Origin: Methylophilaceae bacterium 11
GTDB lineage: Bacteria > Pseudomonadota > Gammaproteobacteria > Burkholderiales > Methylophilaceae
Direction of reading: 5' to 3'
Assembly (NCBI GenBank): GCA_000525025.1
Contig: JCKJ01000001.1
Span: 2,046,001 to 2,110,000 of the forward strand
DNA length: 64,000 nucleotides
Under the pieces are notes generated by a model that was given only the letters and a program-made list of their open reading frames with translations, did no database searches and was not told the DNA's origin. A program made the translations under genes and the position numbers. Shown piece by piece: positions 1-64,000 of the stretch. Position 1 is the first letter of the stretch, and the number at the start of each line of letters is the position of its first letter.

Positions 1-710
1 GTTTGATTTTGAATGGGCTGTGCTTTGTAGTAATACAGTGCGATGGATTTACGTGTAATGTGCGCTGGTGTCGTCAGTGGGTCTGGGTGACCGTGAAAAC
101 TATCAGCATCCGTATTAAAAATCACACATCGATTAAAGACTGGCGCAACTTCAACCACCTTGTGCGTCATGGCTTTATCCCAAAGTTCCAATTTACCGCC
201 ATACGCCTCTTGCCAATCTTTATTTAAATAAATCAATACGTTGACCCGTCTAAACAACTGCAATCCCTCATTCACTTGAAAGTCCGCATGGATGCCTAAT
301 AACCCACCACTGCTCGTCTCGTGCAAACCACCTCCAGCAAAATAAGGGTCTGGAATCAAGCCTTCAATATTGGTAATGCCTTCAATAAACCGTACAAATT
401 GCGCTGAGTTAAAAAAGGCAAATGCGGCACGTAAATGCGCATCACAATCATAAGGCGAGATTTGGCGTTTATGGGTACCGCCATAGCCTTTTTCATAGAC
501 TTTATCGTGTTGTTTAGGATCTTCTGGAAAGTGTGCCAACAACGACTCCGTCATGGCTTCTGGCAGAAAGTGATCCATCACCGCATGCGCAAACGGCTCG
601 GCAAACGCATAGGCATCCATGCGCGCTTGGCCTAATTGAAAGGCAGTGTCTTCGTCCAAAGAAAACCCTTGGTCTAAACGGATAGGCAGTACGGCTTCTG
701 ATGCACTCAT
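1..710 (-). CDS. 2OG-Fe(II) oxygenase, 3' end outside window
   Basis: Partial gene; it starts with ATG at 710 and runs off the left edge, leaving about 236 residues. It looks like a prolyl-4-hydroxylase-type 2-oxoglutarate/Fe(II) dioxygenase. The iron-binding HxD is visible in GIHADF, a distal histidine in FHGHP, and the 2OG-binding arginine in ITRKSIALYY. Such enzymes hydroxylate an unactivated carbon while decarboxylating 2-oxoglutarate; the substrate here is unknown. It lies 21 bp downstream of a GT2 glycosyltransferase and an InaA-like kinase on the same strand, so it is probably the third gene of one operon. A role in modifying a surface glycan is only inferred from that context. Confidence 0.8.
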   Translation of the reverse strand, partial: MSASEAVLPIRLDQGFSLDEDTAFQLGQARMDAYAFAEPFAHAVMDHFLPEAMTESLLAHFPEDPKQHDKVYEKGYGGTHKRQISPYDCDAHLRAAFAFFNSAQFVRFIEGITNIEGLIPDPYFAGGGLHETSSGGLLGIHADFQVNEGLQLFRRVNVLIYLNKDWQEAYGGKLELWDKAMTHKVVEVAPVFNRCVIFNTDADSFHGHPDPLTTPAHITRKSIALYYYKAQPIQNQ

Positions 711-731
711 GTCTTTTTGATCCCGATGACT

Positions 732-1523
732 TTACCCTGACAATTTTTCTAGCAAGGATTTTTTGCGTTTAAACCGGCGATTCTGCTCGGTGTACCCTGC
801 GTTTAAACCTACTGTACCGGCCTCTACGTGATCCAAGTATTTAAACAACTTTCTCGGGCTAATCAGCCCAATGGTGTAGCCTTTGGCCTTGAGTAAATCT
901 TGTAACTCATAGCCTGGATTACGATTACCCATTAAAAAAGTATAGTCATGTTTACGCATGATTTTTACATTCCAGCAGGCAAAAAAGCTTTTGATATGTG
1001 CCTCCAAATAAGATTTGGGCGGCTTGGCATTCAAGCCCAACCATAATTTGAAGCGTCTGGAATGACGTTTGAAAAAGCGTGACACCACACGCCAAACGGT
1101 GCGCACCAGCCCACGATCCAACTGTTCCAAACAGCCCAGCGCAGCAATATGCTGGTGTTGGTGCAATAGCTGGATGGTCTGATTAAAAATGGATGCATCG
1201 TACACAAAGGTATCGGTATGCATTAAAAACACATAGTCGGTTTCTATTTTTTCTAAAATACTATCCAAACCCTGACCATGCGCGACAAACCCTTTTTCTG
1301 CATAGTCTGCATCCCGTACAATCAAATGGATCCAATCTAAGCTGCGCAAATAGGCTGTGCTTTCATCTTGCGAGTTGTTATCCACCACCCACACTTGCGC
1401 ATTCAGCCCGGCATCAATATGTTTTTTGAGTAAATCCAAACAAATCTTGGTGAGATCCGGCGTTTTGTAATTGACGATCGCAATACTAAACGCGGGGTTT
1501 GCATGATTGAATGATGATTCCAA
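732..1523 (-). CDS. Glycosyltransferase family 2
   Basis: Encodes 263 aa with a GT-A fold start: SIAIVNYKT followed by VVDNNSQDES, the usual GT2 nucleotide-sugar region, and FLMHTDTF in place of the metal-binding DxD motif. It probably transfers a sugar from a nucleotide donor at the inner face of the membrane; no membrane segment is evident. The start is TTG at 1523, supported by GAGGAG seven bases upstream. It lies 22 bp after the InaA-like kinase and 21 bp before the 2OG oxygenase, consistent with one operon for LPS or exopolysaccharide assembly. The acceptor and the sugar cannot be deduced from the sequence. Confidence 0.8.
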   Translation of the reverse strand: MESSFNHANPAFSIAIVNYKTPDLTKICLDLLKKHIDAGLNAQVWVVDNNSQDESTAYLRSLDWIHLIVRDADYAEKGFVAHGQGLDSILEKIETDYVFLMHTDTFVYDASIFNQTIQLLHQHQHIAALGCLEQLDRGLVRTVWRVVSRFFKRHSRRFKLWLGLNAKPPKSYLEAHIKSFFACWNVKIMRKHDYTFLMGNRNPGYELQDLLKAKGYTIGLISPRKLFKYLDHVEAGTVGLNAGYTEQNRRFKRKKSLLEKLSG

Positions 1524-1545
1524 CTCGAGACTCCTCTATCTCAAA

Positions 1546-2370
1546 CTAAGTACTTTTAATACGCTTTTTCGCGCTGGCCTTTTGTCGTTTTGAACGTGCA
1601 ATAATGCTCCGACAGAACCACTTGCTCGCCCATGTTAATCGCGAAATTTGACAGTATTGCTTAAAAAAGTATAAGCGACTTGTCTTACTCCAACCAATCG
1701 AGTGACGGTTTAATGCCGCCAAATCAAAGTATGCGTTATACCAAAAAAATGGACTGTAGCGGGCTTTTTCCAAATCAATCAATGCCACGCTAGGTGCTGC
1801 CTCTGCATTGCTTACAAAAATATGCTTGGGATACAAAGCACGATGCATCAAATGCAAACCATGCAATCTACGTATGGTGGTGGCCACGGCCTGTAACAAC
1901 TGTTGCTTTATTTGCTTGGGTTTCGCAAAAAAATCCGTCGCTTCTGTGATCACATCCAATGGTTGATATTGCGCCAATTCTTTGGTCATTAAAATAGCGC
2001 ACATTTTACCGTCTACTATTTGCTCACCATAAAATACCACTTCTGGCGCTGCAAATTGCTTGCCTTGCAGAAATTGCAGATGCTGAAATTCGCGACGAAA
2101 TGTAGGCTCTTGTTTGGGAAAAGTAGCAAGACTCCAACGACCATGATTTTGCTGTTTTTTAATAAAAAAGCCATGCGCTTTGCCCTCATCCTCAAGCTGC
2201 ATGCGGGCAACGCCACTCCAGCCACCCCGGCGATGATTGGGAGCCTCAAACCAATTGACTTCATGGTTCCACAGCTGCGTAAACCCGTCTAGCTGATGTA
2301 AACGCAGAAGACTGGCGTACTCGGGCGCGATAAACGTGTTCAAGACATGACCTTGTAAGAAAGCTGACAC
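1546..2370 (-). CDS. Lipopolysaccharide kinase / InaA-like protein
   Basis: 274 aa with the layout of the WaaP/InaA/Kdo-kinase family, a protein-kinase-like fold that phosphorylates LPS core sugars. Visible are a lysine-containing N-lobe (FFIKKQ) and a C-lobe segment LHLMHRALYPKHIFV ending in VALIDLEKAR. The usual HRD catalytic aspartate is replaced (HRALYPKH) while the DLEK metal-site motif is kept, as in InaA-like members. The start is GTG at 2370; no ATG fits as well. It is the first gene of a three-gene minus-strand operon and is divergent from the LpxL-like gene. Its exact phospho-acceptor is unknown. A second, clearer WaaP lies at 14663. Confidence 0.75.
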   Translation of the reverse strand: MSAFLQGHVLNTFIAPEYASLLRLHQLDGFTQLWNHEVNWFEAPNHRRGGWSGVARMQLEDEGKAHGFFIKKQQNHGRWSLATFPKQEPTFRREFQHLQFLQGKQFAAPEVVFYGEQIVDGKMCAILMTKELAQYQPLDVITEATDFFAKPKQIKQQLLQAVATTIRRLHGLHLMHRALYPKHIFVSNAEAAPSVALIDLEKARYSPFFWYNAYFDLAALNRHSIGWSKTSRLYFFKQYCQISRLTWASKWFCRSIIARSKRQKASAKKRIKST

Positions 2371-2463
2371 ATGATTTTAGCAGGCTTTATGTCATGGCAA
2401 TCAAATTGCACGCATCAAGCAGTGTTGACGAACTATTTTTGCAGATCCGTTTTTCAAGTTAGA

Positions 2464-3312
2464 ATGCCCACCATCATCATGCTGCATATATTCTCAAGTC
2501 TATTAGCGAAACTCTCGCTTCCAAGGTTGCATCAATTTGGCGCTCGCCTAGGACGTATTTTATTTTTCATTTCGTCTGGCAGTGCAGCAATGCAGCGCCG
2601 CAATCTATTACAAAGCCAATTAGTCTCTACTGATATCACAGCTGTGCTGAAAGCCAATGCAGAAGAAAGTGGGAAATCGCTGATTGAAACATTGGCGATT
2701 TGGCAAAAAAGTGATGACGCATTGCTCGGCTTAGTCAAACAAGTGCATGGCTGGCAACACATCACCGCCGCACTGGAAGCAAAAAAAGGGCTGATTTTCT
2801 TAACCCCGCACATGGGTTGTTTTGAAATCACCTCTATCTACTACGGCGCAAAACTCCCTATTACTATTTTATACCGCCCAGCCAAACTCAAATGGTTACA
2901 AAACCTGATGAATGTGGGGCGCGCCCGCCCGGGTGTGACGCTGGCGGAAGCCAACACGCAAGGCGTACGTAAGTTAATGCAAGCGTTAAAACGTGGAGAG
3001 GCGATTGGCATTTTGCCTGACCAGATTCCAGCCGAAGGCGAAGGCGAGTGGGCGCCGTTTTTTGGCAAACCGGCTTATACCATGACGCTGGCGAGTAAAC
3101 TGGCAGTCAAAACAGGGGCTACAGTCATCATGGCATTTGGTGAGCGCCTCGCCGATGGCGAGGGCTACACAATTCATTTAACACTTGTGGAGTCTATTGC
3201 TACTTCAACACTGTTGAACCAAGCGATTGAAAAGCAGATTGCACAAAAGCCTGAGCAATATTTGTGGAGCTATAACCGCTGGAAGCAAAGACGACACGCA
3301 ATTAAGCAGTAA
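2464..3312 (+). CDS. LpxL/HtrB-type lysophospholipid acyltransferase
   Basis: About 280 aa, matching the LpxL/LpxM lipid A late acyltransferase family, which adds secondary acyl chains to Kdo2-lipid IVA at the inner membrane. The N-terminal hydrophobic anchor begins MLHIFSSLLAKLSLPRLH. The catalytic HxxxxD/E appears as HMGCFE within FLTPHMGCFEI, and later family blocks are ILPDQIPAEG and YLWSYNRWK. The open frame reaches back to 2371, but homologues begin near the hydrophobic anchor, so ATG 2464 or 2479 is more likely; neither has a strong ribosome site. It is divergent from the LPS kinase. Acyl-chain length and position specificity cannot be read from the sequence. Confidence 0.82.
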   Translation: MPTIIMLHIFSSLLAKLSLPRLHQFGARLGRILFFISSGSAAMQRRNLLQSQLVSTDITAVLKANAEESGKSLIETLAIWQKSDDALLGLVKQVHGWQHITAALEAKKGLIFLTPHMGCFEITSIYYGAKLPITILYRPAKLKWLQNLMNVGRARPGVTLAEANTQGVRKLMQALKRGEAIGILPDQIPAEGEGEWAPFFGKPAYTMTLASKLAVKTGATVIMAFGERLADGEGYTIHLTLVESIATSTLLNQAIEKQIAQKPEQYLWSYNRWKQRRHAIKQ

Positions 3313-3333
3313 CGCCTTAATTACATAGCACTC

Positions 3334-6300
3334 CTAAATTTTATCCGGCACAAATTGGTAGCTCAAAGTAAAAAATGCCGATCTCGGTGCGCCAATCCCT
3401 AAAAAGCTGGTACCTTGCCAGTCAGCGCTATTGTAGTTAAAACCGCTTTCACCAATCGCTCCACGAATCGAAGGTGAAAATGCGTTTAAACCCAATCTAC
3501 CTGCACTGGCATATTCTTTATCAAACAAGTTATTCACTTGCATCCCAAATATCCATTCTGGTGTAATTTTGTAACTAGTTTGAAAGTTAAACACGGTATA
3601 GCCTGCTGTTTTGCCTGGACCAAAACCAGTGCGTTCGATTGTGCATTGATAGCCACCGCATATAGGTCCCGTAATTGGTGATGCAGGTCCGGCTTTATGT
3701 TTGTTATTCTCATTGCCACGCACAAATGCCTCGGAATGCATCACCATATTGAGTCCAATATTCCATTTATCGGTCACCTCGTAACTGAAGTTAGCATTTA
3801 GGTTATGTAGTGGAATACCTGGCATGCGATTACCCGGTTTTACCTTAATTTGCTCAAAAGTACCCTCTTTATCGTAATTGATGTCATAGATACTGCCGGC
3901 ACTGCTATTGTTAGGGCTAGCCAAGATAAACTTCGATTGGAAAGTGGCATCGGTCAACCCATAGTTAATACCAAAACTAGCTTTACCAGCTGTACCTTTT
4001 AAACCCATCTCCAGACCTTGGCGACGGGTATCGCCAATATTCTGAAAATAGCTTTGCGTCGCATTCACCGAAACAAAATAAATATCATCGGTTAAATCGG
4101 TGCGATACACACTGGCGTTCCATTCGATATCTTCTGTCAATTGCCCTCTAGCCCCAAACTCAAGGCTTTTGGAGCGCACTTGCTTCAAATAAGGGTCACC
4201 TGACATGGCCCCAGGCAGGTTGCAGCTACGTCGCTCACGCCAAGTTCTCTTAGCATACTTAGGGTTACCATTGCTATCGTAGCCATCAAAGACTGGACTA
4301 TCATCGAAAGCACAGCCCAGTTCAATCGTGGTAGGCGTTCTGGCGCCACGGCTCCAGTTACCATATAAATTCAAATTCTCTTGTGCTTGCCAAGTCATTC
4401 CTAGTGATGGGTTGAATGAACGGTATTTGAACCGTTCTTTCTCACCTGTTGCCATGGCAAGAATATTTTTACCATCACTTCCTAAAAAGCCATCTCCCAT
4501 ATAACCGTAACTTGGGTCAAATGGCACAATATATCCATCCAATCCCGTCGGACATTCGCTGGCCTCTATGGTACCGTCGTTGTTATTGTCGGTACATAAA
4601 GCTGGATAGTTCAGTAAGTTTACAATTCTATTCACATCGCCAAATGAGCCAAGCTTGCTCACATCTAGCTTGTTATTTACTACAGTGTGGTTAAATCGTG
4701 CTGAAGCATTGATGTTCAGTGTTTTAGTAGGCGTCCAAGTTTCACTAAAGTACACGCTTTTGGTAGTGTTATCTCCTTTGAAGTCATTTAGCGCAAAACC
4801 TCGTTCTGGGCTGTTGGCTGAGTACTCCCATCCTAATTGGCTAGGGTCTACATATCCATGTCTATTTTTATCCAAAAACCCAAGATATTGTTTGCTGTCA
4901 TAAGTGCTGTCTGATGTATCAAACGATCCGCCCACCATTAACTTGTGGTGATCCAGGTTCCAGTTAAGCTGTAAAGCGGCACCTTTACCCAGCTGATCAA
5001 TTTTCGTATCGTTAAAAATAGCAGTTGGCGTACCCTCTATGTAGCCTGTGGCTTGATATGGAAATCCTGAACCATTATCAATTGCTGCAGCCCTACCATC
5101 GCGATAAATGTAATTACCGTTGGCATCTTTAACACAAGGCGTTGATCCTATGTTGCCTGTCCCAGTCATTGCACACAACTCAGAATAGAGACCTCTATTA
5201 ATCGGTTCGGCTAACTCCCAATAGCTATGAAAAAAACCAGACGAATCGGTATATCCCCCAAACACCCCTCCTGCTGTGCCTGTAGGAACCACATCATAAA
5301 TATAACTAATGTTTCCGGAACCTGGGTGTGAGGTATTTGCCATATGTGTAATCCCTGCGGATAACCCATAAAGATTATTAGTCGCTTTCATTGCAGCCCT
5401 GTTCTCCCAGGCAAACCGCACCAATCTGGCATACTCTGGGGAAGATACAGTAGCGTTAAACGCACCAGGGATGGTTGAAGCACCCATATTGCCCCCTGGG
5501 CCAGTAAAATCATTCCCTATGCGCGGATCGTAGGTCCAGTTCCATACCGGATTACTTGAGCCATCTGAAGCAGCCACCTGAACTTGATCTGTCACATTTT
5601 GCCATTGATTATTTTCATCAAGATATTGGGCCTGAGTACCGAAATTGGTGCCATAAATTAAATTATTTGTACAAGGATCATTAGGATCCGTACAAGCCGC
5701 TATAGTTACAGCGCCACTCACCGGGTCAACATATCTTGCCAACGGGTTGTAATTTGAATCGGCAGCCACATTCATCAGGTAATCGTTATAGTCGGGCAAA
5801 CCGTCACGATTGATATCCGGTAACCCTGGCAATAATTGCCGACTGCGATCTCTAGTACTCGCAGTTGCCGGGATGTCGTCATCTCCCCCGAAATTTTCAT
5901 TTACATCTGAGGTGTGGCTTTTGCGCTTGCTCTTACGATTGTAAATCTGGCCGGTAATGTTAAAAGTGTCAGTAACATCCCAAACGCCAGACAGCTGGAA
6001 TTGCAGCAGATCATTTTTACTTTCATCGGGCGAGGTATATACCTGCTGGGGGTTTTGGTCGACCATTTGTTGCGGAAGCAAACCGTTGCCGGTGAGCTTG
6101 TTACCGGCATAGAGCATAGACAAGCCTAAACGAGTACGTTCGCTCTGCCATTCTGCTTTACCGAACATCTGATTGACTTTACTAGGGGAGTCATCACGCC
6201 AACCATCTTCCATAAAAAAATTGCCTGAGACAAAACCAGCAATTACTCCGTTATTGTTTCCCGCAGATAGTTGCAGTTGCTTACGGCCAAAAGAACCAGC

Positions 6301-7155
6301 AAGCACTTCAGCATCTAATGACTGGCCATCAAAACCGCTTTTGGTGCGCATGCTCAGCGCACCGCCCAAGGTACCTAGACCATATACAGGGTTGGAGCCG
6401 GGAAAGATATCAAGACTGCTGAGTGCGTTCATGGGAATCATGTCCCAATTCACCACATCCCCAAATGGCTCATTCACACGAATGCCGTCAAGAAAGACAG
6501 AGATGCCTTGCGCAGTGCCTAGTTGCGGTGAGGCGGTAAAGCCACGGTATTGCAGATCCATCTGAAACGGGTTGCTTTGATAGTCATTGACAGTAACCGA
6601 TTGCAGTTTTTGATTCATTAAATCTGTAATACTGACTGAATGTGCTTCTTTAATGTCTTTGGCAGTAAGCGTTTGCACGTTGCCTGGAATTTGTTCCTTG
6701 GTGAGACCCAAGCCCGGTAGTGGCCCTACTTCATAAAATCGCTTGGCGCGTACGTTGATTTGGTCAAGCTGGATTTTTTTGTCTTCCGCCTTAATATCTT
6801 GTTTTTGAATCAGCACTTTTGTACCGTCGATCTTGCCTTGCAGCCCGCTTCTTTCCAGCAACCTATTCAAGGCTTCTTGACGTGACATGCGCCCTTTCAA
6901 GGCACTGGCTTTTTTCTCCAAGATAAGGGCGCTATCTACAGTGAGGGATAAGTTGGTTTGTAGGGCAAACTGACGCAATGCCGCCCCCAATGGTTGGGCT
7001 GGCATATCTACGGTGATGGGGACTAAAAACTGCTCTTCCTGCTCGGCAGGCAGTTGTGTGTTAAGTTCTGCCGACCATAATGTTGGCACAAAAGTTTGGA
7101 GTGTTGCCCCGGCAACAACCGCAAACACCATACGTACAGCTTTGTTTTTTTGCAT
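3334..7155 (-). CDS. TonB-dependent receptor with STN domain (module 1)
   Basis: 1273 aa outer-membrane receptor. In order: signal peptide (about residues 1-28), secretin/TonB short N-terminal (STN) domain near 50-120 as in FecA, plug domain near 150-290 (PGNVQTLTAKDI, FGDVVNWDMIPMNAL), then a very long beta-barrel. It is several hundred residues longer than an ordinary siderophore receptor; the excess is acidic, Asn/Asp/Gly-rich extracellular-loop sequence. An EF-hand-like loop bracketed by cysteines lies at residues 856-867 and another such loop at 447-458. It lies 77 bp downstream of its fecR and fecI genes, so surface signalling through STN to FecR and the sigma factor is expected. Substrate unknown; it is a paralogue of the receptor at 9110. 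Confidence 0.92.
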   Translation of the reverse strand: MQKNKAVRMVFAVVAGATLQTFVPTLWSAELNTQLPAEQEEQFLVPITVDMPAQPLGAALRQFALQTNLSLTVDSALILEKKASALKGRMSRQEALNRLLERSGLQGKIDGTKVLIQKQDIKAEDKKIQLDQINVRAKRFYEVGPLPGLGLTKEQIPGNVQTLTAKDIKEAHSVSITDLMNQKLQSVTVNDYQSNPFQMDLQYRGFTASPQLGTAQGISVFLDGIRVNEPFGDVVNWDMIPMNALSSLDIFPGSNPVYGLGTLGGALSMRTKSGFDGQSLDAEVLAGSFGRKQLQLSAGNNNGVIAGFVSGNFFMEDGWRDDSPSKVNQMFGKAEWQSERTRLGLSMLYAGNKLTGNGLLPQQMVDQNPQQVYTSPDESKNDLLQFQLSGVWDVTDTFNITGQIYNRKSKRKSHTSDVNENFGGDDDIPATASTRDRSRQLLPGLPDINRDGLPDYNDYLMNVAADSNYNPLARYVDPVSGAVTIAACTDPNDPCTNNLIYGTNFGTQAQYLDENNQWQNVTDQVQVAASDGSSNPVWNWTYDPRIGNDFTGPGGNMGASTIPGAFNATVSSPEYARLVRFAWENRAAMKATNNLYGLSAGITHMANTSHPGSGNISYIYDVVPTGTAGGVFGGYTDSSGFFHSYWELAEPINRGLYSELCAMTGTGNIGSTPCVKDANGNYIYRDGRAAAIDNGSGFPYQATGYIEGTPTAIFNDTKIDQLGKGAALQLNWNLDHHKLMVGGSFDTSDSTYDSKQYLGFLDKNRHGYVDPSQLGWEYSANSPERGFALNDFKGDNTTKSVYFSETWTPTKTLNINASARFNHTVVNNKLDVSKLGSFGDVNRIVNLLNYPALCTDNNNDGTIEASECPTGLDGYIVPFDPSYGYMGDGFLGSDGKNILAMATGEKERFKYRSFNPSLGMTWQAQENLNLYGNWSRGARTPTTIELGCAFDDSPVFDGYDSNGNPKYAKRTWRERRSCNLPGAMSGDPYLKQVRSKSLEFGARGQLTEDIEWNASVYRTDLTDDIYFVSVNATQSYFQNIGDTRRQGLEMGLKGTAGKASFGINYGLTDATFQSKFILASPNNSSAGSIYDINYDKEGTFEQIKVKPGNRMPGIPLHNLNANFSYEVTDKWNIGLNMVMHSEAFVRGNENNKHKAGPASPITGPICGGYQCTIERTGFGPGKTAGYTVFNFQTSYKITPEWIFGMQVNNLFDKEYASAGRLGLNAFSPSIRGAIGESGFNYNSADWQGTSFLGIGAPRSAFFTLSYQFVPDKI
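4552..4596 (-). other. EF-hand-like metal loop in receptor 1, cysteine-bracketed
   Basis: Codons for C-T-DNNNDGTIEASE-C. Positions 1, 3, 5, 9 and 12 of the twelve-residue loop are D, N, D, E and E, with G at 6 and I at 8: a complete EF-hand loop pattern. Cysteines one residue before and immediately after it could form a disulfide. Metal identity (calcium or other) is not shown by the sequence. Confidence 0.65.
5782..5817 (-). other. Second EF-hand-like loop in receptor 1
   Basis: Codes for DINRDGLPDYND, with D/N/D/G/D/D at loop positions 1, 3, 5, 6, 9 and 12. No cysteines bracket it. The corresponding stretch of receptor 2 (QANRYGVPDY) has lost the acidic ligands. Confidence 0.5.
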
Positions 7156-7232
7156 GATTCAATCCAGAAAACACATGGTTATACTGGGATGACCATTGAG
7201 GTGAGAAAACACCTGATATGCTTGCAAAAAAA

Positions 7233-8219
7233 TTATGGACGCGGCTGAATAACAAGTTGCTCAGATGTCTGTTGCAATGTGACAGGTAAGGATTGTGGTA
7301 ATCCGCGAATAAAGTCGTTGATTTCTTTAGTTTTAAGTACCGCATTCACGTTGGGAGAAGTCTGACCAAAGAATTTTGCTTGTATTGGCTGTTGGCGATA
7401 GCGTGAAAGTGTTTCAGCCACTTCCTGCATGTCGGCCTGATCAAACACAATCAATCCTTGGGCAAAACCAAACCCGTCCCCTGCATGGCGATTCACACGT
7501 TTTGGTACATCATTTGCAACAATTTCAGCCACTTCACCGTCACGTAGCAACAGCGGCGCTTGCGCATCATCAGCACGTGCTACTTGCACCCGCCCATGGT
7601 CTACACTCACACGTACGCGGTTGGCAAGCTGATTGACGGCAAAGCGCGTACCCAACACCGTCACTTTGGCTTGCGCCGTTTGCACAATGAATGGTCGCTC
7701 GCTATCTTTGGCCACATCAAAAATAGCCTCTCCGCGCTTAATATGCACCACCCGCTGATGACGATAAAAAATGATATCCAACTCACTATTAGCATTGGCG
7801 GTGACTACGGAACCATCCTCTAACTTACGCTGGCTAATTTGCGCAACAGCCGTGTTTTGTGTGTGCTGCGCAATAGGCATGGCTTGCCAAGCTGCATATT
7901 GGATTTGACCAAACCAGCCCAGACCCAAACAAAGCAGTAAAACGGCCATGCCTGAGCCCAGTTTGGTCAGCTTCCTGCTACGCTGAGTCTTTTCAAAGTA
8001 TTGTTGTTGCGTCAGTGCATCAGAAAGATTTTTCAAACGATCTGTAGAAGTAAAATCTTCCATAGTGGAAGTGACTAAGCGATAAGCACTTTGGTGTCGC
8101 ACATCTGCTAACAACCAAGTTTCAAATGCCGTGCGCTCTGGCGCATCGGGCGCAGCATCGCGCATCTGCATATACCAGCGAATAGCCGCTTGTTTGATTG
8201 TGTCTGGCAGTTTAGACAT
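7233..8219 (-). CDS. FecR family anti-sigma/sigma regulator (module 1)
   Basis: About 328 aa. N-terminal DUF4880-type sigma-binding region (AAIRWYMQMRDA), one transmembrane segment near LGSGMAVLLLCLGLGWF, then a periplasmic FecR domain (GEAIFDVAKDSERPFIV) and a C-terminal STN-like segment. In FecIRA systems this protein receives the loaded-receptor signal in the periplasm and frees the partner sigma factor in the cytoplasm. I prefer ATG 8219, just after the sigma stop codon, over the in-frame ATG at 8237 that overlaps the sigma gene. Upstream neighbour is the sigma factor and downstream the receptor, so the triad is complete. Confidence 0.9.
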   Translation of the reverse strand: MSKLPDTIKQAAIRWYMQMRDAAPDAPERTAFETWLLADVRHQSAYRLVTSTMEDFTSTDRLKNLSDALTQQQYFEKTQRSRKLTKLGSGMAVLLLCLGLGWFGQIQYAAWQAMPIAQHTQNTAVAQISQRKLEDGSVVTANANSELDIIFYRHQRVVHIKRGEAIFDVAKDSERPFIVQTAQAKVTVLGTRFAVNQLANRVRVSVDHGRVQVARADDAQAPLLLRDGEVAEIVANDVPKRVNRHAGDGFGFAQGLIVFDQADMQEVAETLSRYRQQPIQAKFFGQTSPNVNAVLKTKEINDFIRGLPQSLPVTLQQTSEQLVIQPRP

Positions 8220-8223
8220 GGTG

Positions 8224-8742
8224 CTATTCCATCTCAATCAATTCACGGGCATTGCTCAAATCCAACAGTGCGCGCATTGCATGCCGTTCCACCATGTTTT
8301 TACTGATTTCTAATTTTTCTGCGATTTGGCTGTGTGTATAACCCTCTACCCGGTACAACCAAAATACCTGACGGCAACGGGGAGGCAATTGATCTAAAAT
8401 TTGTTGAATATATTCTAAACGCTGCTTGATATCGACTAACCTCTCTGTCGAAAGCGTTGGTGTGTCTATCCACTCACGGTTAAGTCCAAGCTCTCCATCT
8501 AACGAGACAAAGCGTTGCCCGGCATGGTATTCATTCACAATCAGATTACTGGCAATGGTACGAATATAAGCGTGCGGCTCTTTATGAAAGCGTATACCGT
8601 TTGAAACCGTATATCGAATCAGCGCATCATGCAGAATATCTTTAGCCAAATGCGGGCAAGCCACTTTATAGCGGATATAGCCCAACAAATCGGAATAGGC
8701 CCATTCCAGATTAATCCCACACCAAGTTAACGTCTTTTCCAT
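8224..8742 (-). CDS. ECF sigma factor, FecI-like (module 1)
   Basis: 172 aa extracytoplasmic-function sigma factor. Region 2 spans roughly residues 15-80 (AKDILHDALIRYTV, AYIRTIASNLIVNEYH). Region 4 lies near 115-165 (QLPPRCRQVFWLYRVEG, HSQIAEKLEISKNMVERH), including the helix-turn-helix that reads the -35 box. It is followed directly by fecR and the receptor on the same strand. By family knowledge it directs transcription of the receptor gene when FecR is triggered. It differs clearly in sequence from the second FecI-like factor at 13947, so cross-talk is not a given. I could not identify its promoter target with confidence. Confidence 0.92.
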   Translation of the reverse strand: MEKTLTWCGINLEWAYSDLLGYIRYKVACPHLAKDILHDALIRYTVSNGIRFHKEPHAYIRTIASNLIVNEYHAGQRFVSLDGELGLNREWIDTPTLSTERLVDIKQRLEYIQQILDQLPPRCRQVFWLYRVEGYTHSQIAEKLEISKNMVERHAMRALLDLSNARELIEME

Positions 8743-8929
8743 AACTGGCTAAATCTGCAATATTTATGCCACCAAACAATATCAACTAACTCACTGATCT
8801 AATTAGGAGGCCATTGTCCACCTCTCTGAAAACAACCAAAAAATTGGTTGTAATCAACCAGCACTGCTCAGCTTTTTAGCCAAAGCTACGCTAGTATTTT
8901 ATCTAATCAATACTCTAAAACATCATGTG

Positions 8930-9073
8930 CTAAATCAATTGAAAGTATCTCAACACCACGACCAGTTCAATCACCAGCAGTAAGCAAAACAACCCCGGTA
9001 AAATAAGTAACCACCGCTCATGGTTAAACAAGCCATTTAACCAATGTCTAGCCATAAAAAGAGCTTTGCTCAT
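8930..9073 (-). CDS. Possible small single-pass membrane protein
   Basis: The 367-bp gap between the first sigma gene and the second receptor contains a short open frame of 47 aa from ATG 9073 (or 41 aa from ATG 9055). It holds one clear hydrophobic helix, LLILPGLFCLLLVIELVVVL, after a basic/aromatic N-terminus (MARHWLNGLFNHERW) and ends RYFQLI. The N-terminal charge suggests an N-in topology. No strong ribosome site is seen upstream of either start, which lowers confidence. It is co-oriented with the flanking genes. I recognise no family. The rest of the gap shows nothing definite. Confidence 0.4.
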   Translation of the reverse strand: MSKALFMARHWLNGLFNHERWLLILPGLFCLLLVIELVVVLRYFQLI

Positions 9074-9109
9074 TGAGAATATTCTTTTCATTGGCATCGC
9101 TCAAAATCA

Positions 9110-12100
9110 CTATTGTTTATTCGGGTCAAACTGCCAATTCAAGCTAAACCAGACAGCTCTTGGAGTACTTGGTGCAATAAAATTTGTGCTAAGCCAATCA
9201 CCTGAATTATGGTTATATCCACTTACCCCAACAGCACCGTTGATACTTGGAGAAAATGGATTGCTACCCAAGCGGCCAGCAGTGAAATACTCTTTATCAA
9301 ATAGGTTTGTTACCTGCATACTAGCTGTCCACTCGCTATTAAATTTGTAGCTGGTCTGAAAGTTAAAGGTGGCATAACCCGGCACTTTTCCTGGATTAGT
9401 TGTGGGTTGCCGTGATGCTATGACGACACCTATATTAGGGTCTAAATATTCAATGGTTTTTGTCACGCCCACTTTATGTTTATTATTTTCATTGCCTCGC
9501 ACAAAGCTTTCGCTATGCATCACTGCACTTAAACCAACCTGCCATTTTGAAGTAACTTCATAACTGATATTGGCATTTAGATTATGCAAAGATATGCCCG
9601 GCATACGATTACCTTTTTCAACTTCAATGACATTCATCCCAAAAGGCACTATAAACTTAGCACTGCTGTTGTCTTCACTTAACATCAAGAAGTTGCTTTG
9701 AAATGTGGCGTCTGTCAGTCCGTAATTGATACCAAACCCCCATTTATCTTTTCTACCCGATAAGCCAGCTTCGATACCACGGCGTCGCGTTTTGCCGATT
9801 GTGTCAAAAAATCCTGACCCACCCCCAGCCGTTACGAAATAAATATCATCTTTTAGATCGGTTTGATAAGCACCCAAATTCCACTGTATAGCTTCAGCAC
9901 CTAAAAGATTATTTAACGTTCCACGCATACCAATATCGTAAGTAGTGGCTCTAATTTGAGGTAAATAGGGATCACCAGATAAGGCAGTGGGTAACGAACA
10001 TTGGCGATTTTCAGCAACGCTCTTAGGCTCCTGATAAGTTCCACCTTGACCATCACTTAAAAGAGGACCAGATGGTGTTCTATCCAATGCGCATCCCAAT
10101 TCAATTGCGCTTGGAGTACGCGTACCTTTCGACCAGTTTGCAAATAAATTTAAATTCTCTTTAGCTTGCCATGTGGCTCCCAACGATGGATTAAACGAGT
10201 AATAACTGAATTTCTCGGTTTCCGCTGGGTCAAGCACTCTTCTTAAATTAAGCGGGCGATAGCCTAGTGGAATACCCGCACAATCTTCCATCGTCACAAC
10301 CCCATCCCTATTGGTATCCCCGCACACGTTATATCTATCTGGCTCTGAGATAATCTCACCAACACCCAAATTTAAAAAGCCGCTTCTGGCAGCAATTTTG
10401 TTTTTGGTGCGGGTCTGGTTATAACGACCAGACGCACTAAAGTTCCACGCTTCGCTGGGTGTCCAAGTCTCGCTAAAGTAAATACTTTTGGTGATGTTGG
10501 TGCCTTCAAAATCATTGTTTTTGTAACCGACAAATGCAGTGGCAAATTGTGGATGCGCTTGTGCTGGATCTAAATAGGCTCTTCTATTCGCATCTAAAAA
10601 GCCCAATTTTTGCTCATTCGTATATTCAGCACTGGCAGAATCAATTGAAGCGCCCACCATAAATTTATGATGCTCAAAATTCCAGTTAAGTTGTACAGAG
10701 GCACCATCAGTGATTTGGTCAATTTGATTATCTGTGAATAAAGCCGTTGGTGTGCCTTCTACCACACCTGGCTGATTTAATTCAAATCCATCTACCAATA
10801 TTGGTGCAAAGGTATCTGGGTCATAGCGCTCCAAAGGATTGGAATTAAAATTTGAGGCATCGCATGCTGCCATGTTAAGCGGTGTTAAAACCATTACATA
10901 ATTTTTGATGACAGCATTCGTATTGGGGTCTCTAGTAAAAAAATAATTTGACTCGTCATACACAATTCCACCCGCGCTGTAGGGGGTAAATATTGTTCCA
11001 AATGAGCTATCAAAAGAATTCTCATTAAAAAAGTTGGGGTCATTTGGCCCGTTTAGAGGTGGCGGCGTATTACCTCGTGTGTAAGCATTAAATTCCCTAA
11101 AGTTTTTATTCTGTTCGTAAATATAGCGAAATGCCGTCAACACGTCTTCTGGTAGTTCAGAATTAATTAAGTTGGTGTAATTATTAATATCTAGCGTACC
11201 GTTATTAAAGTCTTGCGCTAAATTGGTATTTGAAAAATCAACGTTATTACCCTGCCCTGTATTTGTGTACACCACCGGTAACACAAGGTAATCTGGCACC
11301 CCGTAGCGATTGGCTTGGCTACCTGGTCCATATGCATTTGCACTATCACTAACCCTATATAAACAAGTGTATTGTTCTGATGGATCTAATAAACGTCTAG
11401 CTACTAACCCCCCATCATAATCTCGCATCACATCTGCACCCACTTGATGGCGTTTACTATTACGGCGGTACACCTGCCCTGTGACAGTAAAGTTATCATT
11501 GACGAAATAATTACTGCTTAGTTGAAACTGTTGCAACCTGTTTTTAGTGGTGTCCGGACTCGTGAATACACTTGAGGGGTCTCTCGCATATTCCTCACTG
11601 GGTAGTAATCCATTACCCGTTAAATCTGTTCCCACAATCAGCGTACTCAAACTCAGATCTAACTTGTCTCCTCTGTAACTCGCTTTACCAAAGAACTGGT
11701 TCACCTTGCTTGGTGAGTTATCACGCCAACCATCTTCCAGAAAGAAGTTACCTGCACCAAATAAAGCCACTGTACCGTTGTTCCAACCACCTTCTACTTG
11801 CAGTTGTTTACGGTTGAATGACCCGTATAAAACTTCTGCATCGACGCCTTCGTAATTAAAACCATCTTTGGTTTTAACTGTAAATGCGCCACCTAATGTA
11901 TTTAAACCGAAGATAGGATTAGAACCTGGGAATACATCGACACTGGCTAAGGCGTTCATGGGGATCATGTCCCAGTTCACCACATCACCGAATGGCTCAT
12001 TCACTCGAATACCATCAAAGAAAACACTTAATCCTTGTGGTGTGCCGATTTGCGGGCCTGCGGTAAAGCCTCTATAGGAGACGTCCATTTGAAAGGGATT

Positions 12101-12679
12101 GCCTTGATAGTCATTGACGGTGACTGACTGGAGCTTTTTGTTCATTAAGTCAGTGATGCTTAATGAGTGAGAGTCTTTGATCTCTTTAGCAGTGATGCTT
12201 TGTACGTTGCCGGGAATTTGGTCTTTGGTTAACCCTAATCCAGGTAAGGGACCTATCTCGTAGAAGCGTTTGGCACGGACTTGGATTTCGTCTAGCTGTA
12301 TCGTCTCTGCTTTTTTCTCCTGATTAATTGCACCTTTGCGTTTAATGGCGTAGCCGCCCTTACCATCTGGCTGCGCTTCTAGCCCACTGCCTTGTAGCAA
12401 AGTCTCAAAACCTTGTTGGGTGGTATAGCTTCCTTTTAAACCGTTTGTCGATTTATTGAGTGCTAAATCAGGGTCAAATACTAAATCGACGCCACTTTGC
12501 TGCGCATATTGATTCAGCCTTTGGCTGAGCGTACCTGCCGGTATTTGGTATGGTTTAGCTTGTTGTAGCGATTGATAGGATTTTTTAAGTTCAGCCTCGG
12601 GCAAACCTGTTTCTGCTGTGGCAGCCTGCATAGAAAACAATGCTGTTAAGGCAGTGAGCGTAGAGAGTGATTTATACAT
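9110..12679 (-). CDS. TonB-dependent receptor with STN domain (module 2)
   Basis: 1189 aa from ATG 12679, chosen because the signal peptide MYKSLSTLTALTALFSMQA starts there and GAAAGAAAAA lies upstream; the frame stays open to 12730. Layout equals that of the receptor at 3334: signal peptide, STN domain near 40-105, plug (PGNVQSITAKEIKD, FGDVVNWDMIPMNALA) and an outsized barrel. Plug and C-terminal barrel are close to receptor 1 while the extracellular insertions diverge, so the pair arose by duplication and the outer loops have since changed. A cysteine-bracketed EF-hand-like loop sits at residues 788-799. The last residues are FDPNKQ rather than a terminal aromatic. Its own fecI-fecR pair lies 226 bp upstream. 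Confidence 0.92.
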   Translation of the reverse strand: MYKSLSTLTALTALFSMQAATAETGLPEAELKKSYQSLQQAKPYQIPAGTLSQRLNQYAQQSGVDLVFDPDLALNKSTNGLKGSYTTQQGFETLLQGSGLEAQPDGKGGYAIKRKGAINQEKKAETIQLDEIQVRAKRFYEIGPLPGLGLTKDQIPGNVQSITAKEIKDSHSLSITDLMNKKLQSVTVNDYQGNPFQMDVSYRGFTAGPQIGTPQGLSVFFDGIRVNEPFGDVVNWDMIPMNALASVDVFPGSNPIFGLNTLGGAFTVKTKDGFNYEGVDAEVLYGSFNRKQLQVEGGWNNGTVALFGAGNFFLEDGWRDNSPSKVNQFFGKASYRGDKLDLSLSTLIVGTDLTGNGLLPSEEYARDPSSVFTSPDTTKNRLQQFQLSSNYFVNDNFTVTGQVYRRNSKRHQVGADVMRDYDGGLVARRLLDPSEQYTCLYRVSDSANAYGPGSQANRYGVPDYLVLPVVYTNTGQGNNVDFSNTNLAQDFNNGTLDINNYTNLINSELPEDVLTAFRYIYEQNKNFREFNAYTRGNTPPPLNGPNDPNFFNENSFDSSFGTIFTPYSAGGIVYDESNYFFTRDPNTNAVIKNYVMVLTPLNMAACDASNFNSNPLERYDPDTFAPILVDGFELNQPGVVEGTPTALFTDNQIDQITDGASVQLNWNFEHHKFMVGASIDSASAEYTNEQKLGFLDANRRAYLDPAQAHPQFATAFVGYKNNDFEGTNITKSIYFSETWTPSEAWNFSASGRYNQTRTKNKIAARSGFLNLGVGEIISEPDRYNVCGDTNRDGVVTMEDCAGIPLGYRPLNLRRVLDPAETEKFSYYSFNPSLGATWQAKENLNLFANWSKGTRTPSAIELGCALDRTPSGPLLSDGQGGTYQEPKSVAENRQCSLPTALSGDPYLPQIRATTYDIGMRGTLNNLLGAEAIQWNLGAYQTDLKDDIYFVTAGGGSGFFDTIGKTRRRGIEAGLSGRKDKWGFGINYGLTDATFQSNFLMLSEDNSSAKFIVPFGMNVIEVEKGNRMPGISLHNLNANISYEVTSKWQVGLSAVMHSESFVRGNENNKHKVGVTKTIEYLDPNIGVVIASRQPTTNPGKVPGYATFNFQTSYKFNSEWTASMQVTNLFDKEYFTAGRLGSNPFSPSINGAVGVSGYNHNSGDWLSTNFIAPSTPRAVWFSLNWQFDPNKQ
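10280..10324 (-). other. EF-hand-like metal loop in receptor 2, cysteine-bracketed
   Basis: Codes for C-G-DTNRDGVVTMED-C. D, N, D, T and D occupy positions 1, 3, 5, 9 and 12, with G at 6 and V at 8. Cysteine spacing is identical to receptor 1, although the loop residues themselves differ, which argues that the bracketed loop is conserved for function. Confidence 0.65.
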
Positions 12680-12905
12680 GCGTTTTTCTTTCGCCAAATA
12701 ATGGTGGTATTGATTACCTTGACGAAGCAAAAACAGAAACAGACAGTGCCTAAATAATAAATTTTAACTTTGAACGTATTTAAATATCAGGCCCAAAGAC
12801 ATGATTCATCTATTGATGAAATAAAACGATGACATTACTTGAGAGAACGTACATTTGCACACGGTTAGTTTTGTCGCAGACACATATAAGCACCAAGTAT
12901 GTAAG

Positions 12906-13943
12906 TCATTGTTTGCGTGTTAATTTACGCGGATGCACTACAATGCCTTGTGCTTCTTGGGTTACTTGTATAGGTAAACGATTGGCAAGCAACTCCAAGC
13001 TACGGTTGACATTATCCGCAGGAAACACGCCGGACACTCTTAATTGCGCTACCTGTGGTATTAAGGTGATTGGTATAGGTGAATAGCGTTGTAGCTGCTG
13101 AATAACGCTTATCAGCGGCGCATTATCGAATAAAAGTTTGCCAGAAACCCAAGCATTCATTTGACTCACATCTACCGATTGTTTGGGTGAGACGTTTTGC
13201 GGTGTGATCTCTATAGATTCACCAGCGGAAACAACGACACAATGTGCAGAATTCAGCTGATACCAACGTTGCAGATTGCACGCTTTAACTTGTGACTCTA
13301 ATACGGCCACTTGCGTTTTAGTACGCTGCTCGTTTTTGCGATACACCGAGAATTGCGTACCCAACGCTTGTGCAGTGCCATCGGCCGTACTCACAACTAG
13401 CGGACGGCCAGTATCTTTTGCCACTTGTATAAATAACTCGCCATGCTCCAGCACAATTTCGCGCTGATGCGCACTATAGAGAATGTTAACCACGGTATCG
13501 GTATTGATGACCAACTTACTATGATCGGGTAAATCAATCGTTTTTTGCTGGCCTATAGGCGTTTGATATTGTGCAACCCATGTAGGTTTTATTTGCTGCG
13601 TGTGGTACACCAGCGCAGCACTCAGCCCAACCACTAGCATAGCTGCAATAGACTTTGCTGCTTTCCTGGCAGATTTTTTCTTCTTCAAAAATTCTGTCGC
13701 TGCTAAATTAGATTCAATGAGCGGTTTCGCCTCGGCTATGGTCTCTACATTAAATTGCTGCCACATCGATTGCACGCGCTGATAAGCTATTGCATGCGCC
13801 GCATTACTTGCCAACCAAGTCTCAAACGCCGATTGTACGGCAGCAAACTCATCCGCAGCCGCATCATGCAACTGCATATGCCACTGAATAGCCTGCTCTA
13901 CAATGGCCGTATCAGTGGAGTAGGATTGGTGCAGAGAGGTCAT
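12906..13943 (-). CDS. FecR family regulator (module 2)
   Basis: 345 aa. N-terminal sigma-interacting region (EQAIQWHMQLHDAA), a transmembrane helix near residues 98-115 (SIAAMLVVGLSAALVYH), a periplasmic FecR domain (GELFIQVAKDTGRPLVV), and a C-terminal STN-like repeat (GVFPADNVNRSLELLANRLP). It begins three bases after the stop codon of its fecI, so the two are co-transcribed and probably translationally linked. The receptor follows after 226 bp, enough for a separate sigma-dependent promoter. A short cysteine-containing insertion (KACNLQRW...SAHCVV) in the FecR domain is absent from the module-1 paralogue and could form a periplasmic disulfide. Confidence 0.9.
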   Translation of the reverse strand: MTSLHQSYSTDTAIVEQAIQWHMQLHDAAADEFAAVQSAFETWLASNAAHAIAYQRVQSMWQQFNVETIAEAKPLIESNLAATEFLKKKKSARKAAKSIAAMLVVGLSAALVYHTQQIKPTWVAQYQTPIGQQKTIDLPDHSKLVINTDTVVNILYSAHQREIVLEHGELFIQVAKDTGRPLVVSTADGTAQALGTQFSVYRKNEQRTKTQVAVLESQVKACNLQRWYQLNSAHCVVVSAGESIEITPQNVSPKQSVDVSQMNAWVSGKLLFDNAPLISVIQQLQRYSPIPITLIPQVAQLRVSGVFPADNVNRSLELLANRLPIQVTQEAQGIVVHPRKLTRKQ

Positions 13944-13946
13944 TGA

Positions 13947-14453
13947 TTAATTTGCATAAGCAATTTGGTAGCAGTGCATCATTGCACGTGCTATATATTG
14001 TTTAACCATACTGGCAGATACCCCAAGAATGTCGGCAATTTCAGCATGCGTTAGCCCATCTAATCGATACAAAATAAAAGCACGTGCGGCTTTAGTTGGC
14101 AGCCCCTCCAGCATCACGATGATCTGGTTTAAGATATCAATCGCCTCTTGGATTTGCTGAGGAGATGCAGCAAAATCCGGCTGTGCATCAAACAACATGG
14201 CCAAATACGCTTGCTCCAGCTTTTGTTTACGGCGGCTATCAATCAGTAAATGCGTTGCTATCGTTGTTAAATAAGCACGTGGCTCAATAATCGTAGTTAA
14301 ATCAATGGCATTCAATTGCTGCTTATGCAGTAGCTTGGTAAATACATCTTGCGTTAAATCAGCTGCTTCAAAGGCTGACCCCAGTTTTTTACACAACCAA
14401 TGCTGCAGCCAGCGATTGTGATTTACATAAAAAACTGCAGCCATATTTTGCAT
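13947..14453 (-). CDS. ECF sigma factor, FecI-like (module 2)
   Basis: 168 aa ECF sigma factor. Region 2 is visible as EAADLTQDVFTKLLH and PRAYLTTIATHLLID, and region 4 as LPTKAARAFILYRLDGLTHAEIADI followed by SASMVKQY. Its region 2 (DLTQDVF) is closer to classical FecI/PvdS-type factors than the module-1 sigma factor is. First gene of the sigma-fecR pair driving the second receptor. The 209 bp upstream up to waaP hold no recognisable gene; autoregulation or Fur control is typical for such factors, but I see no convincing Fur box. Confidence 0.92.
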   Translation of the reverse strand: MQNMAAVFYVNHNRWLQHWLCKKLGSAFEAADLTQDVFTKLLHKQQLNAIDLTTIIEPRAYLTTIATHLLIDSRRKQKLEQAYLAMLFDAQPDFAASPQQIQEAIDILNQIIVMLEGLPTKAARAFILYRLDGLTHAEIADILGVSASMVKQYIARAMMHCYQIAYAN

Positions 14454-14662
14454 AATCTAACGCTACCTGACGAACCAAAAAAGTATTTACAGTGATTACT
14501 AGCAATTTTTATGCTTTGCATTACACGCAATAACTCATTGATTTGCATAGAGGCCGCAAACAGCGTGGCTGTTTATAGCCAGCTCTGGGCTGATTACAAC
14601 CAGTTGGATTGATTATTTAGGGAGAATACTTTTCGGTAGCGGCGTTAAACACTAGGTCAGAT

Positions 14663-15478
14663 TTATTTAATGGCCTGTTTTTCTAGTGCTAACCGTTTCT
14701 GAAATTTTTCACTGTTAAATTTGGCATAGAGCTTTTGTGCACGTGCACAGACTTGCTGCCAGAACGCTTCATTTTGTGGCAAATAGTGCTGTTTAAATAG
14801 TGCAATATCATCAGCATCCAAACCACACGCCATCGCTGAAAAATATAAACCGGCGATGTCTTTCATGACCGCTGTACCTTTTGTTGATTGCTGTTGCAAC
14901 ATGCGATGCAAATCAATGAGATACAGCTTAACCATGCCTTGCTTTAGCTCTGCCTGTTTCAATACAAAATGACACAGATAAAAATCACGGTGGCACATAC
15001 CCACTTGATGTAACTTTGCCGCCAGTTCAGCCACGGCAATTATGAGCTTCTGTTTAAACGCTGCATCCGGAGAATTGTTCACCCAATCGGCACACACCTC
15101 TTCCAACGAGACAATATCACCCAAATCTTCCGTCATCACAAACGATTGCAAGCTTGCAGGATTACGTCCGCGCTGACCATACGCAACCAATGGTGTGGTC
15201 GGAATACCTAGCTGCGTCAGCTGTTGAATCGCATTCACTTCTGTCATCGCCCCCAGAATAGGCTTTTTGAAGGTCACTAGATTTTTAATGATCTCAGCCC
15301 AGCCAACGCCAAAGTGCTGCTTAACAAAATAGGAGTGCTCGCCCAACTTGATTTGAATGGTTCTGCGCCCTTTGACATCGCGAAACGCTTTGCCCTGCAA
15401 CTGCATCATCGCGGCAAACGTATTCTTACGATTCAACCAACTACGGATGGATACGGGAACGTGGAGTAACTCTTTCAT
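14663..15478 (-). CDS. waaP: LPS core heptose(I) kinase WaaP/RfaP
   Basis: 271 aa, the usual WaaP length. It phosphorylates heptose I of the LPS inner core using ATP at the cytoplasmic face, giving the negative charges that divalent cations bridge. Seen in sequence: N-lobe lysine in YFVKQHFG, hinge region FVMTEDLGD, catalytic loop CHRDFYLCHFVL, and metal motif LYLIDLHR. The ATG overlaps the waaG stop codon by four bases (ATGA), so the pair is translationally coupled. It differs from the InaA-like kinase at 1546, which lacks the intact HRD. Confidence 0.93.
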   Translation of the reverse strand: MKELLHVPVSIRSWLNRKNTFAAMMQLQGKAFRDVKGRRTIQIKLGEHSYFVKQHFGVGWAEIIKNLVTFKKPILGAMTEVNAIQQLTQLGIPTTPLVAYGQRGRNPASLQSFVMTEDLGDIVSLEEVCADWVNNSPDAAFKQKLIIAVAELAAKLHQVGMCHRDFYLCHFVLKQAELKQGMVKLYLIDLHRMLQQQSTKGTAVMKDIAGLYFSAMACGLDADDIALFKQHYLPQNEAFWQQVCARAQKLYAKFNSEKFQKRLALEKQAIK

Positions 15479-16611
15479 GCGTGTGTCTGCTCTGCTAACC
15501 GGATCAATATCTTAGCCTCTGCGCTACCATCATTGGCCCGCATAATCTGCTGTGTATGGTTTAGACCATTGCTGCCCCACGCCGTTCGCTGTTCGGCGGT
15601 CGCGGTACACATGGCTAACCACTGCTGGTTAAATAGTGTCTGATCAAATGGCAGCGGACTGACTATTCCCGCATCAGCATCGGCGACATGATGCGCATAG
15701 CCACAACTTTCCGTCACCAACATGGGTGCACCACTGGCCATGCCCTCCAATATCACCAACCCTGTGTTTTCTCTATAGGCTGGGTGCACACAGACATCTG
15801 CCCCTTGCATCAACCAAGGGATATCCGAACGACCTTTTGAAATCACCACATGGGCTTGCAGGCCTAGTTTATTGACCATGGATTGAAACTGTTTAGGGTT
15901 ATCTTGCCCCACTGCAACTAGCTTGGTATGTTGCAGCAGCTCTGACGGCAGTGCAGCCATGGCTAAGATGGCGCGGTCCAAGCCTTTCATGGCAAAACCG
16001 GATCCCGTCAGTAAATACACAAAATCATTGTCTGCAAAACCAAAGGCGTCGCGTAAATGCTGGCGCATCTCGGCTTTGTCTTGCAACACAAAACGTTCTG
16101 GCGATAAGAATGGTGGAATGTAATGAAAGCGCTCACTTTGCGTGCCATACCATTGTTGAAAGTTTGGCTTCTCAGTCAATGAAACCGCCAATATTTCCGT
16201 ACTGACGTCTTGAGCAAACACTTCTTGCTCGCATTTAGCAAACCAGCGATAGCGCGGCGTGAGGCGGTACAGCCAATTGCGCTGCTGATGGGCACGCTCA
16301 ATAAAACAGGGATCCGCAGCAAAATGTGCATCCAAATTGGCCATACGGTTATAGCCAAACACAAAATCAAACTTTGCCGATTGAATGATGGCAAACGCCG
16401 CATCAATAAACTTTTGATAGCGCTGGAAATTGAACCAACCGGATTGTGGAAGCACATGCACCTTTATATTGGCTGGCACATCGCCTTGCCAACTGAGAGT
16501 GAACACCTCGACTTGATGCCCACGCTCTAATAGCTCGTTGGCTGTGCGCAGCATATCGCGCTGCATGCCACCAAAAGGGAAGTATTTAAAAATAATAAAC
16601 GCAAACTTCAT
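15475..16611 (-). CDS. waaG: LPS core glucosyltransferase WaaG-like (GT4)
   Basis: About 378 aa GT-B glycosyltransferase of family 4. The N-terminus FIIFKYFPFGGMQRDMLRTA is the hallmark of WaaG, which adds the first outer-core hexose to heptose II. Further blocks are HFAADPCF, YRLTPRYRWF, GSGFAMKGLDRA, and the nucleotide-sugar site HPAYRENTGLVILEG. The frame extends to 16686, but ATG 16611 gives the family N-terminus. It precedes waaP with a four-base overlap and is divergent from waaC, the two start codons lying only 28 bp apart. The sugar transferred may differ from the enterobacterial glucose. Confidence 0.9.
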   Translation of the reverse strand: MKFAFIIFKYFPFGGMQRDMLRTANELLERGHQVEVFTLSWQGDVPANIKVHVLPQSGWFNFQRYQKFIDAAFAIIQSAKFDFVFGYNRMANLDAHFAADPCFIERAHQQRNWLYRLTPRYRWFAKCEQEVFAQDVSTEILAVSLTEKPNFQQWYGTQSERFHYIPPFLSPERFVLQDKAEMRQHLRDAFGFADNDFVYLLTGSGFAMKGLDRAILAMAALPSELLQHTKLVAVGQDNPKQFQSMVNKLGLQAHVVISKGRSDIPWLMQGADVCVHPAYRENTGLVILEGMASGAPMLVTESCGYAHHVADADAGIVSPLPFDQTLFNQQWLAMCTATAEQRTAWGSNGLNHTQQIMRANDGSAEAKILIRLAEQTHA

Positions 16612-16639
16612 TTTTGGAATTGTATGCGAAAATACGCGG

Positions 16640-17626
16640 ATGAAACGCATTCTGCTGGTTAAAACATCCTCACTAGGCGACGTCATTCACAACTTACCAG
16701 TAGTCAATGACATCTTGCAACACAATCCCGAAGCCCAGATTGACTGGGTGGTGGAAGAAGGTTTTGCGGATATTCCGCGTCTGCATCCTCGTATCAATCA
16801 AGTGTGGGCTGTCGCCGTTCGACGCTGGCGCAAACAATTATTCAAAGGCGCCACTTGGCAGGAAATTCAATCATTTAAGCAAGCTATTGGTGCGCCACAT
16901 TATGATGCGGTGATTGATACACAGGGCCTCATCAAAAGCGCGCTCATCACAAAATTGGCAAGCGGCCCCAGTCACGGCTATGACAAATACTCTATTCGCG
17001 AACCTATGGCCAGTATGGCCTATCAACAGTCCTATAGCATTAGCTATCAACAACATGCCGTTGCGCGCAATCGCACTTTGGTCGCTCAGGCACTCGCTTA
17101 TCCAGTGCCTACCAACGCCCCAGACTATGGCATTCAAGCGAATGCTGCACAATTCCCAGTGAGTTTATCGCTACCCAAACAAGCGTTTGTGATTGGCTTA
17201 CATGGCACCAGCCGCGACAGCAAATTGTGGGCTATCGACAGATGGGTTGCACTGGGAAAGCAACTAGAAAACGAGGCGACCGCTTTAGTATTGCCTTGGG
17301 CTAGCCAAGCTGAAAAGCAACGCGCAGAACAAATTCAATCGTATCTGACACACGCCATGGTGTTGCCTAAGCTCAGCATCGGCCAATTGGCGACCATCAT
17401 CGTGCAGGCGCGCGCCGCGATTGGTGTGGATACCGGCTTATCCCATCTAGCCGCTGCATTAAACATTCCTACTGTTGCCATTTATACCGATACCAACCCA
17501 GCACTCACAGGCGTCATGGCGGGCGCGTTTGCACCAGCAATCAACCTAGGCAATATCGATGCCTCGCCCAGTGCAGATGACGTATACAACACATATCGCC
17601 AAATCATTGCATCATCAAGTCGGTAG
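16640..17626 (+). CDS. waaC: LPS heptosyltransferase I WaaC/RfaC
   Basis: About 328 aa GT9 enzyme that adds the first L-glycero-D-manno-heptose onto Kdo2-lipid A. The start ATG 16640 gives the family N-terminus MKRILLVKTSSLGDVIHNLP; the frame is open further upstream, across the divergent waaG start. Other family blocks are IDWVVEEGFADIP, DAVIDTQGLIKSALI, GLHGTSRDSKLW and the donor-binding AAIGVDTGLSHLAAAL. It is followed after 87 bp by grpE behind a heat-shock promoter, so it is probably transcribed separately from the chaperone genes. Confidence 0.92.
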   Translation: MKRILLVKTSSLGDVIHNLPVVNDILQHNPEAQIDWVVEEGFADIPRLHPRINQVWAVAVRRWRKQLFKGATWQEIQSFKQAIGAPHYDAVIDTQGLIKSALITKLASGPSHGYDKYSIREPMASMAYQQSYSISYQQHAVARNRTLVAQALAYPVPTNAPDYGIQANAAQFPVSLSLPKQAFVIGLHGTSRDSKLWAIDRWVALGKQLENEATALVLPWASQAEKQRAEQIQSYLTHAMVLPKLSIGQLATIIVQARAAIGVDTGLSHLAAALNIPTVAIYTDTNPALTGVMAGAFAPAINLGNIDASPSADDVYNTYRQIIASSSR

Positions 17627-17653
17627 TTCCGTTTAAAAAGTTTTCCATCAAGG

Positions 17654-17682
17654 CTTGAAACACCTCCGAATAACCCCACTTT
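17654..17682 (+). promoter_or_regulatory. Sigma-32 (RpoH) promoter of grpE
   Basis: CTTGAAA at 17654-17660 and CCCCACTTT at 17674-17682, with a 13-base spacer. This is close to the RpoH consensus CTTGAAA/CCCCATnT and lies 32 bp before grpE. The rpoH gene itself is at 34404. Confidence 0.8.
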
Positions 17683-17713
17683 AAAAAAGTGTTATTAATA
17701 TTCGGGGAACCAC

Positions 17714-18238
17714 ATGCAAGAAGATCAAACAACGCCAGAGAACATGGCCGATACACAGGCGCAATCCACCACAGAACAAGCGCCAAATCCAGAAGCTCAA
17801 ATTGCTGAACTTGAAAAAGCTTTAGAAGAAGCCAAAGCCCAGGTGTTATACATCAAAGCAGAAGGCGAAAACATTCGCCGCCGTGCGGGTGACGATATTG
17901 AGAAAGCGCGTAAATTTGCATTAGAAAAATTTAGCGGCGAGTTACTTGCAGTGAAAGATAGTTTAGACGCCGCATTAGCCATTGATAGTACAGATGTTGC
18001 CAGCTATAAAAATGGTGTGGATCTCACTGCCAAACAATTACTCAGCGTATTTGAAAAATTCAATATTGCAGAGATCAACCCAGTCAACGAGAAATTTGAC
18101 CCAAACAAACACCAAGCCATCAGCGCTGTGGATTCTGAATTAGAACCCAACACCGTAGTGAGCGTATTGCAAAAAGGCTATACGCTCAATGAACGCGTGT
18201 TGCGCCCGGCATTGGTGATGGTAGCCAAAGCAAAATAA
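17714..18238 (+). CDS. grpE: Nucleotide exchange factor GrpE
   Basis: 174 aa. The N-terminal half is a Gln/Ala/Glu-rich coiled coil ([21 protein letters not shown]), followed by the family signature region ([20 protein letters not shown]) and the C-terminal beta-wing ([19 protein letters not shown]). It releases ADP from DnaK in the refolding cycle. Gene order grpE-dnaK-dnaJ is standard for betaproteobacteria, and a near-consensus sigma-32 promoter lies just upstream. The 126-bp gap to dnaK contains a second, weaker heat-shock-like motif, CTTGAAA at 18259. Confidence 0.97.
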
Positions 18239-18364
18239 AACCCTTTTTTAATTAAGGGCTTGAAAACAAAAAAAACACCCTCACCTAGCAGTTAAGCAAA
18301 TAAGCCTTGTGTCACAAAATCAGACACAGCGCATGATAGAAATTGAATTGAAAAGGAATATGAA

Positions 18365-20281
18365 ATGGCAAAAATTATTGGTATCGACTTAGGTACAACA
18401 AACTCTTGTGTTGCTGTCATGGAAGGCGGCAAACCACGCGTGATTGAAAACGCCGAAGGCGCACGCACCACTCCATCAATTATCGCGTATCAAGAAGATG
18501 GCGAAATCTTAGCGGGTGCACCGGCTAAACGTCAGGCAGTGACCAACCCAAAAAACACACTGTTTGCAGTGAAGCGTTTGATTGGTCGCCGTTTTGAAGA
18601 AAAAGAAGTGCAAAAGGACATTGGTTTGATGCCTTACACCATTGCAAAAGCCGATAACGGTGATGCATGGGTTGAAGTGCGCGGCGTCAAAATGGCACCG
18701 CCGCAAATCTCTGCAGAAGTATTACGCAAAATGAAAAAAACTGCGGAAGACTATTTAGGTGAAGAAGTCACAGAGGCAGTGATTACGGTACCGGCTTACT
18801 TTAACGATAGCCAACGCCAAGCCACGAAAGATGCGGGTCGTATTGCTGGTTTAGAAGTCAAACGTATCATCAACGAGCCAACAGCGGCTGCGCTAGCGTT
18901 TGGTTTGGACAAACAAGAAGGTGACCGCAAAATTGCCGTGTATGACTTAGGCGGCGGTACTTTCGACGTGTCGATTATCGAGATTTCTACGATTGATGGT
19001 GAACATCAATTTGAAGTGTTGAGCACCAACGGCGATACGTTCCTCGGTGGTGAAGACTTTGATAATCGCATCATTGATTTCTTGGCAGATGAATTTAAGA
19101 AAGAGAATGGCTTAGATTTACGTAACGATTTATTGGCGAAACAACGCTTAAAAGAGGCGGCTGAAAAAGCGAAGATCGAGCTATCTGGTGCGCAGCAAAC
19201 TGAAGTGAACTTGCCTTACATCACAGCGGATGCGACTGGCCCTAAGCACTTGGTGGTAAAAATCACCCGTGCAAAATTAGAGTCTTTAGTTGAAGACTTG
19301 ATTGAACGCACGATTGCTCCTTGCAAAACTGCTATTAAAGATGCGGGCGTATCGATTGATGACATCACTGACGTGATTTTGGTCGGCGGTCAAAGCCGTA
19401 TGCCAAAAGTGCAAGAAAAAGTGAAAGAGATTTTTGGTAAAGAGCCACGTAAAGACGTGAACCCAGATGAAGCTGTGGCCGTAGGTGCAGCGATTCAAGG
19501 TGGCGTGTTACAAGGTGATGTGAAAGACGTGCTGTTGTTAGACGTAACACCATTGAGCTTGGGTATCGAGACGTTGGGCGGTGTGATGACGAAACTCATC
19601 AAGAAAAACACGACGATTCCTACTAAGGCTGCGCAAACATTCTCAACCGCAGAAGACAACCAAAATGCGGTGACGATTCAAGTGTTGCAAGGTGAACGTG
19701 AAATGGCTTCTGCCAACAAGTCACTGGGTCAATTTAACTTAAGCGACATTCCACCAGCACCACGCGGTATGCCGCAAATTGAAGTGACGTTTGATATTGA
19801 TGCAAATGGTATTTTGCATGTGTCTGCCAAAGACAAAGCGACTGGTAAGGAAAACAAAATTACCATTAAAGCGAACTCTGGTTTGTCTGAAGCAGAAATT
19901 CAGCAAATGGAAGAAGATGCAGCGAAATATGCGGACGAAGACCGTAAATTGCGCGAATTGGTAGATGCGCGCAATGCAGCGGACGGCATGGTACACAGTG
20001 TGAAGAAATCACTCACTGAACATGGTGATAAATTAGATGCTGACGAAAAAGCCAAAATTGAAGCAGCAATTAAAGAGGTAGAAGATGTGTTGAAAGATGG
20101 CGACAAAGAAACCATTGAAGCCAAAACCAATGCATTGATGGAAGCTTCACAGAAATTGGGTGAAAAAGTATACGCTGAGCAACAGGCGCAAGCGAATACT
20201 GAAAGCGCTCAACCACAAGGTGAAAAAACAGTCGATGGTGACGTGGTAGATGCTGAGTTTGAAGAAGTGAAAAAAGACTAA
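18365..20281 (+). CDS. dnaK: Chaperone DnaK (Hsp70)
   Basis: 638 aa, full length. ATPase domain starts [18 protein letters not shown], with phosphate loops [12 protein letters not shown] and [10 protein letters not shown], then the linker [16 protein letters not shown], the substrate-binding beta-sandwich and a helical lid. The C-terminus ends [10 protein letters not shown], the EEVD-like tail of bacterial DnaK. AAAAGGAA lies a few bases before the ATG. It works with DnaJ and GrpE, encoded on either side, in folding and in turnover of the heat-shock sigma factor. A strong hairpin terminator follows, so dnaJ is partly independent or is reached by read-through. Confidence 0.98.
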
Positions 20282-20295
20282 GTCACATTGCCCTG

Positions 20296-20344
20296 AAAAA
20301 GCACAGGTCGCAGAAAACATATGGTTTCTGCCCCTGTGTTTTTG
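20296..20344 (+). terminator. Hairpin terminator after dnaK
   Basis: CACAGG...GCAGAAAAC pairs with GTTTCTGC...CCTGTG and is followed by a T-run. It lies 15 bp after the dnaK stop and may attenuate transcription into dnaJ. Confidence 0.75.
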
Positions 20345-20419
20345 TGGTTAAAAGGACTGAATTTAATTATTGAAAGAGTGCTTTATTAATTTCTAAAGTA
20401 ACTCCATGGTGAACACATT

Positions 20420-21553
20420 ATGGCTGCAGCAAAAAAAGATTATTACGAAGTACTGGGCGTCAACAAGGACGCATCCGACGAAGAGATTAAAAAATCGTAT
20501 CGCAAACTTGCGATGAAATATCACCCTGACCGCAACCCAGACAATCCAAAAGCAGAAGAGCAATTTAAAGAAGCCAAAGAGGCTTACGAAATGCTATCCG
20601 ATGATCAAAAGCGTGCGGCTTATGACCAATACGGTCATGCAGGTGTAGACCCAAGTATGGGCGCTGGCGCCGGCGCTGGCTTTGGTGGGTTTAGCGATGC
20701 CTTTGGTGATATTTTTGGTGATATTTTTGGCGGTGGACGCGGCGGCGGTCAACGTTCTAATGTCTACCGTGGCGCAGATTTGCGCTACAACATGGAAATT
20801 TCATTAGAAGACGCGGCACGCGGCACGGAGACCAAGATTCGCATTCCTGTACAAGCGGCATGTGAAACGTGTGATGGCACAGGCGCCAAAAAAGGCAAAT
20901 CGCCTGTCACATGCACCACTTGTAACGGGCATGGCCAGGTGCGTATGCAACAAGGCTTCTTCTCTGTACAGCAAACCTGCCCCAAATGTCATGGCACAGG
21001 CAAAATCATTAAAGATGAAGACCAATGCGGCACATGTCATGGCGCAGGCCGCATCAAGCAAAACAAAACACTCTCCGTCAAAATCCCTGCTGGAGTAGAC
21101 GAAGGCGACCGCATTCGCTTAAGTGGTGAAGGCGAAGCAGGCGTGAATGGCGGGCCAACGGGTGACTTATATGTAGTGATTCATATTAAGCCACATGAAA
21201 TGTTCCAACGAGATGGTGGCAACTTACATTGTGAAATGCCGATTAGCTTTACTACGGCAGCACTTGGTGGCGAGATTGAAGTACCAACGTTGGGCGGATC
21301 TGCCAAAATGAAAATTCCCGCAGAAACACAAACTGGCGGTGTGTTCAGGTTACGTGGCAAAGGGATCAAACCACTGCGCGCAAGTGATTATGGTGATTTA
21401 ATGGTGCATGTCGTGGTAGAAACACCCGTCAAACTCACCGAACATCAGAAAAAACTGCTGAAAGAGTTTGATGCAAGTACGCAGGCAGATGCTGGCAAAC
21501 ACAGTCCAAAAAACAAAAGTTGGGTAGACAAAGCAAAAGATTTCTTTAGCTAA
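20420..21553 (+). CDS. dnaJ: Co-chaperone DnaJ (Hsp40)
   Basis: 377 aa type I DnaJ. J domain at residues 5-70 with the HPD tripeptide in [10 protein letters not shown], a Gly/Phe-rich linker ([20 protein letters not shown]), four CxxCxGxG zinc repeats ([36 protein letters not shown]), and C-terminal substrate-binding domains. It stimulates DnaK ATPase and delivers clients. Third of the chaperone genes; an 11-bp inverted repeat follows the stop codon at 21565. Confidence 0.98.
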
Positions 21554-21564
21554 CCTCAAGATAG

Positions 21565-21593
21565 GCTACGTGACACCCATGTTGTCACGTAGC
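21565..21593 (+). terminator. Inverted repeat after dnaJ
   Basis: A perfect 11-bp stem, GCTACGTGACA and TGTCACGTAGC with a seven-base loop, starts 11 bp after the stop codon. It has no T-run, so it is an mRNA-end hairpin rather than a textbook terminator. Confidence 0.55.
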
Positions 21594-21762
21594 TATAATC
21601 CTGCAGCATTTCCTGCTAAACTCTAGCAAAACCCTCAGAAATTCAAGCATTTACAAATCAGTTACAAAGTTTTTTGGACCCTTACACTTCTGTTACAGCT
21701 AGGTCATCAAACTGCAATATCTTCTTGTTAAAGTACATCAAACGTTAACAAAGGAGAAAAAA

Positions 21763-22122
21763 ATGAACAACATCAAAACCATTACCAAATTAGTATTTGG
21801 CGTATTTATGGTGGCTAGCTTGGGTCTATCTGCAATGCATGGTCATGCAGCTGGCTTCAACAAAACCGGCCAAACAGATGGCAAAGTTTACTCTCCAATT
21901 AAATTTTACGATGTGGTTGAACACACCAAACCAAACGAAGTTGCTAAAAACTTCGGCGCTCCAGATGAAGTATTAATCTTAAAAGCCCCTAAAGGCGAAA
22001 TGGCTGGTGTGGTATGGATTTACCGTGACGCTGTATTGAAACAACATGGCATGCAAGATGCACGCTTTGTGTTGATTAACGGTGAGATGAAATACGTGAC
22101 ATTGTCAGACGCGACCACTTAA
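21763..22122 (+). CDS. Small exported protein of unknown function
   Basis: 119 aa with a signal peptide (MNNIKTITKLVFGVFMVASL...AMHGHAAG, cleavage probably after HAA) and a mature domain of about 88 residues. The pattern FYDVVEHTKPNEVAKNFGAPDEVLILK recalls small periplasmic proteins of the SmpA/BamE-like type, where a 'GxPD' turn is common, but the match is too weak to name a family. There is a strong ribosome site AAAGGAG seven bases before the ATG and a strong terminator after it, so it is a monocistronic, probably well expressed gene. No cysteine or lipobox is seen in the mature part. Function not recognised. Confidence 0.85.
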   Translation: MNNIKTITKLVFGVFMVASLGLSAMHGHAAGFNKTGQTDGKVYSPIKFYDVVEHTKPNEVAKNFGAPDEVLILKAPKGEMAGVVWIYRDAVLKQHGMQDARFVLINGEMKYVTLSDATT

Positions 22123-22159
22123 CCGCCAACCGAATACTTGCTCTATCCAAACCCCCTTT

Positions 22160-22185
22160 TGCCCGCGCCCGCGGGCATCTTTTTG
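22160..22185 (+). terminator. Intrinsic terminator
   Basis: A perfect eight-base stem, TGCCCGCG and CGCGGGCA with a two-base loop, followed by a T-run, 38 bp after the small exported-protein gene. Confidence 0.9.
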
Positions 22186-22290
22186 TCTAGCAGCTTGATT
22201 GTAGTTTTTCAATAAATGGGGGGTACCTTCCCTCACTACTTTGCTCAATTAATGAATACTTTCTAGTAAAGTTAGGGCTACACATTACAT

Positions 22291-22533
22291 CTATAAGCCA
22301 TTGAGTATCACCCGCAACTCATCATACGCATCAGCGTAATCTTCGTATTGCTTGCCAGAGGTACGCGCATACCAATACTTGCTGTTCCACACATCGCCTT
22401 CAATTTTATGCAGAACAGCATGAATCCAATTGGCAGTGGTATCTGAATAGTCTTGTGCAATGTGATGTGAACCATCCCAATCGCCTGCCAGCGCAAGCTC
22501 AACTGACTGTTTAAGTAACGCGCGATTATCCAT
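22291..22533 (-). CDS. Small conserved-looking protein of unknown function
   Basis: 80 aa, rich in aromatic and acidic residues: LAGDWDGSHHIAQDYSDTTANWIHAVLHKIEGD and then NSKYWYARTSG. No signal peptide or membrane helix is seen. The composition looks like a folded cytosolic protein; an alternative frame over the same bases (22308-22538) gives a less protein-like translation and is rejected. It is the last gene of the minus-strand run that includes gloA, 27 bp from it. The motif WDGSHHIAQ followed by WIHAVLH recalls short proteins of unknown function found in many proteobacteria; I cannot assign a role. Confidence 0.75.
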   Translation of the reverse strand: MDNRALLKQSVELALAGDWDGSHHIAQDYSDTTANWIHAVLHKIEGDVWNSKYWYARTSGKQYEDYADAYDELRVILNGL

Positions 22534-22560
22534 AGCACTTAAAGAAACTGGCGAATAAGT

Positions 22561-22962
22561 TTAACGCGGATATTCAATCGACCCTTTTTGGATGAATTCG
22601 ATTTTGTATCCATCTGGATCTTCGATAAAAGCAATCACAATGGTACCGTGCTTCATCGGGCCAGCCTCGCGGATGACTTTACCGCCTTTGGCTTTCACCA
22701 ATTCACAGGCTTTGTATGCATCGTCCACCTCTATCGCCATGTGCCCGTAAGCACCACCCATCTCATAGCTGGTTTTGCCATAGTTATAGGTGAGCTCCAA
22801 TACTGCATTGTCATACTCGTTGCCATAGCCTACAAACGCCAGTGTAAACTCCCCATCAGGATAATCGCTGGTACGTAGCAATTTCATGCCCAGCACTTCC
22901 GTATAAAATTGGATAGAACGTGGTAAATCGCCCACACGCAACATGGTATGCAACACTCTCAT
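22561..22962 (-). CDS. gloA: Lactoylglutathione lyase (glyoxalase I)
   Basis: 133 aa, the usual GloA length. It isomerises the hemithioacetal of methylglyoxal and glutathione to S-lactoylglutathione. The four metal ligands of the vicinal-oxygen-chelate fold are visible: H5 in [10 protein letters not shown] in [11 protein letters not shown] in [10 protein letters not shown] and E in YKIEFIQ. TAGGAG precedes the ATG. Its length and lack of an inserted segment suggest the Ni/Co-dependent bacterial type. It lies ten bases after the ferredoxin gene in the minus-strand run. Confidence 0.96.
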
Positions 22963-22971
22963 GACTCACTC

Positions 22972-23223
<252 letters not shown>

Positions 23224-23227
23224 TTAG

Positions 23228-24311
<1,084 letters not shown>

Positions 24312-24435
24312 AGACGGCTGCTTCAATAAAACGCTTTGCTTCATAAAGGCGTAAGCTTAGCGAAACATCTCACAGTTGTCATGCTTTGCGATATGGCCAA
24401 GCGCAACTGACGCTCAGCCATACGATGTGTGTTGA

Positions 24436-25728
24436 TTATTGCGCGCCGACGATCACAGTGACAAAGTGATCCGGTTTAACGCGACGTTGAAATGCATCTT
24501 TGATTTGCAGTGCGGTAACTTTAGCAATTTGCGTATTAAATTCATCCAGATAAGTGAGCGGCAATTGGTAAAAGCCTATCACGCTCAGGTAATCTAATAT
24601 CTTGCTATTGCTATCAATACGCATTGGGAATCCGCCAATCAAGTTAGATTTAGCCGCTTTTAACTCTTTGTCTGTAACACCGTTTTGCACAAACTTTTGT
24701 ACCACTTCATTCACCAGTTTTAATGCATCGTTGGCTTGCTCTTTCTTGGTTTGTAGGCCAATCTGAAACGGGCCTGACTCTGCCATCGGCATAAAGTAGC
24801 TATACACGCTGTACACCAGGCCACGCTTCTCGCGCACTTCTTCAGTTAAGCGTGAGACAAAACCACCGCCACCCAAAATATAGTTGCCCACATACAACGG
24901 AAAGTAATCGGCATCGCCACGTTTGATTCCCGGCTGACCCACTAGAATATGTGCCTGACTGGCAGGGTGCGCTACACTTTTCACCACTGGCGCACCCAAG
25001 GCCGGCACAGGCTCTAGGCGATCAATCGCTGCGCCTTGCGGCAATCCCGAGCTCATTTGGTCTGCAATAGCACGCGCTTGCGCGGGCGTCATATCGCCGA
25101 TCAACGCAATCACTGCGCTCTTAGCTGTGTAATAAGTTTGATAAAAACGACGTAAATCTTGCACCTTAATCGCGTTAATTGTGTCGATTTCGCCGCTCTC
25201 ATCCAAGCTATAAGGGTGCTCGCCATACAATGCTTGCATAAAGAGTTTGTTAGAGATACTTTCTGGCTGCGTGGCAGACTCTTGCAAGCCAGATACGATT
25301 CTGACTTTCTCACGCTCCAACACTGTTGCTGGAAAATCCGGCGCATGCAGCACTTTATTAAAAGTATCCAAGGCCTTGTCTTGTTCACTGGTCAGTGTAC
25401 GCAACTTAAATCCGGCACGGTCCAAATCAAACTCACCATTAAATACTGCGCCAATGTCTGCAAATGCATTGGTAATGGCCTCTTCATTCATACCACCTGC
25501 ACCTAAGGTCATCATATAGCGCGTGACGCTCGCCACACCAGAATTGGCTTGAGTATCGCGTGCGCTACCTGCAGGGAAATTAATACTCACATCTACAATC
25601 GGCAAGTCATGATTCTCTACAAAGTACACACGTGTACCGCTGGCGGTTTGCCAATGCTGAATATTCAGCGCGGCATGCGCCGTCAATGAAAACAAGCACA
25701 CCAAAATACTGATACTTAACTTAAACAT
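24436..25728 (-). CDS. M16 family peptidase-like protein, zinc site missing
   Basis: 430 aa with a signal peptide (MFKLSISILVCLFSLTAHA) and the two-lobed pitrilysin/processing-peptidase fold. At the place where M16 enzymes have HxxEH, this protein reads SVTRYMM, so both zinc histidines and the catalytic glutamate are absent. It should be the non-catalytic partner of the M16 enzyme at 25787, as in paired alpha/beta processing-peptidase-like systems. It lies 58 bp downstream of that gene in the same operon. The predicted location is the periplasm. Confidence 0.93.
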   Translation of the reverse strand: MFKLSISILVCLFSLTAHAALNIQHWQTASGTRVYFVENHDLPIVDVSINFPAGSARDTQANSGVASVTRYMMTLGAGGMNEEAITNAFADIGAVFNGEFDLDRAGFKLRTLTSEQDKALDTFNKVLHAPDFPATVLEREKVRIVSGLQESATQPESISNKLFMQALYGEHPYSLDESGEIDTINAIKVQDLRRFYQTYYTAKSAVIALIGDMTPAQARAIADQMSSGLPQGAAIDRLEPVPALGAPVVKSVAHPASQAHILVGQPGIKRGDADYFPLYVGNYILGGGGFVSRLTEEVREKRGLVYSVYSYFMPMAESGPFQIGLQTKKEQANDALKLVNEVVQKFVQNGVTDKELKAAKSNLIGGFPMRIDSNSKILDYLSVIGFYQLPLTYLDEFNTQIAKVTALQIKDAFQRRVKPDHFVTVIVGAQ

Positions 25729-25786
25729 ACGTTATCTTTCTTGCTGGTTAGTCTTAATTGGAGTTGGCTACACAAATGCCGATAAC

Positions 25787-27151
25787 TTAGTGCACATGCG
25801 GCTTACCTTGTGGTTTCGCGTTAGGGTCTATTGGCTGCGGATCCAAAGTCACTACGGTCATGTTGTCTTTGGTCAGATACTTTTTAGCAACCGCTTGAAT
25901 CTGCTCTGAAGTCACTGCTTTTAATTTTTCCGGATACTCTTTAATCAGAGTCCAAGGGTAACCCATTGTTTCCAGTTGCCCTAGCTGCATGGCTTGATAA
26001 AACATAGAGTCTCGTTGATAGACATCTGCCGCAATAACTGAAGCTTTTACACGGTCCAGCTCGTTTTGTGTCACACCACCGGTTTTAATCAATTCGATTT
26101 GCGCAAGTAACGCCGCCTCTAACTCTGCCACGGTTTTACCTTCTGATGGGGTACCCACTAGTTCAAATAATGATTGCTGACCACGTGAAGTCGTATCGTA
26201 TCCAGCGCCAACATCTGATGCTAGCGCAGTTTCTCGTACCAGTTTCTGATTTAGCCGTGCAGAATCATTGCCACTGAGTACCCCTGCCAGCACCTCTAGC
26301 GCATAAGGCTCCCAACTGGTTTCAGATTGCTCTGGCTTAAATACAAGTGCAGGCGCATGAAAGCCCATGGCCAAATACGGCAACTTACCAGGCGCTTTGA
26401 CGATGGCACGACGTTCACCCAATTGCGCAGGCTCCACTTGTGGTTTGCGTGCTGGTAGTTTGTGCGACTTGATAGGGCCAAAATACTGCTTGGCAAGCTT
26501 GAGCACTTCATCCGTTTTGATGTCCCCCACCACGACTAAGGTAGCGTTGTTCGGCGCATACCATGTGCGGTACCATTCACGCGCATCTTCGGCGGTCATA
26601 TTTTCCAGATCATTCATGTGCCCAACTACAGGCCGCGCATAAGGATGCGCACGGAAGGCAATGGCCTGAAACTGCTCGTTGACTTTAGATTGAGGTTTGT
26701 CCTCGGTACGCCATCTGCGCTCTTCCATCACCACTTTGATTTCTTTGGCAAACTCTTCATCGGTGATTTGCAGGTTTTGCATTCTATCGGCCTCTAGCCG
26801 CATGGATAATGGCAAGTTGGATTTTTCCAGCTGTTGAAAGTAGCAGGTGTAGTCCATACCAGTAAATGCATTTTCTTTACCGCCCGCGGCTGCAATCAAA
26901 CGCGAGAACTGGCCGGCCGGCACTTGTTTTGTACCTTTAAACATCATATGTTCCAGCACATGCGCCACCCCGGTTTTACCATTCACTTCATCCAGCGCAC
27001 CCGCTCTATACCATACTTGCGAGACCACCACGGGTGCGCGATGGTCTTCCTGTATCACGACTTTAAGACCATTCGCCAACGTAAACTCTTTTACCTCGGC
27101 CTGAGCCACCAAAGGCAGGAGCGTCAAACAAACCCATATCCAACGATTCAT
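25787..27151 (-). CDS. M16 family zinc metallopeptidase (catalytic subunit)
   Basis: About 454 aa. Signal peptide MNRWIWVCLTLLPLVAQAEV; zinc-binding HxxEH in VAHVLEHMMFKG, with the distal glutamate in a conserved EEFAKEIKVVMEERRWR segment. Periplasmic, probably dimerising with the inactive M16 subunit next to it to form a closed chamber that degrades peptides. ATG 27151 is preferred over the in-frame TTG at 27157. It is divergent from ftsY with 208 bp between the starts. Confidence 0.95.
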   Translation of the reverse strand: MNRWIWVCLTLLPLVAQAEVKEFTLANGLKVVIQEDHRAPVVVSQVWYRAGALDEVNGKTGVAHVLEHMMFKGTKQVPAGQFSRLIAAAGGKENAFTGMDYTCYFQQLEKSNLPLSMRLEADRMQNLQITDEEFAKEIKVVMEERRWRTEDKPQSKVNEQFQAIAFRAHPYARPVVGHMNDLENMTAEDAREWYRTWYAPNNATLVVVGDIKTDEVLKLAKQYFGPIKSHKLPARKPQVEPAQLGERRAIVKAPGKLPYLAMGFHAPALVFKPEQSETSWEPYALEVLAGVLSGNDSARLNQKLVRETALASDVGAGYDTTSRGQQSLFELVGTPSEGKTVAELEAALLAQIELIKTGGVTQNELDRVKASVIAADVYQRDSMFYQAMQLGQLETMGYPWTLIKEYPEKLKAVTSEQIQAVAKKYLTKDNMTVVTLDPQPIDPNAKPQGKPHVH

Positions 27152-27344
27152 GTTCAAAACAATTCTCTTTCTTAATTTTTACAATAGCCAAACACTCAAT
27201 AATGACAAACGGCCAATGACTTTAGTTCGCGCAGCAAAACCAGTGCGCCATATTCTTGATCAGCAATTTAGATACATTCTACATAGCATGCATGCAAGTT
27301 TACGTCTAAAATAGACATCAAGCCTATTTATCAGCACCTTATTA

Positions 27345-27378
27345 TTTAATATTTTCAAGATGTTTAATATTTTCAAGA
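27345..27378 (+). repeat. 18-bp tandem duplication across the ftsY start
   Basis: The 16-base sequence tttaatattttcaaga occurs at 27345-27360 and again at 27363-27378, a period of 18 bases. The second copy encodes the first residues of FtsY and the first copy is in frame just upstream but lacks an ATG. Confidence 0.8.
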
Positions 27379-28373
27379 AAAAATCCGAGACAGATCAAGA
27401 AATTGCGCCAAGCGAAAAGGTAGCTCAGCCTGAAGTAAAAGCAGCTGATCCCACACCAGTTAGCTTTGCACAACGTTTAAAGCAAGGGCTGGCCAAAACA
27501 AGGCAACAGTTTAGCAGCCAGCTGGCCACCCTGTTTGGCGGCGGTAAAATTGATGCAGACACTTATGATGAACTGGAAACCATTTTACTGACCTCCGATA
27601 TCGGCGTAGCCGCTACGGAAAAGCTGCTCAGCCAATTAAAAAAGCGCGTGACGCGCGATCAACTTGAAGACACCTCCGCACTCAAAGGGGCATTAAAAGC
27701 TGAGCTACTTGCTGTGTTACAGCCACTCGAAGTACCGCTTGAAACCCACACGCATACACCGTTTGTGATCATGCTGGCGGGCGTTAACGGTGCAGGTAAA
27801 ACCACCACTATTGGCAAGCTAGCCAAACACTTTCAAAGTGAAGGCAAAAGTGTACTGATTGCAGCAGGCGATACGTTTCGTGCAGCGGCCCGTGAACAAT
27901 TACAAGTATGGGGTGAACGCAATCAAGTGCATGTGATTGCTTCCGAGGGTGGTGATGCTGCTGCCGTTATTTTTGATGCGGTCAATTCGGCCATTGCCAA
28001 AAAAATTGATGTGGTAATTGCCGACACAGCTGGCCGCTTGCCTACGCAAATCCATTTAATGGATGAAATTAAAAAAGTACAACGCGTGATTGATAAAGCT
28101 TACCCTGGCGCGCCGCATGAAGTGTTACTGGTACTAGACGCCAATACCGGTCAAAACGCGGTGAGTCAGGTGAAAGCCTTTGACGATGCTTTAGGCGTGA
28201 CAGGCTTGGTGTTAAGCAAGTTGGATGGCACAGCCAAAGGCGGCGTGATTGCTGCCATTGCAGAGGCTAGACCGATTCCTGTGCGCTATATTGGTATAGG
28301 TGAAGCCATTGATGATTTAAGACCGTTTAGTGCGCAGGCTTTTGTCGACGCGCTGTTTGATGATGAGGCTTGA
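27360..28373 (+). CDS. ftsY: Signal recognition particle receptor FtsY
   Basis: 337 aa. Short acidic A region, then N domain and G domain with P-loop GVNGAGKTTTIGKLA, DTAGRLPTQ and KLDGTAKGGV. It docks SRP-ribosome complexes at the inner membrane for co-translational insertion. It heads ftsY-ftsE-ftsX, as in many proteobacteria. No ribosome site is visible upstream of the ATG, where an 18-bp tandem duplication has replaced the expected leader; the upstream copy is translatable in frame but lacks a start codon. Confidence 0.97.
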   Translation: MFNIFKKKSETDQEIAPSEKVAQPEVKAADPTPVSFAQRLKQGLAKTRQQFSSQLATLFGGGKIDADTYDELETILLTSDIGVAATEKLLSQLKKRVTRDQLEDTSALKGALKAELLAVLQPLEVPLETHTHTPFVIMLAGVNGAGKTTTIGKLAKHFQSEGKSVLIAAGDTFRAAAREQLQVWGERNQVHVIASEGGDAAAVIFDAVNSAIAKKIDVVIADTAGRLPTQIHLMDEIKKVQRVIDKAYPGAPHEVLLVLDANTGQNAVSQVKAFDDALGVTGLVLSKLDGTAKGGVIAAIAEARPIPVRYIGIGEAIDDLRPFSAQAFVDALFDDEA

Positions 28374-28423
28374 CCTTTGATTCTTAGCTATAATCCTATT
28401 CATGTCTACGCGTACACACCATC

Positions 28424-29092
28424 ATGATTGTGTTTGATCAAGTCACCAAACGCTACCCGAGCAGTGGCGATATTTTGCAACAACTCAGCTTCTCCATCGA
28501 CGATGGAGAAATGGTGTTTGTCACCGGGCATTCTGGCGCTGGCAAAAGCACATTACTCAAACTCATTGCCGCCATTGAGCGTCCAACACACGGCACCGTA
28601 CTGATTAACAACCAAAATGTCAGCAAAATCAGTGCGGCCGCTTTACCTTTTTTACGTAGAAAGTTTGGCCTGATTTTTCAAGACCATAAATTACTGTACG
28701 ACAGAAACTGCTTTCACAATGTCGCGTTGCCACTCAGTATCAACGGCATTACCGGGGATGAAGCTGCCAAGCGCGTGCGTGCCGCATTAGATAAAGTCGG
28801 CTTACTCAATAAAGAAAAAGCCATGCCTATCACGCTATCTGGCGGTGAGCAGCAACGCTTAGCCATTGCGCGCGCAGTGGTGAGCCGGCCTGCCATTTTA
28901 ATTGCGGATGAGCCCACCGGTAATTTAGATACTAATTACGCAGCCGATATCATGCAGCTATTTCAGGCATTTAACCAAGTTGGGGTGACCATGATTATTG
29001 CCATGCATGATGCCGCCACGACACAACAAACCGCAAACCGCATACTGCATCTAGACAAAGGGCGTTTGACCACGCTGACGCAACATGCATAA
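28424..29092 (+). CDS. ftsE: Cell division ATP-binding protein FtsE
   Basis: 222 aa ABC ATPase: Walker [13 protein letters not shown], signature [14 protein letters not shown], Walker [14 protein letters not shown]. With FtsX it forms a divisome complex that couples ATP hydrolysis to activation of septal peptidoglycan hydrolases rather than to transport. It overlaps ftsX by eight bases and lies 50 bp after ftsY. Confidence 0.97.
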
Positions 29093-29984
29093 ATGGCTCA
29101 ATCAACATCAACAAGCAGCCATGCTGGTCATCGATCGACTGCGCCAGCAATGGCTAAGCACTGTATTAATTATCACTGTCATTGGCGTGACACTAGCAAT
29201 CCCCAGCTTGATTTACGTGATATTACAAAATGCAAACACGCTAATTCACGATGTAAAACAAGACACGCAATTGAGTGTGTTTTTACAAAAAGAGGCCTCT
29301 CAAGCCAACATCGATGCCATTAAAACACACCTCAGCAAACAAGCTGACATTGCCGAATTCACCTTTGTCCCCAAAGAAACTGCACTCAAGCAATTGATGG
29401 AAACGACCAATAATCCAGAGCTGATTGCCTCGCTCAACCAAAATCCACTGCCTAATGCTTTCTTTATTACCCCTAAATCGCTACAACAAGAAGCCATGGC
29501 CACACTCAAAACATCGCTTCAAGATTTAGATGGCGTGGCAGAAGTGGTGATAGATAGCGCTTGGGTCAATCGCCTCAATAGCATTTTGAATATTGGCAGC
29601 AAGGCAGTATGGATTTTTGGCTGCTTGCTTGGCTTTGCATTGATTGCGGTGATTAGTAATACCATCCGCATGCAAATTCTCACGCACAAAGAAGAGATTG
29701 AAGTCAGCGAGTTATTTGGCGCCACACAAAGTTTTATCCGCCGCCCATTCTTATACCTTGGCACGCTCTATGGCCTAGGTGGCGGCATCATTGCTTGCTT
29801 GCTCTTGTGGTTCATTCTTTATCTGTTCAATCTATCTGTGGTGCAACTCGCGCGCGAGTACGCTTCTGACTTTACCTTGCAGATCAATTTTTCCGCGACT
29901 TACCTGTACATGCTAGCACTCTCGATTATCATCGGCTGGTTAGCAGCATATTTGGCCATCACGCTCAGAATTAAATCTGCATAA
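29085..29984 (+). CDS. ftsX: Cell division permease-like protein FtsX
   Basis: 299 aa with four membrane segments: one near residues 25-48 (STVLIITVIGVTLAIPSLIY), a large periplasmic domain with the family FVPKETALKQL element, then three helices in the C-terminal half (AVWIFGCLLGFALIAVI, LYGLGGGIIACLLLWFILYL, YMLALSIIIGWLAAYLAI). FtsE's membrane partner. In Escherichia coli rpoH follows directly; here tRNAs, relA and a lipoprotein gene intervene before rpoH at 34404. An intrinsic terminator is found at 30088. Confidence 0.96.
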   Translation: MHKWLNQHQQAAMLVIDRLRQQWLSTVLIITVIGVTLAIPSLIYVILQNANTLIHDVKQDTQLSVFLQKEASQANIDAIKTHLSKQADIAEFTFVPKETALKQLMETTNNPELIASLNQNPLPNAFFITPKSLQQEAMATLKTSLQDLDGVAEVVIDSAWVNRLNSILNIGSKAVWIFGCLLGFALIAVISNTIRMQILTHKEEIEVSELFGATQSFIRRPFLYLGTLYGLGGGIIACLLLWFILYLFNLSVVQLAREYASDFTLQINFSATYLYMLALSIIIGWLAAYLAITLRIKSA

Positions 29985-30087
29985 GACTCAACCCCCTAAA
30001 CAGGGGATTGTTGATCTAGCATCAAACTTGTTAAAGTCCGCTTGCGCGTTTTTAATCAACAATAATTTAGCGCATCCCTCTTTAAAA

Positions 30088-30119
30088 AAGGCACTCCTCA
30101 AGGCGTGCCTTTATTTTTT
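30088..30119 (+). terminator. Terminator after ftsX
   Basis: AAGGCAC (30088-30094) pairs with GTGCCTT (30105-30111), followed by a T-rich run. An additional CCCCT/AGGGG hairpin lies at 29993-30006. Confidence 0.75.
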
Positions 30120-30195
30120 GTGCGTAGCCAATACCTTCACAAGTCAGAAAATGTGCCTCGCACCATAAAAATAATTGGTATTTATCAATTTAAGT

Positions 30196-30224
30196 TTTCC
30201 AATCTTCAGAATATGTTGTAGAAT
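30196..30224 (+). promoter_or_regulatory. Promoter of the tRNA-Val/tRNA-Asp unit
   Basis: TTTCCA (30196-30201), 17-base spacer, TAGAAT (30219-30224). A GC-rich discriminator (GCGCTCCC) follows, as expected for a stringently controlled tRNA promoter. Confidence 0.55.
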
Positions 30225-30245
30225 GCGCTCCCTGTTGGTTAGGCA

Positions 30246-30321
30246 GGGTGCTTAGCTCAGTTGGTAGAGCGTCGCCCTTACAAGGCGAATGTCAGCGGTT
30301 CGACCCCGTTAGCACCCACCA
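30246..30321 (+). tRNA. tRNA-Val (anticodon TAC)
   Basis: 76 bases including an encoded CCA. The acceptor stem GGGTGCT/AGCACCC pairs fully; anticodon loop CTTACAA gives anticodon TAC; T loop TTCGACC. Followed after 61 bp by tRNA-Asp, presumably in one transcript. Confidence 0.97.
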
Positions 30322-30382
30322 TTCAACACAGTAGTCGCAAGTCGCGTTTAATACACGCATCAGTGCCAAAGTGATAGTTTTA

Positions 30383-30459
30383 GGAGTGGTAGTTCAGTTG
30401 GTTAGAATACCGGCCTGTCACGCCGGGGGTCGCGGGTTCGAGTCCCGTCCACTCCGCCA
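30383..30459 (+). tRNA. tRNA-Asp (anticodon GTC)
   Basis: 77 bases including encoded CCA. Acceptor GGAGTGG/CCACTCC, anticodon loop CTGTCAC (GTC), T stem-loop GCGGGTTCGAGTCCCGT. A strong terminator follows six bases later. Confidence 0.97.
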
Positions 30460-30464
30460 ATGAA

Positions 30465-30496
30465 TAAAAAAGCCTGCACTTGTGCAGGCTTTTTTA
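30465..30496 (+). terminator. Terminator after tRNA-Asp, probably bidirectional
   Basis: A-run, AGCCTGCAC/GTGCAGGCT stem with a two-base loop, then a T-run. Works for the tRNA unit on + and for the DUF1269 gene ending at 30524 on -. Confidence 0.9.
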
Positions 30497-30523
30497 TTGC
30501 CACATTAACCATTTAACCATGTG

Positions 30524-31048
30524 TCAAGGGAATAAGACATGCTCTGTCGGCCACACACCATCAAACGAAATCTCCGGGTGCTTCTCAGCCACTAGATCAC
30601 GCACCTCCTGCACGCGTTGAAAGGGTGCAATCACAATCATGAGCACTTGCCCTTTTGCAATTCTGCTCTCAAACCGTTTTAGTTGTGTATTGGGTATATT
30701 CGTTGCAACAATTGCTGTCCACACACCGCCTGCCAACAACCCAACCAATACACAAATAAGTATCATGGCCACCATAGGAATCGGCTTTGTATACCACCAA
30801 GTTGGAATAGCAATAGCCACCAGCCCCGCTGCCAATCCGGCAAGTGCGCCCAGCCCTGTACCTATTTCCCAGCCTTCAATCAAATCGGTACGTTCAGACA
30901 CAGCAGGCTCGGGTAAATCATCCATTGGCGTCCCCTGCTTGGCAAGAAAGTGGATGCGATTAGCGCTTACGCGCGCAAGTAACAAATCATTCATCATTGC
31001 ATGCGCACTATCTATATTGGGTAACATAAAATACAGTCGACGATTCAT
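30524..31048 (-). CDS. DUF1269-like membrane protein
   Basis: 174 aa. An N-terminal soluble part (MNRRLYFMLPNIDSAHAMMNDLLLARVSANRIHFLA, shown by its beta-alpha pattern) is followed by two membrane segments around residues 65-115 (Gly/Ala-rich GLGALAGLAAGLVAIAIP, then MVAMILICVLVGLLAGGVW), and by a second soluble part (GQVLMIVIAPFQRVQEVRDLV). This fits the DUF1269 family, seen in stress-response settings, whose biochemical role is not established. AAGGAG lies seven bases before the ATG. Monocistronic, between tRNAs and relA. Confidence 0.8.
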   Translation of the reverse strand: MNRRLYFMLPNIDSAHAMMNDLLLARVSANRIHFLAKQGTPMDDLPEPAVSERTDLIEGWEIGTGLGALAGLAAGLVAIAIPTWWYTKPIPMVAMILICVLVGLLAGGVWTAIVATNIPNTQLKRFESRIAKGQVLMIVIAPFQRVQEVRDLVAEKHPEISFDGVWPTEHVLFP

Positions 31049-31328
31049 GGTGATCTCCTTATTTAAGATTCGAGCTATCTACTACTCAAAGGTGGATACT
31101 GCCTAATTCGTGCACAAAGCGATTACGGTATATATTTTATGATTGCTGAATACGAACATCACTACATTGACTTCGGCAAATTTTTAATCAAAAAGTTCGG
31201 GCAATGTATTTTCTTGAGCATGGATATTGGCGCATATACGTTTGATTGACGTCTATTTACATGCGTTCGAAAATCTTTCAATATGCACTGTTCAACGCAC
31301 GGCAAGCGCTTTGATGCGATAATATTTT

Positions 31329-33551
31329 ATGGTTTCTGCACATCACTCCACTTCTGTTTCACTCAACCCCCATGCACAGGACATTGCCTCATGGGTTGCA
31401 TCCTCAGCCAAACGCTTTTCATCCACCGAAATCGCGCTGATCCGTGACGCCTGCAATTTAGCCACTGCAGCGTACGCTGACCATCTTGAAGTGACCGGCA
31501 CGCCATTGCTAGCACATGCACTAGGTACAGCCACCATCCTCATAGAGATGAACATGGATGTAGATACCATTGCTGCCGCCATCTTGCACGCTTTGCCAGC
31601 GCATATGGCTGACTGGCAAGCAACGCTAAAAGACCGTTTTAGCGCCAATATTGCAGATTTGGTCGATGGCATTTCACGTATGGAACAAATTCAGGCATTA
31701 AGCGAGATGGATGGCCTACGTGACCCAGAACGGAAAACTGACGATCAAGCGCGACAAATAGAGGGCTTGCGCAAAATGCTGCTAGCCATGGTGGAAGATA
31801 TCCGCGTAGTGCTTATTAAATTGGCAGAGCGCACGCAAACCTTACGCCATTTATCTGGCGCCAGCCTAGATTTACAAAAACAGATAGCGCAAGAAAGCCA
31901 AGGGGTATTTGCACCTCTGGCCAACCGCCTTGGCGTGTGGCAGCTAAAATGGGAGTTAGAAGATCTCTCGTTACGCTATCTGGAGCCGCAACTATACAAA
32001 GATGTTGCTAAAAAGTTGGACGAACGCCGCATAGACCGAGAGCAATACATTATCGATGTCGTGGCACAACTTAAACATGAGTTAAGCCAAACTGGCATTC
32101 AGGGTGATGTGAGTGGACGACCCAAGCACATCTACAGCATCATTAAAAAGATGAAGAGCAAGGGTTTGGACTTTAGCGAACTCTACGATGTTCGTGCAGT
32201 GAGAATTCTAGTTGAAGACATCAAGGACTGCTATGCAGCGCTAGGTCTTGTGCATAACCTATGGCAGCCTATCCCAGGCGAGTTTGACGACTACATTGCC
32301 CGCCCTAAAAGCAATAACTACCGTTCATTACACACGGCTGTGACAGGTCCGCGTGGTTTGGCGCTAGAAGTGCAAATCCGCACGTTTGAAATGCACCAGT
32401 ATTCCGAACTTGGCGTAGCAGCACACTGGCGTTATAAAGAAGGTGGGAAATCCGATGCCAAGTTTGACGAGAAAATCGCTTGGCTGCGCCAGATATTGGC
32501 ATGGAAAGATGAAGCATCCGATAGCAGTGACTTACTAGAGCAATTTAAAAGTGAACTGTTTCAAGATAAAGTCTACGTGCTGACACCACAAGGCAAAGTG
32601 ATCGACCTACCTAAAGGCGCCACCCCTATCGATTTTGCTTATACTCTGCATACTGATTTGGGACACCGCACACGCGGCGCCAAAATCAATGGCAGCATCG
32701 TGCCGCTCAACACAAAATTACAAAATGGCCAGCGTATAGAAATCCTGTCATCTAAATATGGCTCGCCCAGCCGGGATTGGTTAAGTGCCTCGCTAGGCTT
32801 TTTACAAAGCGCAAGCGCACGTGCCAAAGTGCGGCACTGGTTTAAATATCAGCACTTTGAAGAAAATGTTGCGCAAGGCCGAGCAAAATTGGACCGTGAG
32901 CTACACCGCGCTGGTATTGGTGCTATTAATCAAGAAAAAATCGCCCAAAAGTTGCACTTTCAAAAACTCGAAGACCTGTTGGCGGCGATTGGTCGCGGAG
33001 ATGTCAGTGAGCACCAAATTGCCCTGACCATTCAAGAAGAAATGGCGCCCAGAGCTGAAGAACCCCTGCCACCGGCCACCCCTAGACGCGTCACCGCACA
33101 AAAAGCGCAATCAGAGATAGTGCTGGAAGGCATTGGCAACCTGCAAACCAACACAGCTAAATGCTGCAAACCGCTACCACCGGATGCGATTGTAGGTTAC
33201 CTCACACGCGATCACGGTGTAACCATTCACCGCATGAGCTGCGCGTTTATCGTTCGACTACAGGAAGATCGACGTAATCGCCTACTCGGTGCGCAGTGGG
33301 GTAACTGCCAGAATGTTCGCACAACGATTGATATTGAGATAGAAGCTAACGATAGACAAGGCCTGCTTCGCGATATCAGCGATTTATTTGTGCGCGAAAA
33401 GGTCAATGCGACCAAAGCCAATACCATGACCAGAAACAATCTGGCGTTGATGCAGTTTTCAATAGAGATCGCGGATAGAGAACAGTTAAGCCGCTTATTA
33501 GCGCTAATTCAACAACTACCAAGTGTAACTGCGGCAAGGCAACGAGTTTGA
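31329..33551 (+). CDS. relA: GTP pyrophosphokinase RelA
   Basis: 740 aa (p)ppGpp synthetase. The N-terminal HD hydrolase region is degenerate: the HDxxED motif reads LHALPAHMAD, so hydrolysis is not expected. The synthetase domain carries EFDD at residues 318-321, the acidic variant typical of monofunctional RelA, with YIARPKSNNYRSLHTAV. Then TGS domain (VYVLTPQGKVIDLPKGATP), helical and zinc-finger region (AKCCKPLPPDAIVGYLTR), and a C-terminal ACT domain. It binds stalled ribosomes and makes the alarmone under amino-acid starvation. It lies between the tRNA unit and rpoH, separated from both by other genes. Confidence 0.96.
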   Translation: MVSAHHSTSVSLNPHAQDIASWVASSAKRFSSTEIALIRDACNLATAAYADHLEVTGTPLLAHALGTATILIEMNMDVDTIAAAILHALPAHMADWQATLKDRFSANIADLVDGISRMEQIQALSEMDGLRDPERKTDDQARQIEGLRKMLLAMVEDIRVVLIKLAERTQTLRHLSGASLDLQKQIAQESQGVFAPLANRLGVWQLKWELEDLSLRYLEPQLYKDVAKKLDERRIDREQYIIDVVAQLKHELSQTGIQGDVSGRPKHIYSIIKKMKSKGLDFSELYDVRAVRILVEDIKDCYAALGLVHNLWQPIPGEFDDYIARPKSNNYRSLHTAVTGPRGLALEVQIRTFEMHQYSELGVAAHWRYKEGGKSDAKFDEKIAWLRQILAWKDEASDSSDLLEQFKSELFQDKVYVLTPQGKVIDLPKGATPIDFAYTLHTDLGHRTRGAKINGSIVPLNTKLQNGQRIEILSSKYGSPSRDWLSASLGFLQSASARAKVRHWFKYQHFEENVAQGRAKLDRELHRAGIGAINQEKIAQKLHFQKLEDLLAAIGRGDVSEHQIALTIQEEMAPRAEEPLPPATPRRVTAQKAQSEIVLEGIGNLQTNTAKCCKPLPPDAIVGYLTRDHGVTIHRMSCAFIVRLQEDRRNRLLGAQWGNCQNVRTTIDIEIEANDRQGLLRDISDLFVREKVNATKANTMTRNNLALMQFSIEIADREQLSRLLALIQQLPSVTAARQRV

Positions 33552-33758
33552 CGTTCTATCTTGGCAACACGTCTCACTGAAGTTCTTACCATTAATTAGG
33601 GCATAGCAAGGCTAACTAATTCAAAATTTTCCAATTAATCTATCTTCGCCTAGAATCATAATCATATTTAATACAAGCGCAGAAACAACCAAATCAAGAA
33701 GAAAAGCACCCATTCCTTTGTAGCCGCTGATAAACACCTATGAGCCTATATAATGGCT

Positions 33759-34315
33759 GTTAAAGGGGAAGTCCACATGAAAAACAAATTGACAGTGTTA
33801 CTCTGCTTATTCTTAACATCAGGTTGTGCAACTCGGTATCAACCATATAGCTACTTTGGTGGTGGCGGATACAGAGATGTACAACTCGCAGAAAATGTAT
33901 TCAAAGTTACTGTAGAGGCGAACGGCTACACATCAAGCTCAAAAGCAACAGATTTGGCTTTGCTCCGCTCGGCAGATTTAGCTATTCAGCATGGATTCAA
34001 GTATTTCATTATTGGTGCTATGTCAGACGATTCGCGCTCTTCTTCATATTCAACGCCGACAACCACAAACATAAATGTTACTAGCTACGGAAACGCTGCT
34101 CATGGCACCGCACAGACCTACGGCGGGCAAACATATTTTGTTCATTTCCCTGCCCCATCAATGACAATCACGTGTTTTAAGGAAAAGCCCACATTTAATA
34201 CAACAATCTATGATGCCGAATTGGCCTCCAAATCGTTACGAGCACAATTAGGTGTCAAACAGCCTTAACCCATTATTCAAGTGACGATGATTAGCGATGC
34301 CTCTTACCTCCAACG
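33759..34315 (+). mobile_element. Candidate solitary gene cassette (lipoprotein gene plus decayed attC)
   Basis: The lipoprotein gene starts 18 bp after a GTTAAAGG core-like sequence at 33759 and is followed by an attC-like site whose R'' arm is CCTTAAC, nearly the complement of that start. Boundaries are inferred from the core-like sites; the left one carries one extra base relative to R''. Confidence 0.4.
33777..34268 (+). CDS. Lipoprotein, CC0125/CC1285-like
   Basis: About 163 aa from ATG 33777, chosen for its lipobox (LFLTSGC) and for AAAGGGGAAG upstream; the frame extends to 33753. The mature protein has YSYFGGGGYRDVQLAENVFKV near the N-terminus and a Ser/Thr/Asn-rich mid region (SSSYSTPTTTNINVTSYG). 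The block ANGYTSSSKATDLALLRSADLAI plus GFKYFIIG matches the small CC0125/CC1285-like lipoprotein family of unknown function. It is attached to the membrane by Cys lipidation. An attC-like sequence begins at its stop codon, so the gene may have arrived as an integron cassette. Confidence 0.85.
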   Translation: MKNKLTVLLCLFLTSGCATRYQPYSYFGGGGYRDVQLAENVFKVTVEANGYTSSSKATDLALLRSADLAIQHGFKYFIIGAMSDDSRSSSYSTPTTTNINVTSYGNAAHGTAQTYGGQTYFVHFPAPSMTITCFKEKPTFNTTIYDAELASKSLRAQLGVKQP

Positions 34316-34321
34316 TTAATT
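34262..34321 (+). repeat. Degenerate attC-like recombination site
   Basis: GCCTTAACCCATTATTCAAG at the left and CTTACCTCCAACGTTAAT at the right. The left half matches attC1 (TAACCCATCATTCAAG) at 15 of 16 positions. The right half deviates from the attC1 end at about three positions, and the central stem is poor, so it is probably decayed. Confidence 0.5.
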
Positions 34322-34360
34322 AATTTTTAGAACAAAAGCCTTTTCATGAACTTTTTTCCA

Positions 34361-34387
34361 CTAGCACTCTCCAAGCGAGAGTGCTAA
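34361..34387 (+). promoter_or_regulatory. CIRCE element (HrcA operator) upstream of rpoH
   Basis: CTAGCACTC, nine bases, GAGTGCTAA. It differs from the CIRCE consensus TTAGCACTC-N9-GAGTGCTAA at the first base only. It ends 16 bp before the annotated rpoH ATG, so HrcA binding would block or sit at the transcription start. No hrcA gene is in this window. Confidence 0.88.
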
Positions 34388-34403
34388 AATCAATTATTCG
34401 TCA

Positions 34404-35282
34404 ATGAAAAGGAGTTTTACTATCAACGCTTTGACCATTCCTTCAGTAGCCTCTTTAGATAGCTTAGATCAATACCTGCGCACGATTAAAGTGTTCCCGG
34501 TACTGACAGCAGAAGAGGAATATGATTATGCGACCCGCCTTAAAAAAGATGGTGACTTGGAAGCAGCGCGCGCGTTAATCGTGTCTCACCTGCGTTTAGT
34601 AGCCAGCATTGCGCGTGGTTACGCAGGCTATGGCTTGCCGCAATCCGATTTAATTCAAGAAGGCAATATTGGCCTGATGAAGGCGGTAAAGCGTTTTGAT
34701 CCTGACCGTGGTGTGCGTTTGGTATCCTTTGCGATGCACTGGATTAAAGCCGAGATGAACGAGTTTATTGTGCGCAACTGGCGCCTAGTTAAAACGGCGA
34801 CCACCAAAGCACAACGTAAATTGTTCTTTAATTTACGTAGCATGAAGCAAAGCTTTGACACCCTGAGTGCAGATGAAGTGCAGCATATTGCTAAAGAGCT
34901 TAACGTTAAACCAGAAGAAGTCATGGAGATGGAATACCGTTTAAACGGTCAGGAAATCTCTCTGGACGCGCATATTGATGACGATGGTGATGAATCATTT
35001 AGCCCAATTGCTTATTTGGAAGATGAAAGCCCGGAACCTGCACAGCATTTAGAAAACGTACAGACCGAGCAACGTCAATCTAGCGGATTGAGCAAAGCAT
35101 TGATGAGCTTGGACGAACGTAGCAGACGTGTAGTGGAAGCGCGCTGGTTAAACGAGAATGCGACGTCTACATTGCATGATTTGGCCGCAGAATTTAATGT
35201 GTCAGCAGAGCGTATTCGTCAAATTGAGCAAAAAGCGATGCAGAAAATCAAAAGCATCATGACGGCTGAACTTGAGCACTAA
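34404..35282 (+). CDS. rpoH: RNA polymerase heat-shock sigma factor RpoH (sigma-32)
   Basis: 292 aa from ATG 34404. Region 2 (SDLIQEGNIGLMKAVKRFDP, VSFAMHWIKAEMNEFI), the RpoH box QRKLFFNLR that marks sigma-32, and region 4 (SLDERSRRVVEARWLNE, FNVSAERIRQIEQKAMQKI). It directs heat-shock genes such as grpE here. The start is odd: the ATG lacks a ribosome site, whereas AAGGAG lies inside the coding sequence at 34409-34414, seven bases before an in-frame ATC (34422). Starting there would give INALTIPSVASLDSL, the length I would expect for betaproteobacterial RpoH. A CIRCE operator lies upstream. Confidence 0.96.
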   Translation: MKRSFTINALTIPSVASLDSLDQYLRTIKVFPVLTAEEEYDYATRLKKDGDLEAARALIVSHLRLVASIARGYAGYGLPQSDLIQEGNIGLMKAVKRFDPDRGVRLVSFAMHWIKAEMNEFIVRNWRLVKTATTKAQRKLFFNLRSMKQSFDTLSADEVQHIAKELNVKPEEVMEMEYRLNGQEISLDAHIDDDGDESFSPIAYLEDESPEPAQHLENVQTEQRQSSGLSKALMSLDERSRRVVEARWLNENATSTLHDLAAEFNVSAERIRQIEQKAMQKIKSIMTAELEH

Positions 35283-35327
35283 GTGTTAATCACTGGGTGT
35301 TAATCACTTGATGCTTTAATGACGCAA

Positions 35328-35372
35328 ATAAAAAAGCCGCCCTAATTTCTAAAAATAGGTGCGGCTTTTTTA
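35328..35372 (+). terminator. Bidirectional terminator between rpoH and the dynamin-like gene
   Basis: A-run, GCCGC-CCTA stem pairing with TAGG-GCGGC, T-run. It ends 19 bp before the convergent gene at 35391. Confidence 0.88.
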
Positions 35373-35390
35373 TTGTGCATTTATTGCCAA

Positions 35391-37352
35391 CTAAGCTGCT
35401 TGGCTCTCCGCTTCTTCGTTATCAAAATCCAAAGCGTTGCCCATGTGCTGGCGCAATACTTTTAAATCCATCACTTGAGAACGAATCGCTTTTTCTACTG
35501 TTTCCAGCTCGGCAATACGGTCTTCTAAGGTATCGGTGGCTTGGTAAATACGTTTAATGCTCTCCAACCGGCGGCGCAATTGAATCTGATGCTCGCGCAC
35601 TTGTGATTCCATTGGTGCAATCACTGCTTTTAACCAATTTTCTACATCACGGTTAGCCACTTCATACACATGTATCACGCGGCTGGCCAAGGTTTCAAAG
35701 AACTTGCTGGTCAACGTCATTTTCTCGTTAGCAATCATATTAAAAGCGGTATTGAACTGCTCTTTATAGGCACGCTCGTATTTAGCAAGCTCTTTTTGAT
35801 AGCGTAAGGTAGAGAATGCCGGCGGTTCAGACTTGCGCAAGCCATGCTCTTTGGCAAATTTCTCGTACATCACGTCCATCATTTTTTTGATGTCTTGAAT
35901 ATGCTCATCCGATGACACCAAACGGCCTTTTAATTCCAAGAAAAAGTCATCCATGGCATCACGAATCGTTTTGGTGAAATTGGCTTTCACCATCGTTTCA
36001 CGCGTATCGTGCACCTTGTGTTTCAGGCCATCCATGCCTAACAATGTGAACAGTTTATTGGTTTGTTGTGAGAACACGCTGCGTAATGCCTGAAAGCGTT
36101 GTAAACCTTTTTCAAAGTTTTCTTTGTCCACTTTCACTTTGTTCATCATGTGCTCAACAACGTCTTCGTTTTTACCGCGTAAGCCACGCAGTTCTTCCAG
36201 TTGTTCTAGCACACCACTAATACGTGATTCCAAAATCAGATTGGTATTGGTAATCAAATCATCAATCTCGTTTTTGGTGTTATCGCGTACGATTTCTTTT
36301 TTGGATGGAATCAACTCATCCGACAATGCTTTTTCCAACAGCGGCAGACGGCTTTGTTCAAGCAAGGATTCGTCGCCATTCACTTTTGCCAGCAGGCCTT
36401 TTTGTGCAGAAGTTGGGAAAATCTGTGTAGTTTCCAAGCCAAGCAGCTCAGCACTGACTTTCACTTGCTTCACTAGCTCTTTTTCGATTTCCACATCGTC
36501 TTTGAGCTCGTCCCACAAGCCATCAATCTTATTCAGCACCGCCATACGGCCTTTTTGTTTCCAACGTGTACCGCTAATGTATTGGCGCCACACATCAATC
36601 TCTGATTTAGTTACGCCGGTATCTGCACCTAAAATAAATAACACAGCATGTGCGTTTGGCAACATGTTCAGTGTTAATTCTGGCTCAGTACCAATCGCAT
36701 TTAACCCTGGGGTATCCAAAATCACTAAGCCCTGCTCCAATAAAGGATGCGGGAAATTAATCATGGCATAGCGCCAGCACGGCACATCCACAGAACCATC
36801 TTTATTGAGGCTCATGGCGTCGTCACTGTTGTTTGGATCATACAGACCAAGCTTCTCAGCTTCTTCTGCTGTCACACGCTTAGTACGGCTGACTTCTTTA
36901 AACGCTTCCACCATGCTGTCGTTGGAGTTCACATCAAACTCAACCACGGTCCATTCTTCAGGATAGCGTTTGTATTCGGAGGTTGATACATCGGTTGCGC
37001 GCGTATCAATCGGCAATAATTGCAATGAGGTAGGCTTGGTTGCTTCGTACAGCAACTCGGTAGGACACATAGTGGTGCGGCCTGCGCTGGAAGGCAGTAA
37101 GCGTTGGCCGTAGTCGGCAAAGAAAATCGCGTTAATTAGTTCTGATTTACCGCGTGAAAACTCAGCCACAAAAGCTACATTGAGCTTATCTTCACGTAAA
37201 CGCTCAAGTAAGTGCGTGATACGCTGCTCCACTTGAGAGTCATTTAATTCATGCTCATTCAGCCAATTGCGATAATCATTGATGCAATCAACTAGGGATC
37301 TTCTCCACTCAGAATAAGCTGCAAATTGATGTGCTAATCTATTTTCTGCCAT
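35391..37352 (-). CDS. Dynamin-like GTPase
   Basis: 653 aa bacterial dynamin family protein. G1 P-loop AEFSRGKS at residues 63-70, a long insertion with acidic repeats, G3 ILDTPGLNAIG and G4 LNKID in AVLNKIDGLWDE. The C-terminal half is predicted helical/coiled coil (EDVVEHMMNKVKVDKENFEK, LESIKRIYQATDTLEDRIAE), as in stalk regions. No obvious transmembrane paddle is seen, so membrane contact may be peripheral. Bacterial dynamins are linked to membrane stress and repair; the specific role here is unknown. Monocistronic, convergent with rpoH. Confidence 0.88.
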   Translation of the reverse strand: MAENRLAHQFAAYSEWRRSLVDCINDYRNWLNEHELNDSQVEQRITHLLERLREDKLNVAFVAEFSRGKSELINAIFFADYGQRLLPSSAGRTTMCPTELLYEATKPTSLQLLPIDTRATDVSTSEYKRYPEEWTVVEFDVNSNDSMVEAFKEVSRTKRVTAEEAEKLGLYDPNNSDDAMSLNKDGSVDVPCWRYAMINFPHPLLEQGLVILDTPGLNAIGTEPELTLNMLPNAHAVLFILGADTGVTKSEIDVWRQYISGTRWKQKGRMAVLNKIDGLWDELKDDVEIEKELVKQVKVSAELLGLETTQIFPTSAQKGLLAKVNGDESLLEQSRLPLLEKALSDELIPSKKEIVRDNTKNEIDDLITNTNLILESRISGVLEQLEELRGLRGKNEDVVEHMMNKVKVDKENFEKGLQRFQALRSVFSQQTNKLFTLLGMDGLKHKVHDTRETMVKANFTKTIRDAMDDFFLELKGRLVSSDEHIQDIKKMMDVMYEKFAKEHGLRKSEPPAFSTLRYQKELAKYERAYKEQFNTAFNMIANEKMTLTSKFFETLASRVIHVYEVANRDVENWLKAVIAPMESQVREHQIQLRRRLESIKRIYQATDTLEDRIAELETVEKAIRSQVMDLKVLRQHMGNALDFDNEEAESQAA

Positions 37353-37587
37353 ACCCGTCCCGTATCACGCTTTTTTACAATAGTGACTCTAGCATGATTT
37401 ATAAAAGCATCAAATAAATCAGCAGACTAAGATGTGTTTTTCAAAAAAATATCAGATAAGTGGTTAATTTTTTACTACAAACGGTCAACCGATGTTGTAT
37501 TTTGAATAATTCGCGCTAAACAATCAGTCATCTATGATGTTCTGTTATCATTTCAGTCTTGATTAATTGCTTATTTTTGATATCGAC

Positions 37588-37968
37588 ATGAGCGGACTAA
37601 CTCCAGACTCCCCGCGCCCGACAGCCATTAAACTTCATCAAGCGTCCAAGCTGCTAGAAATTCATTTTGATAACGATACCGAGTGCATGCTCTCTTGCGA
37701 AATGTTGCGCGTGTACTCGCCTTCTGCAGAGGTACGCGGCCATGGTGCTGGGCAAGAAGTGCTGCAAATTGGCAAAGAAGAAGTCAACATTGCGGCTATC
37801 GAACCCGTGGGCAATTATGCGGTCAAGCTAGTATTCTCCGATGGTCACGATACCGGCCTATACTCTTGGGATTATCTGTATTATTTGGCAGAAAATTATC
37901 AGGCATTATGGCTAGAGTACATCGGCAAGTTGGATGCTGCAGGGCACCCGCGCAAAGAAACTAATTAA
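37588..37968 (+). CDS. DUF971 domain protein
   Basis: About 126 aa. A single DUF971 domain, also found as the N-terminal zinc-binding domain of gamma-butyrobetaine hydroxylase; key blocks are [27 protein letters not shown] (read across residues 28-55) and [21 protein letters not shown] 37588 is preferred; the frame opens with TTG at 37567. It lies 11 bp before ubiE, and a DUF971 gene next to ubiE is frequent in beta- and gammaproteobacteria, suggesting a link to quinone synthesis or Fe-S metabolism without proof. Confidence 0.9.
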
Positions 37969-37979
37969 GGATGTTGCAC

Positions 37980-38744
37980 ATGGAAAATAACGGCGAACAC
38001 ACCACCCATTTTGGCTTTAAAACTGTTGCCGAGCATGAGAAAAAAGCTAAGGTTGGCGAAGTCTTCCACTCTGTAGCACAAAAGTATGACGTGATGAACG
38101 ACGTAATGTCTGCTGGGCTACATCGTGTCTGGAAGCAATTTGCAGTAGATACCAGTGGCGTGAAAGCGGGCGATAAAGTGTTGGATATCGCGGGTGGTAG
38201 CGGCGATCTATCCAAACTATTTGCTAAAAAAGTAGGGGTCAACGCCAGCCATAATCCTGGCGAGGTGATTTTGACTGACATCAATGCCTCTATGTTGGGC
38301 GTTGGGCGTGACCGCATGTTAGATGCTGGCTTAGCAATACCTGCCATGCAATGTAATGCCGAGCAATTGCCTTTCCCCGACCAAACGTTTGACTGTGTGA
38401 TTGTGGCATTTGGCTTGCGCAACATGACACATAAAGACGTTGCGCTGAAAGAAATGCAGCGCGTACTTAAGACAGGCGGACGGCTACTGGTTTTGGAGTT
38501 CTCTAAAGTATGGCAACCGCTGGAAAAACTGTATGACCTATACTCATTTAAGTTGCTGCCTATGATGGGCAAGTGGATTGCCAAAGATGCAGACAGCTAC
38601 CAATATTTGGCTGAAAGTATCCGCATGCACCCAGACCAAGAAACACTCAAACAAATGATGCTGGATGCAGGGTTCCATCGTGTGGATTATTACAACTTGT
38701 CTGCAGGTGTGGTGGCATTACACAAAGGATATAAAACAGCATGA
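37980..38744 (+). CDS. ubiE: Demethylmenaquinone/ubiquinone C-methyltransferase UbiE
   Basis: About 254 aa. SAM-binding motif [15 protein letters not shown] and conserved UbiE blocks FGFKTV near the N-terminus, [20 protein letters not shown], and [19 protein letters not shown]. It methylates C-2 of the ubiquinone ring. ATG 37980 has AAGGA nine bases upstream and is preferred over 37971. It overlaps ubiJ by four bases (ATGA). Confidence 0.96.
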
Positions 38745-39406
38745 TCGCTCCACTGGTGACGCGCTTTTTACAGCATATTACCCAGCAAAATAACTGGGCT
38801 AGACCCCACTTAATGCCATTTGCCGGACAAATGATTACGTTTGATTTTGTATTGATGCAAGCGCACCTCATCATTCTGGAAGATGGTAGCTTAGCCATTG
38901 CGCCAGACCGAACACAGGCTGATGCCACCGTACACATTCCACCTAGTCTAAGCTTACGACTGGCAACGGGCGATGCTCATGCAAAATCGCTGATTAAAGT
39001 AGAGGGTGATCTGCATTTAGCCACAGAAGTCAGCAAAGTGTTGCAGCAAATGCGTTGGGATATTGAAGAAGATATCAGCCATGTGGTGGGAGACATTGCG
39101 GCGTTTAAATTAGGTGAAGTCAGCAAATCCATGTTTGCACAAGCCAAGAAGCAATCGACCGACTTAGCTGACATGGTGTCGGAATACTGGCAAGAAGAGA
39201 AAAACATTCTGGCCAAGAAAACGCACGTTACGCAATTTAACGATGCTGTAGACACGCTCCGCCATGATGTAGAGCGCTTTGAGAAGCGTATTGATAAACT
39301 GACACAATCAATCACACCTGCCTCCACGTCTAGTGACGAAGCGCCTGCGGCCAAACCTAAAAAGCCACGCACGCGTCGCTCACCCCCCTCTCAAGAAAGC
39401 GCTTAA
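38741..39406 (+). CDS. ubiJ: Ubiquinone biosynthesis accessory factor UbiJ (SCP2 domain)
   Basis: 221 aa. The N-terminal SCP2-like lipid-binding domain ([36 protein letters not shown]) is followed by a helical middle and a basic, Pro-rich tail ([15 protein letters not shown]). UbiJ binds polyprenyl intermediates in the soluble Ubi complex. Position between ubiE and ubiB, with overlap and seven-base gap, is diagnostic. Confidence 0.92.
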
Positions 39407-39413
39407 ATTTAGC

Positions 39414-40970
39414 ATGCACTATCTTCGTCTTTTTTATATTTTGTATGTACTGGCATGGGCAAGGCTGGATGAGTTTTTAGCCAACCAAGGCGCCTTTACA
39501 CTGATTCACAGAGTCCTCAACGTTGTATTATTTTGGCGTAAACAATCTGCACCACGCGCAGTGCGTTTGCGCATGGCGTTAGAAAAACTGGGGCCGATTT
39601 TTGTGAAGTTTGGCCAAATGCTTTCTACCCGCCGAGATTTATTACCAGTGGATGTCGCGGACGAATTAGCCAAACTGCAAGACCGCGTGCCGCCGTTCCC
39701 TTTTGCCCAAGTCAAAACAACGATTGAAAACGCATTTGGCTTGCCGATTGAGCAAGTGTATGCAGAATTTGACACAGCACCCGTGGCCAGCGCATCTGTC
39801 GCACAAGTACACTTTGCCACGCTGGCCAATGGTCAAGAAGTAGCCGTCAAAGTGTTGCGTCCCGGCATTGCCAAAGTCATTCATCAAGACATTGCCTTGA
39901 TTAAGAGTCTAGCTTGGTTGGTGCAAGCGCTATCTAGCGAAGGCAAACGCCTAAAGCCATTAGACATTGTGGATGAATTTGCCAGACACACCGAGCACGA
40001 ATTAGATCTAACACTGGAAGCCGCCAACTGCACACAACTCGCTAAAAATTTCCCAGATAAGCGCTTGCTGATTCCAGAAGTGTATTGGGATGATTGCCGC
40101 AAGGAAGTCATGACCATGCAGCGCATGCATGGCGTGCCTATCAGCCAAATGGATGTGCTACGGGAAAAAGGCATCGACATCACGCAACTGGCGCATGACG
40201 GGGTAGAAATCTTTTTTACGCAAGTATTTAGAGATGGCTTTTTTCATGCCGACATGCATCCTGGCAATATACAAGTGGCGACCGAAGGCATCCACAAAGG
40301 CAAATATATTGCCTTGGATTTTGGCATTATGGGCAGCCTATCCGATACCGATAAATACTATTTGGCACGTAACTTTTTAGCATTTTTTAATCGCGATTAC
40401 CGTGATGTCGCTGTTGCGCACATTGAATCCGGCTGGGTACCACCGAGCACCAATGTAGAAGAATTGGAAACGGCTATCCGCGCAATTTGTGAGCCGATTT
40501 TTGATAAGCCTCTCAAGGACATTTCGTTTGGACGCACGCTGCTCAGTTTGTTTCAAATGTCGCGCCGCTTTGGTGTCATCATTCAACCGCAGCTAGTGAT
40601 GCTACAAAAAACTTTGCTGAATATTGAGGGCTTGGGCCGCGAGCTCGACCCCAATATTGATTTATGGCAAACCGCTAAACCGTTCTTAAAAAAATGGATG
40701 AGCGAACAAGTCGGTTGGCGCAGTATCCTCAAGTCAGTACAAAAAGAACTGCCTTTTGTACTGAAAAATGCGCCAGAAATGCCAAGATTGGTACATCAGT
40801 TTTTACAACAAAATATTCAAGCACAGCAGCATACGCCTCAGCAAACCAAGCTTGCAGAGCTAATACAAGCACAACATCGCCATGCTAAATGGCAAAAGTG
40901 GACGACCTTATCGATTGCGGTACTGGTATTGCTACAGTTGGCGAGTTTGATAATAATTCTGGTTAAGTAA
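39414..40970 (+). CDS. ubiB: Ubiquinone biosynthesis ATPase/kinase-like UbiB
   Basis: About 518 aa. ABC1/ADCK atypical kinase: KFGQMLSTRRDLLP (KxGQ motif), Ala-rich loop VASASVAQVHFA replacing the glycine-rich loop, FFHADMHPGNIQV catalytic region and ALDFGIMGSL metal motif. A C-terminal membrane anchor is seen (TTLSIAVLVLLQLASLIIIL). ATG 39414 follows the ubiJ stop by seven bases. It supports ubiquinone synthesis, probably by extracting lipid intermediates from the membrane. Confidence 0.96.
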   Translation: MHYLRLFYILYVLAWARLDEFLANQGAFTLIHRVLNVVLFWRKQSAPRAVRLRMALEKLGPIFVKFGQMLSTRRDLLPVDVADELAKLQDRVPPFPFAQVKTTIENAFGLPIEQVYAEFDTAPVASASVAQVHFATLANGQEVAVKVLRPGIAKVIHQDIALIKSLAWLVQALSSEGKRLKPLDIVDEFARHTEHELDLTLEAANCTQLAKNFPDKRLLIPEVYWDDCRKEVMTMQRMHGVPISQMDVLREKGIDITQLAHDGVEIFFTQVFRDGFFHADMHPGNIQVATEGIHKGKYIALDFGIMGSLSDTDKYYLARNFLAFFNRDYRDVAVAHIESGWVPPSTNVEELETAIRAICEPIFDKPLKDISFGRTLLSLFQMSRRFGVIIQPQLVMLQKTLLNIEGLGRELDPNIDLWQTAKPFLKKWMSEQVGWRSILKSVQKELPFVLKNAPEMPRLVHQFLQQNIQAQQHTPQQTKLAELIQAQHRHAKWQKWTTLSIAVLVLLQLASLIIILVK

Positions 40971-41005
40971 CCCTCACTAAGTAAACTTTCTATCAAGGAA
41001 AACAT

Positions 41006-41449
41006 ATGCGTAAATTGGGCGTCATCGGTGTGATGTTGAGTATGTTTCTATTGGCGCCGCTTGCATGGGCAGATACCACACCCGTCGGCCTATGGAAAAC
41101 CATAGACGACACAACAGGTAAACCGCGTTCACTGATAAGGATTAGTGAAAATAACGGCGAATACAGCGCCGTGGTAGAAAAAGGCTTACGCGAGACCGAT
41201 ACTGGCGAGGCCGTGTGTGATAAATGTACCGATGAGCGTAAAGGCCAAAAGATCATCGGCATGACCATTGCCAAAGGACTAAAAAAGAACGGCACCAAAT
41301 ATGACGGCGGTGAGATTTTAGACCCCGAAAGCGGCAAACTGTATAAATGTAAAATGACTCTGGACGAAAGCGGCAACAAGCTTGAGGTGCGTGGTTACAT
41401 TGGTATTGCGCTGATTGGCCGCTCACAAACCTGGCATCGCGTTGAATAG
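41006..41449 (+). CDS. DUF2147 exported protein
   Basis: 147 aa with signal peptide (MRKLGVIGVMLSMFLLAPLAWA) and a DUF2147 domain: GLWKTIDDTTGKPRSLIRI, GGEILDPESGKLYKCKM, and VRGYIGIALIGRSQTW. The domain is a small beta-barrel of unknown ligand in the periplasm. A CDKC pair (residues near 72-75) could form a redox disulfide or bind metal. Located between ubiB and a sodium:solute symporter, 33 bp before the latter, so the two may be co-transcribed. Confidence 0.92.
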   Translation: MRKLGVIGVMLSMFLLAPLAWADTTPVGLWKTIDDTTGKPRSLIRISENNGEYSAVVEKGLRETDTGEAVCDKCTDERKGQKIIGMTIAKGLKKNGTKYDGGEILDPESGKLYKCKMTLDESGNKLEVRGYIGIALIGRSQTWHRVE

Positions 41450-41482
41450 GAAATAGATTTAGTTAAATAACAGGAAGCGACT

Positions 41483-42952
41483 ATGCTCATTTGGTTTGTC
41501 ATCGTTTATCTCATGATTTCAATTGGGATTGGCCTAGTCGCCGCCACCCGCGTACACAACACCAAAGATTATGCCGTGGCTGGCCGCCACCTACCCTTGC
41601 CAGTAGTCATGGCCACCGTATTTGCCACTTGGTTTGGTGCAGAAGCCGTATTTGGGGTATCCGCGACCTTTGTGCAAGAGGGCCTCAACGGCGTAGCTGC
41701 AGACCCCTTTGGCTCCAGCATGTGCTTGATTATTGCCGGCTTCTTTTTCTCCACACAACTCTACAAACTCAACATTATTACCTTGGGTGATTTCTACCGT
41801 ATGCGCTACAACCGCAGCGTAGAAGTACTCACCACCATTGCCATTGTTGTATCGTATTTAGGCTGGGTAGCCGCACAAATCAAGGCACTCGGCCTGATCT
41901 TTAATATGATTACGCATGGCGCTATTAGCGAAGAAGCAGGCATGATTTTAGGCACCGCCATTGTGCTCACCTACACCACGCTTGGCGGCATGTTATCTGT
42001 GGCAGTGCTAGATTTTGTACAAATGATCGTTGTCATTGGCGGCTTACTGTATATCGGCAGTATCGTTTCCGGCATGACAGGTGGCGTAGCCCCGGTGATT
42101 GAGCATGCACGCCAAGCGGGCAAGCTAGACTTCTTCCCCAAAGGAGCAGACGTTTGGGTATGGATTACCTTTTTAGGTGGCTGGGTCACCATGATGCTAG
42201 GTTCCATTCCGCAACAGGATGTATTCCAACGCATCACCTCTGCCAAGAGCGCCAAGATTGCATTGTGGGGCTCGCTGTTAGGGGCAAGCGTGTACTTTTG
42301 CTTTACCTTTGTGCCCATGTTTATTGCCTACTCTGCCACGTTGATTGACCCGGCTGTCTATGGAAAACTGGTGGCAGAAGACTCACAACGTGTATTACCT
42401 ACGTTAGTGCTAGAACACACGCCCTTGTTAGCGCAAGCCATTTTCTTTGGCGCAGTCTTATCAGCTATTATGAGTTGCTCCTCTGCCACCTTGCTTGCGC
42501 CGTCTGTCAGCTTTGCCGAGAATATTGTTAAAGGCTATATGCCTCACCTCACCGACAAAGGCTTTCTAAGGGTCATGCGCTTCTGTTTAGTGGGTTTTGC
42601 CATATGCGTTTTACTCTACGCACTCAATTCAGAGCTCTCGATTTTCGGCATGGTGGAATCTGCTTATAAAATCACACTGGCTGGCGCATTTATTCCACTT
42701 ATTTTTGGCGCATTCTGGAAGCGCTCTACCAGCCAAGGCGCGCTTGCAGCCATTGTTGGCGGCATTGGTAGCTGGGTGCTGATTGAAGTACTGATTGGCG
42801 AAGCAAGCCTGATTCCACCACAACTGATAGGCTTGGCCGTGAGCGCAGTGGGCATGGTGGCTGGCTCGTTATTGCCACAAAAAATTGGCGGCAACCCGGA
42901 AAAACCACAGGGCTATTTGCATGAGCATGCAGCAAGACCGCATCAGCATTAG
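41483..42952 (+). CDS. Sodium:solute symporter family transporter
   Basis: 489 aa, thirteen or so hydrophobic helices. Family features include the NTKDYAVAGRHLPLP segment after helix 1, FATWFGAEAVFGVSATF in helix 2, and the SSS signature region GGWVTMMLGSIPQQDVFQRI. It should take up an organic solute with sodium across the inner membrane; substrate unknown. The His-rich C-terminus (EHAARPHQH) is notable. It is the last core gene before the cassette array that starts at 43091. Confidence 0.93.
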   Translation: MLIWFVIVYLMISIGIGLVAATRVHNTKDYAVAGRHLPLPVVMATVFATWFGAEAVFGVSATFVQEGLNGVAADPFGSSMCLIIAGFFFSTQLYKLNIITLGDFYRMRYNRSVEVLTTIAIVVSYLGWVAAQIKALGLIFNMITHGAISEEAGMILGTAIVLTYTTLGGMLSVAVLDFVQMIVVIGGLLYIGSIVSGMTGGVAPVIEHARQAGKLDFFPKGADVWVWITFLGGWVTMMLGSIPQQDVFQRITSAKSAKIALWGSLLGASVYFCFTFVPMFIAYSATLIDPAVYGKLVAEDSQRVLPTLVLEHTPLLAQAIFFGAVLSAIMSCSSATLLAPSVSFAENIVKGYMPHLTDKGFLRVMRFCLVGFAICVLLYALNSELSIFGMVESAYKITLAGAFIPLIFGAFWKRSTSQGALAAIVGGIGSWVLIEVLIGEASLIPPQLIGLAVSAVGMVAGSLLPQKIGGNPEKPQGYLHEHAARPHQH

Positions 42953-43101
42953 CTGATGTATTGCATCATATTTTTAGGCTGTACTAAACTTAAATAACCC
43001 AATGAATATATTGAAAATAGTGCGTATTTTTACAACATTAAAGACATGTTTGACGGAATGTTTTACGTCAAATAGGATGTTTACTTTACGTTAGAGCCCA
43101 C

Positions 43102-43752
43102 ATGAATATTGATTCACTAAAACGAAGAGCAAAAGCCAATACGCTCCAAGTTGAGCACATTCTTGAAGCGGCAGTTGAAAAAACACCTGGATTGGCTGCA
43201 ACTTTAGCAATACTCGCCGAAGAATATAAATGGCCTAATGCAAATAAGCTTCCTGATGGATCTCTTGTGGTGCCCTTTGGACGGTGGTGCAAAGTTGCAG
43301 TCGCTTATGCGGATGGCGGGTTCGACTCACTCATGCAATTAACCAAAGATGATAATGAGACCTCGTTCATACTTGCTCTAGCTAAACAGATAAAAACGCA
43401 AGAGTCTATCAATTTTGTTTTAAGCGCATACAAACCTTTCATGGTTGAACCATCAAAAAATATAGAAACTTCTATTATAGTTGCGAGTGCACTAAATTTA
43501 ATGTTGTCATTCAAAGACGCAGCACCTATATCATCAGAGCAAGCACAATTTATTGAAAGCTTTTTACTTAGTCTTTACCCTCTTGCTGATACCGAGGTTG
43601 CTCGTGCAGTCGCTATCTTGGGGTTGCGGGGAGTGGGCGGCAAACGTGCACTTGATTTTGTTAAAGAGCTACCCGAGTTATCGGCAACTTGGGAAAGTTC
43701 TAGGCAGTCAACTTTGAGGGTTTTAAGAAAACGAGTGAAAAATGCGCTCTAA
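43102..43752 (+). CDS. Cassette 1: unknown protein, helical (HEAT-repeat-like)
   Basis: 216 aa, no signal peptide and no membrane helix. It is strongly helical with repeating patterns (ESINFVLSAYKPFMVEPSK; TEVARAVAILGLRGVGGKRALDFVKEL), the latter like HEAT/PBS-lyase repeats. I recognise no characterised family. It starts 12 bp inside the cassette and its stop codon lies within the attC1 R'' arm. No ribosome site is seen before the ATG. The Ala/Ser-rich but AT-biased composition resembles the host more than cassette 2 does. Function unknown; in cassette arrays genes are carried as single adaptive units. Confidence 0.75.
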   Translation: MNIDSLKRRAKANTLQVEHILEAAVEKTPGLAATLAILAEEYKWPNANKLPDGSLVVPFGRWCKVAVAYADGGFDSLMQLTKDDNETSFILALAKQIKTQESINFVLSAYKPFMVEPSKNIETSIIVASALNLMLSFKDAAPISSEQAQFIESFLLSLYPLADTEVARAVAILGLRGVGGKRALDFVKELPELSATWESSRQSTLRVLRKRVKNAL

Positions 43753-43806
43753 CCCATCATTCAAGCGGGACTGGCTAAAGCCAGCCCCTTAATTCAAACG
43801 TTAGGC
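43746..43806 (+). repeat. attC1 recombination site
   Basis: R'' GCTCTAAC (43746), L'' in ATCATTCAAGCGGG, central stem ACTGGC-taaa-GCCAGC, L' CCCTTAATTCAAACG, then the core G|TTAGGC with the crossover after 43800. The left and right arms pair except for extrahelical bases, as needed for single-stranded attC folding. Confidence 0.9.
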
Positions 43807-43810
43807 CTCT

Positions 43811-44587
43811 ATGTCGTACTCAGCCGATAAAGCGCATGCCATTTTTAGTCAGTTGCCCGAGTTTGAAGCTACGCGGCTTCGCGAAATCGTGGGCATGGCA
43901 GAGCCATACATCGAAATCACAGACCGGTACGCGCGGCTTGTCTCGCGTCTAGTCAGCTTTCTTGGCCACCTTCCGCCAAAGGACGATCAAGACAGAGTCA
44001 TTCGAGATTTACTTGCAGACGTTTTCGACTTTCTCTATGAGGGGCGCGCGCTAATTCTGGGGGGCAAGCTCTCCGTTGCGTTCCCGCTGGCTCGTCGTGC
44101 CTACGAATCTCTCTCTCTTTTGCATCTTTGCACGGTAGAGCCGAAGTGGGCCACCAAGTGGCAGGCCGGCAAGCAGATTGGCAATGCTGAAGTCCGCAAG
44201 GCTTTGGGAGTTCACCCAATGGGCGAACCTGAAGCCGAAATGCAAGAACTCTACAAGTTCTTCTCTGAGGCCGCTCACCCCAACCGCAGCCTGGTTCCAC
44301 ACCGCTTCCTTGGAGAAGGAAACGAGTACGTGCTTGGGTTAATTGGCAAGCCGGAGTTGTACTTCGTCGTTGACTATTGCTCAAAGCATCTTGAGCTTTG
44401 GCATTGGCTAGCGGCTACCGTCAGCTACTTCTATCGTGAGTCAATCGGTCCAGCGGACGGAGCGTACTTTCAGGAGTACAACGAGTGTTTTGAGCAAGCA
44501 AAACCAGTTAAGAAATGGCTTGTCGAAAGCCTGCCTCAGCTGCGCGCTGAAGCTATAGAGATTGATCGAGAGGGCAGATCAACATGA
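43811..44587 (+). CDS. Cassette 2: unknown protein of 258 aa
   Basis: 258 aa, cytosolic, mostly helical (FEATRLREIVGMAEPYIEIT; LVSRLVSFLGHLP), with a central segment YEGRALILGGKLSVAFPLAR and an HPNRSLVPHRF motif. I do not recognise the family with certainty; the FFSEAAHPN and ARRAYESLSLLHL patterns recall DUF5677-like proteins of unknown function. The gene is noticeably richer in G+C than its neighbours. It starts ten bases inside its cassette. A 90-bp untranslated stretch with two CGCG-CCTT-CGCG hairpins lies between the stop and attC2. Confidence 0.72.
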   Translation: MSYSADKAHAIFSQLPEFEATRLREIVGMAEPYIEITDRYARLVSRLVSFLGHLPPKDDQDRVIRDLLADVFDFLYEGRALILGGKLSVAFPLARRAYESLSLLHLCTVEPKWATKWQAGKQIGNAEVRKALGVHPMGEPEAEMQELYKFFSEAAHPNRSLVPHRFLGEGNEYVLGLIGKPELYFVVDYCSKHLELWHWLAATVSYFYRESIGPADGAYFQEYNECFEQAKPVKKWLVESLPQLRAEAIEIDREGRST

Positions 44588-44676
44588 ATCTTCAGTTCGT
44601 TTATCAAATTCAACATCGCGCCTTCGCGGTCAGCATGAGTTCACATGCCAAGTGCAACACCGTGCCTTCGCGCAGC

Positions 44677-44748
44677 GGCCTAACTGGTCGTTCAACAGGA
44701 CGTCTACCAGCTTCGCTGGTAGCCTCCTGTTAACTCGGGCGTTAGGGG
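44677..44748 (+). repeat. attC2 recombination site
   Basis: R'' GGCCTAAC (44677-44684), then stem CAACAGGA...CTACCAGC-ttcg-GCTGGTAG...TCCTGTTAA, and core G|TTAGGGGC with the crossover after 44741. A different attC type from attC1 and attC3. Confidence 0.88.
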
Positions 44749-44766
44749 CGAAAGTGAAAGGCACAT

Positions 44767-45168
44767 ATGAAAGGTAGTTGTCTTTGCGGTGGGGTTGCAT
44801 ATGAAGTGTCTCAGCTTGACACTCCAATAAGTCATTGCTCATGTCAAACATGTAGAAAAGCTCATGCCGCTGCTTTTAATACTGCCGCTGGTGTTAAACA
44901 CTCAAGCTTTCGCTGGGTGCGTGGTCAGGAACTATTAAAGTCATTTGAGTCATCAAAGGGCAAACTCCGTTTTTTTTGTTCAAATTGTGGCACTCACTTA
45001 ATTGCCCAACGCACAGGGCAAGAGCATGTAGTTTTACGTGTAGCAACATTGGATGAGCCTCCTCAAAAAACCCCAGAATTTCATATTTTCAAATCTCACG
45101 AAGTTTCATGGCTTAAGTATGATGGAAAAATTCCTGCTTATTCTGAATGGCAGCCAGGCCGTGTTTAA
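44767..45168 (+). CDS. Cassette 3: GFA/CENP-V family zinc protein
   Basis: 133 aa. Zinc-ligand cysteines are at GSCLCGG, HCSCQTCRK and FFCSNCGTH, the pattern of the glutathione-dependent formaldehyde-activating (GFA)/CENP-V fold; HCSCQTCRKAHAAAFNT and AQRTG are family blocks. The founding member binds the glutathione-formaldehyde adduct, but most relatives have no proven activity. GAAAGG lies five bases before the ATG. GFA genes are among the more frequent integron-cassette cargoes; in a possible methylotroph a formaldehyde link is tempting but unproven. Confidence 0.93.
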   Translation: MKGSCLCGGVAYEVSQLDTPISHCSCQTCRKAHAAAFNTAAGVKHSSFRWVRGQELLKSFESSKGKLRFFCSNCGTHLIAQRTGQEHVVLRVATLDEPPQKTPEFHIFKSHEVSWLKYDGKIPAYSEWQPGRV

Positions 45169-45169
45169 T

Positions 45170-45229
45170 ACACCTATCCAATCATTCAAGCGGTACGCCT
45201 AACGGCGCCCCTAAATTCAAACGTTAGGC
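45170..45229 (+). repeat. attC3 recombination site
   Basis: R'' reads ACACCTATC, a damaged form of the GCCCCTAAC expected from the cassette 3 start. The rest is intact: ATCATTCAAGCGG, stem ACGCC-taac-GGCG, CCCCTAAATTCAAACG and core G|TTAGGC (crossover after 45223). Its flanks match attC1 over 13 and 16 bases. Confidence 0.85.
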
Positions 45230-45236
45230 AGCAACA

Positions 45237-45617
45237 ATGAATCGTCTAATATTCCTTCTGGTTTTAGTAGTCGCTAGCAGTACGGCAGTCGCTGCGCCAA
45301 CCTCAGCACCAGTTCGCGCCGAAATCGATGTCTTGCTGACCAATCTCCAAGCCTCCGGCTGTGAGTTCAGCCGCAATGGCGCTTGGTACAGCGGCGCAGA
45401 GGCCAAAGTTCACCTTCTCCGTAAGCTCGAATACCTAGAGGGCAAGAGCACGCTCCGCAGTACCGAACAGTTTATTGAGCTTGCTGCTTCGTCGAGCAGT
45501 TTCACCGGTCAGTCCTACCAAGTCAAATGCGGCAATACGCCGCCAGTTAAGAGCCAGCAATGGCTCACTAGGGAACTTGCCTCAATCCGCTCTTTGAGCA
45601 GCGGAGGCAAGCCATAA
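45237..45617 (+). CDS. Cassette 4: DUF5329 exported protein
   Basis: 126 aa with signal peptide (MNRLIFLLVLVVASSTAVAA). The mature part fits DUF5329: EIDVLLTNLQASGCEFSRNG, EAKVHLLRKLEYL, STEQFIELAASSSS and SYQVKCG, with two conserved cysteines able to form a disulfide in the periplasm. Function of the family is unknown. It begins 13 bp inside its cassette. Unlike the other three it has no attC after it: a 27-bp imperfect palindrome and then mutM follow within 28 bp. Confidence 0.88.
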   Translation: MNRLIFLLVLVVASSTAVAAPTSAPVRAEIDVLLTNLQASGCEFSRNGAWYSGAEAKVHLLRKLEYLEGKSTLRSTEQFIELAASSSSFTGQSYQVKCGNTPPVKSQQWLTRELASIRSLSSGGKP

Positions 45618-45643
45618 GTGCTGCCTGCATGCAGCCTAGCACT
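45617..45643. repeat. Palindrome at the array/mutM junction
   Basis: AGTGCT (45617) and AGCACT (45638) flank an inner CTGCATGCAG palindrome. It overlaps the cassette 4 stop codon and ends two bases before the mutM stop codon. It may be a bidirectional transcript end or a scar of a truncated attC. Confidence 0.55.
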
Positions 45644-45644
45644 G

Positions 45645-46490
45645 TTAATGGGACGCCGAACGTGATGCCTTCTGACAAACGCCACAATAAAACGTAGAGC
45701 GCTGGCCTTGGCGGACACTTAAAATCGGTTTCCCGCACACTCTGCATGGCTCGCCAGTTCTGCCATACACAAAGTAACTTTGCTGAAAGTACCCTGGGTT
45801 GCCATCTGCACCAAAAAAATCGCGCAAACTACTGCCGCCTGCTTTGAGCGCATCGCTGAGCGTGGCTTTAATCTCTTCTATCAAGCGTTCACACTGTTTG
45901 AGTGTAAGTTGATTGGCGGGTGTTTGCGGGGCAATACGTGCTCTAAACAGGGACTCGCTGGCGTAGATATTGCCGACACCGACCACTAGGTGCGCATCCA
46001 TGATGGTAGTTTTGATGGCCGCGGTGCGTGTGCGCATATTGTGATGCAAATAGCGTGCGTTAAAAGCTTCTTGCAGCGGTTCTGGCCCTAGCGTAGCCAA
46101 TAGCGGATGCTGATTCACATCGCCGTCCAGCCATAGCACAGCGCCAAAGCGTCTTGGGTCACGCAAGCGCACTACGCGGCCATCGCCAAAGCCAATATCT
46201 AGATGATCGTGCTTTTCAGGTGGGCTAAATTGTTCTAGCAGGCACAACCGGCCAGACATGCCCAAATGCAAGAGTAAAGTGCCGCTACGTGTGTCGTTTT
46301 GCATGGTGGCCAAAATATATTTGGCGCGGCGTTCTAACTTATGTAACGTTAAACCAGTGAGAATGCTGGGCAGTTGTGGCGGAACAGGCCAACGCAAGCC
46401 GTGATGACGTACCTCCACGTGGCTGACGGTTTGCCCGAGCACAGGCATGAGGCCAAGGCGCGTGGTCTCAACCTCTGGCAGTTCCGGCAT
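45645..46490 (-). CDS. mutM: Formamidopyrimidine-DNA glycosylase MutM (Fpg)
   Basis: 281 aa. N-terminal PELPEVETTRLGL with the catalytic proline 2 exposed after Met removal, the helix-two-turn-helix region (VVGVGNIYASESLFRARI) and a C-terminal zinc finger with CRVCGKPI and FYCGVCQK. It removes oxidised purines such as 8-oxoguanine and cuts the abasic strand. The start overlaps the stop of the DUF4340 gene region closely (three bases between), so it is the last gene of the ABC-transporter operon. Its 3' end borders the cassette array. Confidence 0.97.
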   Translation of the reverse strand: MPELPEVETTRLGLMPVLGQTVSHVEVRHHGLRWPVPPQLPSILTGLTLHKLERRAKYILATMQNDTRSGTLLLHLGMSGRLCLLEQFSPPEKHDHLDIGFGDGRVVRLRDPRRFGAVLWLDGDVNQHPLLATLGPEPLQEAFNARYLHHNMRTRTAAIKTTIMDAHLVVGVGNIYASESLFRARIAPQTPANQLTLKQCERLIEEIKATLSDALKAGGSSLRDFFGADGNPGYFQQSYFVYGRTGEPCRVCGKPILSVRQGQRSTFYCGVCQKASRSASH

Positions 46491-46493
46491 GGC

Positions 46494-47390
46494 TTATTTC
46501 AGGTTGATGGGTGGGTTGGTCATGCTAAAGCCCACATCGTTAGGAAAGTGGTAAATAATACCTTCATCCGCGCGTGCCAACAGATATTCCGGGGATTCTT
46601 GCATTTTATCAAAGTGTATTTTCTTGCCGTCTTTTAGCTTCACTTCAAACGAGGGGAAGGTGGCTTTGCGGTCTGGCGTATAAAACTCGACTGACGTAGC
46701 TTGGCTTTGCTTCCAAGTAAAATCCAACCATTCGTTCATGTCGTTTTGTGTGGGCTTGGCTTTGGGCGTGCTGATTTGCCATTTGCCTTGGGCATCGATA
46801 TCAACATTCAGGCGAATTTCTTCCCATTGCTCTAAGCGCCCTAAGTCCATTCCAACTATTTGTTTGGCTTCGGATGGCGCGATTGGGCGTTTATCCACAA
46901 GCTCAATGGCTTGTGCAGACGCTGCCTCACTGTAAGCGCCGGGTAATAAGTACACGGCATCGTTAAAGCCAACATACTGCTCTTCAGTCACGGGATTGTA
47001 AGCACCAAAGGCAAAGGTATGCGTTGCGCTGGCATCGGTCAGTTTGAGTTTGAGCGATGGGTTATCCAATCCGTATTTGGCTAAATCGGTCGCCGGCAAC
47101 TGTGTTTGGGATTTAGCCGCAATGATAGACAAAATGCGCTGCACCGACATTTGATCTGCACGTGCTTTGTATGGAGCAGTCATGCGCCATAGACCATCTA
47201 CTTTTTCAAAGGCCAATGGTGCCTGAGTAGGAAACTCTACTTTGACTGTAGTAAAGCCGCCCATTTTGAGTTGGGAAATTTCATGCTCCGTTGCGGACTG
47301 CGTATTGTTCTGTGGTCTTAAATGCAAAAAGACAGAAATACCAATAATTATTGCCAATAAACTGAGATTTATTAACCAACCTTTTTTCAT
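46494..47390 (-). CDS. DUF4340 domain protein
   Basis: 298 aa. One N-terminal membrane anchor (WLINLSLLAIIIGISVFLHL) and then a periplasmic DUF4340 region with repeated beta-rich units (LKMGGFTTVKVEFPTQAPLAFEK split across residues 43-65; PEYLLARADEGIIYHFPND at the end). GGAAG precedes the ATG. DUF4340 proteins recur downstream of GldG-like subunits in this ABC operon type. A role in the complex's periplasmic part is inferred only. Confidence 0.92.
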   Translation of the reverse strand: MKKGWLINLSLLAIIIGISVFLHLRPQNNTQSATEHEISQLKMGGFTTVKVEFPTQAPLAFEKVDGLWRMTAPYKARADQMSVQRILSIIAAKSQTQLPATDLAKYGLDNPSLKLKLTDASATHTFAFGAYNPVTEEQYVGFNDAVYLLPGAYSEAASAQAIELVDKRPIAPSEAKQIVGMDLGRLEQWEEIRLNVDIDAQGKWQISTPKAKPTQNDMNEWLDFTWKQSQATSVEFYTPDRKATFPSFEVKLKDGKKIHFDKMQESPEYLLARADEGIIYHFPNDVGFSMTNPPINLK

Positions 47391-47409
47391 TGCGACTTCC
47401 TAAAATCCG

Positions 47410-48795
47410 TTAAGCTTTACGACGCTTCCACCAGAAAAATATACCAAACAAGAAAATAACCACTGGCAGTATAAATTGTGTACCGTAACCAATCACCATC
47501 GCACTGATGGAGCCTTGTGGAATACTGATATTCACGTCTTTGAGCGGCATTGGCTGTATGGTAATTAACCTATCATCGCCCGCTAGCCAGTTAATGATAT
47601 TGATACCAAAATCTAAATTACCGCCATTAGTAATAAAGGTATTAGACAAGAAATTGGCATTGCCTATGACCACCACGCGTTGACCTTTTTTGCCGTATTC
47701 ACGCTCAAGCGCTACGCCAATATTGATCGGGCCCGGCTTGTCTTTCGTGCGATCGAAAGTGACTTTAAAGTTTTTTGCATCCGCAGGTACTTTGTCAGAC
47801 TCTAACCAGCCATTGGGCGCCACATCAACCAATCGGCCAACCTTCCAGCCTAAGTCATCCGAGGCTTTTGCATCGATTTCATGGGCTTCCGGAAACACCG
47901 TACGCAACTGAAAATTACGCGTAATGGTGTGATCCCCATAAAAACTGGCAAAGGCCACTTTAGGATCAGCGTTATATTGTTCAGCAGATTTATCGATCAC
48001 AATGCCCGGAGAAACCGTTAAGCCTAAATAATCCGCCACTTCCTTCATGCCACGTAGATTATTGTCATCCAACAGCCAAAGTACGTTGCCACCAGCCTCA
48101 ATATACGCTTTGATTTTTTTAGCTTCAATTTCACTCACATCAACTTGTGGGCTTGCGATGACCAACATAGATCCATTGGCTGGCACGCCTTGTGCAATGG
48201 TTAAATCCGGATTAGCAAACTTAAAACCTTTGCTTTCCAGCTGTTTACCAAATTCGCCTAAGTCATGATTCTTAATGCCCTGCAAGTGACGCTCGCCATG
48301 GCCATCCAAATACATAATCGGTTGATTATTAGTACGAGACAAACGCACCAATAAATTGGTCATTTCTTGCTCGGCAAACGGTGGGGTGATGTGTTCAGTG
48401 CGTTTGTTATATTCCACAACGGTCTCGCCATCTACTTTTACGCCTGCATCTTGCGCAAGTTTGGGCTCTTTAGTTGGGTTTACAAATGTAAGAAAAATGT
48501 TTTTCTTTTCGCGTTGATAACGCGCCATGAACTCGATTAAACTTTTGCGGAAAGTATCTCCGTTATTGGCATCATCATTGGTTGCATACACGGTGATATT
48601 CACATCGTTTTGCATTTGTTTCAGTACATTCACACTGCCCTGCGTCAGAATGTTGCGATTGGCTTGCGTGATGTCTTTTGCATAACGGTATTGGTGTGTG
48701 AGGTAACCCACCATCACCACCAATAATAAAAATACGACGACAAACATCCAGTTTTGCGCCAATATTTGTAATCTTAATTTGCTATTAATCTTCAT
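47410..48795 (-). CDS. GldG-like ABC transporter auxiliary protein
   Basis: 461 aa. One N-terminal and one C-terminal membrane helix (WMFVVVFLLLVVMVGYLTH; GTQFILPVVIFLFGIFFWWK) around a large periplasmic domain of the ABC-type uncharacterised transport/GldG family (MYLDGHGERHLQGIKNHDLG; NVLWLLDDNNLRGMKEVADY; VVIGNANFLSNTFITNGGN). It ends with the basic tail KRRKA. GldG works with GldA and GldF in Bacteroidetes gliding; in non-gliding proteobacteria the same set has no proven job. Lies between the permease and the DUF4340 gene. Confidence 0.92.
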   Translation of the reverse strand: MKINSKLRLQILAQNWMFVVVFLLLVVMVGYLTHQYRYAKDITQANRNILTQGSVNVLKQMQNDVNITVYATNDDANNGDTFRKSLIEFMARYQREKKNIFLTFVNPTKEPKLAQDAGVKVDGETVVEYNKRTEHITPPFAEQEMTNLLVRLSRTNNQPIMYLDGHGERHLQGIKNHDLGEFGKQLESKGFKFANPDLTIAQGVPANGSMLVIASPQVDVSEIEAKKIKAYIEAGGNVLWLLDDNNLRGMKEVADYLGLTVSPGIVIDKSAEQYNADPKVAFASFYGDHTITRNFQLRTVFPEAHEIDAKASDDLGWKVGRLVDVAPNGWLESDKVPADAKNFKVTFDRTKDKPGPINIGVALEREYGKKGQRVVVIGNANFLSNTFITNGGNLDFGINIINWLAGDDRLITIQPMPLKDVNISIPQGSISAMVIGYGTQFILPVVIFLFGIFFWWKRRKA

Positions 48796-48808
48796 GATAA
48801 AATCTGGA

Positions 48809-49555
48809 TTAGCCTCTTAAACGGTCTGCATCTAAGCGACGGATTGTTAATGTTAAAAATGTAATCACGAACAACAGAAAAAATGCCACATCAGCCGTAT
48901 CAATCAAGCCACTGGCAAACGAACCAAAATGCTTTAATAGCGAAAAGTTAGCAATGATACTGGTTGGATCCCCACCAAAAAAACGATCCAGCATCATCAA
49001 CACAAACAACGCAACAAAACTCAAAATGCCTGCCACAATAGGCTGCGTTGTCACGCTAGAGAAATAGAGGCCTAACGCACAAAAGCTTGCCACCAGTAAA
49101 AACAAACCAACAGAGTTGGCAATAATGTAACCAAAATCAATATCAGACCAAAGATTGAGTGTTGATAAGGTAAGTGCGATATAGACAATGAGGATGCTTA
49201 AAAAACCTAATAGACCAGAAAATTTCCCTAACACGATTTCTGTAATGGAAAGCGGCGCACTAAACAAGAAGGGTAACGTTTGGCTTCTGCGCTCTTCTGC
49301 AATTAAGCGCATAGAAAGCAGCGGTACTGCAAACAGCATGACAAATGAAGCAGCACCATACACGGTTTGCGAAACAAACTGCGTAAGCCCAATACGCTCG
49401 GCTGGGCGAATCGCACCTGAGGCTACATCTAGATAATTCGTGACCCCGTTGGCAAAGTAATTGCCAAAGATGCCCATCATCACTGCCAAAATAATCCAGC
49501 CCATGGGCGATGCAAACATACTTTTGAGTTCTTTTCTTGCAATACTGAATACCAT
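48809..49555 (-). CDS. ABC-2 type permease (GldF-like)
   Basis: 248 aa with six hydrophobic helices (WIILAVMMGIFGNYFANGV, ASFVMLFAVPLLSMRLIAEE, LSILIVYIALTLSTLN and others). The RLIAEERRSQTLPFLFSAPLS segment after helix 2 is typical of ABC-2 permeases and contacts the ATPase. AAGGAA precedes the ATG. It pairs with the ATPase gene ten bases upstream. Substrate unknown. Confidence 0.93.
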   Translation of the reverse strand: MVFSIARKELKSMFASPMGWIILAVMMGIFGNYFANGVTNYLDVASGAIRPAERIGLTQFVSQTVYGAASFVMLFAVPLLSMRLIAEERRSQTLPFLFSAPLSITEIVLGKFSGLLGFLSILIVYIALTLSTLNLWSDIDFGYIIANSVGLFLLVASFCALGLYFSSVTTQPIVAGILSFVALFVLMMLDRFFGGDPTSIIANFSLLKHFGSFASGLIDTADVAFFLLFVITFLTLTIRRLDADRLRG

Positions 49556-49564
49556 GATTGTTCC

Positions 49565-50512
49565 TTACGCTGCTTTTTCTTCTACTGCAGCGGCTTCTTG
49601 ATAAGTGAGCTGCACGAATACGTCTTCTAAGCTGGTTTGATCCGGCGCGATTTGATACAGCCCCCAGCCCTCTTTCACAGCGGCTTCCACAATCGCTTCA
49701 TGCGGGGCTTGCCCTTCGGCAAAACGTACGCGCACCATGCCATCCACTTGTTCTACTTCGGTAATGCCGGGGATTTGCAATAAAGCTGAATCGGTAGGTG
49801 TACGCTTAAAGCCTAGCAAGAGCTTATTACCAATGCGCTGACGTTTCAGCACATCAATCCCGCCATTAAATACCAGCTTACCTTTATCAATAATCTGTAC
49901 ATGGTCACACACCATTTCGACTTCTGGCAGAATATGCGTAGACACAATCACACTGTGTTCTTGACCAATTTCTTTGATGAGTGCGCGAATATCGCGGATT
50001 TGAATGGGATCTAAGCCAACTGTAGGCTCATCCAGAATCACAACCATTGGGTTATGAATAATGGCTTGGGCAATCCCCACACGTTGTTGATAGCCGTTGG
50101 ATAAGTTCTCAATCAAGCGTTTGCTCATGTGCGATAAGCCACAGCGTGCTTTGGCAATTTCTACTGCTTTTTTAATATGTTTACCGCTCACGCGATGCAG
50201 TCTAGCAGCAATGGTCAGGTACTCATCTACTGTAAACTCTTTATATAAGGGGCGCATCTCCGGCAGGTAACCAATCAACGCTTTGGCTTCCTTGGGATGC
50301 TCAATCATATCGACACCACAGATTTTGACGCTACCTGCACTAGGCGCCAAATTACCGGTCAACATTTTCATGGTGGTAGATTTACCGGCGCCATTGGGGC
50401 CAAGAAAACCTAATACTTGCCCTTTAGCCAGATGAAAACTAACATCGCTCACTGCCGCCCTACCCCCGTACAAGCGCGTGAGATCGACTGCTTCTACTGT
50501 TAAATTATCCAT
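49565..50512 (-). CDS. ABC transporter ATP-binding protein (GldA-like)
   Basis: 315 aa ABC-2 ATPase. Walker A GPNGAGKSTTMK, signature LSNGYQQRVGIAQA (N for the usual second G), Walker B MVVILDEPTVGLD, H-loop VSTHIL. A C-terminal domain (KLLLGFKRTPTDSALLQIPG onwards) is typical of drug/Gld-type exporters. First gene of a minus-strand operon: ATPase, permease, GldG-like, DUF4340, mutM. Confidence 0.94.
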   Translation of the reverse strand: MDNLTVEAVDLTRLYGGRAAVSDVSFHLAKGQVLGFLGPNGAGKSTTMKMLTGNLAPSAGSVKICGVDMIEHPKEAKALIGYLPEMRPLYKEFTVDEYLTIAARLHRVSGKHIKKAVEIAKARCGLSHMSKRLIENLSNGYQQRVGIAQAIIHNPMVVILDEPTVGLDPIQIRDIRALIKEIGQEHSVIVSTHILPEVEMVCDHVQIIDKGKLVFNGGIDVLKRQRIGNKLLLGFKRTPTDSALLQIPGITEVEQVDGMVRVRFAEGQAPHEAIVEAAVKEGWGLYQIAPDQTSLEDVFVQLTYQEAAAVEEKAA

Positions 50513-50640
50513 AAATAAACGTATCTTTAATTGTTATATGTGTCAAAAAAACCAACCACCTATTGAGGCAAAACTTGTAGAAAAGTTTCTTGCAAAACGA
50601 TATAGTCGTAATTAGCAGTGTTGCAACATAACACTATCAT

Positions 50641-50670
50641 TTGACAAATGATTGCCTAACCTTTAATTAT
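50641..50670 (+). promoter_or_regulatory. Sigma-70 promoter of the TPR gene
   Basis: TTGACA at 50641-50646 and AATTAT at 50665-50670 with an 18-base spacer, about 100 bp before the TPR gene's ATG. The -35 box is a full consensus match. Confidence 0.5.
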
Positions 50671-50768
50671 GGATGAACTTGCATAAACTGTCACGGACTA
50701 AACATCATTGTCGCCGATGCCGTATGCGTCATTAAACGTTGCAAGCCAACCTAACAGGAATTATTTTG

Positions 50769-52463
50769 ATGCCAAACATTAGAAAAGTTGTTCTCACACT
50801 CGCGATTTGCTTTGCGAGTAGCCATGCCGCTTATGCTGAGAGCGCTTCTACAGTACAACCAAAAGTACAACCCAAAATTACACAAGCCAATGCCGAGTTT
50901 GTTTATAAGTATTTATTGGGTGAAATTGCAGGACAACGCGGCGAACTCTCTTTAGCAAGCCAGTTGTTTTTAGACTTAGCCAAACAAACACGTGATGCAC
51001 GACTGGCCGAGCGTGCCGCTAGAGCAGCCGCTTATGCCAACCAACCCGCCTTGGCGTTGCAAGCCTCCACCTTATGGACAGAACTAGACCCTAATTCAAC
51101 TGAAGCACAACAAGCCGCCAGCCAATTGCTGGTAGCCAGCGGCAACCTAAAGGACGCCAAGCCACAAATTAAAAAATTATTAACGAAAGAAGACACACGT
51201 GCCAATGGCTTTTTGTATCTCAATACCCTGCTAGCCAAACAAAGAGATAAACAAGAGGTACTAGAAGTCGTACAAGACTTGGCCAAGCCTTATCCCAAAT
51301 TGCCGGAAGCGCATTTTGCCGTAGCACAAGCCGCTTTCTTTGCCGATAAAATGGATTTAGCCACGGCAGCACTGGCTGAAGCAGACAAACAGCGTCCGGG
51401 CTGGGAACCTGGCGCACAAATGCACGGGCAGATGCTATTTAAAGAATCTCCGGAAAAAGCGCTGGATTTTTACAGGTCTTTCTTGAAAAAATACCCCAAT
51501 GCCAACGAAGTCCGCATGGCTTACGCCAAAACATTGGTTAATCAAAAGAAAATTCAGGAAGCTAAACCAGAGTTTATCCGCCTAGTGGAAAGCTCTAAAG
51601 GCAGCCCGGAAGTGAGCGCAGTGGTTGGGCTTTTATCTTTAGAGTCCGGCGAATACACAATGGCAGACCAATATTTTGAGCAAGCATTGAAAAATGGCTT
51701 TAAAGAGCCAGATCAATTGCATTTGTATCTTGGTCGCTCTGCAGAAAAGCAGAAAAATGATACGCGCGCACTCAACTGGTACGACAAAATCCAGTCGGGC
51801 GAGCTTTATTTAGATGGTCGCCTTGCAGCAGCGCAAGTGGTTGCCAGAACCAACAATGTGGATGCCGCCATCAGCATGCTGGATGACATCAACGATTTAA
51901 CAGTAGAACAGCAAATCACGGTCATTCAAACCGAAGCCAATCTACTTGGGCATGCCAAACGCCATCAGGAAGCCTTTGATCTGCTGCAAAAAGCCAATAC
52001 CAGCTTTCCGGAATCGGCTGAACTTACCTATGACTTTGCCATGGCAGCAGAGCGTGCAGGCAAGTTAGACGTGATGGAAGACGCTTTGTATAAGCTGATT
52101 AAAATGCGGCCAGATTATGCCGCGGCTTATAATGCGCTGGGTTACTCTTATGCAGACCGTAACATTAAGCTGATCGAGGCCAAAACCTTGATTGAAACTG
52201 CGCTTAAACTATCTCCCGGCGACCACTACATTATGGATAGTTTGGGCTGGGTATACTTCCGTTTAGGTGATTTGCCGAATGCTGTAGAACAGTTGCGCCA
52301 AGCCTATGCCATACAAGCAGACCCGGAAATTGCAGCACACTTGGGCGAAGTCTTGTGGAAACAAGGCCAGCAAGAAGAGGCTAAACGCATTTGGGAACAA
52401 GCGCTTAAAGCTTACCCAGAAAACGATGTGTTATTGGCCACCACTAAGAAATTCAAATCTTAA
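50769..52463 (+). CDS. Exported tetratricopeptide-repeat protein
   Basis: 564 aa from ATG 50769 (frame open to 50739), with signal peptide MPNIRKVVLTLAICFASSHA. The mature protein is almost entirely TPR-like helical repeats, for example AAYNALGYSYADRNIKLIEA followed by YIMDSLGWVYFRLGDLPNAV. The family is the TPR protein found just upstream of lolB and ispE in betaproteobacteria, thought to act in the periplasm or as an outer-membrane-linked scaffold. No lipobox cysteine is seen. It lies 57 bp before lolB on the same strand. Confidence 0.93.
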   Translation: MPNIRKVVLTLAICFASSHAAYAESASTVQPKVQPKITQANAEFVYKYLLGEIAGQRGELSLASQLFLDLAKQTRDARLAERAARAAAYANQPALALQASTLWTELDPNSTEAQQAASQLLVASGNLKDAKPQIKKLLTKEDTRANGFLYLNTLLAKQRDKQEVLEVVQDLAKPYPKLPEAHFAVAQAAFFADKMDLATAALAEADKQRPGWEPGAQMHGQMLFKESPEKALDFYRSFLKKYPNANEVRMAYAKTLVNQKKIQEAKPEFIRLVESSKGSPEVSAVVGLLSLESGEYTMADQYFEQALKNGFKEPDQLHLYLGRSAEKQKNDTRALNWYDKIQSGELYLDGRLAAAQVVARTNNVDAAISMLDDINDLTVEQQITVIQTEANLLGHAKRHQEAFDLLQKANTSFPESAELTYDFAMAAERAGKLDVMEDALYKLIKMRPDYAAAYNALGYSYADRNIKLIEAKTLIETALKLSPGDHYIMDSLGWVYFRLGDLPNAVEQLRQAYAIQADPEIAAHLGEVLWKQGQQEEAKRIWEQALKAYPENDVLLATTKKFKS

Positions 52464-52520
52464 GCCATCGGCGATTCGTTAATTCGTACCGTTCAATCAT
52501 TCTCTATTTGCTAGTTTATC

Positions 52521-53111
52521 GTGCGCTTTTTTCTCGCCTTATTATTATTGAGCTTGGCAGGTTGTGCCACACAGCCTGCCATCAAACCTGCTGCCGATAG
52601 CACAACACACAAGCAACACCTGAATAGTCTAGGGCAAATTCAAGCCTTTAACCTTAAAGGTAGAATTGCCGTCAATGCCAACGGTAAAGGCTATTCCGGC
52701 AGTGTGACTTGGGCACACCAACAAGACAAAGACACCATGGATGTATTTACCCCTCTGGGTGGAAAAGCTGCACATATTGTCAAAAGCGCATCAGAGGTCA
52801 GCCTGACCAACACAAAAGGCGAAACCGTTTCAGCCCAAAGCGTAGAAGCGCTCACCGAGAAAACATTGGGCTGGCGTTTACCATTAAGCGGCCTGAGCGA
52901 TTGGGCTGTCGGCAGGCCCACGGCTGCGCCGATTACGCATCAAGTCTGGGATGAATTGGGCAGGCTGACGCAATTAGAGCAGCAAGGCTGGCAAATCGAA
53001 TATACGCAGTACACCGCCTACTTAAACACCGTATTGCCGCAGAAAATCACGCTTAAAAACCAAAGTCTGCAGCTCAGGTTGGTCATCGAACAGTGGTCGG
53101 CATTACCCTAA
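52521..53111 (+). CDS. lolB: Outer-membrane lipoprotein receptor LolB
   Basis: 196 aa with GTG start at 52521, signal peptide RFFLALLLLSLAGC and lipobox LAGC. Family blocks: FNLKGRIAVNANGKGYSGSV, TWAHQQDKDTMDVFTPLG, and WRLPLSGLSDWAVGRP. It receives lipoproteins from LolA and inserts them in the outer membrane. Order TPR protein-lolB-(CA-like)-ispE-tRNA-Gln-prs-rplY-pth is the usual betaproteobacterial order apart from the carbonic-anhydrase-like gene. Confidence 0.95.
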   Translation: MRFFLALLLLSLAGCATQPAIKPAADSTTHKQHLNSLGQIQAFNLKGRIAVNANGKGYSGSVTWAHQQDKDTMDVFTPLGGKAAHIVKSASEVSLTNTKGETVSAQSVEALTEKTLGWRLPLSGLSDWAVGRPTAAPITHQVWDELGRLTQLEQQGWQIEYTQYTAYLNTVLPQKITLKNQSLQLRLVIEQWSALP

Positions 53112-53200
53112 TTAGATAATCTAAGCGCAAAACACCCCCCTGTTTTCTCCTTCAGATTTGCTGGAGCTTGGCATAATAGGCTATCCAATCATTCCGTATA

Positions 53201-54520
53201 TTGATGATGTCGCCTATTTATAAAATATTATGCAGTGTACTACTGCTGGTGTATGCGCTACACAGCGAGGCCGCCACTTGGGTCAAACTGAAAGACAATA
53301 CTTACTCAAGATTAATGCTGGACAGACAATCTGTCCTGACACATGAATCTTATACAAAAGCTTGGGTGAAGATTGAGTATAAAACGCCACAAAAAAATCC
53401 GGATTCCGTAGACAAGGAATACACCCTATCAAAAGCATTGTGGTATTTTGACTGCGCAGTGCAGAAAACCGCGACTACTCAAGTATTTCAATATTTACAT
53501 CAAGAGTTAGTGTACTCGGCCGCTGTCGATCTCAAAAATGCTGAATTTACTGAACCACAGCCAGATTCCGATGTGGAAATTGCCATGCGTTATGTGTGCA
53601 AATCGGCCAGCAGTCATGCAGCTGCCAATGTAGCACGGCAACCCCCTGTATCAACGCTAGGGCTAGATCCAAAAAAAGAAACCATGACCAATCTAGCGCC
53701 TCCCGCAGCTGGCAATGCTGCCGCAACGCCCATGAAGACAGCACCAAAAGCCGACAATGAGCTGCCTAAAAATGATTCGTCTAAAAAAGCAGAAAAACCA
53801 GTGGCGGCTGAAAAGGCTGATGTCAGCAAGACCGCACCAGCCAAAGCAACCGCAGAATGGTCATACGAAGGCAAAACTGGTCCAGACCAATGGGGTAAGC
53901 TCGACGCTCAATTTAACACTTGTAGCACTGGCCTCAACCAATCACCAGCTCCGCTTGATAGCACGATTCATGCAGCGCTCAAACCGATTCGATCCATTCA
54001 GAAGTTTACTGCCAAAGATATTCAACGCTTGCCACATGGCATGCGCGTAAACTTTAAAGAAGGCAATATGATGGTGTTGGACAAATCTGCTTTCCAATTG
54101 AAATATATGGATGTGCACACGCCTAGTGAGCACCAAATCAACGGCCAGTCTTATCCTTTAGAATTGCAATTCCTTCATGTAGACAACAAAAAAAATGTTG
54201 CCATGATGAGCGTATTATTTAAAGCGGGTGACCCCAGTGAGGCGATGGAAAAACTATTGGTACAACTGCCTAAAACTGCTGGAGAAATCGCGCTACTCAA
54301 AGCACGTCTGACCCCAAGCGATTGGATGCCTACGAATCCTCAATATTATCGATACAGCGGCTCGCTTACCACGCCCCCCTGCACGGAAGGCGTACGCTGG
54401 ATTATCATGAAATCACCAAGACAAGCCTCTAGCGAACAACTCAAAGCATTCGCGGATGCGATTGGCAAACCCAACCACCGCCCAACGCAAGCATTGAATG
54501 GCCGTACCGTGCTGGAATAA
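53201..54520 (+). CDS. Alpha-carbonic-anhydrase-like protein, zinc ligands altered
   Basis: 439 aa, exported (MSPIYKILCSVLLLVYALHS). Residues 25-135 match the surface-adhesin E-like domain (TWVKLKDNTYSRLMLDRQS). A Lys/Ala/Pro-rich linker follows, then an alpha-carbonic-anhydrase domain from about 215 with TPSEHQI, SLTTPPCTEGVRW and NHRPTQ. The normal zinc triad is His-His-His, but here the first reads Asp304 in YMDVH, the second His306 is kept, and the third is Gln323 in LELQFLH. Thr in the TTPPC motif is present. It may be a non-catalytic binding protein or bind another metal. Inserted between lolB and ispE. Confidence 0.88.
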   Translation: MMMSPIYKILCSVLLLVYALHSEAATWVKLKDNTYSRLMLDRQSVLTHESYTKAWVKIEYKTPQKNPDSVDKEYTLSKALWYFDCAVQKTATTQVFQYLHQELVYSAAVDLKNAEFTEPQPDSDVEIAMRYVCKSASSHAAANVARQPPVSTLGLDPKKETMTNLAPPAAGNAAATPMKTAPKADNELPKNDSSKKAEKPVAAEKADVSKTAPAKATAEWSYEGKTGPDQWGKLDAQFNTCSTGLNQSPAPLDSTIHAALKPIRSIQKFTAKDIQRLPHGMRVNFKEGNMMVLDKSAFQLKYMDVHTPSEHQINGQSYPLELQFLHVDNKKNVAMMSVLFKAGDPSEAMEKLLVQLPKTAGEIALLKARLTPSDWMPTNPQYYRYSGSLTTPPCTEGVRWIIMKSPRQASSEQLKAFADAIGKPNHRPTQALNGRTVLE

Positions 54521-54607
54521 GCGACTCCAGCCTTTATCTGCATCATCCGCTAAAAATTACTCACCGTTAAGCCTGCATAGATTGCAGATGCGCTAAAATA
54601 AGCGCCT

Positions 54608-55471
54608 ATGCACAGTCACCACACATTTTTGGCGCCCGCAAAAATCAACCTGTTTTTACATATTACAGGGCGACGCGCTGATGGCTACCATACGCTGCAA
54701 AGCGTATTCCAGCTGTTAGATTTTTACGATACTCTGCACCTATCGGTACGCCAAGATGGTCAAATCGTGCGCCAATCCGAATTAGCCAACGTACCGGCCG
54801 AGCAAGACTTGTGCGTGCGTGCTGCACGCGCGTTGCAAGACGCCACGCACTGCAAACTAGGGGTTGATATTGCCGTGGAAAAGCATATCCCAATGGGGGG
54901 TGGTCTAGGCGGGGGTAGCTCGGATGCAGCTACCATGTTACTTGCACTCAACCAGTTATGGTCATTGCATTTAAATCGCCAAACCCTGATGCAGATTGGC
55001 GTACGCTTAGGTGCGGATGTGCCTTTCTTTTTATTCGGGCAAACCGCTTGGGCAGAAGGCATCGGTGAAGAGTTAACCCCGGTAAGCGTACCCAATACGA
55101 CAGACGAAGAGACTTACTTGGTGCTTACGCCACAAGTGAATGTCGTGACTGCACAAATTTTTGCCAATTCTAGATTGACAAGAGACACGAAACCATTGAA
55201 AATAGCGGACTTTTCAAGCCAAGCAAATTCTAAGTTATTTAGAAATGACCTTGAAAACGTAGTGTGTGAAGAATTTCCATCAGTTGCAACTACCCTACAA
55301 TGGCTAAACCAGTTTGGTGAGGCAAGAATGAGTGGCTCAGGGGCATCTGTGTTTGTGAAGGTTAATTCAACGCAAGTAGCGGCTGAACTTTTAGCAAAAA
55401 AACCTACTAATACCAATGGTTTTATTGCTAAAGGCTTAAATTATCACCCGCACTTCAAATTAGCCGATTAA
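54608..55471 (+). CDS. ispE: 4-(cytidine 5'-diphospho)-2-C-methyl-D-erythritol kinase IspE
   Basis: 287 aa GHMP kinase of the MEP isoprenoid pathway. N-terminal APAKINLFLHITGRRADGYH and glycine-rich ATP loop IPMGGGLGGGSSDAATMLL are intact, as is the C-terminal MSGSGASVFVKV. Eight bases after its stop lies tRNA-Gln, then prs, the standard order in beta- and gammaproteobacteria. Confidence 0.97.
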   Translation: MHSHHTFLAPAKINLFLHITGRRADGYHTLQSVFQLLDFYDTLHLSVRQDGQIVRQSELANVPAEQDLCVRAARALQDATHCKLGVDIAVEKHIPMGGGLGGGSSDAATMLLALNQLWSLHLNRQTLMQIGVRLGADVPFFLFGQTAWAEGIGEELTPVSVPNTTDEETYLVLTPQVNVVTAQIFANSRLTRDTKPLKIADFSSQANSKLFRNDLENVVCEEFPSVATTLQWLNQFGEARMSGSGASVFVKVNSTQVAAELLAKKPTNTNGFIAKGLNYHPHFKLAD

Positions 55472-55479
55472 AAGTTTTT

Positions 55480-55556
55480 TGGGGAATCGCCAAGCTGGTT
55501 AAGGCACCGGATTTTGATTCCGGCATGCGAAGGTTCGAATCCTTCTTCCCCAGCCA
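55480..55556 (+). tRNA. tRNA-Gln (anticodon TTG)
   Basis: 77 bases with encoded CCA. Acceptor TGGGGAA/TTCCCCA, anticodon loop TTTTGAT (TTG), T stem-loop AAGGTTCGAATCCTT. Lies eight bases after ispE. Confidence 0.97.
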
Positions 55557-55564
55557 AATAAATG

Positions 55565-55607
55565 TTTAAGCGTGTAGATTTAATCAATTTACACGCTTAA
55601 ATTTTTT
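55565..55607 (+). terminator. Terminator after tRNA-Gln
   Basis: Twelve-base stem TTTAAGCGTGTA (55565-55576) with TACACGCTTAAA (55590-55601), then a T-run. Confidence 0.88.
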
Positions 55608-55645
55608 GTACAATATAGCTAACTTCTTTTATAAAGGTTATCACA

Positions 55646-56596
55646 TTGAGCAACGGCAGCATGATGGTGTTTACTGGCAATGCCAATCCTGTTTTAGCGC
55701 AAGAAGTAGCTAAACATTTGGGCATTGACTTAGGTCGCGCGGATGTAGGCAGATTCTCCGATGGAGAAATCATGCTCGAGCTACTGGAAAATGTGCGTGG
55801 GCGCGATGTGTTTGTACTGCAATCCACCAGCCACCCTACCAATGACAGCCTGATGGAAGTCATGGTCATGGTGGATGCGTTACGCCGTTCTTCAGCGGGC
55901 CGTATCACTGCTGCGATTCCTTATTTCGGCTATTCTCGCCAAGACAGGCGTCCACGTTCTGCGCGTGTAGCGATTACCGCAAAAGTCGTAGCCAATATGC
56001 TCACCAGTGTGGGCATTAATCGTTTACTGACCATGGATTTGCACTCTGATCAAATTCAGGGTTTCTTTGATATTCCGGTAGACAACATCTACGCGACACC
56101 GATTTTGATTGACGACCTGCTGATGCAAAAGCATAAAGACCTAGTGGTTGTCTCTCCAGATGTGGGCGGTGTGGTGCGCGCGCGCGCATGTGCTAAACAA
56201 CTGGGTTCTGATTTGGCGATTATTGATAAGCGCCGTCCAAAACCAAACGTAGCCAAAGTAATGAACATTATTGGTGAAGTAGCCGACCGCACCTGTGTGA
56301 TTATGGATGACATGGTCGACACCGCGAACACCCTATGTGAAGCGGCAGCAGCCCTTAAAAAACAAGGCGCTAAAAAAGTATTGGCCTATGCTACACATCC
56401 GATTCTTTCTGGTAGCGCTGCGGAACGCATTACCAATTCAGAGTTAGACGAATTGGTCGTGACCAATACCATTCCACTTAACTTGGCATCGATGAACTGT
56501 AAAAAAATCCGCCAATTGAGCGTAGCGCCGTTATTGGCAGAAACAATCAAACGCATTAGCCAAGAGGAATCTGTTTCCTCTTTGTTTATGGATTAA
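55646..56596 (+). CDS. prs: Ribose-phosphate pyrophosphokinase
   Basis: 316 aa, usual length. It makes PRPP from ribose-5-phosphate and ATP. Visible: flexible-loop region [24 protein letters not shown]-binding [13 protein letters not shown] and the allosteric/phosphate region [14 protein letters not shown]. The TTG at 55646 has AAAGG eight bases upstream and is the likely start; ATG 55661 is an alternative. Separated from rplY by a 103-bp inverted-repeat element. Confidence 0.97.
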
Positions 56597-56609
56597 GTTG
56601 TAACGAATT

Positions 56610-56712
56610 AAAAAGTTAACGCATCAAAAATGACAAGAAGATAAGCCGCAGACAGTACAACTAGTACGGCTAGGCGCAATCGACACAGTCAGTTTGGATG
56701 CGTTAACTTTTT
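56610..56712. repeat. 103-bp inverted-repeat element between prs and rplY
   Basis: Perfect 16-bp arms, AAAAAGTTAACGCATC at 56610-56625 and GATGCGTTAACTTTTT at 56697-56712, enclose 71 bases with internal pairing (CAGTACAACTAGTACGG). It may act as a long-loop terminator or be a small mobile palindromic element. No second copy is evident in the window. Confidence 0.75.
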
Positions 56713-56792
56713 CACCCTGTTTTCTGGTCGCGGAGAACAGTTTTTAACGTAGTAAGGCCCCAAAGGCTTAGCAGTAAATTTAGGAGTTTCAA

Positions 56793-57410
56793 ATGAGTAT
56801 CGAAATTAATGCAGTCAAACGTGACGTTAAAGGTACGGGTGCGAGCCGCCGTCTACGTCGTGCTGGCAGTGTGCCAGGTGTAGTATATGGTGGTGGTAAA
56901 GACGCGATTACTATTGAATTAAATCATAAAGAATTGTTTTTACAATTCCGTCATGAAGCTTTCCACGCCTCTATTCTGGATTTGAATTTAGATGGCAAAA
57001 AAGAAAGCGTTCTATTACGTGACTACCAAATGCACCCAGTACGTAACACGATTCAACATATCGATTTTCAACGTGTTTCAACCACAGAGAAAATCCACGT
57101 GAAAGTGCCTTTCCACTTTATTAACGCAGACGTAGCACCTGGCGTGAAATTAGGTGGCGGCATTGTTGCACATATCTTGACCGAAGCTGACGTAAGCTGC
57201 TTGGCAAAAGACTTGCCTGAGTTTATCGAAGTAGATTTGGCCAACTTGGAGATGGGTCACTCAGTGCACTTGTCACAAATCAAATTGGCAAAAGGTGTTG
57301 AGTTTGTGCAATTAGCACATGGTAATGATGCCGCTGTTGCAGCAATTGCTAAGACACGTGGCGGCGTATCTGACGACGCAGCAGAAGCGACTGAAACACC
57401 AGCAGCTTAA
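56793..57410 (+). CDS. rplY: Large-subunit ribosomal protein L25 (CTC type)
   Basis: 205 aa. N-terminal L25 domain (KRDVKGTGASRRLRRAGSVPGVVYGGG, read across residues 9-35) that binds 5S rRNA, and a C-terminal CTC/TL5 beta domain with VKVPFHFINADVAPGVKLGG. TAGGAG precedes the ATG. Long form, typical outside Enterobacteriaceae. The tail is Ala/Glu-rich (DDAAEATETPAA). A strong terminator separates it from pth. Confidence 0.96.
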   Translation: MSIEINAVKRDVKGTGASRRLRRAGSVPGVVYGGGKDAITIELNHKELFLQFRHEAFHASILDLNLDGKKESVLLRDYQMHPVRNTIQHIDFQRVSTTEKIHVKVPFHFINADVAPGVKLGGGIVAHILTEADVSCLAKDLPEFIEVDLANLEMGHSVHLSQIKLAKGVEFVQLAHGNDAAVAAIAKTRGGVSDDAAEATETPAA

Positions 57411-57430
57411 GCTAAACCGCTGTAAAATGA

Positions 57431-57461
57431 ACGCGCACTTAGTACTAGGTGCGCGTTTTTT
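57431..57461 (+). terminator. Terminator after rplY
   Basis: ACGCGCAC...GTGCGCGT stem enclosing TAGTACTA, then a T-run. Confidence 0.92.
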
Positions 57462-57518
57462 ATTGTGTGTTCGCGCTGTTTTGCCCCATTTTACTCATAC
57501 ATGAAAGTATGTTTGCAG

Positions 57519-58094
57519 ATGCATGGAATTCGATTATTTGTAGGTCTAGGTAACCCCGGTGAAAAGTATGTGGCCACCCGCCATAATGCAGGGTTTTGGT
57601 GGGTTGACTTAATCAGCCAACAAACCAATAGTCCGCTTAAGCTAGACGCAAAGATGTTTGGTGAAACCAGCAAGATGAGTGGTCAAGCTGACACATGGTT
57701 ACTAAAGCCAAATACCTTTATGAACGCAAGTGGAAAAGCGGTAGCGGCCATCGCCAACTATTACAAAATCAAACCTGCAGAAATATTAGTCATTCATGAT
57801 GAGCTAGATTTGCCTGTAGGTACAAGCAAGCTTAAATTAGGGGGCGGCCATGGTGGGCATAACGGCCTGCGAGATATTCACGCAGCGCTGGGCACACCCG
57901 ATTACTGGCGGCTACGGGTTGGCATTGGCCACCCGGGTGACCGCAATGAAGTAGTGAATTTTGTGCTGAAACCGCCACTTAAAGCAGAGCAGACGGCCAT
58001 TGATGAAAGTTTGTACCAAAGCAGTAAGTTGCTTACATTGTTGCTTGCAGGTCAGTTTGAGCAGGCCATGCTGACATTGCATACCAAGGCCTAG
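57519..58094 (+). CDS. pth: Peptidyl-tRNA hydrolase
   Basis: About 191 aa from ATG 57519; 57501 is an alternative and the frame opens with GTG at 57465. The family start GIRLFVGLGNPGEKY is followed by catalytic His in TRHNAGFWWVD, FMNASGKAV and LVIHDELDLPVG. It frees tRNA from peptidyl-tRNA that drops off ribosomes. Conserved partner of rplY and ychF in this order. Confidence 0.97.
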   Translation: MHGIRLFVGLGNPGEKYVATRHNAGFWWVDLISQQTNSPLKLDAKMFGETSKMSGQADTWLLKPNTFMNASGKAVAAIANYYKIKPAEILVIHDELDLPVGTSKLKLGGGHGGHNGLRDIHAALGTPDYWRLRVGIGHPGDRNEVVNFVLKPPLKAEQTAIDESLYQSSKLLTLLLAGQFEQAMLTLHTKA

Positions 58095-58147
58095 AGTAGA
58101 GTTCAGGTTAAGCCACATGCGGTTTACGCATGCAAATATTACGCCGT

Positions 58148-60940
58148 TTATTGTACTAGTGCGGCTTGGTTCTGCTGCAGTGTGTAGGCTTCCAAATCCT
58201 TCGCCGACAGCGATTTAGCAAACAGAAACCCTTGCGCATAATCGCAACCGGCTCTAATCAGCAGCGCTCTTTGTTGTGGCGTCTCAATACCTTCCGCAAT
58301 CACTTTCATGCCTAAACGGTGCGCCATCATGATGATGGCTTCGCACAAAATCAAGTCATCTGAGCCTTCTGACAAATTAGCGACAAACGATTTATCTATC
58401 TTCAAATAGTCGATCTTATACTTTTTAAGATATGACAATGAAGAGTAGCCGGTACCAAAATCATCTAGCGCTACTTGCATGCCTATCTCTTGAAATGCTT
58501 TTAAGCGCTGTTTTACCTCGCTAGAAGGATCGAGCAATAAGCGCTCGGTAATTTCCACCACAATAGCCTTACCTGGCGAATGCTCTGCCTTGGCAATATC
58601 AATCCAGCCATGTGCCTTATCATCTTCACTATTGAACTGTATAGGCGATTTATTCACCGTCACCTGAAAATTGGGAGAGAGATGCTCTCTCCAATGCACG
58701 GCTTGCTTAAGCGCCTCTCTAAACACCCAGTCACCAATTTCGTAGATCAAGCGTGTATCTTCTGCAATCGGAATAAACTCTGCCGGACTAATGTCGCCGC
58801 GTGTGGGATGACGCCAGCGGCACAAAGCCTCCGCCTTGTGTACACGCCCAGTATGCAAATCAATAATCGGCTGGTATTCCAAATAGAGTTGATCATGCAA
58901 TATCGCCTGTCTTAGATCATTCGACAGTTGCATGCGATGTTGCGCCACTTGTTGCATACGCGCAGTAAAGTAGCTAAAACAACGGCCGCCCTTTTGCTTG
59001 GAGGCATACATCGCCTGATCGACGCTTTTCATCAAATCGTCAATCAAGAGTGCATCATCCGGAAATATCGCGATGCCAATACTGGCAGAAATATAGGCGG
59101 TTTCAAACGATAGCTGGAAAGGCTGCGACAAGGTTTGCAGTACTTTTTGCGCCACTATTTCCACATGATTAAGATCCTCATGACCGATATCTTCAATAAT
59201 CAGCACAAACTCATCGCCACCTAGCCGGGCGACAGCATCGGATCCACGCATACACTCAACTAAACGATCCGCTGTGAGTTTAAGCAACACGTCGCCTTGA
59301 TCGTGACCTAAGGTATCGTTGACTTCTTTAAAGCCATCTAAATCTAGAAAGATAAGTGCTACTTTTAGACCGGAGCGCTTGGCCTTTTGGATTTCCTGAT
59401 CCAAGTGCGCATAAAACATACGACGATTAGGTAAACCCGTGAGCGAATCAAAGTTGGCATGTTGCCAAATCGCCTCTTCCGATTTCTTTAAGCTAGAAAT
59501 ATCGGCATGCGTGCCGACCATACGTTCCGGAAAACCATTGGCATCACGGCTGACCACCATGCCACGGTCTAAAATCCATTTCCAGCTGCCATCTTTACAT
59601 TGCTCACGGTGCTCATTTGAGTACACATCATTGGCACCCGTTAATGTTGCATCAAGCGCCTGCATCACGCTTACGTAGTCTTCGGGATGTACACGCTTTT
59701 TCCACTCTTCAATATCATCTTTAATCTCGGACTCTTCAAAGCCAAGCATCGCTTTCCAGCGTTTAGAAAATACCACTTGATTGCTTTTGATATCCCAATC
59801 CCACACACCATCACCAGCACCTTCTAACGCAAACTGCCAGCGCTGCTCGCTCGCATTTAACTGGTTATTCACTTTATTCATGGCCTCAGCAGCGCGGATT
59901 CTGGCTGCCAGCAAAAATAAAATCCCGGTTAACGAAAAAGAAATAAAAATACCTAGCAACCCTATCTGGTTAGCGCGTTTGTAGTCTAAGTTTTGTTCAA
60001 ATTTTGGTAATGATTTTGCCTGTAACTCCCACTCGTAACCCATGGCCTTGATGGTGTACTGTTTAGAAAACATGGCACTGATGGACTTGTTTTGGAACTG
60101 TGACTCGTGCGTTTTATAAATAGCCCCATGTTGCTTATTGCTGGCGCCATCTAACACGGCATATCCCAGCAATCCATTTTCCGCTGGGGCAATCGCTTCT
60201 GTAAAAAACAATTCACTATTGATGGTGGCCAATACCCAGCCATAGATATGCTCACGGCGTAACGTCACGTTATTATTAGTGGTGTTATTTTGATAAATGG
60301 GCAATTGCATTAAAAAGCAATCGTTGACTTGGGTGCCTTGAATCGATTGCATCACGGGGGACACAATGACGGTATTCAAATCTGCCGACTTTTGAAACAC
60401 TTCACGGATGGGCAGCTCACCCAACGCATCTAGCAGTGTTTTGGTTTGCCGTGAAGCAATCAGCAAGGATGAATTAGGCACCGCATACACAACGGGCGCA
60501 TAGAATGTGCGTACTTCCTTTGGCTGCATTCGCTCCGCTAGCGATTGCCATTCAGTGCTCAAGGTTTCATACGTTTCGGGGCGAGTAGAATCAACATAGC
60601 GTGCAAACGCGATACTGCGCAAACCGGGCAAATGATTGGGCTGTAATAGCACGCTTACATAATCATTAAACTCTGTCTCGCTGACAAAATTAGAAGCGCG
60701 AAAGAAACTTTGAATGCCGATCAGCGTATGCTCAAACTCTAGCAATTGGCGTTTGATTAAGCCAGTGGCCTCTTTTGCGTGATATTCAAAACGGATTTCT
60801 TGCTCAACATAGGCGTTATGTTTTTCGTTCTGCCAAATCAAATAAGTAATGGGCAATGCCGCCAATAGAAAAACCCAAGGCAACCATGCATCAGCATGGC
60901 GTTGCATAATCCATTTGTGATTGAGCATATGCCCTAACAT
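58148..60940 (-). CDS. CHASE-PAS-GGDEF-EAL membrane signalling protein
   Basis: 930 aa. N-terminal membrane helix (WVFLLAALPITYLIW), periplasmic CHASE domain (about 50-300; FARYVDSTRPETYETLSTEW), second helix near 330 (IGLLGIFISFSLTGILFLLA), PAS domain with a PAC tail (GVWDWDIKSNQVVFSKRWKA; MVGTHADIS), GGDEF domain (RLGGDEFVLI intact, likely able to make cyclic di-GMP) and EAL domain (EALCRW, DDFGTGYSS, KIDKSFV). Both outputs look catalytically intact, so the net activity is undetermined. Monocistronic, convergent with pth and divergent from ychF. Confidence 0.95.
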   Translation of the reverse strand: MLGHMLNHKWIMQRHADAWLPWVFLLAALPITYLIWQNEKHNAYVEQEIRFEYHAKEATGLIKRQLLEFEHTLIGIQSFFRASNFVSETEFNDYVSVLLQPNHLPGLRSIAFARYVDSTRPETYETLSTEWQSLAERMQPKEVRTFYAPVVYAVPNSSLLIASRQTKTLLDALGELPIREVFQKSADLNTVIVSPVMQSIQGTQVNDCFLMQLPIYQNNTTNNNVTLRREHIYGWVLATINSELFFTEAIAPAENGLLGYAVLDGASNKQHGAIYKTHESQFQNKSISAMFSKQYTIKAMGYEWELQAKSLPKFEQNLDYKRANQIGLLGIFISFSLTGILFLLAARIRAAEAMNKVNNQLNASEQRWQFALEGAGDGVWDWDIKSNQVVFSKRWKAMLGFEESEIKDDIEEWKKRVHPEDYVSVMQALDATLTGANDVYSNEHREQCKDGSWKWILDRGMVVSRDANGFPERMVGTHADISSLKKSEEAIWQHANFDSLTGLPNRRMFYAHLDQEIQKAKRSGLKVALIFLDLDGFKEVNDTLGHDQGDVLLKLTADRLVECMRGSDAVARLGGDEFVLIIEDIGHEDLNHVEIVAQKVLQTLSQPFQLSFETAYISASIGIAIFPDDALLIDDLMKSVDQAMYASKQKGGRCFSYFTARMQQVAQHRMQLSNDLRQAILHDQLYLEYQPIIDLHTGRVHKAEALCRWRHPTRGDISPAEFIPIAEDTRLIYEIGDWVFREALKQAVHWREHLSPNFQVTVNKSPIQFNSEDDKAHGWIDIAKAEHSPGKAIVVEITERLLLDPSSEVKQRLKAFQEIGMQVALDDFGTGYSSLSYLKKYKIDYLKIDKSFVANLSEGSDDLILCEAIIMMAHRLGMKVIAEGIETPQQRALLIRAGCDYAQGFLFAKSLSAKDLEAYTLQQNQAALVQ

Positions 60941-61163
60941 TATCCGATATTGTTGTGCACTCTAGAATTGCATTATGCGCAAATTTTTAACAGGTTAAAA
61001 GTATTTTCGCCCCAAGTTGGCGCATCTTAGCGACTTATTTATGCAAATAATTATTTTGGCGACAAACTAACGAAAAGGTTAAAATAACGCACTTTACGTC
61101 TATAGGCTTTTGCGCATTGTTATTCAAGCATAAGTCTCAAACAACACAATTAAGGTTATTCAT

Positions 61164-62249
61164 ATGAAATGCGGCATTGTTGGGCTCCCCAACGTTGGAA
61201 AATCCACCCTTTTTAACGCCATCACCAAAGCTGGCATTGCAGCAGAAAACTACCCATTCTGTACGATTGAGCCCAATGTAGGCATTGTAGAAGTGCCGGA
61301 TACACGCATCCAACCACTGATTGATATTGTGAAACCGCAAAAAGTACAGCCGGCTATTGTGGAGTTTGTAGATATTGCCGGGCTAGTGGCAGGCGCATCT
61401 AAAGGTGAAGGTTTAGGCAATAAGTTTTTGGCCAACATTCGCGAGACCGATGCCATTGCACATGTAGTACGCTGCTTTGAAGATGCCAACGTCATCCATG
61501 TCGCCAATAAAGTGGATCCACTGTCTGACATTGAAGTGATTAATACCGAACTCGCACTCGCCGACATGGAAACCGTAGAAAAAACCATGCAACGCGAAGG
61601 CAAAAAAGCCAAAAGTGGCGACAAAGACGCCATCGCATTAATGAAAGTATTAGATAAAGTACTGCCAACCTTAAACGAAGCTAAAGCCGTGCGTACGCTA
61701 GGGTTAGACGCTGATGAACTGCAGCTATTAAAGCCGCTGTGCCTCATTACGGTTAAACCTGTGATGTACCTTGCCAATGTGGACGAAGGCGGATTTCAAA
61801 ACAACCCACATTTGGACAAAGTGGTTGCACTAGGCAAAGCCGAAGGTGCACCAGTGGTCACCATTTGCGCGAAAATTGAAGGTGAGATTTCTGAGCTGGA
61901 TGATGAAGACAAGCTGCTGTTTTTACAAGAGCTCGGCCAAGATGAACCTGGTTTGAACCGCGTGATTCGCGCCGCTTATGATTTGCTAGGCCTGCAAACC
62001 TACTTTACCGCAGGCGTACAAGAAGTACGCGCATGGACAGTCAAAAAAGGCGCCACCGCACCGCAAGCTGCCGGCGTGATTCATACCGATTTTGAACGTG
62101 GCTTTATTCGTGCAGAAGTCATTGCTTACGATGAATACGTTAAAAACAAAGGCGAGCAAGGCTCAAAAGAAGCTGGAAAAATGCGTTTAGAAGGCAAAGA
62201 GTATATTGTGCAAGATGGCGATGTGATGCATTTCCGCTTTAATGTTTAG
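61164..62249 (+). CDS. ychF: Redox-regulated ATPase YchF
   Basis: 361 aa. OBG-family P-loop [19 protein letters not shown]3 [19 protein letters not shown]4-like NKVD, a coiled-coil arm ([19 protein letters not shown]) and C-terminal TGS domain. YchF prefers ATP over GTP and binds ribosomes. AAGG lies before the ATG. Last core gene before the tRNA-Met/integrase junction. Confidence 0.97.
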
Positions 62250-62369
62250 TGGCAGGCAATTGAACACTTTAGAAAGCATTTAAGCGGATTTTAAGTGTTT
62301 TTGCTTTGACAACCACCCCGTAAAACACTAAAATTGCGGGCTTGCTTAAATCAAAGCAACCAGTTTACC

Positions 62370-62446
62370 GGTGATGTAGCTCAGCTGGTTAGAGCACAGG
62401 ATTCATAATCCTGGGGTCGAGGGTTCAAGTCCCTCTTTCACCACCA
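62370..62446 (+). tRNA. tRNA-Met, elongator (anticodon CAT); probable island attachment site
   Basis: 77 bases with encoded CCA. Anticodon loop TTCATAA; T stem-loop GAGGG-TTCAAGT-CCCTC. The acceptor stem GGTGATG against TTTCACC has a T-T mismatch at position 6-67 and a G-T pair at 7-66. The 3' end may have been replaced by the integrated element whose recombinase gene lies 104 bp downstream. Confidence 0.92.
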
Positions 62447-62450
62447 CTTA

Positions 62451-62484
62451 CCCCGAGAGCCTTGCTAATGCAGGGTTCCCGGGG
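62451..62484 (+). terminator. Hairpin after tRNA-Met
   Basis: CCCCG-GAGCC-TGC arms pair with GCA-GGTTC-CGGGG around a TAAT loop. Only a short A/T stretch follows, so termination efficiency is uncertain. Confidence 0.5.
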
Positions 62485-62550
62485 ATTTCAATTGCTTGCG
62501 GAAATCCAGTTCCAGGTGGGTGTTACACTTTTACTCTGAAAGGTTTAAAA

Positions 62551-63873
62551 GTGGCAAATATTTCCAGACGCAGCAGTACGTATTATTTTCGTAGAAAAGT
62601 CCCTCTAGACCTTCTACAGCTCTATTTCCCTCGTAAAGAACTCATCCTCTCCCTGCATACAAAAAACCGTAAGGAAGCTCTGGTTAGGGCTGCAAGGTGT
62701 ACTGTAGAATCCGATGTCCAATTCATGCAGGCACGTTACCAACTTTCAATTGGGAGTGCACAGCAGCATTTACTAGCATTGCAGCAGTTACAACAGGCTT
62801 TGTATACTGGAATCTCTGCACAAAATCATTCATTAAACTTATACGCGCTGAATCCTGCCACTAGCAATGTTGTAGATGTTTCCATGAAAACTGATACCAG
62901 TCTAGAAAAGGTTTTCCAGAAATGGTGTGCAGAGTCCCCGAAACCGAAACGGACGGAATCCCTCTTTAACTCGATTGTCAGAAACTTTACTATGTCCAGC
63001 GGAGTTAGCAATACAAAGGCTATTAGGAAACAGCATGTAGTTATGTATAAAGATTGGATGGTTGAACAGAAGAAATCTCCAAACACCATTAATCAGAGAA
63101 TAGCCAGCCTTCGCACCCTTCTCCGCTTCGCATGTGCTCAGGACATTATTGAGAAAGACCCAACAATCGGCGTGGGTGTTAAGGACTCAAGTGTTGCCAT
63201 TGATAAGAGAAATCCTTTTACTGTAACCGAACTCAACCGGATATTCAGTTCCCCGGTTTATACCGAGGGGTACAGGACTAAGGGTGGAGGCGGTGAAGCG
63301 GCATATTGGTTACCACTACTTGCACTGTTTCAGGGGGCAAGGCTCAACGAGTTGTGCCAGCTTACAGTTACCGATCTAATACAGGAAGAATATCAGTTGG
63401 ATAAATCCCTCCACACTTCTTGGGTAATGAATATTACGGATCAGGGAGAGGGACAGCAACTCAAGAATGCATCCAGTCAGCGCAGAATTCCTTTACATCC
63501 AGAGCTCTTAAGACTTGGATTCATTGATTACCTACATAAGCAAACAGGAGTTCGTTTATTTCCAGATCTTCATAGCGCAAGCTTTGATGGTTCATTGAGT
63601 TCGGGCTGGTCCAAATGGTTTGCACGCTATCTGGATAATGTAGTCGGCTTAAAAGACAGAAAACTCAGCTTCCACAGTTTTCGACATACCTTCAAAGAGT
63701 TTGCCCACTACAATAACATCCGGAAAGAAGTTAGCAATGCAATTCAGGGGCACTCTGATAATGATATGAGTAGCATATATGGAAGGAGATTATATCCGTT
63801 GCCACCTATGGTCGAAGCGATGAATAATTTTAGAATACCCGGACAGGACCTAGATCATCTTTATAAAACATAA
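62551..63873 (+). CDS. Tyrosine recombinase / site-specific integrase
   Basis: 440 aa. N-terminal DUF6538-like region (RRSSTYYFRRKVPLDLLQLY), a core-binding SAM-like domain near 125-215 and a catalytic domain with Arg264 (GARLNEL), His375-x-x-Arg378 (HSFRH), His401 (GHSD) and Tyr410 (SSIYGRR). All five recognisable active-site positions are present. GTG start with GAAAGG upstream. Its place beside tRNA-Met marks the left end of an integrated element that extends beyond the window. It lacks integron-integrase character and is 17 kb from the cassette array. Confidence 0.93.
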   Translation: MANISRRSSTYYFRRKVPLDLLQLYFPRKELILSLHTKNRKEALVRAARCTVESDVQFMQARYQLSIGSAQQHLLALQQLQQALYTGISAQNHSLNLYALNPATSNVVDVSMKTDTSLEKVFQKWCAESPKPKRTESLFNSIVRNFTMSSGVSNTKAIRKQHVVMYKDWMVEQKKSPNTINQRIASLRTLLRFACAQDIIEKDPTIGVGVKDSSVAIDKRNPFTVTELNRIFSSPVYTEGYRTKGGGGEAAYWLPLLALFQGARLNELCQLTVTDLIQEEYQLDKSLHTSWVMNITDQGEGQQLKNASSQRRIPLHPELLRLGFIDYLHKQTGVRLFPDLHSASFDGSLSSGWSKWFARYLDNVVGLKDRKLSFHSFRHTFKEFAHYNNIRKEVSNAIQGHSDNDMSSIYGRRLYPLPPMVEAMNNFRIPGQDLDHLYKT

Positions 63874-63909
63874 AACAAAAGAAACAGATCATGCGCGTGC
63901 ACGGTACAT

Positions 63910-64000
63910 TTAATAAGCGAATCCGGATTTACTAAGATATTGTATTAATGCAGCTTCTCGATGTTCTGGTTCTGTCAGCCAGACCAATAGCATAAAGGCC
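63910..64000 (-). CDS. C-terminal end of an unknown gene (partial)
   Basis: An open frame enters from the right edge on the minus strand and ends at a TAA (63910-63912). The visible 29 or so residues end in LTEPEHREAALIQ and then YLSKSGFAY. It would be convergent with the integrase and thus probably part of the same element. Too short to identify; coding status is tentative. Confidence 0.35.
   Translation of the reverse strand, partial: AFMLLVWLTEPEHREAALIQYLSKSGFAY

Follow-up and report, generated by a model that had tools for sequence, protein, structure and literature searches.

The window, i.e. the whole stretch of 64,000 bp analysed here, comprises bases 2046001-2110000 of the 2.79-Mb single-contig genome of Methylophilaceae bacterium 11. 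It contains four small genes that are located on the + strand between a symporter gene and mutM and separated by three attC sites. The genes of cassettes 1 (43102..43752, 216 aa) and 2 (43811..44587, 258 aa) encode proteins of no family. The cassette 3 gene (44767..45168, 133 aa) encodes a protein of the GFA family (PF04828, E 5.8e-25) and the last gene (45237..45617, 126 aa) a DUF5329 protein (PF17263, E 2.2e-33). Both identities had been assumed in a preliminary description of the locus and are confirmed by Pfam. The four ORFs occupy the spaces at hand, in line with the view that the genes nearly fill their cassettes.

The attC sites were scored with a covariance model built from 16 sites, all from other genomes and none from the host. 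attC1 (43747-43806, + strand) reaches 84.1 bits (E 1.4e-22) and is almost letter-identical to the attC of the main integron beside intI. attC3 (45172-45229, + strand) follows with 56.0 bits (E 3.5e-14). attC2 (44678-44747, + strand) belongs to another sequence type and has a weak score of 22.1 bits (E 4.5e-4); it displays R'' GCCTAAC, R' GTTAGGG and a hairpin with an mfe of -34.8. The proposed set of three attC sites and four co-oriented small genes thus holds true, with one restriction: The model detects no attC 3' of the DUF5329 gene before mutM, so that this gene lacks a site of its own. A fourth, solitary attC was found elsewhere in the window (34263-34321, 28.6 bits with the attC model). 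An Rfam scan of the window yielded tRNAs only.

Cassette proteins are commonly without assigned function. Neither protein 1 nor protein 2 exceeds the cut-off of any Pfam or NCBIfam family, and PADLOC gave no match, which agrees with the early impression that two of the four belong to no nameable family. No relatives of either were found in 21 other genomes of the same genus, in another 299 genomes from the order (where no further same-genus genome was listed, so that the genus was searched separately) or among plasmids. Protein 1 has one PHROG match (E 0.045), which was taken as chance, and for protein 2 no PDB sequence match was obtained. Alignment-free structure models of both are poor (mean pLDDT 55.7 and 54.2, respectively). 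Since no relatives of cassettes 1 and 2 were found in these sets, no swap is shown at the window itself.

The host encodes an integrase at a distant place. Full-length intI is located at C1:1651411-1652355, about 437 kb from the array, and scores 490 bits at a cut-off of 265. It is the only match in the genome above the family cut-off; five weaker ones were found elsewhere. All six lie outside the window, as shown by the whole-genome profile search. Hence, the preliminary description was right that the window is devoid of intI, but the genome is not. In the analysed stretches of the host genome, 25 attC sites were counted: 8 next to intI, 10 following an orphan attI (276 kb), 3 in the array described here, 1 following a partial attI (443 kb), 2 clustered without an attI match and 1 alone. 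A whole-genome attC search also gave 25 sites (21 among the matches listed).

By the usual definition, a CALIN consists of two or more attC sites without a neighbouring intI. With three attC within 1.5 kb, one gene orientation and the sole over-cut-off intI far away, the locus was reasonably described as a CALIN. However, an attI element of this genus forms its left end. The array had been thought to start at 43091, but its true start is 42954. Directly 3' of the symporter stop codon at 42952 lies an orphan attI element of type B composed of the former intI promoter region and attI (42954..43094, + strand), which was recognized by model and local alignment. The array is therefore no plain CALIN but an attI-led one without its integrase. 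It shares attI, a cassette array and the attC class with complete sedentary chromosomal integrons, but an adjoining intI is missing: The symporter stop codon directly precedes the element.

Several lines of evidence identify the element. An attI model trained on 18 sequences, none of them from the host genome, matches positions 42966-43094 with 58.1 bits (E 5.5e-17), its only match in the window; at this E-value, the element is homologous to the intI-attI intergenic regions of intI-bearing integrons. Local alignment of 42954-43094 to two attI regions of genome G015 gave scores of 67 and 68, whereas the maximum was 17 among 300 shuffles and 21 among 300 AT-rich window pieces. The agreement amounts to 77% over 127 bp with the intI-attI intergenic region of the G015 main integron and to 75% over 142 bp with another G015 site. 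The attI crossover GTTAG was located by sequence at 43090..43094 (+ strand); the cut is expected between 43090 and 43091, a position presumed from known attI sites. The conserved left edge was also considered as a cassette-like boundary. This idea was dropped because a GTT core is absent before the edge.

Two further features lie within attI. An inverted repeat (dyad), TTTGACG...CGTCAAA, spans 43049..43072 and is supported by paired changes among type-B elements. In 18 of them, it is found about 18-42 bp before the crossover. Its covariation among these 18 elements is 0.265 compared to 0.122 in shuffles that keep the relatedness of the elements in place; none of 500 shuffles was as high, and slid controls did not exceed 0.135. 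A putative cassette promoter, TTGACG-17-TAGGAT (43050..43078, + strand), overlaps the dyad. It was noticed in a consensus scan that found one such string where 2.7 were expected in region shuffles and is alone not significant. Six further type-B elements have the string at the corresponding place; in others of this type, it occurs about 98 bp farther upstream, at or within the former start of intI. Altogether, 18 of 45 elements have it at either place, all of type B, and one (the main site of G019) at both. When elements were scored one by one for promoters, none was significant (lowest + strand p 0.05, 200 shuffles). These strings may be candidate cassette promoters, and the dyad together with the putative promoter is a possible reason for the retention of attI.

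Is this arrangement peculiar to the window? In the 19 of 21 other same-genus genomes that gave a usable locus, the order symporter, gap, mutM is kept throughout. The gap between the alignments measures 1.3-1.8 kb in 16 cases; a single gap has 977 bp, and the remaining two have 66 and 5 bp. A GGEEF motif is encoded on the + strand in 15 of the 19 gaps; thus, a GGDEF-type gene is the usual gap content. The GGEEF gene is absent from the gap in G000, G001 and G006. In G001, a different gene is accompanied by an attC-like site (26.8 bits), and in G006 other genes by a weak remnant of the attI element (14.1 bits, E 0.013), the only one among the 19. An empty site in relatives, which had been anticipated, is realized only approximately: The gap is nearly empty in two of the 19, 15 carry the GGEEF gene and two close relatives other genes.

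Elsewhere in the chromosomes, the element is frequent. An intI at E <= 1e-50 is encoded in 20 of the 22 same-genus genomes. The attI model returned 54 rows in 18 of the 22; by comparison of coordinates by hand, 19 are located beside intI and 35 are not. The set of orphans used below (n = 31, of which 6 had belonged to the training set of the model) consists of 30 of these 35 rows and an element of G005 at 1883 kb from a pattern search, which is a weak model match (16.1 bits). Five rows were left out: G012:C25 (E 1.5e-6) and two each in G014 and G013 (E 0.0016-0.0096). The 31 orphans without intI are spread over 15 of the 22 genomes. Twenty are followed by attC of the modelled type on their own strand and at a distance of up to 6 kb, with 57 sites in total; on the opposite strand or upstream within 8 kb, none was detected in the analysed stretches. 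In the remaining 11, including G014_671k (S1) and G021_810k (S3), attC of the modelled type is absent downstream. Based on their upstream flanks, 21 of the 31 fall into six orthologous groups. Five of the 20 intI-bearing genomes hold none of the 31 orphans, and the two genomes of the genus without intI, G017 and G018, have no attI row. In the wider family, an attI row at E <= 1e-4 was found in 49 of 120 genomes and 11 of 24 genera, some genomes having up to five. The preliminary description had suggested past integron activity in trans. This is plausible and gains support from the relatives. The same architecture recurs across the genus.

At these intI-less sites, the contents differ between relatives from attI onward. 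In all six groups, the final 50 bp of attI have a mean identity of 0.74-0.84, which drops to 0.19-0.46 in the 50 bp that follow. In four groups (S2, S3, S4, S6, but not S1 and S5), conservation of the element is higher than that of the 100 bp in front of it. Around the satellites of the sister pair G014/G021, the 6-kb upstream flanks are 96.6-97.8% and the downstream flanks 96.8-98.7% identical, but the stretch between them differs at all three satellites compared (S1, S2, S3), with only one 81-bp and one 107-bp match aligning. At S1 and S2, the left break coincides with the attI end to within about a base; for S3, identity is 97.8% in the flank and 86% in attI. The main array of the same two genomes is unchanged, with 97.6% identity along 16.6 kb, of which 2.5 kb lie beyond attI. 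Modelled attC are present in both sister genomes only at S2 (2 and 3), and a Y1 transposase-like gene lies in the G021 interval of S3; hence, these intervals need not be wholly composed of cassettes. Pfam has no family for six of the seven ORFs that were scanned in the intervals of S1 and S3. The contents that differ past the attI end in relatives suggest, indirectly, that IntI may bind such an attI and recombine it with attC.

The array of the window is probably a satellite port left behind by the loss of intI and loaded in trans by the resident IntI. In the past, the gap between symporter gene and mutM would have housed an older integron, of which intI would have been lost right back to the symporter stop and about 141 bp would have been kept: the former intI promoter region, the putative outward cassette promoter and attI. 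IntI encoded in the main integron, at a distance of about 437 kb, would then insert and remove cassettes at the attI of the window, so that one integrase could serve several promoter-proximal cassette positions in the genome. In favour of this reading are the attI element, the resident full-length intI, the recurrence of orphan attI at orthologous positions, contents that change at attI in relatives, and a first cassette common to a main and an orphan attI (G013 and G000). It is weakened by the lack of relatives of cassettes 1 and 2, the single weak remnant at the orthologous gap, the 11 orphans with no modelled attC downstream, the intI-bearing genomes that hold none of the orphans, the rarity of intI remnants, the non-significant promoter match, and a resident intI of type A facing a window attI of type B.

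Traces of such a loss were sought in the other orphans. Many still extend to roughly the first codons of intI, as read by eye. In G004_352k, an N-terminal intI remnant (profile positions 2-49, E 6.7e-4) was detected. For the other 30 of the 31 orphans, the profile revealed no remnant, the values being no better than those of the opposite-strand control, and tblastn of four intI proteins against the 3 kb upstream of the 31 orphans gave no match at E 0.5. In three genomes from other genera of the family (G362, G339 and G349), an interrupted or shortened intI lies within about 500 bp of attI rows. Broken intI beside attI and the G004_352k remnant fit a scenario in which intI would be lost and attI kept. 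A second remnant in G005_1522k was noticed by eye only.

Integrase-less arrays are usually read as degraded integrons. For the window, this would mean that a complete integron lost its intI, attI became a fossil and the cassettes have been frozen since. In keeping with such a relic, the window attI is of type B and the resident intI of type A, the DUF5329 gene has no attC, and G006 and G001 appear decayed at the same locus. In addition, 16 of the 21 family genomes outside the genus with two or more attI rows were tested, and 4 of these 16 have no intI at E <= 1e-50. This means that attI can persist without intI. However, contents of orphan attI elsewhere in the genus differ between sister species with ~97% identical flanks, and in S2, S3, S4 and S6 the element exceeds the 100 bp preceding it in conservation; both speak against a frozen relic, which we regard as unlikely.

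Alternatively, homologous recombination between strains could have moved cassettes and whole array segments without any action of IntI in trans on an orphan attI. The highly similar upstream flanks make an exchange possible, related species differ in the intI type found at the main integron locus itself, and some intervals contain transposase-like genes. Breaks caused in this way are, however, expected to scatter, whereas the left break lies about a base from the attI end at two sister-pair sites and within 50 bp past attI in all six groups, which renders this explanation quite improbable. Insertion of cassettes at a non-classical attG site merely resembling attI at its edge was the first alternative; such insertions have been described (PMC12444791, in part) and would likewise leave a cluster without intI, but the idea was dropped once the left flank proved to be attI, as the homology at the left junction spans 141 bp including the intI promoter region instead of a short core, and it now appears hardly credible.

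A broader proposal follows from the relatives: Integrase-less docking sites with contents differing across related species suggest that one integrase may load several ports per chromosome. We put forward, tentatively and with slightly more doubt than confidence, a multi-port integron in which one integrase would load several conserved integrase-less attI genus-wide and probably in the family. Selection would keep these sites, each with a cassette promoter, as they would multiply the positions at which a first cassette is expressed, and satellites could turn over while the array on the intI side stands still.

Comparable systems are known in part. In sequenced bacteria, integrase-less arrays roughly equal complete integrons in number, with 2961 and 2760, respectively, in the IntegronFinder 2 survey (PMC9024848, in part). 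According to the same source, IntegronFinder misses attI outside class 1 integrons; attI-led arrays would therefore be filed as plain CALINs. One published case of an attI-led CALIN originates from the Shewanella prophage M16-3 (PMC9892861, in part). There, too, attI heads an integrase-less array and the genome has a complete integron, but it is a single case in an inactive prophage, whereas the genus studied here has many chromosomal sites that are orthologous across species and differ in contents. The conserved-position CALINs of Xanthomonas are likewise integrase-less arrays at recurrent places away from intI; in the part of that paper cited here, attI is not mentioned (PMC12444791), whereas in our genus attI marks the recurrent positions. 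Mobilization of CALINs in trans has been discussed (PMC12444791 and PMC9668308, both in part). No report on conserved sets of integrase-less attI was found in open PMC papers. A single attI-led CALIN is already in print, to which the genus-wide set of conserved satellite attI adds a new form.

In expression models, only the first cassettes are taken to lie near a promoter. If many integrase-less arrays start with a live attI, they would act as additional ports for loading, and this would alter cassette counts, mobility estimates and the expression models. The genus offers a natural experiment with orthologous ports in genomes with and without intI. Sequences in common were observed at sites of different genomes: The orphan at 276 kb of G000 and the main attI of G013 have a common first cassette (89% over 330 bp), the 318-kb site of G004 and the main site of G008 a common stretch (94% over 479 bp), and so have the main site of G005 and G014 C7 (83% over 351 bp).

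The main integron, i.e. the one beside intI, occupies the same chromosomal position in four species (stretches L007, L064, L065 and L066). At this shared locus, intI is of type A in two of them and of type B, about 72% identical to type A, in the other two. From these sequences, it looks as if integrase and attI had been swapped together, like an allele. Type-B attI carries an inverted repeat that overlaps the putative cassette promoter, and paired changes were found in this repeat across the 18 type-B attI sequences of set A3. The repeat may be an operator or a leader hairpin.

Between the two sister species (G014 and G021), the main array beside intI is unchanged, whereas content differs at three satellites, which are attI sites without an adjoining intI (L078 and L079 versus L126 and L128-L132). 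In L131, the minus strand of 4544-5089 encodes a protein resembling Y1 transposases (PF01797, E 9.2e-8), and this gene is located behind a satellite attI. The stretch of about 650 bp spanning this gene is 90-93% alike among several sites of the orthologous satellite groups S1 and S3.

In the host genome, the biggest cassette array found is headed by an orphan attI at 276 kb (L082, G000:C1:268000-282000): it comprises 10 attC compared to 8 beside intI. At 443 kb (L147, G000:C1:437500-449500), a partial type-B attI of about 20 bits is followed after 522 bp by a single attC. At 2610 kb (L148, G000:C1:2604500-2616500), the attC model detected an attC pair and the attI model yielded no match in this stretch; this pair is a plain CALIN. 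Within the window, a single cassette-like unit (33753-34321) is flanked by two genes, one of the RelA/SpoT family and one of the sigma-70 family. It consists of a 171-aa ORF without Pfam family and, after it, an attC (34263-34321; 28.6 bits with the attC model). In another genus of the same family (G339), two attI matches on the same strand of contig C4 (128215 and 129303) are spaced by only about 1.1 kb.
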